Position numbers and translations under genes: made by a program
Notes under the pieces: model-generated
What the model saw: the letters and a program-made list of their open reading frames with translations, nothing else
Databases searched by the model: none
What the model was told of the DNA's origin: nothing
Source: an uncultured Ruminococcus sp.
Lineage (GTDB): Bacteria; Bacillota; Clostridia; Oscillospirales; Ruminococcaceae
NCBI GenBank assembly: GCA_947174365.1
Contig: CAMWIR010000005.1
Coordinates: 1-44,401, forward strand
Length of the DNA stretch: 44,401 nt
Direction: 5' to 3'
Part shown: piece by piece, positions 1 through 44,401 of the stretch
How the letters are laid out: the number at the start of each line of letters is the position of its first letter
Numbering within the stretch: the first letter of the stretch is position 1

Positions 1-99
1 ATATTGTACATTCATTTTTGATATTGAGAAATTTCCCACAAACTATTTTAACCAAATCTCCGCATTAAAACGCAGTCCCGTTTCATTATTAATTAAAAG

Positions 100-1485
100 T
101 TATTCCTCGGCATAGTACAGCAGATTTTTCCTTACCGCTGCGATCATCTGCTTGTAAAGCTCGCCCGAATCCGCTAAGGAACAGATATTTACGGGGTCGT
201 TGAGGAATGCGTTAAAAGCAATGTCCAGATCACGCTCAAGATATGCCCTTACCACAGCCTCACGGTTATAAACGTGCCGCAGGGAAAGACCCAAAATGTC
301 ACGGGGCAGCTCTCCCGCCGTTACGGGGCGGACTCCCTCGACGCTGACAAGAGCGTTGGTGCACACTATCGCCCCCTCGGGAATGCCCCTGACCTGCCCC
401 ATATTCGGCAGATTTACAGAGGCTATGAAGTTGCCGCCGCCGCACAGGGCACGGATTATCTGCGGCACCTCCGTAGGCGTTACCGACCGCTGCAGCGGCT
501 CGCCCAGCATATATTTCTTTGCTCTTGCCGCCTTATCCGACATTATCTTCTTTTTGTATCCTGCCGTCATTGGGGAAAATTTCCAGAAGGACATGATTTT
601 CGGCGAACCCGTATACCAAGGGGGGCAGAACTCGGCGGCGGTGCGGTCGTTCACCGCAGGGATAAGCCCGTACCGCAAAAACAGGTCAAACTTGACCTTG
701 TGTGCGTCGGCGTCGGGATTGGTCTTGAACTCGTTAATGCGAAACTCATAGCCCGAATCACCGTATTTTTCCGCATATTCACGGAACATTCCCATAAGGC
801 TCTCCCCGCCTGCATATATGCTGTCGAACCAGGAAAAACCGCTGATTCCCAGCAGATTTGTCTTTATATCCCTCCTGCGGATTCCCGAAACGCCTTTCGT
901 TTCGCAAAGCATTGTAGCTATAAGCTCACGGCAGGCGAATGTGCTGTTATCCGCTCCTATAAGCTTCATTTCGGGAAAAACCCTCAGCATAACGCTCATA
1001 CACTCCGCCATAGGCGTACACAGATTTATGACCCAAGCACCGGGGCAAAGGCTGCGGATAAGTCTTGCATACTCCGAGCAGACGGGCATCATCTTCAAGG
1101 CTCTGATTATCCCTGCAACGCCCGAATTTTCGCCGCTTGTCTGCATAATTCCATAGCTTTCGGGCAAGTGCAGCTCGCTTACGCTGTCCTCAAGGTCTCC
1201 CGTCTCAAAGCTGAGGATAACAAAATCCGCATCCCGCAGCGCTTCCTCGGGAGTGTCACAGGCAAGGTATACTATGTCCCCTCTGTTTTTGCCGTTATCG
1301 TGGATATTGTTGCCTATGACCTCATTGGCAAGGGCGCAGTCCTTATCCGTATCGTAGAGCTTTACCATAGCGCACAGCGCCTCGTCCGCCAAGGCAGGCA
1401 TGAGCCGCCACCCCCAGCCTCTCGAACCGCCGCCTATATAGGCAATATTTATTCTCTGCGCTGCCGCAGCGTTTTCACTGTTCAT
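100..1485 (-). CDS. Divergent family-4 glycosidase-like NAD-dependent protein
   Basis: A 461-residue protein resembling glycoside hydrolase family 4 (alpha-glucosidase/alpha-galactosidase LplD-like), whose members use NAD and a divalent metal. The N-terminus carries a Rossmann dinucleotide motif (IGGGSRGWGW, residues 17-26), and the family-like stretches SGVAGIIRALK (121-131) and INLCTPMAE (153-161) are present. The places where GH4 enzymes normally carry the metal-binding Cys-His pair and the Asn-His pair read GADNSTFACRE (177-187) and GISGFSWF (213-220), so both usual metal-ligand motifs look substituted. It may be a GH4-derived oxidoreductase or a metal-independent member. The start is set by a strong AAAAGGAG site before the ATG and by a consensus promoter upstream. 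It is transcribed alone, divergently from the ABC permease cluster. The family assignment is fairly secure; substrate and activity are unknown. Confidence 0.8.
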   Translation of the reverse strand: MNSENAAAAQRINIAYIGGGSRGWGWRLMPALADEALCAMVKLYDTDKDCALANEVIGNNIHDNGKNRGDIVYLACDTPEEALRDADFVILSFETGDLEDSVSELHLPESYGIMQTSGENSGVAGIIRALKMMPVCSEYARLIRSLCPGAWVINLCTPMAECMSVMLRVFPEMKLIGADNSTFACRELIATMLCETKGVSGIRRRDIKTNLLGISGFSWFDSIYAGGESLMGMFREYAEKYGDSGYEFRINEFKTNPDADAHKVKFDLFLRYGLIPAVNDRTAAEFCPPWYTGSPKIMSFWKFSPMTAGYKKKIMSDKAARAKKYMLGEPLQRSVTPTEVPQIIRALCGGGNFIASVNLPNMGQVRGIPEGAIVCTNALVSVEGVRPVTAGELPRDILGLSLRHVYNREAVVRAYLERDLDIAFNAFLNDPVNICSLADSGELYKQMIAAVRKNLLYYAEE

Positions 1486-1573
1486 GATCTGTTATCTCCT
1501 TTTTGGCGTTTTATCTGCTGTCCGCCAAATTTTATTGACCGACTGTCGGCTTTTTCCAAATATACTTAATTAT

Positions 1574-1602
1574 ATTATCCTATAAATCTTCTTTTTTGTC
1601 AA
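1574..1602 (-). promoter_or_regulatory. Promoter of the GH4-like gene
   Basis: On the minus strand TTGACA (1597-1602) is followed after 17 bases by GATAAT (1574-1579), a near-consensus sigma-A promoter about 90 bases before the start codon. A short inverted repeat CCGAC-T-GTCGG (1539-1549) lies downstream of the -10 in the leader and could be an operator or a small RNA hairpin. Its role is inference. Confidence 0.75.
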
Positions 1603-1947
1603 GGGGTTATTGAAAAATTAATAAATTTATTGCTGTGCGGTGTCGGATATGATTTGGCTTTGTCTCCGCTCAAACGCCGGGGAGATAGATTTTTCTTCCT
1701 CCTCACACGTCGGAAAATGGTCTTATTGTCTTTCCGTGAATGTGTTTTTGAAATGCGTTCACTTTTCGGAAGCTGTGAGTTGCCTGATAATTGGAGTAAA
1801 GCCGGTTTCCCCAACGTTTGAGGGGGAAAAGCTCCGGGGTGTTTAATCGTTAAATTTTATTGCATAGAGAAAACATACAGATTTTACAGAGATATTTGTG
1901 CAATAAAGAGAATTTAACATTTAGATAAATTTAATTGCGTAAAGCTG

Positions 1948-1976
1948 TTGACAAATAAACAATAATGTGCTAAAAT
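1948..1976 (+). promoter_or_regulatory. Candidate distal promoter of the ABC cluster
   Basis: TTGACA (1948-1953), 17 bases, TAAAAT (1971-1976). If used it gives a leader of about 235 nt before the first permease gene. Confidence 0.55.
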
Positions 1977-2145
1977 AATAACACAGCGCAAAATATAATC
2001 TCAATATAATATTATTGTTGATAATTTTTACAGTTAACAACATTTCCCGCCTTGCATTCTGTACGTAAACCCACTGTTTCGGGAGAATTTTAACTATATA
2101 AAATTACAAAACGGTTACTATTCGATTACAGTTTGCTTTTAGGGA

Positions 2146-2174
2146 TTGATTTTTTTTGCAGTATGTTGTATGAT
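2146..2174 (+). promoter_or_regulatory. Candidate proximal promoter of the ABC cluster
   Basis: TTGATT (2146-2151), 17 bases, TATGAT (2169-2174), with an overlapping TATAAT three bases further on. Transcription from here gives a leader of roughly 35 nt containing the AAGGAG ribosome binding site of the first permease. Confidence 0.55.
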
Positions 2175-2215
2175 TATAATAGAACAAAAATTCACGGAAG
2201 GAGCAGAGTCAAAGA

Positions 2216-3343
2216 ATGAACGAAAAGAAACAGAAGATCGGCTCGGCAAAGGGAAGATCAGAAAAAATAAAACCGAATGACGAATCAATTGCGCAAAGTG
2301 ATAAGCTTTTTCAAAACGGTAAAAATGTCAAGAACGCATTTGCCGAAGAATCGGCGGCGGGAGAATCGGCTTCCGAAAAAATGGCCCCCGGAATAGCGGA
2401 CAACGGTAAACCTGCTGCGCCAGGTGCAGGAAAGACGTTTGCAGGGGGAAAAAAGAAAGACGTCAAAAAGCCGTCCCGGCTTACCGACACCAACACTCCT
2501 TTTGCGTTTGCTACAATGCTGCCGAGCCTTATCGGCGTTATGATTTTTTTTATAATCCCCTTTATTATAATTATATGGTACTCGTTTCTGGACAACCCTA
2601 TAAGCCGTGATTTTGTTTTCCTGAAAAATTACGGCACACTTTTGGAAAATTATTCCTTTAAAATGGCTGCAAGGAACACACTGATACTTTCTGCGGTAGC
2701 TGTTCCGCTGGCGGTGATACTTTCACTGGGACTGGCGGGACTGCTGGATTCAAAAATTCCCTGCAAGAGCTTATTCAGGACGCTTTTTCTCTGCCCTATG
2801 ATGGTGCCTGTGGCGTCCATTGTACTTATATGGCAGGTAATGTTCCATTATCACGGAACTATCAACGACTGGCTGGGTGCATGGTTTGAGGCGCAGCCTG
2901 TGGACTGGATGAAGTCGAGCAAGTGCCTTATTGTGGTAATGCTGCTGTTTTTATGGAAGAATTTAGGATATAATATGATTCTGTTTTTATCGGCGCTGAG
3001 CAATATTCCGAAGGATCTGCTGGAGGTCGCCGAGCTGGAGGGGGCGGGGGCTTTTTACAGGCTGGTACATATCAAGCTTCGCTACCTCTCCCCTACCATT
3101 TTGTTTGTGACGATCCTTTCCCTGATAAATTCATTCAAGCTGTTCAGGGAGGTTTACCTGCTGACGGGAGATTATCCCTACGAGGATCTGTATCTTTTAC
3201 AGCATTTTATGAACAACACCTTTAAATCCCTCGATTACCAAAAGCTTTCGGCGGCTGCCATGCTTATGGCGATAATTATGGTGATAATTATCGGCGGGCT
3301 GTTCATCTTTGAAAATAAATTCGGAGAGGACGTGGAAGAATGA
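2216..3343 (+). CDS. Sugar-type ABC transporter permease (MalF family) with long charged N-terminus
   Basis: Membrane permease of the carbohydrate ABC importer type (binding-protein-dependent transport inner membrane component). The cytoplasmic EAA loop that docks the ATPase is clear (EVAELEGAGAFYRLVHIKL, about residues 267-285), flanked by hydrophobic helices from about residue 96 to 368. Unusually, the first ~94 residues are a hydrophilic Lys/Glu/Gly/Ala-rich extension before the first membrane helix, predicted disordered. The start is supported by a GGAAGGAG site. The stop overlaps the next gene by four bases (ATGA), typical of a translationally coupled MalF/MalG pair. No solute-binding protein or ATPase gene lies nearby; a shared MsmK-type ATPase elsewhere would be needed. 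The substrate cannot be deduced. Confidence 0.9.
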   Translation: MNEKKQKIGSAKGRSEKIKPNDESIAQSDKLFQNGKNVKNAFAEESAAGESASEKMAPGIADNGKPAAPGAGKTFAGGKKKDVKKPSRLTDTNTPFAFATMLPSLIGVMIFFIIPFIIIIWYSFLDNPISRDFVFLKNYGTLLENYSFKMAARNTLILSAVAVPLAVILSLGLAGLLDSKIPCKSLFRTLFLCPMMVPVASIVLIWQVMFHYHGTINDWLGAWFEAQPVDWMKSSKCLIVVMLLFLWKNLGYNMILFLSALSNIPKDLLEVAELEGAGAFYRLVHIKLRYLSPTILFVTILSLINSFKLFREVYLLTGDYPYEDLYLLQHFMNNTFKSLDYQKLSAAAMLMAIIMVIIIGGLFIFENKFGEDVEE

Positions 3344-4263
3344 CGACGGTAAAAAAATCCCCCCGCAGGACAGGCGGCGGCAGGAGGCTGTTTCTGAAGA
3401 TCACTACTGTGATCATGACAATATTTGCGGCTGCGGCTGCGCTTATATTCGTAACACCGACGCTCCTCACCATAACCAACTCCTTTATGTCTCAAACGGA
3501 GATAAATGCCAATTACGGCATGGTTTTCGGGACCGGCTCAGACAGCAGGACATTTATTTCGGAAAGGATAAATCTGAAATTTATCCCCGACATTGTCACT
3601 GCACAGCAGTATATCACGGCGTTTATAAAAGCCCCGGATTATCTGCTGAAATTCTGGAATTCGGTGATACTTACGGTTCCCATTGTAATATTCCAGACGG
3701 CGGTGGCTGTGTTTGCCTCATATGGGTTTGCAAGGCTGAAAGGGCGACTTAAAGAAATAGTTTTTTTCCTGTACATAGTTCTTATGCTTATGCCCTATCA
3801 GGTAACGCTTGTACCCAACTACCTTGTTGCCGACAAGCTCGGAATACTGAACACAAGATGGTCGATCATTCTGCCGGGAATATTCTCCCCCTATGCGGTC
3901 TTTCTGCTTACAAAGGCTATGAAACGCATTCCCTCCACTTATTTTGAGGCAGCCATGCTGGACGGTGCGGGAGAGTTCAGGATTTTCACGGAAATATGCT
4001 TTCCCATGGTGCGCAGCGCTGTTTTCTCGGTGCTGATACTGGTATTTATAGATTACTGGAACATGGTCGAACAGCCGCTGATAATGCTTTCGGACGAGAG
4101 TATGCACCCGCTTTCCATATTCCTGTCAAAGATAAATTCGGGGGACACGGGGCTTGCTTTTGCGGTGGCTACGGTCTACATGGCGCCAAGTCTCCTGATG
4201 TTCCTTTACGGAGAGGAATATCTGGTGGAAGGAATAGCGTATTCGGGAGGTATCAAGGGATAG
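3340..4263 (+). CDS. Sugar-type ABC transporter permease (MalG family)
   Basis: Second permease of the pair, 307 residues, with the MalG-type pattern: N-terminal helix, then a periplasmic-type loop, then a hydrophobic core and the EAA loop (EAAMLDGAGEFRIFTEICFP, about residues 205-224). It overlaps the upstream permease by four bases, so the two subunits are probably made in equal amounts as a heterodimer. The following gene is not a binding protein but an HlyD-type adaptor about 110 bases downstream. That is atypical for a sugar importer and suggests the pair works with the next two proteins. Confidence 0.9.
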   Translation: MTTVKKSPRRTGGGRRLFLKITTVIMTIFAAAAALIFVTPTLLTITNSFMSQTEINANYGMVFGTGSDSRTFISERINLKFIPDIVTAQQYITAFIKAPDYLLKFWNSVILTVPIVIFQTAVAVFASYGFARLKGRLKEIVFFLYIVLMLMPYQVTLVPNYLVADKLGILNTRWSIILPGIFSPYAVFLLTKAMKRIPSTYFEAAMLDGAGEFRIFTEICFPMVRSAVFSVLILVFIDYWNMVEQPLIMLSDESMHPLSIFLSKINSGDTGLAFAVATVYMAPSLLMFLYGEEYLVEGIAYSGGIKG

Positions 4264-4372
4264 CAGCTTCGGTGCAATACCTGTTCACCCCTGCAAGGGA
4301 ATAAGCTCCCGATCACATATAAACAAGCACTGTCAATATATGAATTTATATAACGATAAGGAGAAATAAAAA

Positions 4373-6343
4373 ATGAACAATGAAGTAAAAACTCCAAGAA
4401 AGGATATAATAAAGAATATCGCCATTGTATTTCTGGCGGTAATGCTGGTACTTACGTTTTTTTCCAACACGCTGATGAATTATTCTCTGCCTCAGGTTTC
4501 GGCCATATACACCAATCAGGGGACGATATCCGAGCAGATAAGAGGCAGCGGCACGGTGGAGCCCGCTCAGAGCTATGAGGTAAAGGTAAGCCGCAAGCGT
4601 GAGGTGGAGAGCGTTAACGTTAAGGTGAACGATATAGTGGAAAAGGGCGATCTGCTGTTTACCTACAAGGATGAGGAGGCGGAGGATTCTGAGATAACCG
4701 CTGCGGAGACTGCGCTTACAGAAGCAAAGAACACGCTGGCGACCATGGAGTTCGATTACAGAAAGGCAGTTGCTTCGGGAGCCTCGGACAGCTCCCACAG
4801 CAGCGAGCTGAAAAAAATCGAGAATGCCGAGAATGCACTGGAGGAGCTTATTGCTCAGCGGGAAGAGGTAAGGCAGGGAAAGGATCCGCTCACGATAGCA
4901 ACGGAAAATGAAAAAAAGGCAAAGGAAAAAACAGACGATCTGAACGCAGACAAGACCGATCTGAATGCCGAACTGGCGGCTGTTGATACGGAGGATATGA
5001 TAGATCTTAAAGAACCTTACTACAGCCGTATGCGCACTGCCAAGGACGGAGTTACCGACGCACAGAAGGCATATGACGACGCCAAGACAAAGTATGACAA
5101 GGCAGTCACAGACGCTGCTGCCAGCTCGGATTATGAAGAAAATGTAAAAGCAAAGCAGAAGGAGCTTAAAAGCGCCCAGGCTGAGCTGGATATTTTGTAT
5201 TCTCAGTATTACAGCCTTGCCCCGGACGCGGACACATCTTCATCTTATGCTGCCATTGCGGCAAAGCAGGTGGAGATCGAGAACATAAAGAGCGATCTTA
5301 CGGATCTTGCGGCGAAGTCCACAAAAAATTATGCTTTGCAAAATGAAGTAAACAAAACCGAAATGACCATGAACAAAAAGGAAAAGGCGCTGACTGCCGC
5401 AAAGGACACCTTGGGAGATGAGACAAGGGCTGTAAAGCTGGAGCTGAAAAAAATCATCAACGGAATCGACGAGGACATAAGGGCAGCTCAGAGAGCAGCT
5501 GACGATGCTGCTGCCGCAAAGGCGGACGCTGCGGCTGCGGGATATATGACAGAAGCCGAACTGACGGCGAAGATCAAAGACAAGGAAACGGAGATAAGCG
5601 GGCTTCGGGACGCTTACGAGGCGGCAATTTCAGATGAGGAATCCAAAAATGAGGTAACGGTGATCGACCTGGAAAAGCAGCTGTATGACATTGAGATGCA
5701 AAAGGAAAAGGTGGCAAAGGCTCAGGAAAAATATGACAAGCTTATAAAAGAGCCTGCGGAAACAGAGGTCAATGCTCAGATGGCGGGCAGGATAGCCAGC
5801 GTTTCGGTAACAGCCGGAGACACACCCGAGGCAGGCAGTACGGCGCTTATGATAGATATTTCCGACAAGGGCTATACGGTGGAATTTTCCGTTAAGACAG
5901 AGCAAGCCAAAAAGGTAAAGGCGGGAGACAAGGCAGAGATAACCAGTTGGTACTGGGGAAATGATTTTTCGGCGGTCCTGACGGACATTCAGCCCGACAC
6001 GCAAAACCCTCAGACCATGAAAAAGCTGAAATTTACCGTAAGCGGAGAGGACATTACCACAGGGCAGACCATTTCCCTTGCCATGGGCAGCAAGGGACAG
6101 AGCTACAGCGCTGTTATACCCAATTCGGCGGTACGGGAGGATTCCAACGGCAAATTCGTACTGGTCATGGAATCAAAGCCAAGTCCCTTGGGCAACAGAT
6201 ACAGCGCTGTTCGGTATGACATTGAGGTAATAGCTTCCGATGACAACAACACGGCTGTAAACGGGCTTATGGGCAGTGAATATGTTATAACCACTTCCAC
6301 AAGGCCTATCAGCGCGGGTGAACAGGTAAGGCCTGCGGACTGA
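4373..6343 (+). CDS. HlyD/MFP-type adaptor with very long coiled coil
   Basis: A 656-residue membrane-anchored periplasmic-adaptor-like protein. There is one N-terminal membrane helix (about residues 16-34). A first biotinyl-lipoyl-like half follows (GTISEQIRGSGTVEPAQSYEV, VNDIVEKGDLLFTY), then a roughly 350-residue Ala/Lys/Glu-rich coiled coil (about 105-455). The chain then returns through the second lipoyl half (AGRIASVSVTAGDTPEAGS) to beta-barrel-like domains. This is the membrane fusion protein layout of RND, MacAB and type I export systems. In a single-membrane organism such proteins serve as extracytoplasmic adaptors. The ribosome binding site AAGGAG precedes the ATG. It lies between sugar-type ABC permeases and a MacB-core-like protein, so a four-protein export or surface complex is plausible but unproven. 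Confidence 0.85.
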   Translation: MNNEVKTPRKDIIKNIAIVFLAVMLVLTFFSNTLMNYSLPQVSAIYTNQGTISEQIRGSGTVEPAQSYEVKVSRKREVESVNVKVNDIVEKGDLLFTYKDEEAEDSEITAAETALTEAKNTLATMEFDYRKAVASGASDSSHSSELKKIENAENALEELIAQREEVRQGKDPLTIATENEKKAKEKTDDLNADKTDLNAELAAVDTEDMIDLKEPYYSRMRTAKDGVTDAQKAYDDAKTKYDKAVTDAAASSDYEENVKAKQKELKSAQAELDILYSQYYSLAPDADTSSSYAAIAAKQVEIENIKSDLTDLAAKSTKNYALQNEVNKTEMTMNKKEKALTAAKDTLGDETRAVKLELKKIINGIDEDIRAAQRAADDAAAAKADAAAAGYMTEAELTAKIKDKETEISGLRDAYEAAISDEESKNEVTVIDLEKQLYDIEMQKEKVAKAQEKYDKLIKEPAETEVNAQMAGRIASVSVTAGDTPEAGSTALMIDISDKGYTVEFSVKTEQAKKVKAGDKAEITSWYWGNDFSAVLTDIQPDTQNPQTMKKLKFTVSGEDITTGQTISLAMGSKGQSYSAVIPNSAVREDSNGKFVLVMESKPSPLGNRYSAVRYDIEVIASDDNNTAVNGLMGSEYVITTSTRPISAGEQVRPAD

Positions 6344-6359
6344 GGCGGAATATTGCAAA

Positions 6360-6470
6360 AGCTGCTGATTATAGGCTTTTTCCCCTCCTGCGGCGGGGAA
6401 AAAGCCTCGCCAAACCGCCGTTTAACGAACGGCATATTTTTAAGGAAAAGCTTTAATCGGAGCTTCCTTA
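6360..6470 (-). repeat. Hairpin-forming intergenic repeat, copy A
   Basis: About 110 bases between the adaptor and MacB-core genes, containing a 13-14 bp hairpin (AGGCTTTTTCCCC ... GGGGAAAAAGCCT). It ends with CTTTAATCGGAGCTTCCTTA, the inverted counterpart of its left end. It is the reverse complement of copy D (40501-40613), matching almost base for base from the hairpin to AAGGAAAAGCTTTAAT. It sits inside a same-strand gene cluster and may attenuate or process that transcript. Confidence 0.8.
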
Positions 6471-6503
6471 TCATTACTTAATTGATCGGAAAGGGGCAGC
6501 AGA

Positions 6504-7613
6504 GTGCCAATGCGGAAAAAGGGCAGAAAGATCGGGATAGCTGTAGGGGCGGTAAATGCGGTATTGCTGATCGTTTTCGGGATAATTTATCTGAATATTT
6601 ACATTCTGGGCAGGGAGAATACTGCGGAGAACGCAAAAAATGCCTGGGACGGCGGTGTGTATAAATACGGACAGGTTTCCCTGTTTTTAGCTCCGGAAAA
6701 CGGTCTTGACCTTATGGGGGCATACAATCTGAAGCAGGGTATTGAGGAAAAATTAAAGGACGCCTCCGTTTCAAAAACCGTAAAGGGCACAAACGGTGCA
6801 CCCGATCAAAAGATAGAGGGCAGACTGTGGATAGACTGCGGGTACGGTGAGGCGGAGGTAACGGTAAACGGAGTGAAAGGCTCCTGTGATGTAACTGCGG
6901 GGGGAACTTACAATGATTTCTTTATTTTTCACCCGGAAACGGTGCTGTCGGGCAGTTATTACACACCCGAGAGCATTAATGCGGACACAATAGTCATTGA
7001 CAAGCAGTGCTCCTGGCAGCTTTTCGGCGGCATTGACACGGCGGGTATGACGGTAACTATAAGCGGCAGAGAATACCGTGTGGCGGCTGTGGTGGACTGC
7101 CCTTTTGAGGGAGACGAGCTTGCCGCATACGGCAGCAAGCCCAGAATATATATGCCGTACGAAAGCTTATGCAATATAGTTCCCGGAACGCTGATGACGG
7201 CTTATGAGATCTGTATCCCCAATGTGGTAAAGGATTTCCCGAAAACGGTGATGACAGAGGTGAACAGCGCTCCCGAAAGGAAGTCTGCGGTGGTTGACCA
7301 GACGGGACGGTTCGGGATAGCAACGCTTTTCAAGGGCTTCGGGGAAATTTCCCAAAGCGCCATAATTGACACGTCGCTTGCTTACCCCTGGTATGAAAAT
7401 AAGATAAGGACGGCGGAGATCAAGGGAAAAATTTTGGCGGGATTCGGAGTTTACCTGCTGGTGATCCCGCTTATCTCCACGGTTTACGGGCTTTTCTGTC
7501 TGGTAAAAGCTTTGGGCGCGGGGGCTAAGTCCATAAAAAGCAAGGCCGAGAAAGCTTATCAGAGAAAAATCTCGGAGGCATACTATAAAAAGCGGGGGCA
7601 TACGGAAGGCTGA
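6504..7613 (+). CDS. MacB periplasmic-core-like membrane protein
   Basis: A 369-residue protein with an N-terminal membrane helix (about residues 10-35), a large extracytoplasmic region resembling the MacB_PCD/FtsX-type core, and one C-terminal helix (about 313-337) followed by a basic tail. Inside the core are motifs such as NADTIVIDKQCSWQLFGG followed by VTISGREYRVAAVV, typical of MacB cores where ADTVVLSE... precedes an 'xG..y.V.GVv' stretch. A normal MacB-type permease has four transmembrane helices. This one has only two, so it is not a complete permease. Translation starts at GTG 6504 or ATG 6510 after GGAAAGGGG. It follows the HlyD-like adaptor, with which MacB proteins normally pair, but no MacB ATPase is encoded here. 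Confidence 0.7.
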   Translation: MPMRKKGRKIGIAVGAVNAVLLIVFGIIYLNIYILGRENTAENAKNAWDGGVYKYGQVSLFLAPENGLDLMGAYNLKQGIEEKLKDASVSKTVKGTNGAPDQKIEGRLWIDCGYGEAEVTVNGVKGSCDVTAGGTYNDFFIFHPETVLSGSYYTPESINADTIVIDKQCSWQLFGGIDTAGMTVTISGREYRVAAVVDCPFEGDELAAYGSKPRIYMPYESLCNIVPGTLMTAYEICIPNVVKDFPKTVMTEVNSAPERKSAVVDQTGRFGIATLFKGFGEISQSAIIDTSLAYPWYENKIRTAEIKGKILAGFGVYLLVIPLISTVYGLFCLVKALGAGAKSIKSKAEKAYQRKISEAYYKKRGHTEG

Positions 7614-7725
7614 GACCGATCTCTCATTGAAGCACGGTCATGAAACCGCCGCAAAAGGTCTGATACTTATTTTTGCCCTCAAGTCTTTTGCATAAATAGC
7701 CGCAAAGAAAGCATGCCGGTCATTA

Positions 7726-7829
7726 TTAAGGAACTGCTGATTAAAGGTATTTCCCCCGCTTGCAACGGGGGGGGGAAATACCGCCGCCCATAGCCGCTTT
7801 TAAAAGCGATTTAATCGGCGCTTCCTTAA
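7726..7829. repeat. Hairpin-forming intergenic repeat, copy B
   Basis: TTAAGGAACTGCTGATTAAAGG at the left end is mirrored by TTTAATCGGCGCTTCCTTAA at the right end. The interior hairpin is GGTATTTCCCCC ... GGGGGAAATACC. The ends match copies A and D, but the interior differs and is shorter. It lies just upstream of the radical SAM gene. Confidence 0.75.
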
Positions 7830-7853
7830 CTGTTAAGTGTGGTGTATTAAAGA

Positions 7854-8807
7854 ATGCCCGAAAATCCATTCCCCTATTCGGATACCAACAAGCGGTATCT
7901 TACTCAAAGCTATTATCTGAAAAAACGCTTCGGGCAAAAGGTTATGAAAATTTCCCTTAACTGCGGCTTTACCTGCCCAAATATTGACGGCAGCAAGGGG
8001 TACGGCGGCTGTACCTTCTGCCTGTCGGGCAGCGGCGGATTCGGAGGTGAGCGGGGCAGACCCGTGACCGAGCAGTTTTACGAAGTAAAGGAGCGAATGA
8101 ACAGGAAATGGAGTGAGGGACGGTACATTCCCTATTTTCAAGCCAATACAAACACATATGCTCCTGCATGGCGGCTGCGGGAGCTTTATGAGGAAGCGTT
8201 GGGGCTGCCGAATGTGGTGGGCTTGGCGATCTCTACCCGTCCCGACTGTGTTGACGACGAGACTCTTGACTTGTTGGAGGAGCTTTCGGGGCAAACCTAT
8301 CTGACGGTGGAACTGGGACTGCAAACCATTCACGACAAAACGGCGGAGCGGCTTAACCGCTGTCATAGCAGCGATGATTTTTTTAAGTGCACCGAGCGGC
8401 TGCACGGGAGGGGGATAAATGTCTGCGCTCATATAATAAACGGCTTGCCGGGAGAGGATCACTCCATGATGCTTCAAACTGTCCGTGCACTGGCGGGGCT
8501 GCCAATTCACCAGGTGAAAATTCACCTGCTGCACATACTGCGGGGCACAAAACTGGCGGAAGATTATTTTCACGGTGAATTTATCCTGCCTACTTTGGAA
8601 GAATATGTTGAAACGGTCTGCGCTCAATTGGAAATATTGCCGCCCGAGGTAATAATCGGCAGGATCACAGGAGACGGCGGCAGAGATGTACTGGAGGCGC
8701 CTTTGTGGAGCCTGAAAAAATTCACGGTAATGAACGAGATCGACAAAAAGCTTGCAAGGGAGAACAGATGGCAGGGGAAGCTTTACGGTAACGGTCAACG
8801 GACGTGA
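7854..8807 (+). CDS. TIGR01212 family radical SAM protein (YtqA-like)
   Basis: A 317-residue radical SAM protein of the TIGR01212/YtqA family, of unknown reaction in general annotation. The N-terminus carries the family YSDTNKRYLTQSYYLKKRFG region. The cysteine-rich cluster segment follows (CGFTCPNIDGSKGYGGCTFC, residues 37-56), and then the typical ISTRPDCVDDETLDLL and VELGLQTIHDKTAERLNR stretches of B12-independent radical SAM barrels. The start is uncertain because no good ribosome binding site precedes the ATG, but the conserved N-terminus fits it. It is preceded by repeat copy B, so it is probably transcribed separately from the MacB-core gene. Confidence 0.9.
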   Translation: MPENPFPYSDTNKRYLTQSYYLKKRFGQKVMKISLNCGFTCPNIDGSKGYGGCTFCLSGSGGFGGERGRPVTEQFYEVKERMNRKWSEGRYIPYFQANTNTYAPAWRLRELYEEALGLPNVVGLAISTRPDCVDDETLDLLEELSGQTYLTVELGLQTIHDKTAERLNRCHSSDDFFKCTERLHGRGINVCAHIINGLPGEDHSMMLQTVRALAGLPIHQVKIHLLHILRGTKLAEDYFHGEFILPTLEEYVETVCAQLEILPPEVIIGRITGDGGRDVLEAPLWSLKKFTVMNEIDKKLARENRWQGKLYGNGQRT

Positions 8808-9011
8808 GGTCATTCTTGAATAAGGTATAACACAAGAACTGTTGAGGATATTTGGTGCGGGCAATATCCTTTGACCGGTGAAAACAATATTATTCGGTGC
8901 GACACACATAATATTTATGATAATTTGCTAAAATTGACGAAAGGAGAGCTTCGGAAAAAGGGCGGATATTTCGGGAGTATTAACGGAAAAATCACCCGTG
9001 AAGCGTTATGT

Positions 9012-9428
9012 ATGAACAGTTACAGCGAACTGAGCGAATACGGCAGCGGCAAGAACAGCGGCGGAGGGCTTTTTAAAGCATTTATGACGGTATTTATGGC
9101 GGGCGGGGCTGCGGTATACCCAAAGGCGGCGGAATTTACGGATATTTTTGCCGCCAAGTGCGGCTACGGGGCTATCGCTTTTTTCTGCCTGCTGGCTGCC
9201 TGCGGCATTCTGCTGACGGATATGAGTACGGTTAAATTTATGCGGACGGGAACTAAGGCTTGCGGTGTGCTGCTGCCTTTATCCGCAAACGGAGGGTCGG
9301 CGGTCTGCCTTATGCTGCTCACCCGCGGTATGCGAGAAGCTGCGGCGGTTGGTGCAGGGGTTTCCTGCGTTGTTTTCGTTATTTGTGCAGGGGTAATTTT
9401 GACAAGGTACAGGAGAAATGAGCTTTAA
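9012..9428 (+). CDS. Hypothetical four-helix membrane protein
   Basis: Unrecognised protein of about 138 residues with four predicted membrane helices (FMTVFMAGGAAVYP, AIAFFCLLAACGILL, GVLLPLSANGGSAVCLMLL, VGAGVSCVVFVICAGVIL) and a short basic tail. The ORF track extends it to a TTG at 8871, but the extra 47 residues look non-coding. An AAAGGAG at 8940 has no start codon at a suitable distance. The ATG at 9012 is chosen because hydrophobic protein-like sequence begins after it, though its ribosome binding site is weak. The gene is followed by a strong terminator shared with ruvX. No function can be assigned. Confidence 0.55.
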   Translation: MNSYSELSEYGSGKNSGGGLFKAFMTVFMAGGAAVYPKAAEFTDIFAAKCGYGAIAFFCLLAACGILLTDMSTVKFMRTGTKACGVLLPLSANGGSAVCLMLLTRGMREAAAVGAGVSCVVFVICAGVILTRYRRNEL

Positions 9429-9513
9429 ATTACGGAAAATTGTATGAGTTAAAATATTTTCATGCCCTCAAGCTTTTTGCAGTCTGGCCGCTCAAAGCCG
9501 CATAAACAAAACT

Positions 9514-9543
9514 GCGGAAACCGCTGATCTTTACGGTTTCCGC
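9514..9543. terminator. Bidirectional rho-independent terminator
   Basis: Perfect 10-bp stem GCGGAAACCG/CGGTTTCCGC with a 10-base loop, followed on the plus strand by TTGTTTTT. It lies between the convergent membrane-protein gene and ruvX. Confidence 0.85.
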
Positions 9544-9549
9544 TTGTTT

Positions 9550-9981
9550 TTATTCACTGCCGTTCTGTTGGTTTTTTCTGAATCCCATATAGCTTTCAAG
9601 GATTATAACCGCTGCCACGGCGTCCACTACATTTTTTCGTTTCTTGCCTCTTACGTTGGTTTCGTTAAGGTAATAGGCGGCGGAAACGGTAGTTCGGCGC
9701 TCGTCCCACATGGCCACGGGGAGGCTTGTAAGTTCCTTCAGCAGCTCGCCGAAGCGTTCGCATTTTTCGGCACGCTCGCCTATGGTATTGTTCATATTTT
9801 TGGGGTAGCCTACAACTATAAGCTCCGCTTTTTCCGATTTGGCAAGCTCGGCGGCTTTACGGACGCATTGTTGAAAATTCTTTTCGTGTATCACCGTAAA
9901 GGGGGAAGCAAGCATTTCATCCTTGTCGCAAAAGGCTATCCCTGTTCGGCTGTCGCCGAAATCCACGGACATTATCCGCAT
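9550..9981 (-). CDS. ruvX: Holliday junction resolvase-like RuvX (YqgF)
   Basis: A 143-residue RNase H-fold protein of the YqgF/RuvX family, implicated in Holliday junction resolution and in pre-16S rRNA 5'-end maturation. Visible motifs are the first acidic strand (MSVDFGDSRTGIA), GYPKNMNNTIGERA, WDERRTT and the C-terminal VDAVAA with the last catalytic Asp. Length and order are normal for the family. It is the last gene of the minus-strand block, 12 bases after the phosphatase-GNAT fusion, and ends at a strong terminator. Confidence 0.93.
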   Translation of the reverse strand: MRIMSVDFGDSRTGIAFCDKDEMLASPFTVIHEKNFQQCVRKAAELAKSEKAELIVVGYPKNMNNTIGERAEKCERFGELLKELTSLPVAMWDERRTTVSAAYYLNETNVRGKKRKNVVDAVAAVIILESYMGFRKNQQNGSE

Positions 9982-9993
9982 AAAATCCCTCCC

Positions 9994-11178
9994 TTATTTC
10001 AGTTTTTTTGACAGGTACAGATTAAGCTCGTCGTCATTTGGATAGGTCTCATAGGGAATGCAGGGCTTGTCGTTGTACCACACTCCTGTGCCGTCAAAGA
10101 TATATCCCCGCTTAATATAAAGCCTTTGGGCTGAGCCGTAGCCGCTGTGAAGTCCAACTCCAAGATAGACGGTATCGGAATATTCGGCGGCGATCTTTTC
10201 GGCAGTCTCCATAAGCGCGCTTGCCACTCCCCTGCTGCGGAATTTTGATAACACCGCAAGGTCGACTATTTCGGAGTACCCTTTGCCTCCGAAAGCCCCC
10301 CACATACAATAGGGGTAAAGGCTCACATAGCCTGCGGGCTCGCCCTCATAGTCCGCTGCGAGGGCGATTGCTTTTCCGGAAACGTTATCCGCAAGGCGGG
10401 TTTGAAGCTTTTCGGGGGTGGCGTCTTTCCAGCCCTGCTTTACCTCCTCACGGGCGAAAATTTCCGGGTCGGTCATTCGCAGATTTCTCACTGTTATTTT
10501 CCCGAAATTCCCGTAGACAACGTCGTCTATTTTGCTCCATTTTGAACCCGAGAGGGTGGAAAGCTCAGGAGGGAGATGTTCGTTGCTGTTTTTGAAGATA
10601 ATTCTCGGGGTGAAATTATTGTCGTACTCGATAAGTGAAACGGCTGTGTTATCCGACCAGCCCACGTCTTTAAGGGCTGAAATGGACCTGCCCATACAAT
10701 GGCAGAGGTAGTTCCGCAATGCGCAGCCGTGGGAAACTACGGCAATGGTACGCCCCGCATTTTCACGGGCTATTTTATCCATGGTTTGCTTCATGCGGGC
10801 GAAAACCTCGGTCATTTTCTCGCCGCCCTCAATATAAAAATCCTCCATGTGATTTTTCCAGAGGTCGTATTCGACAGGGTAACGCTCGGGAAGCTCTGCC
10901 CATGGTCTGCCCTCCCACACGCCGCCGTTTATTTCGATAAGTCCCTCGTCCGTTATGATAGGGAGATCGTGATATTTATTCACTGCACGGGCGGTGGCAA
11001 GGGTGCGCTTCAGGGGGCTGGAATAGAGCCGCTCGATCTTTATGTCACGAAAACGCTCGGCAAGACAGGCAAGCTGTTTTTCGCCCTTTTCGCTAAGCTT
11101 TTCATCGGTGCGTCCCTGGAAAAATTCCAGCACGTTTCCCATTGCCTCGGCGTGGCGGATAAGATACATTCTGAGCAT
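9994..11178 (-). CDS. Histidine phosphatase - GNAT acetyltransferase fusion
   Basis: A 394-residue two-domain protein. Residues 1-190 are a phosphoglycerate-mutase-like histidine phosphatase with the catalytic LIRHAE (His9), the acidic GGVWEGRPW region and the second histidine in VVSHGCALRN (His150). Residues about 226-375 are a GNAT N-acetyltransferase with the acetyl-CoA-binding RSRGVASALM motif and the GVGLHSGYGSAQRLYIKRGY fold end. Both domains keep their core motifs. The joined arrangement suggests a salvage or modification role on one substrate, but the substrate is unknown. It lies between the ANT(6)-like gene and ruvX in a tight same-strand group. Confidence 0.88.
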   Translation of the reverse strand: MLRMYLIRHAEAMGNVLEFFQGRTDEKLSEKGEKQLACLAERFRDIKIERLYSSPLKRTLATARAVNKYHDLPIITDEGLIEINGGVWEGRPWAELPERYPVEYDLWKNHMEDFYIEGGEKMTEVFARMKQTMDKIARENAGRTIAVVSHGCALRNYLCHCMGRSISALKDVGWSDNTAVSLIEYDNNFTPRIIFKNSNEHLPPELSTLSGSKWSKIDDVVYGNFGKITVRNLRMTDPEIFAREEVKQGWKDATPEKLQTRLADNVSGKAIALAADYEGEPAGYVSLYPYCMWGAFGGKGYSEIVDLAVLSKFRSRGVASALMETAEKIAAEYSDTVYLGVGLHSGYGSAQRLYIKRGYIFDGTGVWYNDKPCIPYETYPNDDELNLYLSKKLK

Positions 11179-11209
11179 GATTTTTTCCTCGTTTTTTCGG
11201 TTGATTTTA

Positions 11210-12094
11210 TTAAGTTTGAAAGATTATTTCATTGGCATTTTTCGGTTGGCGTTTTACGGTCTCAAGCCATAGGCGGCTGTTGGCGGCTTCTTCGGTGTTG
11301 TATTCGCAGCCTATTTTCTCGGCAACAACGGGAGCGAACTCATCAAACAGATCGCACATTATAAATACCGAGCGCCAGATATCCTCTGCCGTTATGCCGC
11401 CATAGGTTTCAAGAAAACGCTGCCACACAGACGGTTCAAGCCACTTGTACATATATTTTGCGGATTTGCCAACGCTGACGGAAAAATCCGTGTCAAAGCC
11501 TATTTTCCAGGATAAAATTTTAATAAGCTGCGGCCGCACCCACTCATTCAGCATATCGAGGACATAGGGAATTTCCTCCCGCCAAAGACCCTTTGCCACA
11601 TTGTTCATGCACCACCAGAACTCATTGCAGGAAGCGTGGAAATGGGCTGCATCGGGCTTTTTTATGTGATAGCAGGTGTCGGTGGATTCGGGGATAGGAG
11701 GAAAAATTCCGTCCTTGTCAAGAAGAATTTTGCAGAGCTTATCCTCAGTAACATTGCAAGATTCTATCGGCTCGACATGAAGGTCAAGACGGTTTCCGTC
11801 GGCAAACTGGATAAGCCAGCCGTAGCTTTTATCAAAGTTCACGTCCATGCCAACGGACTTGTCCAATTCATCGGGGCACTGCATATAAAGCCGCTCCCCG
11901 AAAATATCTATCCAGTTTTTATCCTCGTAAAATGGCTTCGTTTCGGTGACCGCATAGCCGATGTCATAATCCTGAAAAATGTCACGGGGGACGTTTGGGT
12001 TGGTGCGGGAGCCGTTCATGTAAACAGCTCTGATACGTTCGTCTCTTTGAGCAACGCCTATGATAAGCTCGTACATTTCCTGTTCGGTTCTCAT
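11210..12094 (-). CDS. ANT(6)-like aminoglycoside 6-adenylyltransferase family protein
   Basis: A 294-residue nucleotidyltransferase of the streptomycin adenylyltransferase family (PF04439, ANT(6)-I/AadK-like). The nucleotidyltransferase signature is MNGSRTNPNVPRDIFQDYDI, in which GSR and the DYD acids bind ATP and metal, followed by RLDLHVEP with the third acidic residue. The length fits the family (about 285-300). It sits in a housekeeping operon with no mobile-element signs. It may be an intrinsic chromosomal homologue rather than an acquired resistance gene; whether it modifies streptomycin cannot be told from sequence. Its start lies one base after the stop of the upstream gene. Confidence 0.85.
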   Translation of the reverse strand: MRTEQEMYELIIGVAQRDERIRAVYMNGSRTNPNVPRDIFQDYDIGYAVTETKPFYEDKNWIDIFGERLYMQCPDELDKSVGMDVNFDKSYGWLIQFADGNRLDLHVEPIESCNVTEDKLCKILLDKDGIFPPIPESTDTCYHIKKPDAAHFHASCNEFWWCMNNVAKGLWREEIPYVLDMLNEWVRPQLIKILSWKIGFDTDFSVSVGKSAKYMYKWLEPSVWQRFLETYGGITAEDIWRSVFIMCDLFDEFAPVVAEKIGCEYNTEEAANSRLWLETVKRQPKNANEIIFQT

Positions 12095-12095
12095 T

Positions 12096-12650
12096 TTATC
12101 TGTTCCTTTCCCAAAGTGCGGTAATATCGCAGAGGAATTTGTCGGGGTCGGTGTCAGTGCCGCCCAGCGAAAGGCTTATTGCCTGATAGCCCATTTTCAT
12201 ATTTACTTCCGCAAGCTTTCTGCTAAGCCCGCTATGCCGGCTTAAATATTCCTCGGAATTTACAAGCTCCACCTCAATAAGCTTGTTGCGCTGCAAAGTG
12301 ACCATGTAGATATTTTTAACATCGCTCCAGGGGATAAACCCTGCGGGGCTTGCGCTGCTGCTGTCGGTAAAGCCCTTTTCATCGGCAATTATAAGGGGCT
12401 TCGGGTTTGTGAGCCTTTTTATAAAGAACACTGCCCCGTAAATGCAAAGCCCTGCGGCAATTGCATAGAAAATCTTTGCAATAACAACGCCCGTTTCGGT
12501 GGAAAGCAGCCGTCCCATAAGTCCCCTGCCGTCTCCGACGGTTACGTTAAGAGCAAAAACTATCATTATGAGGCAGGCAAAAATGCAGGCGGCAATATAC
12601 AGCACTGTAGCCGACTTTTTCTGCCATACAACGATTTTTTCATTTTCCAC
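12096..12650 (-). CDS. STM3941-like membrane protein
   Basis: About 184 residues with two N-terminal membrane helices and a soluble C-terminal domain (PLIIADEKGFTD, GFIPWSDVKNIYM, KMGYQAISLSL), the pattern of the STM3941 family of unknown function. The ORF track starts at 12668, but the sequence AAAGGAG that overlaps that ATG is placed eight bases before an in-frame GTG at 12650. The GTG is therefore the more likely start. It lies between pyrD and the ANT(6)-like gene, in the same orientation. Confidence 0.7.
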   Translation of the reverse strand: MENEKIVVWQKKSATVLYIAACIFACLIMIVFALNVTVGDGRGLMGRLLSTETGVVIAKIFYAIAAGLCIYGAVFFIKRLTNPKPLIIADEKGFTDSSSASPAGFIPWSDVKNIYMVTLQRNKLIEVELVNSEEYLSRHSGLSRKLAEVNMKMGYQAISLSLGGTDTDPDKFLCDITALWERNR

Positions 12651-12695
12651 TCCAAGGTCTCCTTTCATAGCGGCTGACCGCCGCCGCAGGGCAGA

Positions 12696-13616
12696 TCACC
12701 AAGGCATTACAGTGCCCACAATATTTTTCAGGTCGGTATTTTGGCGACGGCAATAATCCTCCAGACCGTCAATTATTTTGAGCGGAGTCATGGGGTCGGT
12801 GAACAAGGCTGCGCCTACCTGAATAAGAGAAGCTCCTGCCATCATCATCTCAACAGCGTCCTCCCATGAGGAAACGCCGCCCATGCCGCAGACGGGGATA
12901 TTCACGGCGTTTGCGGTCTGCCAGACCATTCGCACTGCTACCGGGAACACCGCAGGTCCGGACAGTCCGCCCACGTTATTGTGCAGAATGGGACGGCGGG
13001 TGTTTATATCGATACGCATTCCCAAAAGGGTATTTATAAGGGAAACAGCGTCCGCCCCCTCTGCCTCGCAGGCTTTGGCAATAGAGGCAATATCGGTGAC
13101 ATTGGGAGAAAGCTTCATCATAACAGGCTTTTTAGTCGCCCTGCGGACTATCTTTGTAATAGTTCCTGCGCCCTCGCAGCTGACCCCGAATGCCGCTCCC
13201 CCTGCCTTTACGTTGGGGCAGGAAATGTTCACCTCGAGCATATCGACGTCGGTGTTGTCAAGTTTCCCCGCTATCTCCTCGTATTCCTCGGCGGTAGAGC
13301 CTGCTATATTGGCGATAATAACGGTGTTTTTGGTTTTAAGGTATGGCAGCTCCTTTTCAATAAAGCTGTCGATACCTGGATTTTGCAGTCCCACGCTGTT
13401 GAGCATTCCCGATGGAGTTTCGGCAATTCTCGGAGGAAGATTGCCGTTACGGCGTTTGCCCGTAGTGCCCTTGACAGAAATGCCGCCCAGCGTCGACAAG
13501 GGGTAAAATTCTTCATATTCACGCCCGTAGCCGAATGTGCCCGAGGCGGGGATAATGGGGTTTTTGAATTTTATGCCGCAGAAGTCTGTTTCAAGTCTAT
13601 TTTTATTTTCATTCAT
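12696..13616 (-). CDS. pyrD: Dihydroorotate dehydrogenase, type 1B catalytic subunit
   Basis: A 306-residue FMN enzyme oxidising dihydroorotate to orotate in UMP synthesis. Motifs include PIIPASGTFGYG near the N-terminus, NSVGLQNPG, the active-site cysteine segment NISCPNVKAGG typical of class 1 enzymes, and GVSSWEDAVEMMMAGASLIQVG for phosphate binding. The cysteine base and the adjacent pyrK identify the NAD-dependent 1B type. The start overlaps the end of pyrK by eight bases, with GGAGG inside pyrK. Confidence 0.96.
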   Translation of the reverse strand: MNENKNRLETDFCGIKFKNPIIPASGTFGYGREYEEFYPLSTLGGISVKGTTGKRRNGNLPPRIAETPSGMLNSVGLQNPGIDSFIEKELPYLKTKNTVIIANIAGSTAEEYEEIAGKLDNTDVDMLEVNISCPNVKAGGAAFGVSCEGAGTITKIVRRATKKPVMMKLSPNVTDIASIAKACEAEGADAVSLINTLLGMRIDINTRRPILHNNVGGLSGPAVFPVAVRMVWQTANAVNIPVCGMGGVSSWEDAVEMMMAGASLIQVGAALFTDPMTPLKIIDGLEDYCRRQNTDLKNIVGTVMPW

Positions 13617-14385
13617 TGGAAAATACCTCCTTGCTGTCGAATACGGGTCCGTCCTTGCAGACGTGGGCGAAAATTCCCTCCCCGTCCTTTACGGTGCGGC
13701 AGGCGCAGACAAGGCAGCCGCCAACGCCGCAGCCCATACGTTCCTCCAGTGAAACTTCGCTTCTTATGCCCTTTTCCTTGGCAATGGCTGCAATGCCCCT
13801 GAGCATTGGCATAGGGCCGCAGGCGCAGATAATATCGGGGGTATGAGTTTGCAGCTCCCTTTTGAGAATGTCGGTAACAAAGCCCTTTTCCCCTGCTGTG
13901 CCGTCATCGGTGCAAAGGAAGGTTTTTGCGCCTGTCCCCTTGAAGTCCTCCTGCAATATTACAGCCGCCGCATTTCTGAAACCGCTGATAACAATGGCAT
14001 TTTCTCCGTAAAATTTCGCAAGCTCCAGCATGGGGGGATTGCCTATGCCGCCGCCTATTATAATTGCTTGTGCGCCCTCCTGCAAGGTAAATCCCCTGCC
14101 GCCCAAAGGGGCTACCATATCAATAAAGCCGCCGGGACTCAGCTCTGCCATTGCCTTTGTGCCCTTGCCTCTTATCTGGAAAACTATCCGAAGAGTGCCC
14201 TTTTGACGGTCAATTTCGCAAATAGATATGGGACGGCGGAGGGTAAAGCCGTCTATCCTTATATTAACGAACTGCCCGCATTTTGCAATTGCGGCAATTT
14301 CCGGGCAGAGAATGCTGAGGTCATAAACCCCTGCTGCGGGATTTTCCTTGCGGATAATGGGGTAAAGCCCCTGACAGTATTTCAT
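13609..14385 (-). CDS. pyrK: Dihydroorotate dehydrogenase electron transfer subunit
   Basis: A 258-residue FAD and [2Fe-2S] protein that passes electrons from PyrD to NAD. The FAD-binding TLRRPISIC motif, the nucleotide-binding IIGGGIGNPPMLELAK motif and the C-terminal cysteine cluster (GCGVGGCLVCACRT ... HVC) are all present. The AAAAGGAG site precedes the ATG. It is translationally coupled to pyrD. The pair is separated from pyrR-pyrCF-carAB by a GNAT gene, a membrane protein and a MITE-like element. Confidence 0.96.
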   Translation of the reverse strand: MKYCQGLYPIIRKENPAAGVYDLSILCPEIAAIAKCGQFVNIRIDGFTLRRPISICEIDRQKGTLRIVFQIRGKGTKAMAELSPGGFIDMVAPLGGRGFTLQEGAQAIIIGGGIGNPPMLELAKFYGENAIVISGFRNAAAVILQEDFKGTGAKTFLCTDDGTAGEKGFVTDILKRELQTHTPDIICACGPMPMLRGIAAIAKEKGIRSEVSLEERMGCGVGGCLVCACRTVKDGEGIFAHVCKDGPVFDSKEVFSNE

Positions 14386-14503
14386 AAATCTGCTCCTTTT
14401 GGGAATTTTTTTGATATGCCGATAAATTTAATTTTTCGCTGCCAAAGTTACCGGGCAGCTTAATACATAACGCCTCAATCTAACATAGCGGATGATTTAT
14501 CAG

Positions 14504-14938
14504 CTATTGGCTGTGGCGGCTCGCCACCCATTTGGACATAGCCGCTCCGCTGTGATCGTTGGGGTGGGAAGAATAGCCGAGGGACGAATAAAAGCCCTCC
14601 TTGCCCTTGGCGCTTACCAGCTGGAAATAACCGTCCCAGCCGGGCTGTAAGTGCGCTGCTATATATTCCTCGATATGGGTCATAAGCGCCCTGCCTATGC
14701 CCTGCCCCTGAAACCTTGGGGAAACGGCAAGGTCTTTGAGGAAAAATGCCATTGCCCCGTCCCCAAGAAGCCTTGCCATAGCTATTGTTTCATCTCCCGA
14801 TACAACGGAAAATACGGCATAGCTGTTTTTTATGGCAGTTTCCGCCATATCACGGGGCAGCTCTCCCCAGCCCACGGCAGCGAAAAGCCGCAAAAAATCA
14901 TCGGTGTTCAGAATATTGTCTTGTATTTTACAGTTCAT
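14504..14938 (-). CDS. GNAT family N-acetyltransferase
   Basis: A 144-residue single-domain GNAT protein with the acetyl-CoA pyrophosphate loop in FQGQGIGRALM (about residues 76-86) preceded by FFLKDLAVSPR. The ending (GFYSSLGYSSHPNDHSGAAMSKW) is common in small acetyltransferases of unknown substrate. It follows the membrane protein gene by 11 bases and precedes pyrK by about 118 bases. Confidence 0.88.
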   Translation of the reverse strand: MNCKIQDNILNTDDFLRLFAAVGWGELPRDMAETAIKNSYAVFSVVSGDETIAMARLLGDGAMAFFLKDLAVSPRFQGQGIGRALMTHIEEYIAAHLQPGWDGYFQLVSAKGKEGFYSSLGYSSHPNDHSGAAMSKWVASRHSQ

Positions 14939-14949
14939 ATATTTCCTTT

Positions 14950-15837
14950 CTATAAAGGTCTGCGTCTGGGGTCGTCTATAAGCTCATCGGGAATGATCCC
15001 CTCGCCGTCGGTTTGCAGTGCGCCCATTTCTCCCACAGTCTCGCCGCCCGTTATCTCGGGTTTCGGCACAGAGTCAAAAATTACGTCAGGGACGGGAGGA
15101 ACTTCGGCAGCTGTAGTTTCCTTTTGTGTGAACCATTCGGATTTATCGGATTCGCTTACGGCTATGCCCTCCATTTGGGTTTCGCTCTCCGTCCGAACCG
15201 TTATAGGTTTTTGGGCAGGGCGCTCGGAGGGGGTGAAATAATCCATCTGCTTCTGCTTTTTAAGCCAACTGTTCCGATACTTTACATAACGGGAATACCG
15301 ACCCTTTTCCAAGTTAAAGTTAAAATCGGGATAGCCCTCCTGGGTCACAAGATAGTCCAGTTCCTTATAGGAACGCAGGGCAAAATCCTGGCTCCACATT
15401 CCAAGAAAGCCGTATATTGCCAAAAATATCATATCGGGATAGCGCATCGGCTCAAATCGGAAAAGAAAATCAGCCGCCGCAAAGAAAAGTATCAGGAAAT
15501 GCAGCAAAAACGCCAGTGCATTGCAGAGCCATTTCGGCTTACTCTCCGTCAGAAAGGTCAGCAGCACTATGAGCGGCACAAGAAAGGCAGTGACCGCAAA
15601 CCATGGAAAATAAACAGGCTCAGGCTCTTCCGCCATCATGTTAATGGCTTTTCTCATACCTGTGCCCGTCTGCATGATCCAGCCAATCAGCAGTATCCAG
15701 CTTAGCAGTGCCATGGGAATCCCTAAGTAAATATTGTATATCCTTGTTACAGTGAAGTTGCTTTTCACCGTGCGCATTCGCCGCCAATTTTCCTCGCAGA
15801 CCCGCTCACGGACTTCGTCCTCGATAATTTCATCCAT
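14950..15837 (-). CDS. Hypothetical membrane protein with acidic proline-rich tail
   Basis: Unrecognised 295-residue protein. A charged N-terminus is followed by about four membrane helices (residues 35-55, 78-97, 106-125, 133-148). A long cytoplasmic-like tail then contains a Tyr/Lys-rich stretch and ends in a Glu/Pro/Thr-rich, probably disordered region (from about residue 205). It lies directly downstream of the MITE-like element and upstream of the GNAT gene with 11 bases between. No function is proposed. Confidence 0.7.
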   Translation of the reverse strand: MDEIIEDEVRERVCEENWRRMRTVKSNFTVTRIYNIYLGIPMALLSWILLIGWIMQTGTGMRKAINMMAEEPEPVYFPWFAVTAFLVPLIVLLTFLTESKPKWLCNALAFLLHFLILFFAAADFLFRFEPMRYPDMIFLAIYGFLGMWSQDFALRSYKELDYLVTQEGYPDFNFNLEKGRYSRYVKYRNSWLKKQKQMDYFTPSERPAQKPITVRTESETQMEGIAVSESDKSEWFTQKETTAAEVPPVPDVIFDSVPKPEITGGETVGEMGALQTDGEGIIPDELIDDPRRRPL

Positions 15838-15871
15838 ATGATCGCCCCCTTAAAGCAGCGGAAAATTTCAA

Positions 15872-16083
15872 AGGCAAGAGGCAAGATGTATAAGAACCTG
15901 TCTTCACAAGCGTATGCGCACGTCTTTCCGGCAAATTTTGCCGAATACTGCGTCAAACTCCCTTGCCGGGCGCAAGCCCGCCTGCGGTCGTTTTCCTTGT
16001 CTTCGTCAAAATTATGCTCGGAAATCCGCACACATATCTTGTAAAGACATGTTCTAAAATATTCTTGCTTCTTGCCTCTTGCT
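15872..16083. mobile_element. MITE-like element with long terminal inverted repeats
   Basis: About 212 bases between carB and the membrane protein gene. The left end (GGCAAGAGGCAAGATGTATAAGAACCTGTCTTCACAAG) is mirrored by the reverse complement of the right end (GCAAGAGGCAAGAAGCAAGAATATTTTAGAACATGTCTTTACAAG). The arms share GCAAGAGGCAAGA, then AGAAC-TGTCTT-ACAAG. The interior has further small palindromes (CGGCAAATTTTGCCG, CGGGCGCAAGCCCG). It encodes no transposase; the ORFs called across it have no ribosome binding sites. Its right end lies five bases from the carB stop codon. Confidence 0.7.
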
Positions 16084-16088
16084 CGCCG

Positions 16089-19000
16089 CTATATTTTGGT
16101 TATGTCTATCATTTCCATTTCGTCAATGTCCTTGCCCATGGCAAGAATGTCCGCTACGGCGTTGGCGGTGTCAATGGCGGTAAGGCAGCAGATAGAGCGC
16201 TCAACAGTCTTGCGGCGGATCTTAACGCTGTCGTAAGCGGGGATCCTGCCCTTTGCGGAGGTGGAGATAACATAGTTTATCTTGCCGCTGTCCAGCAGGG
16301 TCATAACGTTGGGCTTTTCCTCGGAAGCCTTTCTTACGGCGTTTGCAGCAACCATGTTCTTGTTGAGAGTGGAGGCTGTGCCGAAGGTGGCGTAAATATC
16401 AAAGCCCAGGCGCTCGAATTTTTCGGCAACGTAGATGATCTCCTGCTTGTCGGTGTCACGGACGGTTATCAGCACGCCGCCGTCCTTTTTCATGTTATAG
16501 CCCGCTGCCACAAGTCCCTTGAAAAGCGCGTCCTCAAAGGTCTTTGCAATGCCAAGGGTCTCGCCTGTGGATTTCATCTCGGGCCCCAGAGCGGTGTCCA
16601 CGTCATGGAGCTTTTCAAAGCTGAAAACGGGAACTTTAACGGCGATAAAGTCCGCTTCCTTGTAAAGTCCGCCCTTGTAGCCCTGTTCTTTAAGAGAATG
16701 ACCCATCATTATCTTAGTGGCGATATCCACCATGGGAACGCCCGTTACCTTGGAAATATAGGGCACGGTACGGGAGGAGCGGGGGTTTACCTCGATAACA
16801 TAGACCTCGTTGTTGTAGACCACATACTGAATGTTCACAAGTCCCTTGACTTTAAGCTCCATAGCAAGCTTGCCTGTGTAGTCAATAATGGTCTCACGGA
16901 TTTTCTTGGTAAGAGTGAGGGCGGGATATACGGAAATGGAATCTCCCGAGTGCACGCCTGCACGCTCGATGTGCTCCATGATACCGGGGATAAGGAAATC
17001 CTCCCCGTCGCAGATAGCGTCAACCTCGACCTCCTTTCCCATCATATATTTATCAATGAGCACAGGGTTTTCCAGAGAGCCGCCGCCTGTGATTATTTCC
17101 ATATATTCCTCAATATCCTTGTCGGAGTGAGCGATTATCATATTCTGCCCGCCCAGCACGTAGGAGGGGCGCATAAGCACGGGATAACCTAAATCTCTTG
17201 CGGCAGTAAGCGCCTCTTCGGTATTCATTACCGTGTGACCTGCGGGACGGGGAATGCCGCATTTATTCAGCAGCTCGTCAAACCTCTCCATGTCCTCGGC
17301 AGCGTCAATACTGTCGGCGGAAGTGCCGAGAATGTTCACGCCAAGCTCTGCAAGGTGCTTTGTAAGCTTTATGGCAGTCTGTCCGCCGAACTGAACAACT
17401 ACGCCGTAGGGCTGCTCGGTCTCGATTATCGCCTCCACGTCCTCTATGGTAAGGGGGTCGAAATAAAGCCTGTCGCCTGTGTCAAAGTCGGTGGAAACGG
17501 TCTCGGGGTTGTTGTTGCAGATAACAGCGTCACAGCCCATTTCCTTTAGCGCCCACACGCAGTGAACGGAGCAGTAGTCGAATTCTATGCCCTGACCTAT
17601 TCTGATAGGCCCCGAGCCGAAAACTATAATGCGCTTCTTGCCCTTGTCGGTGCGATCGATAAACTGCTTTGCCTCGTTTTCCTCGTCAAAGGTGGAGTAG
17701 AAATAGGGGGTCTCCGCCTTGAATTCTCCTGCGCAGGTGTCAACCATTTTGAACACGGCCTTTGTGTGCTTGGGGCACTTTTTGCCGCTTATCTTTTCAA
17801 TGGTGCTGTCAAGATAGCCGTAACGTTTGGCGGTATCGTATTTTTCCTCCGTAAGCTCTCCTTCCGCCAGCCATTCTTCAAGGTCGCAGAGGTTTTTGAT
17901 CTTAGCTAAGAACCATTTGTCTATCATGGTTATTTTATTTATCTCATCAATGGAAACGCCCCGCTTTATTGCCTCGAAGATAACAAAGCAGCGCTCGTCG
18001 TCCACATTGTGCAGGCGTGTATGGATCTCCTCGTCGGTCATTCCTTTAAGCTTTTTCATATTAAAGGAGTCAAGTCCCAGCTCAATGGAGCGGACTGCTT
18101 TCATCATGGCGTGTTCAAAGGAAGTGCCTATTGACATGACCTCGCCCGTTGCCATCATCTGAGTGCCGAGAGTTCTCTTGGCGTAAACGAATTTATCAAA
18201 GGGCCATTTGGGGAATTTTACCACCACATAGTCAATGGCAGGCTCAAAGCAAGCGTAGGTATTGCCTGTAACGGCATTGATAATTTCATCAAGGGTATAG
18301 CCTATGGCAATTCGTGTTGCGACCTTTGCAATGGGGTAGCCCGTGGCTTTGGAGGCAAGAGCTGAGGAGCGGGAAACTCTGGGGTTTACCTCGATCACCG
18401 CATATTCAAAGGAATCGGGCTTCAAGGCAAACTGGCAGTTGCAGCCGCCCTCAACTTTAAGTTCGGAAACTATGTTGATAGCCGCTGTCCGCAGCATCTG
18501 ATATTCCTTGTCCGCAAGGGTCACGGCAGGGGCGATAACTATGGAATCTCCCGTGTGAACTCCTACGGGGTCGAAGTTTTCCATGGAGCAGACTGTTATG
18601 GCATTTCCCTTGCTGTCACGGATTACCTCGAACTCTATCTCCTTCCAGCCGCTTATACACTTTTCCACCAGTATCTGGGTAATGGGAGAAAGCCGCAGGC
18701 CGTTTGTGGCAATGTCTTCCAGTTCCTCTTTATTGTTTGCAATGCCGCCGCCTGTGCCGCCAAGAGTAAAGGCGGGACGAACGATAACGGGATAGCCTAT
18801 GACCTCGGCAAATTCCAGTGCGTCAGGCACATTTTCCACGACCTTTGAGGGAATGCAGGGCTCGCCTATTTTTTCCATAGTGTCCTTAAATGCCTGCCTG
18901 TCCTCCGCCTTGTGAATGGTGAGAGGGTCTGCGCCCAGAAGCTTTACCCCTTGTTCTTCCAGAAAGCCGCACTCCGCCAGCTGCATGGAAAGGGTAAGAC

Positions 19001-19283
19001 CTGTCTGTCCGCCCAGGGTGGAAAGAATGCTGTCGGGCTTTTCCTCGGCAATTATCTTCTTGCAAACGTCCAATGTCAGAGGCTCTATGTAGACCTTATC
19101 CGCCATTGCCTTGTCGGTCATTATGGTAGCGGGGTTGGAGTTTATGAGCACTACCTCCAGTCCCTCGGCTTTAAGAGCGCGGCAAGCCTGCGTTCCCGCA
19201 TAGTCAAACTCGGCTGCCTGTCCGATTATGATAGGTCCCGAGCCTATTACAAGAACCTTTTTAATATCCTTACGCAGTGGCAT
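16089..19283 (-). CDS. carB: Carbamoyl-phosphate synthase large subunit
   Basis: A full-length 1064-residue CarB, which makes carbamoyl phosphate from bicarbonate, ATP and the ammonia delivered by CarA. The two homologous ATP-grasp halves are visible, each beginning with a phosphate-binding stretch (VIGSGPIIIGQAAEFDYAG near residue 13 and VFGSGPIRIGQGIEFDYCSVH near 560) and each with an EVNPRxSRS/T segment. The C-terminal allosteric MGS-like domain covers about the last 130 residues. The start lies one base after the carA stop. It is fourth in the pyrR-pyrCF-carA-carB operon. Confidence 0.98.
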   Translation of the reverse strand: MPLRKDIKKVLVIGSGPIIIGQAAEFDYAGTQACRALKAEGLEVVLINSNPATIMTDKAMADKVYIEPLTLDVCKKIIAEEKPDSILSTLGGQTGLTLSMQLAECGFLEEQGVKLLGADPLTIHKAEDRQAFKDTMEKIGEPCIPSKVVENVPDALEFAEVIGYPVIVRPAFTLGGTGGGIANNKEELEDIATNGLRLSPITQILVEKCISGWKEIEFEVIRDSKGNAITVCSMENFDPVGVHTGDSIVIAPAVTLADKEYQMLRTAAINIVSELKVEGGCNCQFALKPDSFEYAVIEVNPRVSRSSALASKATGYPIAKVATRIAIGYTLDEIINAVTGNTYACFEPAIDYVVVKFPKWPFDKFVYAKRTLGTQMMATGEVMSIGTSFEHAMMKAVRSIELGLDSFNMKKLKGMTDEEIHTRLHNVDDERCFVIFEAIKRGVSIDEINKITMIDKWFLAKIKNLCDLEEWLAEGELTEEKYDTAKRYGYLDSTIEKISGKKCPKHTKAVFKMVDTCAGEFKAETPYFYSTFDEENEAKQFIDRTDKGKKRIIVFGSGPIRIGQGIEFDYCSVHCVWALKEMGCDAVICNNNPETVSTDFDTGDRLYFDPLTIEDVEAIIETEQPYGVVVQFGGQTAIKLTKHLAELGVNILGTSADSIDAAEDMERFDELLNKCGIPRPAGHTVMNTEEALTAARDLGYPVLMRPSYVLGGQNMIIAHSDKDIEEYMEIITGGGSLENPVLIDKYMMGKEVEVDAICDGEDFLIPGIMEHIERAGVHSGDSISVYPALTLTKKIRETIIDYTGKLAMELKVKGLVNIQYVVYNNEVYVIEVNPRSSRTVPYISKVTGVPMVDIATKIMMGHSLKEQGYKGGLYKEADFIAVKVPVFSFEKLHDVDTALGPEMKSTGETLGIAKTFEDALFKGLVAAGYNMKKDGGVLITVRDTDKQEIIYVAEKFERLGFDIYATFGTASTLNKNMVAANAVRKASEEKPNVMTLLDSGKINYVISTSAKGRIPAYDSVKIRRKTVERSICCLTAIDTANAVADILAMGKDIDEMEMIDITKI

Positions 19284-19284
19284 A

Positions 19285-20397
19285 TTACTTCTCCTCCTTA
19301 TAGGACTTTATCATACTAACAAATTCATCAAACTGATATGCCGTGTCCTTGGGTCCGCAGCAAGCCTCGGGGTGGAACTGAACGGTAAAGCAGGGGAAAT
19401 TTTTATAGCGCACGCCCTCGCAAGTGCCGTCGTTGGCGTTTTTATGGGAAACCTCTCCCATTTCGGGGGTTATGCTATCGTTCACCACTGCATAGCCATG
19501 ATTCTGGCTGGTGACAAATGTCCTGCCAAGTTTAAGGTCGATAACAGGCTGATTGCCGCCTCTGTGACCGTATTTGAGCTTTTCCGTTCTGCCGCCGCAG
19601 GCAAGCGCCATAAGCTGATGCCCCAGGCATATGCCGAAAATGGGAATGCCCATTTCCTTCATTTCCCGCAGGTTTTCGATTATTTCCGTATTTTCCGCAG
19701 GGTTGCCCGGACCGTTGGAGAGCATTATGCCCTCTGCGCCCATTTCACGAAGCTCGGCGGCGGTGGTCTTTGCGGGAACTATAGTGACATTGCAGCCACG
19801 CTTTACAAGCTCACGCCTGATGTTGTCCTTTTCGCCGAAGTCCAGCAGAGCGACCTCATATTTACCGTTTTCCGCCTCAAAGCGCTCACGCTTGTCGGTG
19901 GTAACAGCGTCCACTGCGCCCTTTATGGAAAATGCGTTTATCTCCTTTAAAAGCTCTTCCTTTTTCTCGTAGACGTTTTCGGTGGTTATGACTCCGTTCA
20001 TAACGCCCTCTTCACGAATGATACGTGTAAGACAGCGTGTATCTATGGAGTGTATCCCGATAATATTGTATTTTTTCAGAAAGCTGTCAATGTCGGTCTT
20101 GCAGCGGAAATTCGAGGGCGTGCTGCACCATTCTCTTACAATATATCCGCTGACAACCGAGCCGCCCGACTCGTTGTCGTCCTCATTGACGCCGTAGTTG
20201 CCTATGAGGGGAAAGGTCTGGGTCACTATCTGCCCGTAGTAGCTGGGGTCGGTGAGGGTCTCGGTATAGCCCGTCATACCTGTGGTAAAAACTATTTCGC
20301 CTATCTTAGTGCCCTTTGCTCCGAAAGAATATCCCTCGAAGATCCTGCCGTTTGCAAGCATAACATAAGCCTTATCGCCCATATTGAATAAAGACAT
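19285..20397 (-). CDS. carA: Carbamoyl-phosphate synthase small subunit
   Basis: A 370-residue glutamine amidotransferase subunit. The N-terminal domain has FTTGMTGYTETLTDPSYYGQ. The class I amidotransferase domain has the nucleophile in FGICLGHQ, and His and Glu in FHPEACCGP. AAGGAGG precedes the ATG at 20397. The 78-base gap after pyrCF holds a small hairpin (GGCGCT/AGCGCC, 20444-20463) without a U-tract, so transcription probably continues from pyrR. Confidence 0.97.
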   Translation of the reverse strand: MSLFNMGDKAYVMLANGRIFEGYSFGAKGTKIGEIVFTTGMTGYTETLTDPSYYGQIVTQTFPLIGNYGVNEDDNESGGSVVSGYIVREWCSTPSNFRCKTDIDSFLKKYNIIGIHSIDTRCLTRIIREEGVMNGVITTENVYEKKEELLKEINAFSIKGAVDAVTTDKRERFEAENGKYEVALLDFGEKDNIRRELVKRGCNVTIVPAKTTAAELREMGAEGIMLSNGPGNPAENTEIIENLREMKEMGIPIFGICLGHQLMALACGGRTEKLKYGHRGGNQPVIDLKLGRTFVTSQNHGYAVVNDSITPEMGEVSHKNANDGTCEGVRYKNFPCFTVQFHPEACCGPKDTAYQFDEFVSMIKSYKEEK

Positions 20398-20475
20398 CGT
20401 TACGTTATCCTCCTTAAAATTTATTTCGGTATCATATTACCATGGCGCTTAAATTTCAGCGCCGAACTTTTTGGC

Positions 20476-22701
20476 TTACTTTCCAAGTCTTATCACAGGC
20501 ACATAAGCCGTCAGATCGTCTCTCATACGAATGACCTCACGCCTTGCAGCCTCGGCGTATTCCCGCTCGTCGCAGCCCTCGTTCTTGTAGGCGCACATTA
20601 CCGCACGGGAGGAATTGACTATCGCTCCGAGACCGTTTTCGTCAAAGCCCTCGGCAGCCCCTGCCGCACCGCCGCCCTGCGCCCCGTAGCCGGGGATAAG
20701 GAAGAATGTGTGAGGCAGCTTCCTGCGCATTTCACGAAGCATTTCTGGGTAGGTAGCGCCTATCACAGCGCCTACAGAGGAGTAACCGTACTGTCCCATG
20801 TATTCCTCGCCCCATTTTTCGCACATATCTCCCATTGTTTCATACACGGTCTTGCCGTCGCAGAGCCGCCTGTCCTGAAGCTCTCCGGAGGACTTGTTGG
20901 AGGTTTTCACCAGGACGAATATGCCGCCGCCTGTTTTAAGGGCGGGAGTTATACCGTCTGTGCCGAGATATCCGTTTACCGTAAGAGCGTCCGCCTCAAA
21001 GGGACGCACCTGCTCGCCGTAAACCTCCGTGCCGCCGAGATATGCCGCAGAATAAGCGTCCATGGTAGCGCCTATGTCGTTGCGCTTGCCGTCCACTATT
21101 ACGAAAAGTCCCTTTGAATGAGCGTATTTAATGGTCTTTTCAAGGGTCTTGACTCCATGGTAACCGTACATTTCATAATACGCCGCCTGGGGCTTTACCG
21201 CAGGAACAATATCGCAGACAGCGTCGATTATCCCCTTGTTAAAGCGGTAGATCGCAGCCGCAGCCGCCTTTAAGCCCTCGCCGTGCTTTTCAACAGCCGC
21301 CTCCTTTATAAATTCGGGGATATACTCCAGCTTCGGGTCAAGTCCCACCACAGTGGGATTGCCTGTTTCCACGATCTTTTCGATAAGCCTGTCAAATGCT
21401 GCTCCCTTCATATTCTCGCTTCCTTTCATAATAGGGTCTTTATAGATTATCCTGCCGTCGTTAAAGGTCAGCAGCACCTTTCCTTTGAGCCGCTCGCCTT
21501 TAAAAACGCTGTTGACGGATTTAGAGTGAAGCTTTTTCGGGTCGACAACCCACTCCGCCTCCGGGTCTGCTATGATAAATTCCGCCTTTTCCCCCTCTTT
21601 GAGAATTGCCTCGGGTATCCCCGCAATTCGCCTCGGTGCTGCGGACATTAAGGTGACAAGCTTTTCAAGGGGCATTCCCATGCCGTGATGAAGAGCCGTA
21701 ACAGAGGCTGCAAAGGAAGTCTCCAGTCCCACAACGCCGTTTGGAGCGGTCTCGAAATCCGCCTTTTCCTCCGCCGTATGGGGGGCGTGGTCGGTGACAA
21801 TGCAGTCGATAGTTCCGTCAAGAACGCCCCGCAGAACCGCAAGCCTGTCCGATTCCTCCCTCAAAGGGGGATTCATGCGATAATCAGCGTCTCTTGACAA
21901 AAGCTTTAAATGAGTGAACATGAAATAATGAGGCGCAGTCTCGCAGGTAACTCTTATCCCCCGCCTTTTTGCGTCCTTGATAAGCCCCACGCTGCCTCTT
22001 GTGGAAACATGACATATGTGGATCCTTGCGCCTCCCGCCTCAGCCAGCGCCAGTTCTCTTGCGGTAACGCTGTCCTCGGAAGCCCTGTCCATGCCCTTTA
22101 CGCCGATAGTTTCCGAAACGCTGCCTCTGTGCATTATCCCGCCGTCGATTATCTTCAAATCTTCACAGTGGGAGGCCGCAAGCAAGCCCTTTTCGGAGGC
22201 TCTTTCCAAAGCCCGCCGCATAAGCTCTCCGTTTGCCACAGGCTTGCCGTCGTCGGAGATCATCTTTATCCCCTTGGCGGCGTAAAGGGAGAAGTCCGCC
22301 AGCTTTTCCCCCTCCATTCCCTCGGTAACAGCGCACACGGGATATACCTTTACCCCCGTAGGCTCTGCCTTTTTTCTTATATAGTCAATGGTTTCCTCAT
22401 TGTCGCACACGGGAGATGTGTTCGGCATACAGCAAAGGGCAGTAACTCCCCCTGCGGCAGCGGCGGCGCAGCCCGTGAGTATATCCTCCTTATGGGTCTG
22501 CCCCGGGTCACGCAGATGCACGTGTATATCGCACAGCCCGGGCATGGCTATAAGCCCCTCGCATTCGTAAATTTCGTCGCAGCCGCTGTCGGGCAAGCCT
22601 GCGCCTATGTTTTCGATTTTTCCGTCCTCCACCAGAATATCTCCCGTGGCAACGGAATTTTCACCGTAGATCTTCAAGTGCTTAAACAGTATCTTTTTCA
22701 T
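20476..22701 (-). CDS. pyrC-pyrF: Fused dihydroorotase - orotidine 5'-phosphate decarboxylase
   Basis: A 741-residue single frame joining two pyrimidine enzymes. Residues 1-424 are a class I dihydroorotase with the metal ligands in DIHVHLRDPG, the HCED and HICHVSTR histidines and the VTDHAPH Asp/His. Residues 431-741 are an OMP decarboxylase (type 2) with GLDPKLEYIPE and the catalytic DGKRNDIGATMDAY. The linker is only about six residues. At codon 431 (minus-strand ATG ending at 21411) an AAAGGAAG site lies nine bases upstream, exactly where free-standing PyrF proteins begin (FDRLIEKI...). The decarboxylase may therefore also be made separately. The two proteins catalyse non-consecutive steps (three and six). 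It lies between pyrR and carA. Confidence 0.95.
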   Translation of the reverse strand: MKKILFKHLKIYGENSVATGDILVEDGKIENIGAGLPDSGCDEIYECEGLIAMPGLCDIHVHLRDPGQTHKEDILTGCAAAAAGGVTALCCMPNTSPVCDNEETIDYIRKKAEPTGVKVYPVCAVTEGMEGEKLADFSLYAAKGIKMISDDGKPVANGELMRRALERASEKGLLAASHCEDLKIIDGGIMHRGSVSETIGVKGMDRASEDSVTARELALAEAGGARIHICHVSTRGSVGLIKDAKRRGIRVTCETAPHYFMFTHLKLLSRDADYRMNPPLREESDRLAVLRGVLDGTIDCIVTDHAPHTAEEKADFETAPNGVVGLETSFAASVTALHHGMGMPLEKLVTLMSAAPRRIAGIPEAILKEGEKAEFIIADPEAEWVVDPKKLHSKSVNSVFKGERLKGKVLLTFNDGRIIYKDPIMKGSENMKGAAFDRLIEKIVETGNPTVVGLDPKLEYIPEFIKEAAVEKHGEGLKAAAAAIYRFNKGIIDAVCDIVPAVKPQAAYYEMYGYHGVKTLEKTIKYAHSKGLFVIVDGKRNDIGATMDAYSAAYLGGTEVYGEQVRPFEADALTVNGYLGTDGITPALKTGGGIFVLVKTSNKSSGELQDRRLCDGKTVYETMGDMCEKWGEEYMGQYGYSSVGAVIGATYPEMLREMRRKLPHTFFLIPGYGAQGGGAAGAAEGFDENGLGAIVNSSRAVMCAYKNEGCDEREYAEAARREVIRMRDDLTAYVPVIRLGK

Positions 22702-22744
22702 TGTAAGTAATGCCGCCCCTTTCTTGACAATTAATAACTATTTA

Positions 22745-23266
22745 TCAACTCATGATTATGACCTTATCGCAGCCGTCAGTCTCTCTCACCATTACCTTAA
22801 CAACTTCCTCCCGGGAAGTGGGGACGTTCTTTCCCACATAATCCGGACGGATAGGCAGCTCTCTGTGGCCTCGGTCAATAAGGACCGCCAGCTGTACGGA
22901 GCGGGGTCTGCCCCTGCTCATAACGGCGTCAATAGCGGCTCTGGTGCTCCTGCCGGTAAATATGACGTCGTCCACCAATACCACGTCCTTTCCCCTTACA
23001 TCAAAAGAAACAGAGGACATATCGCTGTCGGCTGCCTTAACATCATCTCTGTAAGATGTAATGTCAAGCGTGCCTACAGGAATATCGCTGCCCTCTGTTT
23101 CGCGAAGCTTTTCGGCAATGCGCCCGGCAAGATATGCCCCCCGGGACATGATCCCCATAAGGCAAATGCCGCCCACGCCCTTATTCCGCTCGATAATTTC
23201 GCAGGAAATGCGGGACACCGCCCTGTTCATGGCGCTTTCGTCCAATATAACTGCTTTCTCTTTCAC
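22745..23266 (-). CDS. pyrR: Bifunctional pyr operon attenuator / uracil phosphoribosyltransferase
   Basis: A 173-residue PyrR: an RNA-binding attenuation protein that senses UMP/UTP and has uracil phosphoribosyltransferase activity. The PRPP-binding signature is [17 protein letters not shown]. The ORF track begins at 23305, but that codon lies inside the leader terminator. The true start is GTG 23266, six bases after GGAGGTG. It is the first gene of the operon, directly behind the attenuator. Confidence 0.95.
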
Positions 23267-23285
23267 CGTAACACCTCCGCAACAC

Positions 23286-23316
23286 AAAAAAACTGTCCGC
23301 CGCAACCGACAGACAG
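23286..23316 (-). terminator. Attenuator terminator of the pyr operon leader
   Basis: In the minus-strand transcript CTGTCTG ... CGGACAG forms a seven-base-pair stem (one G-U) with a ten-base loop, followed by seven U. It ends about 20 bases before the pyrR start codon, as expected for PyrR-controlled attenuation. Confidence 0.85.
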
Positions 23317-23496
23317 CAACTAAAGGCTATAAATAAAGCGGCAAAAGTCAACACGCCTTGCATTAATGCAAAACCGCATACGTACTCCGCACTCTTTGGG
23401 AGATCATCGGATCTCCATACCGCCGCATAAAACGCCAATAATCAAATTTAAGCTGCCTTGTCGATCTCACGGGATCAACTTAAAGGCTTTCGTACT
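23317..23496 (-). promoter_or_regulatory. PyrR-binding leader of the pyr operon
   Basis: About 180 nt of leader RNA between the promoter and the attenuator. The minus-strand segment at 23463-23476 (GATCCCGTGAGATC) closely matches the PyrR-binding loop consensus ARUCCNGNGAGGYU. A second hairpin, GGAGATC-CGAT-GATCTCC (23399-23416), lies further along and may be part of the antiterminator switch. When UMP is high PyrR should bind the first loop and favour termination. This is established for PyrR systems in Bacillus and inferred here. Confidence 0.8.
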
Positions 23497-23502
23497 TTTT
23501 TA

Positions 23503-23531
23503 ATTATACCACTTTTTTTCGCCGCTGTCAA
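23503..23531 (-). promoter_or_regulatory. pyr operon promoter
   Basis: Perfect consensus TTGACA (23526-23531), 17 bases, TATAAT (23503-23508) on the minus strand, about 237 bases before the pyrR GTG. Confidence 0.92.
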
Positions 23532-23589
23532 CACTTTCCGAAAACTTCTCGGAAATTTAACATTTAACAGATAAGCTCGTAACATTATT

Positions 23590-23704
23590 TTAGGGAAGCG
23601 CTGATTAAAGCATTCCCTAAAAATATGCTGTTCGTTAAATGGCGATTTGGCAAGCTTTTCTTCCTGCATACGGCGGGGAGAAAAGCTTTAACCGGCAATT
23701 CTCG
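23590..23704 (+). repeat. Hairpin-forming intergenic repeat, copy C
   Basis: Same orientation as copy D. It has TTAGGGAAGCGCTGATTAAAGC at the left end, AAAAATATGCTGTTCGTTAAATGGCGATTTGGC in the middle, and a hairpin AAGCTTTTCT ... GGGGAGAAAAGCTTT. The right end has decayed (AACCGGCAATTC instead of TTAATCGRCAGTTCC). It lies at the 3' end of the PF06541 gene and may terminate it. Confidence 0.7.
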
Positions 23705-23712
23705 GAAAAAGC

Positions 23713-24735
23713 TCACTCGCCCTTTGCTTCCTCGGCTTCATCGGGCGGTATGGGCATCTTCCCGTTTCTTTTACGCCTGGACAGCCTTGAACGCAGAAGA
23801 TTCAGAGCTTCCGTATATTTCCCCGCTTTCATTCGGGGGAATGCCTTGAGCAAACGTTCCGCCTCCTCGTCCCGCTCGGAAAGCAGACTTTCAAACTCCT
23901 TTTGCAGCCGCTCCAGCCTGGCGGCGTTGCTTTCGTTCATATCCTGGACTTTTTCGGCAACGTTTTCCTTAACATCCCGAGCCTTCTCGGTAACGTTTTC
24001 TTTTACGTCACGGGCCTTTTCGCTTACAGTTTCCTTAACGTCCTGCACCTTTTCGGTGACATTTTCCTTTACATCACGAGCCTTTTCCGTAACCGTTTCC
24101 ACATTGCTCTTTACCCTGAGTGTGCCCGAAGCAAGCTTCATGCCCGTTTTCACCGAGACCGCCAGCAGCAGCCTTGATATTTCGTCCAGTCTCCTTATCC
24201 GACGACTCAGGTTCACCGCCGCCGAAAAGGACGAAACCGTGTCCACCGCAATAAGCACTGCCATTATAATAACTATCCCCATTCCGATTTTCAATGGCAG
24301 CGAATGAATGGCATTCTCCAGCAAAGGCTCTACCAGCTGCACGCAGAACACGCAGCCTGCACCGAAAAAAAGGGAATTTCTAAGGCATATATAGCCCTTG
24401 AAATTGAATTTCATGTGACTGTAATCCCACCAGCGGGCATGAAAGATCTTTTCCATACCCCAGCCCATAAAAAGCTCAAAGCCTGTGCACAGCGCAGTCG
24501 AGGCAAGGAACAGCGGAATGACCATATCCTTTATCCCTCTGAAAAAAAGTATCACCATTACCATTCCAAATCCCTCAATGGGGCATATGGGCATATTTAA
24601 AAATCCTCTGTTCTGATATTCGCCCGTTTCGTAGGTCATATCCACCACTTCAACGCACCAGCCGATAAAGCTCCAGAAGCAGAAGATCAGAAAAAGCTCG
24701 TACAAGCTGTAATTTACATAAGGGAGCGCCTGCAT
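23713..24735 (-). CDS. PF06541-family membrane protein with LEA-like 11-residue repeats
   Basis: A 340-residue protein whose N-terminal ~170 residues are the putative ABC-transporter permease family PF06541 (DUF1113). Its hallmarks are FCFWSFIGWCVEV, GFLNMPICPIEGFG and the aromatic HARWWDYSHMKFNFKGYICL, with five or six membrane helices. The C-terminal part carries five perfect-length 11-residue repeats (residues 215-269, VTEKARDVKEN-like), giving an amphipathic apolipoprotein/LEA-type helix. A coiled-coil and basic segment follows. The function of PF06541 is unknown; the repeats suggest that this version contacts a membrane surface or protein partner. The start follows AAAGGTG. Confidence 0.85.
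   Translation of the reverse strand: MQALPYVNYSLYELFLIFCFWSFIGWCVEVVDMTYETGEYQNRGFLNMPICPIEGFGMVMVILFFRGIKDMVIPLFLASTALCTGFELFMGWGMEKIFHARWWDYSHMKFNFKGYICLRNSLFFGAGCVFCVQLVEPLLENAIHSLPLKIGMGIVIIMAVLIAVDTVSSFSAAVNLSRRIRRLDEISRLLLAVSVKTGMKLASGTLRVKSNVETVTEKARDVKENVTEKVQDVKETVSEKARDVKENVTEKARDVKENVAEKVQDMNESNAARLERLQKEFESLLSERDEEAERLLKAFPRMKAGKYTEALNLLRSRLSRRKRNGKMPIPPDEAEEAKGE
23929..24093 (-). repeat. Five coding 33-bp tandem repeats
   Basis: 165 bases encode five consecutive 11-residue units (VTEKARDVKEN, VTEKVQDVKET, VSEKARDVKEN, VTEKARDVKEN, VAEKVQDMNES). The DNA units differ by synonymous and conservative changes, so the array is older than a recent slippage event. Confidence 0.9.
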
Positions 24736-24769
24736 ATATTTTTATCAACACCTTTCCCGGCAGTTCGGT

Positions 24770-25438
24770 CTAATTGATTTCCGAACCGTTGGCTCTTATT
24801 CTGAATCTTACACCTAAAAAGTCGGCGGATTTCTTGCATAATATCATTCGCTGCATAAATATTTCAAAATATTCCATAACGGAAGAAATTCGGTTGTCAA
24901 TGGTAAGGTCAAGGATAAGTTCGGTCTTTTCCGCGTTAAAGTAAAGTTCCGACCGCTCAACGGCAAAATTCACCCTGTCGTGGATATCCTCCGCCAGATC
25001 CTCAATATTGCGCACCCTGCTGCGGCGTACGTCGGTCTTATCGGCAATAATAAGAGCGGCGGTAACAGCGTTCAGCGGTTGGGCAGTGGCCTCGTCGTGA
25101 TTGCCGATAGCGGAAATAATGTCGCAGATCTCCTCTGCGGGCATATCCAGCCTGTCAAGCAGGCGAAAAGCCATAACAGCGCCGCTCTGAGCGTGGTCGA
25201 CACGGTTTATCACATTGCCTATATCGTGCAGATATGCCGCTATCATTCCCAGTTCCACTTTGCGGGGCTCGCAGCCTATGCCCTCCAGGATCATTTTTAC
25301 CGCCTCGGCAACCTTTTCCACATGGGCAAAGGAATGCTCGGTGTAGCCCGCTGCCTTTACGGCGGCGTCGGCGTTTTTGATATATGTGTGTATATCGGGA
25401 TTTTGCTTTATATATTTATAAGTAACATTACTTGACAT
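24770..25438 (-). CDS. HD domain phosphohydrolase
   Basis: A 222-residue HD-superfamily protein with the metal-binding pattern H...HD...D. FAHVEKVAEAV supplies the first His, AAYLHDIGNV the HD pair, and ALIIADKTDV the last Asp. It also has the extra IGNHDEAT motif seen in HDIG-type nucleotide phosphohydrolases. GGAGG precedes the ATG. It has its own promoter (25553-25580) and a 108-nt leader carrying a remnant of the intergenic repeat. The substrate is not known; the gene order gives no firm hint. Confidence 0.88.
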   Translation of the reverse strand: MSSNVTYKYIKQNPDIHTYIKNADAAVKAAGYTEHSFAHVEKVAEAVKMILEGIGCEPRKVELGMIAAYLHDIGNVINRVDHAQSGAVMAFRLLDRLDMPAEEICDIISAIGNHDEATAQPLNAVTAALIIADKTDVRRSRVRNIEDLAEDIHDRVNFAVERSELYFNAEKTELILDLTIDNRISSVMEYFEIFMQRMILCKKSADFLGVRFRIRANGSEIN

Positions 25439-25552
25439 AAAACCTCCGTAAATCTAAAAAGCTGTCTAAGTAAACACTGTTTAAAATATTTTAATATACA
25501 TTTTTTCCGATTACAGCGAAAAAAGCCTTTGATCGGAAATGCCCTAATGAAT

Positions 25553-25580
25553 ATTATACCACAGCAGAAGAATTTGTCAA
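25553..25580 (-). promoter_or_regulatory. Promoter of the HD-domain gene
   Basis: TTGACA (25575-25580), 16 bases, TATAAT (25553-25558) on the minus strand. Confidence 0.85.
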
Positions 25581-25634
25581 GAGAAATTGAGGAAATTTAA
25601 TCCAAATTTTACAGCAAGCCGCAGCCGCCCGCTG

Positions 25635-25742
25635 TATTAAGGAATGCCGATCAATATGCTTTTAAAAATAAAAACAAAGGCTTTTCATGCCGCCATGGGC
25701 AATATGCCCGCAGAGAAAAGCCTTTGATAAGCTGTTTCTTAA
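25635..25742. repeat. Hairpin-forming intergenic repeat, copy E (divergent)
   Basis: Left end ATTAAGGAATGCCGATCAAT and right end GAAAAGCCTTTGATAAGCTGTTTCTTAA resemble the ends of copies A-D. The interior forms AAAGGCTTTTC ... GAAAAGCCTTT around a smaller GGGCAATATGCCC palindrome. It lies at the 3' side of the DUF4173 gene, where it could terminate transcription. Confidence 0.6.
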
Positions 25743-25889
25743 AAGAATGAAGTTCCACTTTCCATACATTTTGTACCGATTTTTTTAAAAAAACTTTTGG
25801 GAATACCGCACAAAGGCTTTCAATATATGAAGTTTTGGGCGGCTCGGATACAACAGGTTTGAGAGCAAAAAACAAGTATCAACCTTTGT

Positions 25890-27500
25890 TCAGACATTTT
25901 CTGCGGCATTTTCTGCGGCAAATTTTGCGGCAAATTTTGCGGCAATTTCTGCCAATATGTCGCTTAAAGTAAGGCTGCGCATATCCCCCGTTTCGGCACG
26001 GGCGACCTTTTGACGGATAATATCTTCAAGCTTCTCATTTTCGGAATATTTTGACAGCTTTCCACGAAGCTTGCAGGCGGCGGGAATCGCACCGGCGGAC
26101 ATTTCCTCAATAAGCTCCAAATCGAAATTTTCAAGAGTGCCGGCAAGGTATCTGTCGGCATTTACCGAAACGATCATCCCCTCCACATTTACAAAGCTGA
26201 GAGCGGAAAACATTACCGTAAAAGCTATCACCGACAGCTTCGGCAAATTTACCTTAACCGTTATCAGCGACAGGAATATCCCAAGGAAGATCACCGCCAG
26301 CAGCAGCATGAACCACGTGGTGTACACCCGCAGGGGCGTAAGCCCGTAGACGTTTATGTACATCGCCATTTTGCTTACAGCCGTGGCAATGAGCAGCAGA
26401 GTAAAAATACTTACAATGCAGCTGATGATCTTAATGCACCCGGGGCGGCTGCCGTCGTCGTTATATTTGCAGAAAAGGTTTATGCCGATAATTATTATAA
26501 GGTTGATAACAGCCACCGTGCAGAGCTCGAAAAATCCCCTGCGGGCGTATTCCGAGTAGCTGACGGCGTCGGCGGGCAGGCGTGAGGCGAAAGCGGAGAG
26601 AAAATAGCTTGCCTGAGAAAAGAAGAATATCACATACATCACGCACACAGGCGCTGCGGAGGCTGCCCCGGCAAAGGCGGGAATTATGCGCAGGCCTCGG
26701 ATATTCCGCAATGCGTTCTCATCGGAATCTGCGTTGCTTTTTTCCATACCCTTTATGCACATTCCGAAAATATAGCACCCCACGGGCAGGCTTATTGCCG
26801 CCTGGATAAGAAACACCACTGCATTCTCCGCAATATTGTCAAAAAAGCTTTCCATTATTTCCGAAAAGCCCTCGTCGGCACTCATAAGCAGGTTGCAAAC
26901 GATAACCGTGGAGGGAATTGCAATGACCAGTCCCAGCAGGATATTCCCCAAGGTCTTGCCGCCTTTGGTTTTGCTTACCGACTGCTTTATTGCTGCGGGC
27001 TGCGCGGGCATTTCCGCAAAGGGACGAAGCAATGCGGTCATCATATCCGCAGGGAAAAGCCGTCTGCCGATATTGAATTTGCCGTCGCTGTCCGCAAGCT
27101 TGTCATAAGCAAGGGTCAGCAGCACGAAAACTATATCCAGAAACTGTATCAGCGTATTGGAATTTACAAAGACATTTACCGAAAAAGCAATGCACAAAGC
27201 AACTCTGATAGCTTTGGCAGCAGTAATTTTATTGCGCTGTGCAGTAAACAAAGTACAATAAGCCGTTGCAGCCAAAAGCGTGACCGCTGCACCCAGCCCG
27301 AACGCATTTCCCCTTGCAAGCACCGGGGCAGCCATCAGCTTGATAAACATAAACCCGAGAACCAGTCCCGCAAAGGCAAAGCAGACCTCTCTGCGGCTGT
27401 ATTCCCGCACGATCTGCGGACGATATTCGCCCGCATTATATGTGGGGGCTGCATAACCGGCATTGCTGTTTTCCATATAGTTAAAGTTGTTATTTTCCAT
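25890..27500 (-). CDS. DUF4173-family multi-pass membrane protein
   Basis: A 536-residue membrane protein with about eleven hydrophobic helices and the DUF4173 hallmark SYSEYARRGFFEL (about residues 314-326). The N-terminus is a soluble Asn/Tyr-rich segment; the C-terminus is soluble and ends in a simple repeat (AAKFAAKFAAENAAEN) encoded by tandem 12-base units. Function is unknown. DUF4173 genes often accompany small XRE-type regulators, and here the gene is the last of a DUF2975-XRE-small membrane protein-DUF4173 operon with gaps of 13-17 bases. Confidence 0.85.
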   Translation of the reverse strand: MENNNFNYMENSNAGYAAPTYNAGEYRPQIVREYSRREVCFAFAGLVLGFMFIKLMAAPVLARGNAFGLGAAVTLLAATAYCTLFTAQRNKITAAKAIRVALCIAFSVNVFVNSNTLIQFLDIVFVLLTLAYDKLADSDGKFNIGRRLFPADMMTALLRPFAEMPAQPAAIKQSVSKTKGGKTLGNILLGLVIAIPSTVIVCNLLMSADEGFSEIMESFFDNIAENAVVFLIQAAISLPVGCYIFGMCIKGMEKSNADSDENALRNIRGLRIIPAFAGAASAAPVCVMYVIFFFSQASYFLSAFASRLPADAVSYSEYARRGFFELCTVAVINLIIIIGINLFCKYNDDGSRPGCIKIISCIVSIFTLLLIATAVSKMAMYINVYGLTPLRVYTTWFMLLLAVIFLGIFLSLITVKVNLPKLSVIAFTVMFSALSFVNVEGMIVSVNADRYLAGTLENFDLELIEEMSAGAIPAACKLRGKLSKYSENEKLEDIIRQKVARAETGDMRSLTLSDILAEIAAKFAAKFAAENAAENV

Positions 27501-27514
27501 AATTTATCATCCTT

Positions 27515-27835
27515 TCAAAAAACCGTCAAAGATGTTATAAAATAGCTTATCACAAGTATCAGGCACAAGACGCTCGGAATAAAGAATAAAAATCCTTTAC
27601 TCTTTTTCTTTGGCCTTACAACAAGATAAATGAAAATATTTGCAGCCAGAAGCGGTATAAAACCAAACGTCAGCGCCATTCCTGCCCTGTCCCATTCCTG
27701 TGCGGGCAGCATTGCCTCCGGATACGGGACCAATGTGTCATGGGCAAGATACAAAGCAGCAAACCAGACCAGGCAGCCTGCCCCTATTAGATTTATTAAT
27801 ACCGCCAACAGCGGCAGCGCCTTATTTCGCTTCAT
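27515..27835 (-). CDS. Small three-helix membrane protein
   Basis: About 106 residues with three predicted helices (LPLLAVLINLIGAGCLVWFAALYL, GMALTFGFIPLLAANIFIYLVV, GFLFFIPSVLCLILVISYFI). A basic Lys-rich loop separates the last two. The ORF track starts seven codons earlier, but AAGGAGG placed five bases before ATG 27835 decides the start. It is third in the DUF2975-XRE-DUF4173 operon. It is not recognised as a named family. Confidence 0.75.
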   Translation of the reverse strand: MKRNKALPLLAVLINLIGAGCLVWFAALYLAHDTLVPYPEAMLPAQEWDRAGMALTFGFIPLLAANIFIYLVVRPKKKSKGFLFFIPSVLCLILVISYFITSLTVF

Positions 27836-27852
27836 ATCTTCCTCCTTGCAGG

Positions 27853-28089
27853 TCATACACCGACCGATTCATTATCTTTATCATCCGGCACATACTCTAA
27901 AATATCCCCCGGCTGACAGTTAAGGCATTCGCAAAGCTTGCACAGGGTAGAAAACCGCACTGCCTTTGCCCTGCCTGTTTTAAGGATAGAGAGGTTTGCG
28001 GGAGTGATCCCCACCTTGACCGCAAGGTCTCCCGTGCCTATCTTCCGCTTTGCCATCATTACGTCAAGATTAACGACTATATATCCCAT
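27853..28089 (-). CDS. XRE family transcriptional regulator (YozG-like)
   Basis: A 78-residue Cro/CI-type helix-turn-helix protein: MMAKRKIGTGDLAVKVGITPANLSILKTGRAKAV is the HTH, and the RFSTLCKLCECLNCQPGDILEYVPD ending is standard for this compact class. The start at 28089 is fixed by GGAGGG eight bases upstream; the track start lies further upstream without a site. It probably represses its own operon together with the neighbouring DUF2975 membrane protein, a common pairing. Confidence 0.88.
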   Translation of the reverse strand: MGYIVVNLDVMMAKRKIGTGDLAVKVGITPANLSILKTGRAKAVRFSTLCKLCECLNCQPGDILEYVPDDKDNESVGV

Positions 28090-28102
28090 TTTCAAAGCCC
28101 TC

Positions 28103-28546
28103 CTATATCGTGAAATCATTTTCTTCCCGAAGCTTTACAGCCTCAGCAAAGCAGTTCTTGATAACACGCAGGATAAGCCCGAAAAAGGCGGCGGCAAAGG
28201 TTATGATAAAACTAAGCAGGCGCAGTCTTGCAAAAAACAGCGTTATCACCGAGATCACAAAGCAGCAGTAGGACAGCAGCTTTATAAGCTTGACATTTTC
28301 CTCCACAAATACCTGCTGCTTTGCTATATTTCCTATAAGCCTGTCAAGGGCGAACAATATCACAAACCCCACAACAGCGCAGCTGTAAAAGGTGACAAGC
28401 AAGGGCACTGTCACAATATCCTGCCTGAAAGACTCCGTCTCGTAAATTTTCGCCGCATAGGGCATAATAAAAAGCGACCCGAAGCAAAGGATCATGGCAA
28501 CCTTTATAAGCGCTGCCGTTATTTTCACCGATCTGCTGTTTTTCAA
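28103..28546 (-). CDS. DUF2975 membrane protein
   Basis: About 147 residues with four membrane helices and the DUF2975 pattern (ALDRLIGNIAKQQVFVEENVKLIKLLSYCCF). The ORF-track start at 28618 lies upstream of the promoter -10 box and cannot be used. A TTG at 28546, nine bases after AAAGGA, is the best start. DUF2975 proteins are typically encoded next to a YozG-like XRE regulator, as here, and may control its activity. Confidence 0.85.
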   Translation of the reverse strand: MKNSRSVKITAALIKVAMILCFGSLFIMPYAAKIYETESFRQDIVTVPLLVTFYSCAVVGFVILFALDRLIGNIAKQQVFVEENVKLIKLLSYCCFVISVITLFFARLRLLSFIITFAAAFFGLILRVIKNCFAEAVKLREENDFTI

Positions 28547-28596
28547 ATTCTCAAATCCTTTCTGTGGAAAAATTCCCGGAATTTTTCTGTAATTAT

Positions 28597-28625
28597 ATAA
28601 TATCACATTAATTTGCATTTGTCAA
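28597..28625 (-). promoter_or_regulatory. Promoter of the DUF2975-XRE-DUF4173 operon
   Basis: TTGACA (28620-28625), 17 bases, TATTAT (28597-28602) on the minus strand. The transcript would begin near 28590, about 45 nt before the TTG start codon. Confidence 0.85.
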
Positions 28626-28833
28626 TAGTTTTTTATCGAAAATCAATAAATATTTTTCTTTTGTTTTTAGAAAAAGATTTTCGGAAGATTTTTATTGATT
28701 TGTTCGCAATCTATTAACATTTATATCCGGATAATGCGCTATACTTAAAAGAGGCAATATTTGGATAGCATTATAGCACAAATGCCCCCGGCGGGCAGCG
28801 TTTACATGAACGCAAAAATAAAGGAGCTAAATC

Positions 28834-29331
28834 ATGTCGAATAAAAAAGGACTTTGGCAATTTATCAAATTCGGACTTGTGGGTGTTTCCAACACTCTTG
28901 TAAGCCAGATAATATACATGATATGCACTGCTTTGGGGCTGCATTATATTTTGGCAAGCGTTATCGCCTTTGTACTCAGCGTACTCCACGCCTTTTACTG
29001 GCAGAACCGTTTTGTGTTCAAGGAAGATGAGAACGCAGAAAAGCGGATATGGTGGCAGGTGCTTATCAAGACCTACTGCGCATATGCCTTTACGGGGCTT
29101 TTCCTTAATAATGTGCTGCTTGTTGTGTGGATAGAGCTTGTTAAGATTGAGAACTTCACCCCGCCCTTGACGGAGCTTCTGAACGGCCGGGGCATAGGCA
29201 TTTCCAATCATGATCTGGCGGTGGATATTGCTCCCCTGCTCAATATTGTGATAAATGTTCCGCTGAATTTTTTGATAAACAAATTCTGGGCATACAGTCA
29301 GAAAAAAATCCCTGCTAAGGACAGTGAATAA
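28834..29331 (+). CDS. GtrA family membrane protein
   Basis: A 165-residue GtrA-type protein with four membrane helices; family members move or flip polyprenyl-linked sugars used for cell-surface glycosylation. The opening FIKFGLVGVSNTLVSQIIYM, the middle HAFYWQNRFVFK and the end NVPLNFLINKFWAYS are characteristic. AAAGGAG precedes the ATG. It is a single gene followed by a strong terminator. Confidence 0.92.
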   Translation: MSNKKGLWQFIKFGLVGVSNTLVSQIIYMICTALGLHYILASVIAFVLSVLHAFYWQNRFVFKEDENAEKRIWWQVLIKTYCAYAFTGLFLNNVLLVVWIELVKIENFTPPLTELLNGRGIGISNHDLAVDIAPLLNIVINVPLNFLINKFWAYSQKKIPAKDSE

Positions 29332-29425
29332 CAGGTATACGCTGCAATGCAATTTACCGGAGAATCATACAAATCCGATATTTGCTGTATTACGAAAATA
29401 CCGTGCCGCATAAGCACTGCCAAAT

Positions 29426-29461
29426 AATCTCCCGCCCTTGCAGCCGCAAGAGCGGGAGATT
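29426..29461. terminator. Bidirectional terminator
   Basis: AATCTCCCGC (29426-29435) pairs with GCGGGAGATT (29452-29461), with a further CTTGC/GCAAG inner stem. It lies between the convergent GtrA and XRE-receiver genes. Confidence 0.85.
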
Positions 29462-29467
29462 TGCGTA

Positions 29468-30127
29468 TTAACATTCCGGCCGGTCAAGCAGCTTCAGAAG
29501 AGTATCGGGCTTGAAGGGTTTTGCAATGAAATGCTCCGCACCGAGCCTGAGCGCTTCCATGACATTTTCCTTTGTACTCTGAGCAGACAGCATTATGACC
29601 TTTATTCCGGGATATTTTCTTTTTATCTCGGCAAGCACTTCAAGGCCGTTCATTCCGGGCATACCTATATCCAATGTGCAAACGTCCGCTTTTTCCCTTT
29701 CAAGCAAGTCAAGACACTCCCTGCCGTCCGCCGCAGATAACACTCTGTAATTGCTGCGGCCCAGAATATCGCAAAGCATTGACCGCAGAAAAGAGGCGTC
29801 GTCCACCACAAGCACAGTCTTTGTATCTGCGCATTTCCGCTTTTCTTCGCAAGCTCCGAAAATGCAGTTTATCTGATCCTGACAAAGCATATCCCCGTTA
29901 TTTGCTTCCGCGGGCGCTTTACATTCGGTCTCATTGCAGCCAAGCAGCACATCTGCGGATACCCCGAGATATTTCACAAGCCTCGGTATCATTGCAATAT
30001 CCGGCAGAGAAAGTCCGTTTTCCCACCGTGAAACAGCCTGCGGAGTAACAAAAAGCGCACAAGCCATTTCCTCCTGTGTAACATTTTTCGCTAAGCGGTA
30101 TTTTTTTATCATAGCACCGAGTTCCAT
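29468..30127 (-). CDS. XRE helix-turn-helix - receiver domain fusion regulator
   Basis: A 219-residue protein with an N-terminal XRE domain (residues 1-65; VTQEEMACALFVTPQAVSRWENG) and a C-terminal CheY-like receiver (about 103-217). The receiver keeps Asp109-Asp110 (VLVVDD), the phosphoacceptor Asp153 (TLDIGMPGMNG), Ser181 and Lys203 (AKPF). The linker holds six cysteines (64, 69, 82, 88, 93, 99), which could bind metal or act as a redox switch. DNA-binding domains usually lie C-terminal to the receiver, so this order is reversed. No sensor kinase is encoded nearby. The gene has its own consensus promoter. Confidence 0.9.
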   Translation of the reverse strand: MELGAMIKKYRLAKNVTQEEMACALFVTPQAVSRWENGLSLPDIAMIPRLVKYLGVSADVLLGCNETECKAPAEANNGDMLCQDQINCIFGACEEKRKCADTKTVLVVDDASFLRSMLCDILGRSNYRVLSAADGRECLDLLEREKADVCTLDIGMPGMNGLEVLAEIKRKYPGIKVIMLSAQSTKENVMEALRLGAEHFIAKPFKPDTLLKLLDRPEC

Positions 30128-30173
30128 TTATCTTACCTCCTACTGTTTTCCGAAAAAGCTTTTTCTGTATAAC

Positions 30174-30217
30174 ATTATACAAGGTTCCTTTGCCGATGTC
30201 AATCAATTGTCAATTGA
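30174..30217 (-). promoter_or_regulatory. Promoter and putative operator of the XRE-receiver gene
   Basis: TTGACA (30197-30202), 17 bases, TATAAT (30174-30179) on the minus strand. A perfect inverted repeat TCAATTG-T-CAATTGA (30203-30217) abuts the upstream side of the -35 box and could be the binding site of the XRE protein itself (inference). Confidence 0.8.
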
Positions 30218-30251
30218 ACCACCGCAGACAGAACGCTCACAGAGATAACCT

Positions 30252-30294
30252 AAGAGGCAGGAAGCAAGAAAAATAATCTTGCTTCCTGCCTCTT
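30252..30294. terminator. Perfect 18-bp stem hairpin after the P-type ATPase gene
   Basis: AAGAGGCAGGAAGCAAGA and TCTTGCTTCCTGCCTCTT form an 18-bp perfect stem around a seven-base loop, immediately after the ATPase stop codon. It lacks a long U-tract. The arm resembles the terminal repeat of the MITE-like element (GCAAGAGGCAAGAAGCAAGA). Confidence 0.7.
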
Positions 30295-32187
30295 TCAGCC
30301 GCTGTTTCTCGCCCTCATGGCATTGAGTATCGCCAGCACCGCAACGCCCACGTCCGCAAATACCGCAGCCCACATATTAGCAGCGCCCAGTGCGCCCAGT
30401 ATCAGCACCAGAAGCTTTACGCCAATTGCAAAGAATGTATTCTGACGTGCTATAAAAAGGGTCTTGCGGGATATGGCTATGGCGTCTGCTATCTTTTTCG
30501 GGTTATCGTCCATAAGGACTATGTCCGCCGCTTCTATGGCTGCGTCCGAGCCCATGGCGCCCATGGCAATGCCTATATCGGCACGGGTGAGCACAGGGGC
30601 GTCGTTTATTCCGTCGCCCGTGAAAACGAGGGTCTCCCCCGACTGCTTTTTCGTGAGCAGTTCCTCCAGAACGTCCACCTTATCCCCCGGGAGAAGCCCG
30701 GCATGAACCTCGTCTATCCCCAGCATTCCCGCAACGCTGTCGGCTGCCGCTTTGCTGTCCCCCGTGAGCATTACCGTGTGCCGCACTCCCATTTCACGCA
30801 GCCGCTTCAAAGCCTGGGCAGCCCCGTCCTTCGGGGTATCGGCTAAAGTCAAGCACCCCGCATAAACCTTGTCAATGGCAATGTGAACAGCAGTCGAGCC
30901 GCTTTCGGTATTTTCGGGCAGGGAAATGTTCTCGGCATTCATCAGTTTCAAATTTCCCGCTAAAATTTTCCTGCCCTCTATCTCGGCGTACACTCCGAAG
31001 CCCGCACGTTCGGAAACATCATCGGGCTTTAAGCTGACGGACTGACCCGATCTTTTCTCAAACGCTTCCTTTAGTGAAAGGGCTATGGGGTGGTCGGAAT
31101 AGCTTTCCGCCAAAGCAGCCGCCTTCAAAATCTCATCCTCGGAAAATCCCTTTTGAGGGATTATTTTTGTTACCTCAAAGCTGCCCTTGGTAAGCGTACC
31201 CGTTTTGTCAAAAACCATTACTCCCGCCTTGGCAAGTGCCTCAAGATAATTGCTGCCCTTTATGAGAACGCCCTTTTTCGCCGCTCCCCCAAGTCCCGAA
31301 AAGAAGCTTAAAGGAATGGAGATGACCAGTGCGCAGGGACAGGAAATTACAAGGAATGTCATTGCCCTGTATATCCATTTCATAAAGTTCATGCTGTCAA
31401 AGAAAGGCGGTATAAGCGCCAGTGCGATCGCACCGAACACCACTGCAGGGGTGTATACCCGTGAAAATGAAGATATAAAATTCTCGCTGACGGATTTTTT
31501 TTCACGTGAATTTTCCACCAGCTCCAGAATTTTTGAGACCGTAGAGCAGCCGAAATCCTTTGTGACCTTTACCCTGATTATTCCCGTAAGATTAATGCAG
31601 CCGCTTATAACATCGTCCCCCGGGGCTATGTCACGGGGCAATGACTCGCCCGTTAAAGCGGAAGTGTCCGCCGAGGAAGTGCCGCCTATGACCGTGCCGT
31701 CCAGGGGGATTTTCTCCCCGGGCTTTACTGCAATAATATCCCCCGGGTGAACCTCCTCGGGACTTACCTTGCTAAGCTCTCCTTGCTCGTTTTCGATATT
31801 TGCATAATCGGGACGAATGTCCATAAGCTCGGAAATGGACCGCCTTGATTTGGAAACAGCGCAGGACTGAAACAGCTCTCCCACCTGATAAAAGAGCATT
31901 ACCGCCGTTCCCTCGGCATATTCTCCCGTGACAAATGCGCCGATCGTGGCAATGGTCATAAGGAAGCATTCATCGAAAAACTGCAAATGAATTACCCCTA
32001 AAAAAGCCTTGCGGAGAATATCATAGCCGATTATAAAATAGGGTATAAGATATGCGATAAGCTGCACTGCATTAAAAGCGCCTTCCCCCTCGCCGCCTGA
32101 AAAAAGACGGAAATATATCATCTCCCCCGCCAGTATCACAAAGCTGACGATTATACGAACCAGTGTTTTCTTCTGCTTGCGTGTCAT
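30295..32187 (-). CDS. P1B-2-type zinc/cadmium/lead efflux ATPase lacking its HMA domain
   Basis: About 630 residues. The P-type ATPase motifs are complete: TGES in the actuator domain, SCPCALVISIP in the ion-binding helix, DKTGT with the phosphorylated Asp, and GDGINDAPVL. CPC followed by SxP and the DVG near the C-terminus (VFADVGVAVLAILN) are the P1B-2 signature for Zn(II), Cd(II) and Pb(II) export. The usual N-terminal heavy-metal-binding domain is missing and is supplied by the separate small gene upstream. The start is moved to ATG 32187, seven bases after GGAGG. It is last in the methyltransferase-ArsR-HMA-ATPase operon. Confidence 0.93.
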   Translation of the reverse strand: MTRKQKKTLVRIIVSFVILAGEMIYFRLFSGGEGEGAFNAVQLIAYLIPYFIIGYDILRKAFLGVIHLQFFDECFLMTIATIGAFVTGEYAEGTAVMLFYQVGELFQSCAVSKSRRSISELMDIRPDYANIENEQGELSKVSPEEVHPGDIIAVKPGEKIPLDGTVIGGTSSADTSALTGESLPRDIAPGDDVISGCINLTGIIRVKVTKDFGCSTVSKILELVENSREKKSVSENFISSFSRVYTPAVVFGAIALALIPPFFDSMNFMKWIYRAMTFLVISCPCALVISIPLSFFSGLGGAAKKGVLIKGSNYLEALAKAGVMVFDKTGTLTKGSFEVTKIIPQKGFSEDEILKAAALAESYSDHPIALSLKEAFEKRSGQSVSLKPDDVSERAGFGVYAEIEGRKILAGNLKLMNAENISLPENTESGSTAVHIAIDKVYAGCLTLADTPKDGAAQALKRLREMGVRHTVMLTGDSKAAADSVAGMLGIDEVHAGLLPGDKVDVLEELLTKKQSGETLVFTGDGINDAPVLTRADIGIAMGAMGSDAAIEAADIVLMDDNPKKIADAIAISRKTLFIARQNTFFAIGVKLLVLILGALGAANMWAAVFADVGVAVLAILNAMRARNSG

Positions 32188-32215
32188 AAAACAACCTCCC
32201 TGAAAAGAGTGCATA

Positions 32216-32238
32216 AATTATACTAATGCAGTATAATT
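32216..32238. promoter_or_regulatory. Hairpin in the HMA-ATPase spacer
   Basis: Perfect nine-base inverted repeat AATTATACT-AATGC-AGTATAATT just upstream of the ATPase ribosome binding site. A second hairpin (GGAGCTG ... CAGCTCC, about 32276-32303) lies between it and the HMA stop codon. These could set mRNA processing or relative expression of the two genes. Confidence 0.5.
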
Positions 32239-32311
32239 TTATGTGATAAAAAGCACCCCTGAATGTCCGATTTACGGAGCTGTCGAGAATTTGCGGCAGC
32301 TCCGCAACCTA

Positions 32312-32530
32312 TCACATAAGGATCGTACAGTCGGGCTCTACCTTTTTGCAGGCCTTGACCACCTTTTTCATAATGTCGTCAAATTTTTCATCATCGGCGT
32401 CAATGGTGAGCTTCTGGCTTATGAAGCTTACGGAAGCGGAATGTACTCCGTCGATCTTGCATATGGCGTCCTGCATTTTCTGTGCGCAGTTGGCGCAGTC
32501 CAGATCTTCAAGATTATAGTTTCTTTTCAT
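32312..32530 (-). CDS. Stand-alone heavy-metal-associated (HMA) domain protein
   Basis: About 72 residues with the ferredoxin-like HMA fold. The metal-binding motif is LEDLDCANCAQKMQDAI, in which CANC replaces the usual MxCxxC and the preceding DLDCANC is typical of Zn/Cd ATPase N-domains. It very probably acts as the detached N-terminal metal-binding domain of the downstream ATPase. The start is ATG 32530 behind AGGAG; the track TTG overlaps that site. Confidence 0.9.
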   Translation of the reverse strand: MKRNYNLEDLDCANCAQKMQDAICKIDGVHSASVSFISQKLTIDADDEKFDDIMKKVVKACKKVEPDCTILM

Positions 32531-32605
32531 AATAATCAAACTCCTAACACTTAAATTTATTTTATGAAACCTTTGTGGTTTCTTTATAGGCTTTTTCTTA
32601 AAGCG

Positions 32606-32956
32606 CTATTCCTCAACGTGCTCCATACCTGTTTTTATAATGCTGCTGACGTGGTCGTCGGAAAGGGAATAGAAAACGATCTTGCCCTCACGGCGCGCCT
32701 TGACCAGCTTGTTGTTTTTGAGCACCCTCAGCTGATGAGAGACCGCCGTCTGACTCAGCCCCAGCAGCTGCGCCATGTCATTCACACAAAGCTCCGACTC
32801 AAAAAGGGCGTACAATATGCGTATTCTCGTAGTGTCCCCGAAAACCTTGTAAAGCTCGGCAAGGTCGTAGAGAATTTCATCGGGAGGCATATTCTCCATT
32901 ACCTTTTTCACCACGTCCTCATGAGCGCAGATATATTCTTCCATATTTTCCGCCAT
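32606..32956 (-). CDS. ArsR/SmtB family metal-sensing repressor (zinc-type alpha-5 site)
   Basis: A 116-residue winged-helix repressor. The DNA-recognition helix is LGLSQTAVSHQLRVLK. At the C-terminus D100-x-H102-x10-H113-x2-E116 reproduces exactly the alpha-5 zinc site of SmtB and CzrA, with E116 as the last residue. Of the CadC-type alpha-3N site only one cysteine remains (ELCVND, Cys57). A zinc sensor that releases DNA on binding metal is therefore expected. It is the second gene of the efflux operon. A matching palindrome overlies the operon promoter. Confidence 0.93.
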   Translation of the reverse strand: MAENMEEYICAHEDVVKKVMENMPPDEILYDLAELYKVFGDTTRIRILYALFESELCVNDMAQLLGLSQTAVSHQLRVLKNNKLVKARREGKIVFYSLSDDHVSSIIKTGMEHVEE

Positions 32957-32970
32957 TTCATATCCCTCCC

Positions 32971-33588
32971 TTATTTTGTGATAATGGCATACGCCGCAGG
33001 GACAAGCCCTTTTGCCAAGATTATCTCATAGCCCTCGCAGCCGTTTTCACCGACTATTCTTTCGATAAATGCCCTGTAGGTTTCAAAAGAATACTCACGG
33101 GAAGGGTCAAATCCGAAAATCTTTATCACACCCACGGCAATGCGAGAAACAATGTTATCCTCGCTGACGTATGTGGGCAGCAGTATCTTCCCGCCCTTTT
33201 TTGTCACACGGATAAGCTCCTTTGCCGCTTTATCGGAATCCGGAAGCAGGTGAAGAACATTTCCCGCCATTACCCTGTCAAAACAGCCGTCCCTGTCTTT
33301 AAGGGCGAATATGTCACGCAGGGCAAATTTCACATTGAACACTCCCCTGCTCCTTGCCTTTTTCTTTGCAATAATGAGCATTTCACGGGAAAGGTCGGTA
33401 CAGAGAACGCACTTCGCATTACGGGCAGCCGCAAAGGTCAGCATTCCCGTGCCGGCGGCACAGTCAAGGACTATATCCCCTTTGCGAATATTTTCTGCCG
33501 TTATCTCCTCAATCTGACGGTTGACCCTGCGGTTCACCAGTTCATACAGATCGTATATTCCTGCCATTCTATCCCAAAAGCTTTTCAT
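32971..33588 (-). CDS. Class I SAM-dependent methyltransferase in the metal-efflux operon
   Basis: A 205-residue Rossmann-fold methyltransferase of the UbiE-like type. SAM motif I is VLDCAAGTGMLTFAA, motif II lies near LCTDLSREML, and FDRVMAGNVLHLLPD is the motif IV region. It is the first gene after the ArsR-type operator, 14 bases before the sensor gene, so it should be metal-inducible. Methylation of a metal or metalloid is conceivable, but no cysteine-rich arsenite-type site is seen. The substrate is unknown. Confidence 0.85.
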   Translation of the reverse strand: MKSFWDRMAGIYDLYELVNRRVNRQIEEITAENIRKGDIVLDCAAGTGMLTFAAARNAKCVLCTDLSREMLIIAKKKARSRGVFNVKFALRDIFALKDRDGCFDRVMAGNVLHLLPDSDKAAKELIRVTKKGGKILLPTYVSEDNIVSRIAVGVIKIFGFDPSREYSFETYRAFIERIVGENGCEGYEIILAKGLVPAAYAIITK

Positions 33589-33614
33589 ATTGCCACTTTC
33601 CTTTTTATATTATG

Positions 33615-33661
33615 ATCATATCCGTATGATTTATTATCATATGTTCAACTGTTCATATGAT
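33615..33661. promoter_or_regulatory. Predicted ArsR/SmtB operator
   Basis: ATCATATG (33636-33643) and CATATGAT (33654-33661) form a perfect 8-bp inverted repeat around TTCAACTGTT. On the minus strand this reads TATGAACAGTTGAACATATG, close to known SmtB/ArsR sites containing TGAACA half-sites. A second, smaller repeat ATCATA-TCCG-TATGAT follows (33615-33630). The main palindrome overlaps the -10 box, so bound repressor would block RNA polymerase. Confidence 0.78.
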
Positions 33662-33685
33662 AACATATAAATTTCAATTTGTCAA
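33657..33685 (-). promoter_or_regulatory. Promoter of the metal-efflux operon
   Basis: TTGACA (33680-33685), 17 bases, TATCAT (33657-33662) on the minus strand, overlapping the predicted operator. Confidence 0.85.
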
Positions 33686-33741
33686 GGGTTTTGGAAAATT
33701 ATTTATATATTGGAATGAGTCATATAAATTTTTACATAATT

Positions 33742-33783
33742 AAAATCTCCACAAAAATCTGAAAAAACTTCCGTGGAGATTTT
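33742..33783 (-). terminator. Terminator of the histidine phosphatase gene
   Basis: AAAATCTCCAC and GTGGAGATTTT form an 11-bp stem with a 20-base loop directly after the phosphatase stop. The plus strand also has a T-run, so it may work both ways. Confidence 0.75.
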
Positions 33784-33791
33784 TTGAGGTG

Positions 33792-34352
33792 CTATGTAAA
33801 CGAATACTCACAATCTGCCTGTCCCCTATGATATGTACATTCAATTATTTCGGCAGGACTCATTTTTTCAATATACATCAAACAGCGAAAAGCCATTCCG
33901 TGCCCCACAAAAATAACCTTGTCATAATCTGCATACCTGTCCGCAACACGTCTCATTCTTTGCCTCATATGGCTGAGAGATTCCCACCTGAATTCCTCAC
34001 CCGGCGGATACTCACCGTTAAACCTCGTGAATTCTCTCGCAAGCGCAAAGCTTTCCTCGGATGTTTCATACATATTATCCCGATCGGGTATCCATTCATG
34101 CAGATCTAAATCGACCTCGACCCGCAGCCCTGTCTCCCGTGAAATAATCTGAGCCGTCTGCAGCGCTCTTGTATAGGGAGAAGAAACAATAACCTCCGCA
34201 CTTTTAAGACGAATATCCTTTGCCGTTATTTCAGCCTGTTCCCTTCCTTTTTCGGATAAGGGCGCAAAATCTCTGCCAAATCCCCAAAATCCGTTTTCAA
34301 GCATATTATCATAAACCGGCTCACCATGTCTTATAAGATAAAATAATGCCAA
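33792..34352 (-). CDS. Histidine phosphatase family protein
   Basis: About 186 residues of the phosphoglycerate-mutase-like superfamily with the catalytic YLIRHGEP, SSPYTRALQTA, the acidic LHEWIPDRDN region and the second histidine in FVGHGMAFR. The track start at 34397 adds 15 unlikely residues. A TTG at 34352, nine bases after GGAGG, places the protein start right before LALFYLIRHGE as in relatives. It is downstream of the toxin locus and may be co-transcribed with it, 83 bases away. Confidence 0.88.
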   Translation of the reverse strand: MALFYLIRHGEPVYDNMLENGFWGFGRDFAPLSEKGREQAEITAKDIRLKSAEVIVSSPYTRALQTAQIISRETGLRVEVDLDLHEWIPDRDNMYETSEESFALAREFTRFNGEYPPGEEFRWESLSHMRQRMRRVADRYADYDKVIFVGHGMAFRCLMYIEKMSPAEIIECTYHRGQADCEYSFT

Positions 34353-34435
34353 CGTTATTATACCTCCGTTTACAAAAATCACAGACCCAACGATCAACGC
34401 TCAATGACTTTTTTATGTTTAAGTTTGCTGTAAGG

Positions 34436-34954
34436 TTATACTTTTGCCAATTCTTTCTTGGAATTTTTCTCTATGTATTCTGAACAAACTTTTTCAAGCA
34501 AAAGAAAATCATTGCAACGTCTTGCCAACGGTGTATCATTACCGTTTTCTAATTTATGCTTATACAGCATAACTGCATTCTTTCGGATTTTTCCCTTATA
34601 GACTTAATATATCTGTATTCTGCCAACAACAACGCTTTATACTTGCAGTCCTGCACAGTTTCAAAATCAACATATTCACGTTCGGTTTTCGGAACCGGAA
34701 ACATATTGTTTAGATTTAACACAGCATACCTAAGTACCTTAATGAAATCCATACTTTCTTTCATTCTTTCATGCTTTGGCTTAAAAGATGACAGTGGCAC
34801 AAAATAATCCAATCCATTAACTTGCATAACGATCCCTATGTACTTCCGAGCATTTTTTTGTCCATTCTTGCTGTTGCGGAACATATGCGGCGCATATGGA
34901 ATTATTATAGTTTATATAATCTCTGTTTATCTCATAAAATTTGATATCTTCCAT
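34436..34954 (-). pseudogene. toxN: Frameshifted ToxN/AbiQ-family type III toxin endoribonuclease
   Basis: Three consecutive frames together spell a complete protein of about 172 residues, the normal ToxN length. Frame one (from ATG 34954, behind GGAGG) gives MEDIKFYEINRDYINY. Frame two gives ARKYIGIVMQVNGLDYFVPL, SSFKPKHERMKESMDF, LNLNNMFPVP and YRYIKSIREK. Frame three gives IRKNAVMLYKHKLENG and ARRCNDFLLLEKVCSEY, ending at TAA 34436. The first break is at an A7 run (34853-34859), where six A would keep frame. The second is at an A5 run (34588-34592), where six A would keep frame. ToxN proteins cleave RNA and are held inactive by repeat RNAs. As read, the toxin would be truncated, unless these are sequencing errors or slippage restores the frame. 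Confidence 0.85.
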
Positions 34955-34976
34955 TGATCCTCCGACTTTAAACAGA

Positions 34977-35001
34977 GAGGGCAGACAAATTGCCTGCCCT
35001 C
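34977..35001 (-). terminator. Terminator between toxI RNA and toxN
   Basis: GAGGGCAG and CTGCCCTC form an 8-bp stem with a nine-base loop, followed by TCTGTTT on the minus strand. Type III systems typically have a leaky terminator here that limits toxin relative to antitoxin RNA. Confidence 0.82.
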
Positions 35002-35150
35002 CTGTTATGATCGCACTTTTGAGCGGCGAAACGCTCACTTGTAAACGTCTTGATTTGTGAGCCAAGAGAAGCTCTCATATAAATTTCTCATTTATGGGCT
35101 GAGATACACCCACTACGTAAGAGACAGGCTTGTCCACCTGTTACTTTGCA
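35002..35150 (-). ncRNA. toxI: Candidate toxI antitoxin RNA with three degenerate hairpin repeats
   Basis: The transcript from the promoter at 35156-35184 to the terminator carries three tandem units of 36, 37 and 38 nt (35090-35125, 35053-35089, 35015-35052). Read on the minus strand, each unit has a hairpin at the same relative place: TGGG...CCCA, TGAG...CTCA, TGAGC...GCTCA. Each is followed by an A-rich segment. A possible earlier partial unit has ACAGG...CCTGT. ToxI, AntiQ and similar RNAs are arrays of about 35-45 nt pseudoknot repeats processed by the toxin. Sequence identity between the units is low, so this assignment rests on position, period and structure. Confidence 0.65.
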
Positions 35151-35155
35151 CTTTT

Positions 35156-35184
35156 ATTATAACATGTCTATATTGGATTGTCAA
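35156..35184 (-). promoter_or_regulatory. Promoter of the toxIN locus
   Basis: Perfect consensus TTGACA (35179-35184), 17 bases, TATAAT (35156-35161) on the minus strand, as expected for an abundant antitoxin RNA. Confidence 0.92.
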
Positions 35185-35234
35185 GTGGTTTTTGGTAGTT
35201 TTTTGTCGATTTTTAGCACTTTAATAAAATTATT

Positions 35235-35738
35235 TTACTCAAAAAGCCCCTCCATTTTATGGATAAGCAGTTTTCCGCCCTCTATGTCGGTTTTTTCGAT
35301 AACATCGGGAATGGCAGGAATGAGATAAACATTATCGCCGCTTTTTATATGGTAAACATCATTCGCACCCGTGCTTGTGACCTCCGAAAGAACGCCGTAA
35401 ACCTCGCCGCTGTCAGCGTCCTCCACGGAAAGCCCTATAAGATCACGGATAAAATAAGTGCCCGCAGGCAGCTCCACATCATCACGGTTCATATAGAGAA
35501 TTTTCCCCCGCAGGGTCTCCGCTTTTTCGGGAGTGTCAACACCCTCCAGTTTCATTACCGCCACATTTTTGTGAGGACGGCTTTTTTCCACATTCACAGG
35601 GGTCTTGCCCTTGTTAAAATAAAGCTCATCAAAGCTGCAAAGGAATTCGACGCTGTCGCACCACGGCTCGACCCGCACTTCACCTTTAAGTCCCTGCACC
35701 GCCACTACCTTTCCTATTTCAAGAAACTGCTCTGTCAT
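35235..35738 (-). CDS. rimM: Ribosome maturation factor RimM
   Basis: A 167-residue RimM, a 30S assembly factor that binds S19 and helps 16S rRNA maturation. The N-terminal barrel has EIGKVVAVQGLKGEVRVEP, and the PRC-barrel half has RDLIGLSVEDADSGEVYGVL and YLIPAIPDVIEKTDIEGGKLLI. Its start overlaps the end of the ankyrin gene by 20 bases, with AAAGGAG inside that gene. In most Firmicutes trmD follows rimM; here the toxIN promoter begins about 50 bases after its stop. Confidence 0.96.
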   Translation of the reverse strand: MTEQFLEIGKVVAVQGLKGEVRVEPWCDSVEFLCSFDELYFNKGKTPVNVEKSRPHKNVAVMKLEGVDTPEKAETLRGKILYMNRDDVELPAGTYFIRDLIGLSVEDADSGEVYGVLSEVTSTGANDVYHIKSGDNVYLIPAIPDVIEKTDIEGGKLLIHKMEGLFE

Positions 35739-36534
35739 ATTCCTGTTCTCCTTTGTTTTCCGATTCCATCTTCACCTTGAGCCACTCGATATAAGGGCGG
35801 TAAAGCAGTTCTTCGATACGCTCATACCGCTGCCTTTCCTCATAATCAAGCGTTTCCTCTTTTGCCACATATTCATCAAAATAATATCTGAATGGCAGCA
35901 TTTCCTTATTCTCCCTGTATGCCGAAGAAGCAGGGTCAGCGCCATGTGACACCAGCAGCTCCACTAAGTCCGCATTAAAGTCTTCGTCATACATGGCGGC
36001 ATAGTGAAGGGCGGGTACGAAAAGATCGGGTCGGTAATCGGGGTCTGCCCCTGCGGAAAGGAGCAGGGAAACATTTTCATTGCACTGATTTTTGCAGGCA
36101 AGATCCAAAAGGGTCATATCCTCCGCACCGTTGGGGTTTGCTCCGCTTTCAAGGAAGAGTCTGAGCATTTCGCTGTCGTCGAGCATGACCGCTCTGTAAA
36201 CGGCAGTCCTGCCGTATCTGTTGCCGCCGTCGGGAGAAGCGCCCTTTTCGATCAGATTTTGTGCTGCCTTTACATTCCCATTTTCCGCTGCCAGATAGAG
36301 AATATCCGTATCGGAAAAGCTGCCCACGTCATAGCGGATATTAAGGTAAATGTAATAAACGGCGGGCAGGCAGCAGAGTATCCCCGCAAAAATAAGCCAG
36401 CCCATTATTTTACCGAACTTCTCATTTTTTTTCATTGACGTGTTATACAAAAAAATCGGCACACCCGTCAAAGCAATGCCGACAACACCTAACACCACAA
36501 CTGCGGTAATATGAGTAAGAATTGTGAGTATCAT
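35719..36534 (-). CDS. Membrane-anchored ankyrin-repeat protein
   Basis: About 271 residues. Two N-terminal membrane helices (TAVVVLGVVGIALTGVPIFLY and IMGWLIFAGILCCLPAVYYIYL) precede four or more ankyrin repeats (ILYLAAENGNVKAAQNLIEKGASPD, GRTAVYRAVMLDDSEMLRLFLESGANPN, and later units with LLSAGADPD and LLVSHGADP) and a charged C-terminus. The start is moved to ATG 36534 behind GGAG. It interrupts the usual khpA-rimM order and overlaps rimM. Ankyrin repeats mediate protein contacts; the partner is unknown. Confidence 0.88.
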   Translation of the reverse strand: MILTILTHITAVVVLGVVGIALTGVPIFLYNTSMKKNEKFGKIMGWLIFAGILCCLPAVYYIYLNIRYDVGSFSDTDILYLAAENGNVKAAQNLIEKGASPDGGNRYGRTAVYRAVMLDDSEMLRLFLESGANPNGAEDMTLLDLACKNQCNENVSLLLSAGADPDYRPDLFVPALHYAAMYDEDFNADLVELLVSHGADPASSAYRENKEMLPFRYYFDEYVAKEETLDYEERQRYERIEELLYRPYIEWLKVKMESENKGEQEYDRAVS

Positions 36535-36792
36535 AGCCTCATCTCCAAATAATTCCGAAATATCTTCCTTACGTTTTGCGCCCTGCATTCATGCGTCCTT
36601 TGCATTTTATGTGCATTTTATGCAACCCCTGCCTTTATACAAACCGCTGCTGCAAAATATACCGCTGAATAATCAGCATCGCCGCCCCAAAAATCATATA
36701 TGCAAATTTTCGGGGAAGCGGCTGTGCCGAATACTCAAACCGGCTATTTTGCTATAGCGGTTAGTATACACAAGAAACGCAGCCCGGGAAGA

Positions 36793-37026
36793 TTAGTCGA
36801 TCTCCACCATTATCCTCTCGTTTTTCCTGCCTGCGGCAGCACGCATGATATTTCTGATAGCCCTGGCTATTCTGCCCTGCTTGCCGATAACTCTGCCCAT
36901 ATCCTCGGGAGCTACGTGCAGGTGGTATACTACCAAGCCGTTTTCATTCGGCTCTTCCTTTTCCACTTTTATGCTGTCTGTGTCCTCAACCAGACCCGAA
37001 ACTATCGCTATAAGTGTTTCTTCCAT
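36793..37026 (-). CDS. khpA: KH-domain RNA-binding protein KhpA
   Basis: A 77-residue protein made of a single KH domain with the RNA-binding GxxG loop in MGRVIGKQGRIARAIRNIM. It is the small RNA chaperone that partners KhpB in Firmicutes and influences cell division and elongation. AAAGGAG precedes the start. Its position between rpsP and rimM is the canonical one. Confidence 0.95.
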   Translation of the reverse strand: MEETLIAIVSGLVEDTDSIKVEKEEPNENGLVVYHLHVAPEDMGRVIGKQGRIARAIRNIMRAAAGRKNERIMVEID

Positions 37027-37236
37027 TTTGACCGTCTCCTTTCACATTTGCTTGAAATATATAAAGGCAGCATTGTCATAATATGGCAGCCATACCATGA
37101 AAATCATAATCATGTCAGCCATATCATAGCAAGCACCGTTATTTGCTTTTCGGGGCTGCCGGCAACTTTAAGACACCCCGTTTGCTGAGGTGTCCGATAA
37201 GTTCCGACAGACCGTGCTTTCCCGAGAAAATAGGTG

Positions 37237-37279
37237 ACTTCGTAACCCTGTTACTTCGTAACCCATTACTTCGTAACCC
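37237..37279 (-). repeat. Triplicated 3' end of rpsP
   Basis: GGGTTACGAAGT occurs three times at 15-16 base spacing (plus-strand starts at 37237, 37253 and 37268). The copy furthest upstream on the minus strand contains the rpsP stop; the other two are non-coding. This looks like a small tandem duplication by slippage. Confidence 0.85.
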
Positions 37280-37511
37280 CTGTTTTCTCGAAAAGCTTCT
37301 TGACTGTATCGGTGGGCTGTGCGCCGTTTGCCATCCACTTCTTAGCCTTCTCAGCGTCAACCTTTACGGTGCTGGGCTCGGTGGTGGAGTCATAATAACC
37401 GATCTCCTCGATAAATCTGCCGTCCCTGGGGTATCTGGAATCGGCAACAACGATACGATAGAAAGGAGCTTTCTTTGCACCCATTCTTCTCAGTCTGATT
37501 TTTACTGCCAT
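37266..37511 (-). CDS. rpsP: 30S ribosomal protein S16
   Basis: An 81-residue S16 with the canonical start [26 protein letters not shown] and [11 protein letters not shown]. The track adds ten residues, but GGAGG nine bases before ATG 37511 fixes the start. The last codons and the stop (GGTTACGAAGTAA) are repeated twice more just downstream, a local duplication. Confidence 0.97.
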
Positions 37512-37590
37512 TTTATATTCACCTCCGAAAATACGATTCATCTATATCAATACGCCATAAGCGCAGTGACAGCATATAAAATTCCCCGCT

Positions 37591-37782
37591 TCAATCAATA
37601 CCGACAGTCGCAATAACAAGGGCAACTATAACGCAAAAAATACCGTTCACGACCCTGTTTATATCTCTGCCAAGCAAGTCGTCCCAAAAAGATCCCCCTC
37701 TGCCGTACAGAAAATACCAATCCCAATCAAAAATCGAAGCAAGCAGCCCCACAATACACATTCCAATGAAAACAACAGCCAT
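37591..37782 (-). CDS. Imm17-like small membrane protein
   Basis: A 63-residue protein with two membrane helices. It has FDWDWYF after the first helix and a GRDINRVVNGIFCVIVALVIATVGI ending, a pattern like the Imm17 immunity family (G-x-FNWDWFF ... GR.gaRi.y.i.G). The start lies six bases after the ffh stop, with GGAG overlapping the ffh end, so it is co-translated with ffh. Imm17 proteins are grouped with polymorphic-toxin immunity proteins; no toxin is seen next to it. It may be a housekeeping relative. The assignment is by pattern only. Confidence 0.65.
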   Translation of the reverse strand: MAVVFIGMCIVGLLASIFDWDWYFLYGRGGSFWDDLLGRDINRVVNGIFCVIVALVIATVGID

Positions 37783-37788
37783 TCGCAG

Positions 37789-39135
37789 TTATCTCCACAT
37801 ACCCGGCATTCGCAGCTTGTTCCGCTTGCCCTTCTGGTTCCTGCCCATAACACCGAAATGCTTGAGCATTTTCTGCATCTGCTCAAACTGGCGCAGCAAC
37901 CTGTTTACATCGGCAACAGAGTTTCCGCTGCCTGCGGCTATGCGCTTTTTGCGGCTGGGGTTTATTATGGACGGCTTTGCGCGCTCTGCGGGAGTCATAG
38001 AGGTTATCAGCGCCTCTATCCGCAGGATCTGCCTGTCGTCAATGTCGATATCGTTTATTTTATCGCCCACGCCCGGGAGCATGGCGGCTATCTGCTTGAT
38101 AGGACCCATTTTCTTGATCTGCTTCATTTGCTCAAGCATATCCTCAAGGTCGAACTCCTTATCCTCCGCCAGCTTATCTGCAAGGCGCTTTGCCTCATCC
38201 TCGTCAATAGTGTTCTGCGCTCTCTCGATAAGGGTGAGCATATCGCCCATTCCAAGTATTCGGGAAGCCATTCGCTCCGGGTGGAAAAGCTCGAAATCAT
38301 CCAGCTTCTCGCCTGTGCCCACAAACTTTATGGGCTTGCCGGTAACTGCCAGCACCGAAAGCGCTGCGCCGCCTCTTGTATCCGAATCCAGCTTTGACAT
38401 AAGCACGCCAGTAATTCCAAGAGCGTCATCAAATGCTTTTGCCACATTGACAGCGTCCTGACCCGTCATGGCGTCCACCACGAGCATTATCTCATGAGGA
38501 GCTGTTTCCTCTTTGATATTTTTAAGCTCGTTCATAAGCTCTTCATCTATATGAAGTCTGCCCGCCGTGTCCAGGATAACGACCTCGTTGCCGTGCTCTT
38601 TAGCGTGCTTGACAGCCTCCTTGGCTATTACTATCGGGCTTATCTGCCCCATTTCAAAGACCTTTACTCCTGCCTTTTCTCCCACTACCGTAAGCTGATT
38701 TATAGCTGCGGGACGGTAAACGTCGCAGGCTACAAGCAATGGGCGCTTGCCCTGTTCCTTGAAATATTTCGCAAGCTTTGCTGCATGGGTAGTTTTACCC
38801 GAACCCTGCAAGCCCACCATCATAATTACGCAGGGAGGCATGGAGGGGTAATTTATCCGTGCGTTCTCGCTGCCCATGAGGGCGACAAGCTCTTCATTAA
38901 CTATCTTAATGACCTGCTGACCCGGAGTAAGGCTTGACAGAACATCTGTGCCCACAGCTCTTTCGGTAACTTTGGCTATAAAATCCTTGACCACCTTATA
39001 GCTTACGTCGGCTTCCAGGAGCGCCATTTTGACCTCCCGCATAGCTTCCTTAACGTCAGCTTCGGAAAGGATACCTCTGCCCTTGAGACGCTTGAACACT
39101 GCATTCAGTTTTTCGGAAAGTCCTTCAAATGCCAT
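37789..39135 (-). CDS. ffh: Signal recognition particle protein Ffh
   Basis: A 448-residue SRP54-type GTPase that binds signal peptides and 4.5S/scRNA. The NG domain carries GLQGSGKTTHAAKLA (P-loop), DTAGRLHIDEELM and SKLDSDTRGGAALS. The M domain is Met-rich (EDMLEQMKQIKKMGPIKQIAAMLPG) with the RNA-binding RKKRIAAGSGNSVADVNRLLRQFEQMQKM stretch. It lies downstream of ylxM, as in many Firmicutes. Confidence 0.97.
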   Translation of the reverse strand: MAFEGLSEKLNAVFKRLKGRGILSEADVKEAMREVKMALLEADVSYKVVKDFIAKVTERAVGTDVLSSLTPGQQVIKIVNEELVALMGSENARINYPSMPPCVIMMVGLQGSGKTTHAAKLAKYFKEQGKRPLLVACDVYRPAAINQLTVVGEKAGVKVFEMGQISPIVIAKEAVKHAKEHGNEVVILDTAGRLHIDEELMNELKNIKEETAPHEIMLVVDAMTGQDAVNVAKAFDDALGITGVLMSKLDSDTRGGAALSVLAVTGKPIKFVGTGEKLDDFELFHPERMASRILGMGDMLTLIERAQNTIDEDEAKRLADKLAEDKEFDLEDMLEQMKQIKKMGPIKQIAAMLPGVGDKINDIDIDDRQILRIEALITSMTPAERAKPSIINPSRKKRIAAGSGNSVADVNRLLRQFEQMQKMLKHFGVMGRNQKGKRNKLRMPGMWR

Positions 39136-39224
39136 TGCAGAAACCCCTTTCTTGGAGGCAGGAGATTTGGAGGCAAGAGGCAGGTATCTGCCGACCCTCC
39201 GCAGCCCTTACAGCCTCGGTTCAT

Positions 39225-39572
39225 TTATTCTTCAAGTATTTTTCTTATATCAGCTGCCGCTTTGAGCATTGTTTTACCTGCGGCAGTGTTGGCGGCCTCT
39301 GCCAAGTCGGCTGCGGTTTCAAGGACTGCTGCCACCTTTAACAGCTTTGCGGATCTGGCGGCAAATTTAAGGATATTCTCATACTCGGCAAGAGCTTGCT
39401 CGCCCCTTTTGATACTGTCCCTTACGCCCTGCCGCGTAATATTTTCCTGTTCGGCTATTTCACCGAGAGATAAGTCCTCGTTATAGTAAAGATCTACCAA
39501 ATCCCGCTGCTTCTGCGTGAGCAGCCCGCCGTAATAGTCCAGCAGCAAAGCGATATGCAAATTCTTTTCCAC
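39225..39572 (-). CDS. ylxM: YlxM-type DNA-binding/SRP-associated protein
   Basis: A 115-residue protein whose first ~70 residues are a sigma-70 region 4-like helix-turn-helix (LLDYYGGLLTQKQRDLVDLYYNEDLSLGEIAEQENITRQGVRDSIKRGE), the YlxM/p13 signature. The tail is Ala-rich. It starts with GTG. YlxM is encoded before ffh and is thought to assist the SRP. The 89-base gap to ffh contains short GGAGGCAGGAGATTTGGAGGCAAGAGGC repeats. Confidence 0.92.
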   Translation of the reverse strand: MEKNLHIALLLDYYGGLLTQKQRDLVDLYYNEDLSLGEIAEQENITRQGVRDSIKRGEQALAEYENILKFAARSAKLLKVAAVLETAADLAEAANTAAGKTMLKAAADIRKILEE

Positions 39573-39661
39573 GTTAACTCTTTGCCGCCTCCCTGTAACT
39601 CCGAACGGTGCTATGCCCGCCTGTAAAGCCGTAAACCTTTATAAAGCTTAACGCCTTTACA

Positions 39662-39689
39662 ATTATACCATATCAATAAAATTTGTCAA
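39662..39689 (-). promoter_or_regulatory. Promoter of the ylxM-ffh-rpsP-rimM operon
   Basis: TTGACA (39684-39689), 16 bases, TATAAT (39662-39667) on the minus strand, about 90 bases upstream of the ylxM start. Confidence 0.87.
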
Positions 39690-39905
39690 GGTTTTTTGGG
39701 GGATTTTATTTGTAAATTTTCTGTGAACCGAATATATTATCCTGCTGTTATAAAAATACACAGCTCAGCGCACCGCCGAACCTGTCCGCAGATAATATTG
39801 AGAGGTCATAAAGCCCTGCGGCACGTTTACTTTAAAAATTTCAGGCCTCGGTAAACGGACTATATTTGGCAATGTGGGTATATTTTCACCGCAACAGCCC
39901 GTTGC

Positions 39906-39934
39906 TTTACTTTTTCGGGTTTATGCGGTATAAT
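39906..39934 (+). promoter_or_regulatory. Promoter of the XRE/zinc-ribbon gene
   Basis: TATAAT (39929-39934) with a weak -35 TTTACT (39906-39911) at 17 bases. The start codon follows 26 bases later behind GGAGG. Confidence 0.6.
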
Positions 39935-39960
39935 ATTAAAAAAGAACGGAGGAATTTTTT

Positions 39961-40422
39961 ATGACAGCCTTTATCACCAAAACAGCCGATTCGATTAAAG
40001 CATTAAGGCTTGAAAAGGGATTTACCCAAGAGGAATTGGCAGAGAAGATATTTGTATCCAGGCAGGCGGTCTCACGGTGGGAAAACAGCGAGACTATGCC
40101 GGGGGTGGACAGCTTAAAGGAGCTTTCCAAAGTATTCGGAGTCACGATAAACAGACTGCTGGGGGATCCTGTGAAGCTTGTTTGCCAGTGCTGCGGAATG
40201 GAACTGGACGAAAACTCTGTAAGCTGCGAACCGGACGGCGGAGCAAATCCCGATTACTGCAAATGGTGCTATGAGGGCGGAGAATTTGCGTATAAATCCC
40301 TGCCGGAACTGGTGGAATATCTGGTAACCCATGTGCCCTTGGGAGAGTTTACCCGTGAACAGGCAGAGGAGTTCTTTTCGGCTCGACTAAAGGAACTGAA
40401 CTACTGGAAAGAGGCAGAATGA
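39961..40422 (+). CDS. XRE helix-turn-helix regulator with C-terminal zinc ribbon
   Basis: A 153-residue two-domain protein. Residues 5-68 are an XRE domain (GFTQEELAEKIFVSRQAVSRWENSETMP). Residues about 75-150 match the putative zinc-ribbon family PF12674: CQCCGMELDENS, then NPDYCKWCYEGGEF and an EFFSARLKEL helix, with four metal-binding cysteines. The ribbon may sense or stabilise, or recruit a partner. ACGGAGG precedes the ATG. It is a single gene with its own promoter and terminator. Confidence 0.92.
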   Translation: MTAFITKTADSIKALRLEKGFTQEELAEKIFVSRQAVSRWENSETMPGVDSLKELSKVFGVTINRLLGDPVKLVCQCCGMELDENSVSCEPDGGANPDYCKWCYEGGEFAYKSLPELVEYLVTHVPLGEFTREQAEEFFSARLKELNYWKEAE

Positions 40423-40450
40423 CTTTTATATGCTTTTAAAAATCAGCTGC

Positions 40451-40487
40451 GCTTCTTCCCGATAATTTCGGGGAGAGGCTTTTTTTA
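40451..40487 (+). terminator. Terminator of the XRE/zinc-ribbon gene
   Basis: GCTTCTTCCCGA and TCGGGGAGAGGC pair over 12 positions (two G-U and T-G wobbles) around TAATT, followed by TTTTTTT. Confidence 0.88.
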
Positions 40488-40500
40488 TGCTCATTATTAT

Positions 40501-40613
40501 GTAAGCACTTATTAAAGCTTTTCCTTAAAAATTTGCTGTTTGTTAAACGGCGATTTGGCGAGGCTTTTTCCCCGTCTGCGGCGGGGAAAAGCCTTTAATC
40601 GACAGTTCCTTAT
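40501..40613 (+). repeat. Hairpin-forming intergenic repeat, copy D
   Basis: From GTAAGCACTTATTAAAGC to GACAGTTCCTTA. The hairpin is AGGCTTTTTCCCC ... GGGGAAAAGCCT and the internal stretch is AAAAATTTGCTGTTTGTTAAACGGCGATTTGGCG. Its reverse complement aligns with copy A, and copy C has the same orientation. It lies between the XRE/zinc-ribbon terminator and the trkH promoter. Confidence 0.8.
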
Positions 40614-40665
40614 TTACAGAAAAAATATATTTTGAGATAAAATCCGTCAACTTTGTCAATTCCTC

Positions 40666-40694
40666 TTGCAAATTCCCGGAAAAAGTGTTACAAT
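40666..40694 (+). promoter_or_regulatory. trkH promoter
   Basis: TTGCAA (40666-40671), 17 bases, TACAAT (40689-40694). The ORF-track start codon at 40666 is the -35 box itself, so the downstream ATG at 40720 is the real start. Confidence 0.8.
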
Positions 40695-40719
40695 AAAAAT
40701 TGCAACGGAGGAAAAACAA

Positions 40720-42108
40720 ATGAAAAAAAATTCGGATAAAAAAAGTGTAAAGGAGCTTTGGAGGGAACTGACGGAAAAGATAAAAAAAATATCCTCGGCG
40801 AAAATTATTGCTTTAGGATACCTGGCAGTCATTCTTACGGGCACACTTTTACTGAAGCTCCCCATTGCGTCAAGAGGCAAACCTTTGGGCTGGCTCGATA
40901 CTCTGTTTACGGCGGTTTCCGCCTCCTGTGTTACGGGGCTGGCGGCAGCGGACACTTACACGCAGTGGTCGCTGTTCGGGCAGATCGTTATAATATTCCT
41001 TATTCAGATAGGCGGACTGGGGTTTATGACGGTGGTCTCCCTGGCGGGACTGCTTACGGGTCGGAGGATCGGACTCAAGGAGCGCAGCGTATTGCAGGAC
41101 AGCGTGAACAATATGCAGGTAGGGGGAATTGTAAAGCTTATGCGTCGGATAGCTCTCGGCACGTTTATTATTGAGGGGATCGGGGCGGCGCTGCTTGCGG
41201 TGAGGCTTATCCCGAAAATGGGAATTCTGTCGGGGATCGGAAACAGTCTGTTTTTATCTGTCTCCGCTTTTTGCAACGGCGGATTCGACCTGAACGGAAA
41301 ATACGGGCAGTATTGTTCTCTTACACCCTTTGCGGATGATGTTCTCATTAACCTTGTTATCTGTATGCTGATACTTACGGGGGGTATCGGTTTTACGGTG
41401 TGGGAGGATATTTTAAAGCACAAATTCAGGTTTTCCGCCTATAAGCTCCACAGCAAAATAGCTCTTACGGTGACCCTTTGGCTGACCCTTATAGGCACAG
41501 GACTTTTTCTGCTTTTTGAGCAGGAATACACCTTTAAGGGAATGCCCTTTTGGGAGCAGCTGACGGCGGCTCTGTTTTCCTCGGTAACGCCTCGGACGGC
41601 GGGTTTCAACACGGTGGACACCGCTGCCCTCAGCCCTGCTTCAAAGGCGCTGACTGTTTTATATATGTTTATCGGCGGCAGCCCCGGATCGACGGCAGGA
41701 GGCATAAAGACAGTGACATTTGCGGTGCTGATACTTACGGCGATCGCAAGTATGCGGGGAAATGACGATGTGAATATATTCGGGCGGCGGCTGGAGGCGG
41801 ACGCTGCAAGACGGGCGGTAACGGTGGTTACGGTCAATCTGGCTCTCGCGGTCACGGCGATCCTGGGAATATCGGCAGCCCAGCCGGGGCTGCCTCTTCC
41901 GGATGTGGTGATAGAAACATTTTCGGCGGTGAACACGGTGGGCATGACCACGGGGATAACAAGGGAACTTCTGCCCTTTTCCAAGCTGCTGCTGATAATG
42001 CTTATGTACAGCGGCAGAGTGGGGAGCGTTTCCTTTGCGCTGATATTTACGGGGAAAACTCGGTTTACGGGAGTGCAAAATCCCGAAGAGCCTATAAGTA
42101 TAGGCTGA
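40720..42108 (+). CDS. trkH: TrkH/KtrB-type potassium uptake channel subunit
   Basis: About 462 residues, a four-fold repeat K+ channel-like transporter. The four selectivity-filter segments are SASCVTGLAAAD, SAFCNGGFDLNG, SVTPRTAGFNTV and SAVNTVGMTTGIT, each with the filter glycine between half-helices. Length and the single conserved glycines fit KtrB. ACGGAGG precedes the ATG. The regulatory partner TrkA/KtrA is not in this window and must be encoded elsewhere. Confidence 0.94.
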   Translation: MKKNSDKKSVKELWRELTEKIKKISSAKIIALGYLAVILTGTLLLKLPIASRGKPLGWLDTLFTAVSASCVTGLAAADTYTQWSLFGQIVIIFLIQIGGLGFMTVVSLAGLLTGRRIGLKERSVLQDSVNNMQVGGIVKLMRRIALGTFIIEGIGAALLAVRLIPKMGILSGIGNSLFLSVSAFCNGGFDLNGKYGQYCSLTPFADDVLINLVICMLILTGGIGFTVWEDILKHKFRFSAYKLHSKIALTVTLWLTLIGTGLFLLFEQEYTFKGMPFWEQLTAALFSSVTPRTAGFNTVDTAALSPASKALTVLYMFIGGSPGSTAGGIKTVTFAVLILTAIASMRGNDDVNIFGRRLEADAARRAVTVVTVNLALAVTAILGISAAQPGLPLPDVVIETFSAVNTVGMTTGITRELLPFSKLLLIMLMYSGRVGSVSFALIFTGKTRFTGVQNPEEPISIG

Positions 42109-42156
42109 CAGGGGTGCGAACGCAAACCGGATTTTTAATAAAGCGAGGATAAGAAA

Positions 42157-42918
42157 ATGAAAAGGATAAAGTCATTGATAAAGGATACCGTTTCATATAC
42201 TCAAGACGGCAATACGGTTCGTTTTATTATTGATGAGAACGAACGTCCTTATTGGTCAAGAATGCTTGAACGCAGCTTTGCAAAAGATAAAACGGGGCTT
42301 AAAATGTCCGAAAAATATAAAAGTGGGAAAGACATTGCGGCAAGGGATGACAAGCTGAAAAAATTTTTTGACTTTATTTCTGAGGGGAATGGAGTAAAGG
42401 TTGATTTAGCAAGCGGTCCGTCCGGGTATTTTTCTCCTGTGTTGGATACGCTTGATGAGTCGGATATTTTTATTGCGACAGACGCTTGTCCCTCCATTAT
42501 TGCAGCGCATTCGGAAGCCTGTAACAAGGAAAATTTTTTTGTATTTGATATTGATCTTGATAAGAAACTTCCGTTTTATGATGAATGCATTGATGTTTTC
42601 AGCGGAAAGCTGCTGAACAACGTAAATAACTATGATGTACTGATCGGAGAGGCTTACAGATGCCTGAAATACGGAGGGCGTTTTGCCGTTATAGAAATGT
42701 TTTTTGAACACGGCTGCAAGACCTTTGAATATTTGAATTCACAGGGCGCTGTCTGGTCATCCTTTGAGACCTTTGTCAGATTTTGTGAAAATACAGGCTT
42801 TAAACATATCGGAAGCGATATTCTGCAAAGCAGAAAAGGAAAGATCGACAGCGGCGACCTTTACCCATTGTATGAAAACGACTGTTGGACAGAAAGAACG
42901 GTTTATTTTGTAAAATGA
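42157..42918 (+). CDS. Class I SAM-dependent methyltransferase-like protein
   Basis: A 253-residue protein with a Rossmann methyltransferase core: motif I VDLASGPSGYFSPVLD (about residues 82-97), FIATDACPSII as the second acidic strand, DIDLDKKLPF, and the late RCLKYGGRFAVIEMF strand. The first 75 residues and the last 60 are not recognised. Its base composition is more AT-rich than its neighbours (many AAA, TTT and GAT codons), a possible sign of later acquisition. It lies 48 bases after trkH with a GCGAGGA site. The substrate is unknown. Confidence 0.8.
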   Translation: MKRIKSLIKDTVSYTQDGNTVRFIIDENERPYWSRMLERSFAKDKTGLKMSEKYKSGKDIAARDDKLKKFFDFISEGNGVKVDLASGPSGYFSPVLDTLDESDIFIATDACPSIIAAHSEACNKENFFVFDIDLDKKLPFYDECIDVFSGKLLNNVNNYDVLIGEAYRCLKYGGRFAVIEMFFEHGCKTFEYLNSQGAVWSSFETFVRFCENTGFKHIGSDILQSRKGKIDSGDLYPLYENDCWTERTVYFVK

Positions 42919-42945
42919 AAAAATTGAAAAATATTTTTGTAAATA

Positions 42946-42974
42946 TTGATTTTTTCGGTGAAATACTGTAAAAT
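42946..42974 (+). promoter_or_regulatory. Promoter of the sialate O-acetylesterase gene
   Basis: TTGATT (42946-42951), 17 bases, TAAAAT (42969-42974); the ATG follows at 43023 behind AAGGAG. Confidence 0.7.
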
Positions 42975-43022
42975 AATATTATGTATATTTTGCGGGAGTT
43001 ACCCGATAAGGAGTGTTAAATT

Positions 43023-44401
43023 ATGGGCGCTTTAAAGGCGGCGGCGGTTTTTTCGGAGCATATGGTTTTACAAATGGGAAAGCCCATTAACATCTGGGGG
43101 CATGATTACAGCGGCAGGACGGTTAAGGCAGAGCTTTGCGGCGCCACGAGTGGCAATTGTGCCGAGTGTATTTGCAGGGAGAATGAATGGCGGATAACGC
43201 TTCCCCCGGTGAACGCATACGGAGGACCTTACGAGCTGAAAATTTCAGACGGTGATGAAACGGTCGTTTTCGGAGATGTTATGATAGGGGAAGTCTGGAT
43301 AGCGGGGGGACAGTCCAATATGGAGCTGGAACTGCAAAGCGAGGTTCACGGCAGTGAAGAGCTGAAAAAATGCGCTTCGTCAAATGTGCGGTTCTATTAC
43401 ACAAAGAAAAATCCTTACATAGATGAGTTTTTTTACATTGACGAGAGGAACGGCGGCTGGGCGTGCGCTTCGGAGGAGGCTTCACGGTGCTGGTCGGCGG
43501 TGGGGTATTATTTCGGGAAAAAGCTTGCGGCTGACCTTAATGTTACCGTGGGGATAATCGGCTGCAACTGGGGCGGCACTTCCGCTTCAAACTGGATAGA
43601 CAGGGAGACGCTTAGCAAGGATTCTGACCTTAAAAGCTATGTCGATGAATATGACAAGGCAATGGAGGGGAAAAGTTTTGAGGAATATCTGGAGGAACTG
43701 CGGGATTACCGTGAATGGGAGGCTGAGTGGAATCCGAAGATAAATGAATTTTACAGCAAGAATCCCGAGGGAAGCTGGGAGGACGCACAGGCATATGCGG
43801 GAAGTCTTTCGAGATATCCCGAGCCGCTTGGCCCTAAATCGCCGTTCAGGGCGGGGGGGCTTTATGAGGCCATGCTGAAGCGCATTTGCCCATACAGTGC
43901 AAAGGGTTTTATATATTATCAGGGAGAGTCGGACGATCACAAGCCAGAAATATACGAAAAGCTGCTTAAAACCCTTATACAGCGCTGGCGAATCGACTGG
44001 GGGGATCTGCATATGCCCTTTATCATGGTGCAGCTGCCTATGTTTCTCAACCGTGGGGATATTGACAGGAAGAACTGGTGTCTTATCCGTGAGGCGCAGA
44101 TGAACACTCATCTGACAGTGGCAAACACAGGTATTGCGGTGATCCTTGACTGCGGCGAATACGGAAATATTCACCCTGTGGATAAAATTCCCGTTGGGGA
44201 GCGTTTGGAATTGCAGGCGCTTTATCACGTTTACAAGCGTATTTCCGAGAGTGAGGCTTACGGGCCTGTTTACAGAAATTGTTACCCGGAAAACGGGGGG
44301 CTTATTGTGGAATTCGATCATGCGGAAAACGGCTTTGCAGTTAAAAATGCAGAGACGATCGAGGGGTTTGAGATCAAGGGAGATGAGGGCGAGTTTGTGC
44401 C
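43023..44401 (+). CDS. Sialate O-acetylesterase-like carbohydrate esterase (3' truncated by window)
   Basis: Open to the end of the window (459 codons so far) and absent from the ORF track because no stop is reached. The N-terminus is a beta-rich domain (AVFSEHMVLQMGKPINIWG). The SGNH-like esterase core carries the nucleophile Ser98 in IAGGQSNMELEL, the GCNWGGTSASNWI motif and the catalytic His384 in GNIHPVDK, with ILDCGEYG nearby. Family members remove acetyl groups from sialic acid or from acetylated plant or host glycans. There is no signal peptide, so it probably acts in the cytoplasm. AAGGAG precedes the ATG. Confidence 0.93.
   Translation, partial: MGALKAAAVFSEHMVLQMGKPINIWGHDYSGRTVKAELCGATSGNCAECICRENEWRITLPPVNAYGGPYELKISDGDETVVFGDVMIGEVWIAGGQSNMELELQSEVHGSEELKKCASSNVRFYYTKKNPYIDEFFYIDERNGGWACASEEASRCWSAVGYYFGKKLAADLNVTVGIIGCNWGGTSASNWIDRETLSKDSDLKSYVDEYDKAMEGKSFEEYLEELRDYREWEAEWNPKINEFYSKNPEGSWEDAQAYAGSLSRYPEPLGPKSPFRAGGLYEAMLKRICPYSAKGFIYYQGESDDHKPEIYEKLLKTLIQRWRIDWGDLHMPFIMVQLPMFLNRGDIDRKNWCLIREAQMNTHLTVANTGIAVILDCGEYGNIHPVDKIPVGERLELQALYHVYKRISESEAYGPVYRNCYPENGGLIVEFDHAENGFAVKNAETIEGFEIKGDEGEFV

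Follow-up and report, generated by a model that had tools for sequence, protein, structure and literature searches.

What kind of RNA is encoded by three small hairpins that precede a broken toxin gene in a gut bacterium, and what has become of the toxin? The locus lies in a window (i.e., the whole stretch of 44,401 nts that was analysed) from an uncultured Ruminococcus sp., in which an RNA array adjoins a damaged toxN gene. The original prediction described the array as three hairpin repeats whose primary sequence drifts while their pairs co-vary, and proposed it as a candidate antitoxin RNA.

An RNA array and a broken toxN gene on the minus strand

The three hairpin units are present as predicted, and the case for them is stronger than the original description suggested. 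They are encoded on the minus strand with a spacing of 37 and 38 nts, in the order promoter, short leader, three units, strong hairpin, GGAGG and toxN (Table 1). The pairs named at the outset (GGG/CCC, GAG/CTC and GAGC/GCTC) are real and form the first stem, S1, of an H-type pseudoknot. The predicted unit borders were about 10 nts away from those in Table 1, so that the earlier cuts fall between the loops and the arms with which they pair downstream, and the predicted range 35015-35125 leaves out the last arm of the second stem, S2 (35014-35011). The claim of covarying pairs holds for S1, but S2, which varies between the units with pairing kept, had been overlooked.

Table 1. Features of the antitoxin-toxN locus, in positions of the window
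Feature	Position	Strand	Description
Sigma-70 promoter	35156..35184	-	TTGACA 35184-35179, 17 nt, TATAAT 35161-35156; 12/12 consensus positions
ToxI unit A	35086..35111	-	Pseudoknot, S1 GGGT/GCCC, S2 TCTCA/TGAGA
ToxI unit B	35048..35074	-	Pseudoknot, S1 GAGC/GCTC, S2 TCTTG/CAAGA
ToxI unit C	35011..35036	-	Pseudoknot, S1 GAGC/GCTC, S2 TCGC/GCGA
Entire A-B-C array	35002..35113	-	Covariance model R1 (window excluded from the model): 107.9 bits, E 7.2e-22
Terminator-like hairpin in the antitoxin-toxN interval	34971..35006	-	Minimum-energy fold; weak T-run
RBS-like GGAGG ahead of toxN	34959..34963	-	Read from the sequence
toxN remnant (ToxN/AbiQ endoribonuclease family)	34436..34954	-	Two frame slips

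Units A, B and C each have the potential to fold into an H-type pseudoknot, as judged from their sequence by a descriptor composed of a 4-bp S1, a 3-nt loop and a loop segment of 4-5 nts pairing with an arm 5-7 nts downstream of S1 (i.e., S2). When the 210-nt stretch was shuffled 20,000 times with its dinucleotides preserved, no shuffle contained three consecutive descriptor units and 67 contained two at the observed spacing; the opposite strand holds one isolated match. The folding check suggested with the original prediction yields a common potential pseudoknot in all three units; in the window, S1 is fully paired (12/12) and the core of S2 is intact. Even when pseudoknots are left aside, the region folds better than its shuffles (z -3.9, 0/200). 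Rfam gave no match for the array at the gathering threshold, no ToxI-like family was found there at E up to 10, and the hairpin at 34971-35006 is absent from the output of the terminator scan.

The middle piece of the downstream gene matches PF13958 with 100.9 bits and the AbiQ model of PADLOC with an E of 1e-22, and an intact relative ToxN matches the solved ToxN 4ato (E 8e-19) as well as 2xd0 and 7d8o. In the window, the start (34954-34907) and the end (34588-34436) of toxN share one frame, the middle (34899-34588) is read in another, and the slips lie near 34,900 and 34,590. Both slips could stem from sequencing or assembly errors, in which case the window would hold an ordinary working ToxIN system: the draft genome comprises 223 contigs, the second slip adjoins a short A run and toxN is intact in most relatives. 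However, two slips occur within about 320 nts while the long neighbouring genes ffh, rimM and an ATPase gene stay open, toxN is also damaged in 6 of 83 assessable linked loci (L069, L073, L080, L085, L094 and L097; L093 lies at a contig edge) and it has been lost in relatives, which renders such an error improbable. Because its toxN frame is not intact, the locus is a ToxIN remnant rather than a working member of the family, and the original prediction says nothing of this damage. Programmed frameshifting was considered for toxN and rejected, since the damaged toxN genes of relatives break in different ways.

A second toxN in the same genome (G000 contig 1, 77276-77764; L001) has an open frame at a contig end, belongs to a distant subtype and is accompanied by near-identical repeats. 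Elsewhere in the window, a gene at 29468-30127 encodes an XRE-type helix-turn-helix fused to a response regulator receiver domain. An ankyrin-repeat protein gene (35719-36588) lies within the rpsP-rimM region, and its DNA is retained in G398, the nearest relative.

Three unit types conserved by position, with covarying pairs

An alignment of the ToxN piece of the window with seven relatives served as the query for related loci, from which the best 80 of 440 loci on genome contigs and 13 loci on viral contigs were taken. The units A-B-C occur in the same order upstream of most of these ToxN genes, whose hosts belong to Bacillota and Treponema. Among 84 loci with usable upstream sequence (window included), 56 carry A-B-C, 9 carry A-A-C and one carries C-A-C, the remainder having one, two or no recognised units. 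Since the descriptor demands pairing, the 100% pairing of this count is by construction and other tests were used for pairing. Likewise, the invariance of S2 in anchored units is circular, as the anchors contain S2, and an unanchored count was used instead. This count relied on pairing and disregarded the sequence, and it returned 65 arrays with exactly three units at a spacing of 29-40 nts. The first unit has the A-type S2 TCTC/GAGA in 60 of these 65 arrays and the second the B-type TCTT/AAGA in 53 (TCTC in 9 and CCTT in 3), while the 5′ arm of the third is the C-type TCGC in all 65.

The 16-nt cores of 26 distinct A-B-C loci are 59% identical between the units of one locus. Identity of like units across the 26 loci reaches 96% for A, 83% for B and 90% for C, and a unit is closer to the like unit of every other locus than to its own neighbours in 69 of 78 cases, which does not hold in the other 9. 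The units are thus three conserved types and not one drifting repeat; the drift of primary sequence assumed earlier was mistaken, because in many genomes the unit at a given position of the array retains its sequence. Unlike units are nevertheless not obligatory, because linked loci of the same clade include the A-A-C arrays (9/84), arrays of one or two units and arrays with other S2 stems. For example, L048, L084, L088, L090 and L097, mostly from Treponema, have other S2 stems or just two units; in L084, L088 and L097 the third unit is again TCGC/GCGA.

Covariation was followed in motif matches anchored on the loop, for which pairing was not required. Of the 88 A matches, 85 form all four S1 pairs, as do 57 of the 58 B matches and 70 of the 72 C matches, and the six exceptions were judged to be chance matches of the motif outside the array, mostly around the promoter. 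When 27 arrays other than that of the window are aligned, every one of the 702 cells is paired, so that the homologous loci do preserve the pairs, as the original prediction had proposed to check, and a covariance model built from these arrays scores the window at 107.9 bits. The alignment contains 30 double-change cells against 8.1 ± 2.9 after shuffling, with no shuffle out of 500 as high, and pairing falls to 36-54% when the partner is slid. The number of pairs with any double change (5, against 3.4 in shuffles; 43/500) is little above the shuffles because S2 hardly varies within a type.

Most of the covariation signal comes from unit B, the S1 of which takes the forms GAGC/GCTC, GAAC/GTTC, GGGC/GCCC, GGGT/ACCC and GAGT/ACTC. 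Three pairs of this stem vary, with at least 6, 4 and 7 changes, respectively, along the toxN tree, and pairing is never lost; these counts are rough because the tree, built on 100 columns, is poorly resolved (39 of 73 inner branches unresolved).

Under strict pairing, the S2 arms of the three types are largely orthogonal to one another. The complement of the A arm is found in 85 of 88 A tails, no B tail (0/58) and 2 of 72 C tails. For the B arm, the corresponding counts are 57 of 58 B tails, no A tail (0/88) and 1 of 72 C tails, and for the C arm they are 66 of 72 C tails, 4 of 88 A tails and no B tail (0/58). When G-U pairs are allowed, the B arm also pairs with 85 of 88 A tails.

The hairpins might also be due to chance or form a cis-regulatory leader without any role in a toxin-antitoxin system, given that the stems are short and the fold is of a common kind. 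Against this stand the 20,000 shuffles without a three-unit array, the covariation and the association of the array with ToxN in the majority of the 84 loci, and the chance of such an origin is consequently very slight.

A type III antitoxin with unlike units

The proposed identity as a ToxI-type antitoxin RNA is supported by the ToxN-family gene directly downstream, together with the common pseudoknot and the preserved pairs. The RNA is the ToxI of a type III (ToxIN) system, and its unlike units make it a new variant of type III antitoxin. In the proposed mechanism, the strong minus-strand promoter would drive a short RNA in which units A, B and C each fold into a different H-type pseudoknot. 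Where a leader is lacking, the promoter lies close enough that transcription may begin at unit A. A homologous ToxN would cut the transcript at common A/U-rich borders, and the resulting pieces would keep ToxN inactive. The unit borders read TTA..AAG between the units and TAACAG after unit C and, in loci with a longer leader, before unit A. Known ToxN enzymes cut A-rich sites, according to the accessible part of PMC8860590, and in the solved ToxIN complexes, as described in the accessible parts of PMC5086642 and PMC5772629, ToxN cuts between the units and each pseudoknot holds the toxin in a ring. If the ring, like that of solved ToxIN, were to hold three toxin molecules and three RNAs, a single transcript would provide one each of A, B and C. 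The explanation favoured here is that unlike S2 stems would keep neighbouring units from cross-pairing and the array from repeat slippage; individual units may also have roles of their own in a 3:3 ring.

The locus shares with ToxIN of Pectobacterium atrosepticum, Bacillus thuringiensis and E. coli the order promoter, pseudoknot units, putative terminator and toxN, as well as a unit length in the mid-thirties, the H-type pseudoknot and related ToxN proteins (4ato, 2xd0 and 7d8o). These systems are described as tandem repeats (PMC8860590, accessible part), whereas here three unlike units stand in a fixed order and toxN is broken in the window. Similarly, the toxin of the window matches the PADLOC model of AbiQ, the toxin of the AbiQ/antiQ system of Lactococcus, but antiQ, with about 2.8 repeats of 35 nts according to the accessible part of PMC5086642, is reported to consist of copies of a single unit. 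CptIN of Eubacterium rectale is also a type III system with a pseudoknot antitoxin (PMC4627078, accessible part); it differs by its longer units, its 2:2 complex and its toxin CptN, which comes from another family. The 106 bp candidate structured RNA HMP2_3156, located upstream of ToxN, may correspond to the A-B-C array RNA, a comparison based on length and position; its description in the accessible part of PMC8040213 makes no mention of three unlike pseudoknots or of toxin-less copies. More generally, the literature searched yielded nothing on unlike units in ToxI or on ToxI lacking its toxin, including the accessible passages of PMC5086642, PMC8860590, PMC4627078, PMC5772629, PMC8040213 and PMC10853763.

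The A-B-C array is not a tandem repeat, because its units share their architecture but have mostly unlike second stems. Tandem Repeats Finder gave no row for the window and, at a period of 28-90, detected none of 55 A-B-C arrays versus 36 of 45 other ToxIN loci, one of which, L162, is itself A-B-C. These other loci, as well as the accessible parts of PMC5086642 and PMC8860590, are in line with the earlier statement that the repeats of most known ToxI arrays are nearly identical. Because repeat detection misses units that are mostly unlike and individually conserved, and is a standard criterion (Tandem Repeats Finder was one in the type III screen of PMC8860590, as far as its accessible part goes), systems of this sort are likely under-counted. 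Fixed unlike units also help to address which contacts ToxN requires in a ToxI pseudoknot, as each array amounts to a swap experiment carried out by evolution. The type III families themselves were reportedly defined by a survey of 2012.

In other ToxIN arrays inspected by eye, S2 also differs between units with both arms changed (e.g., L018, L028, L031, L118 and L121), while L029, L147, L148, L151 and L160 retain a single S2 across their units. These are clear examples, as noise in a flexible pseudoknot chain precluded an automatic measure of identity for the 45 other ToxIN loci. The arrays of L118 and L121, both from viral contigs, alternate between two types of ToxI units, which is another form of unlike pseudoknots. 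In one ToxI unit of L119, a viral contig, an additional hairpin seems to separate S1 from the downstream S2 arm; this unit lies in the region upstream of the match at 2501.

Arrays without an intact toxin

The fate of the toxin was followed by searches starting from the RNA, with a sequence pattern and a covariance model built without the window. Within the genus, the model found arrays in 3 of 20 genomes and a pattern allowing one mismatch in 5 of 20, two of which were due to chance; these matches (G177 and G396; L184 and L185) were dropped, as no array surrounds them. Within the family, arrays were found in 2 of 396 genomes by the exact pattern and in 5 of 282 by the model, and within the phylum in 3 of 398 by the model. 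In total, 11 arrays were obtained, 9 of which have no intact adjacent toxN. The gene is intact in two cases (G765 and G238) and damaged in three, namely the window, G271 with the carboxy-terminal part only and G638 with about 12 codons. It is absent next to the remaining six: G398, G400, G298, two arrays in G147, and G262.

The toxin-less arrays differ in their preservation. G400 and G298 carry a complete A-B-C array with 12 of 12 S1 pairs, as does the window, and 11 of 12 pairs are kept in array C37 of G147 and 9 of 12 in its array C28; with its toxin, G765 has 11 of 12. At the same rimM locus as the window, G398 (rimM protein 95% identical) has a promoter, units A and C and the hairpin, with 7 of 8 pairs, unit B and one pair of C being lost, and G262 retains unit B alone (4/4 pairs). 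The model scores are 123.5 bits for G298, 112.8 for G400, 106.5 and 93.8 for G147, 48.9 for G398 and 42 for G262, compared with 81 to 131 bits for linked arrays, 27 of which are in the model by construction (L087 gave no match). Some orphans are therefore as good as linked antitoxins, while others are decaying.

Very probably, the window holds a decaying ToxIN system, in which a promoter-driven A-B-C pseudoknot antitoxin outlived its broken toxN. The toxin would decay first, because prior loss of the antitoxin would be lethal, and, since toxN is broken here, the array most likely persists as a relic antitoxin. Alternatively, orphan arrays could be kept by selection as trans-acting immunity RNAs against ToxN of the same subfamily encoded by phages or other mobile elements (i.e., anti-addiction). 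This would fit the six of 11 arrays without adjacent toxN and the three with a broken or truncated one, the promoter-like sequence and terminator of G298 and G400, and the scores of four arrays without intact toxN (123.5, 112.8, 107.9 and 106.5 bits) within the range of linked arrays. In G400, moreover, a double change has produced A-U at a pair of unit B that is G-C or G-T in all 57 counted units. A further argument comes from the prophage-like viral contig L137, where the same ToxIN, with A-B-C, is flanked by genes for the terminase large subunit and the major head protein on the one hand and an integrase gene on the other. Since this system lies among phage genes, A-B-C ToxIN travels on temperate phages, which makes trans-immunity by orphan arrays thinkable.

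However, the decay of C28 in G147, of G398 and of G262 argues against selection, and intact structure may merely reflect a recent loss of the toxin. In addition, ToxN of the same subfamily was not found elsewhere in the orphan genomes: the assemblies of G298, G147 and G262 gave no ToxN-family match and those of G398 and G400 distant ones only, although a toxN could be missed because the assemblies are incomplete (80-99% by estimate). Selection for trans-immunity thus appears doubtful, and decay after the loss of toxN remains the preferred reading of the window. Slightly more doubtful still is the combined proposal that unlike, position-specific three-pseudoknot ToxI arrays form a class missed by repeat-based surveys and that their toxin-less copies are stand-alone immunity RNA genes against ToxN on prophages and other mobile elements. 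Persistence as immunity factors has been proposed for protein antitoxins, and the toxin-less arrays make it testable for RNA antitoxins.

An exact 16-base search for toxin-less arrays on viral contigs returned 14 stretches (including L113), seven being ToxIN loci adjoining toxN and seven chance matches without an array. An orphan array gave no match in phage and plasmid DNA, nor did the window locus in plasmids. In G398 (L166, 620-1494), a duplicated fragment of the rimM 3′ end adjoins the toxin-less array, and the histidine phosphatase gene lies on the opposite side of the array compared with the window, which represents a local rearrangement.
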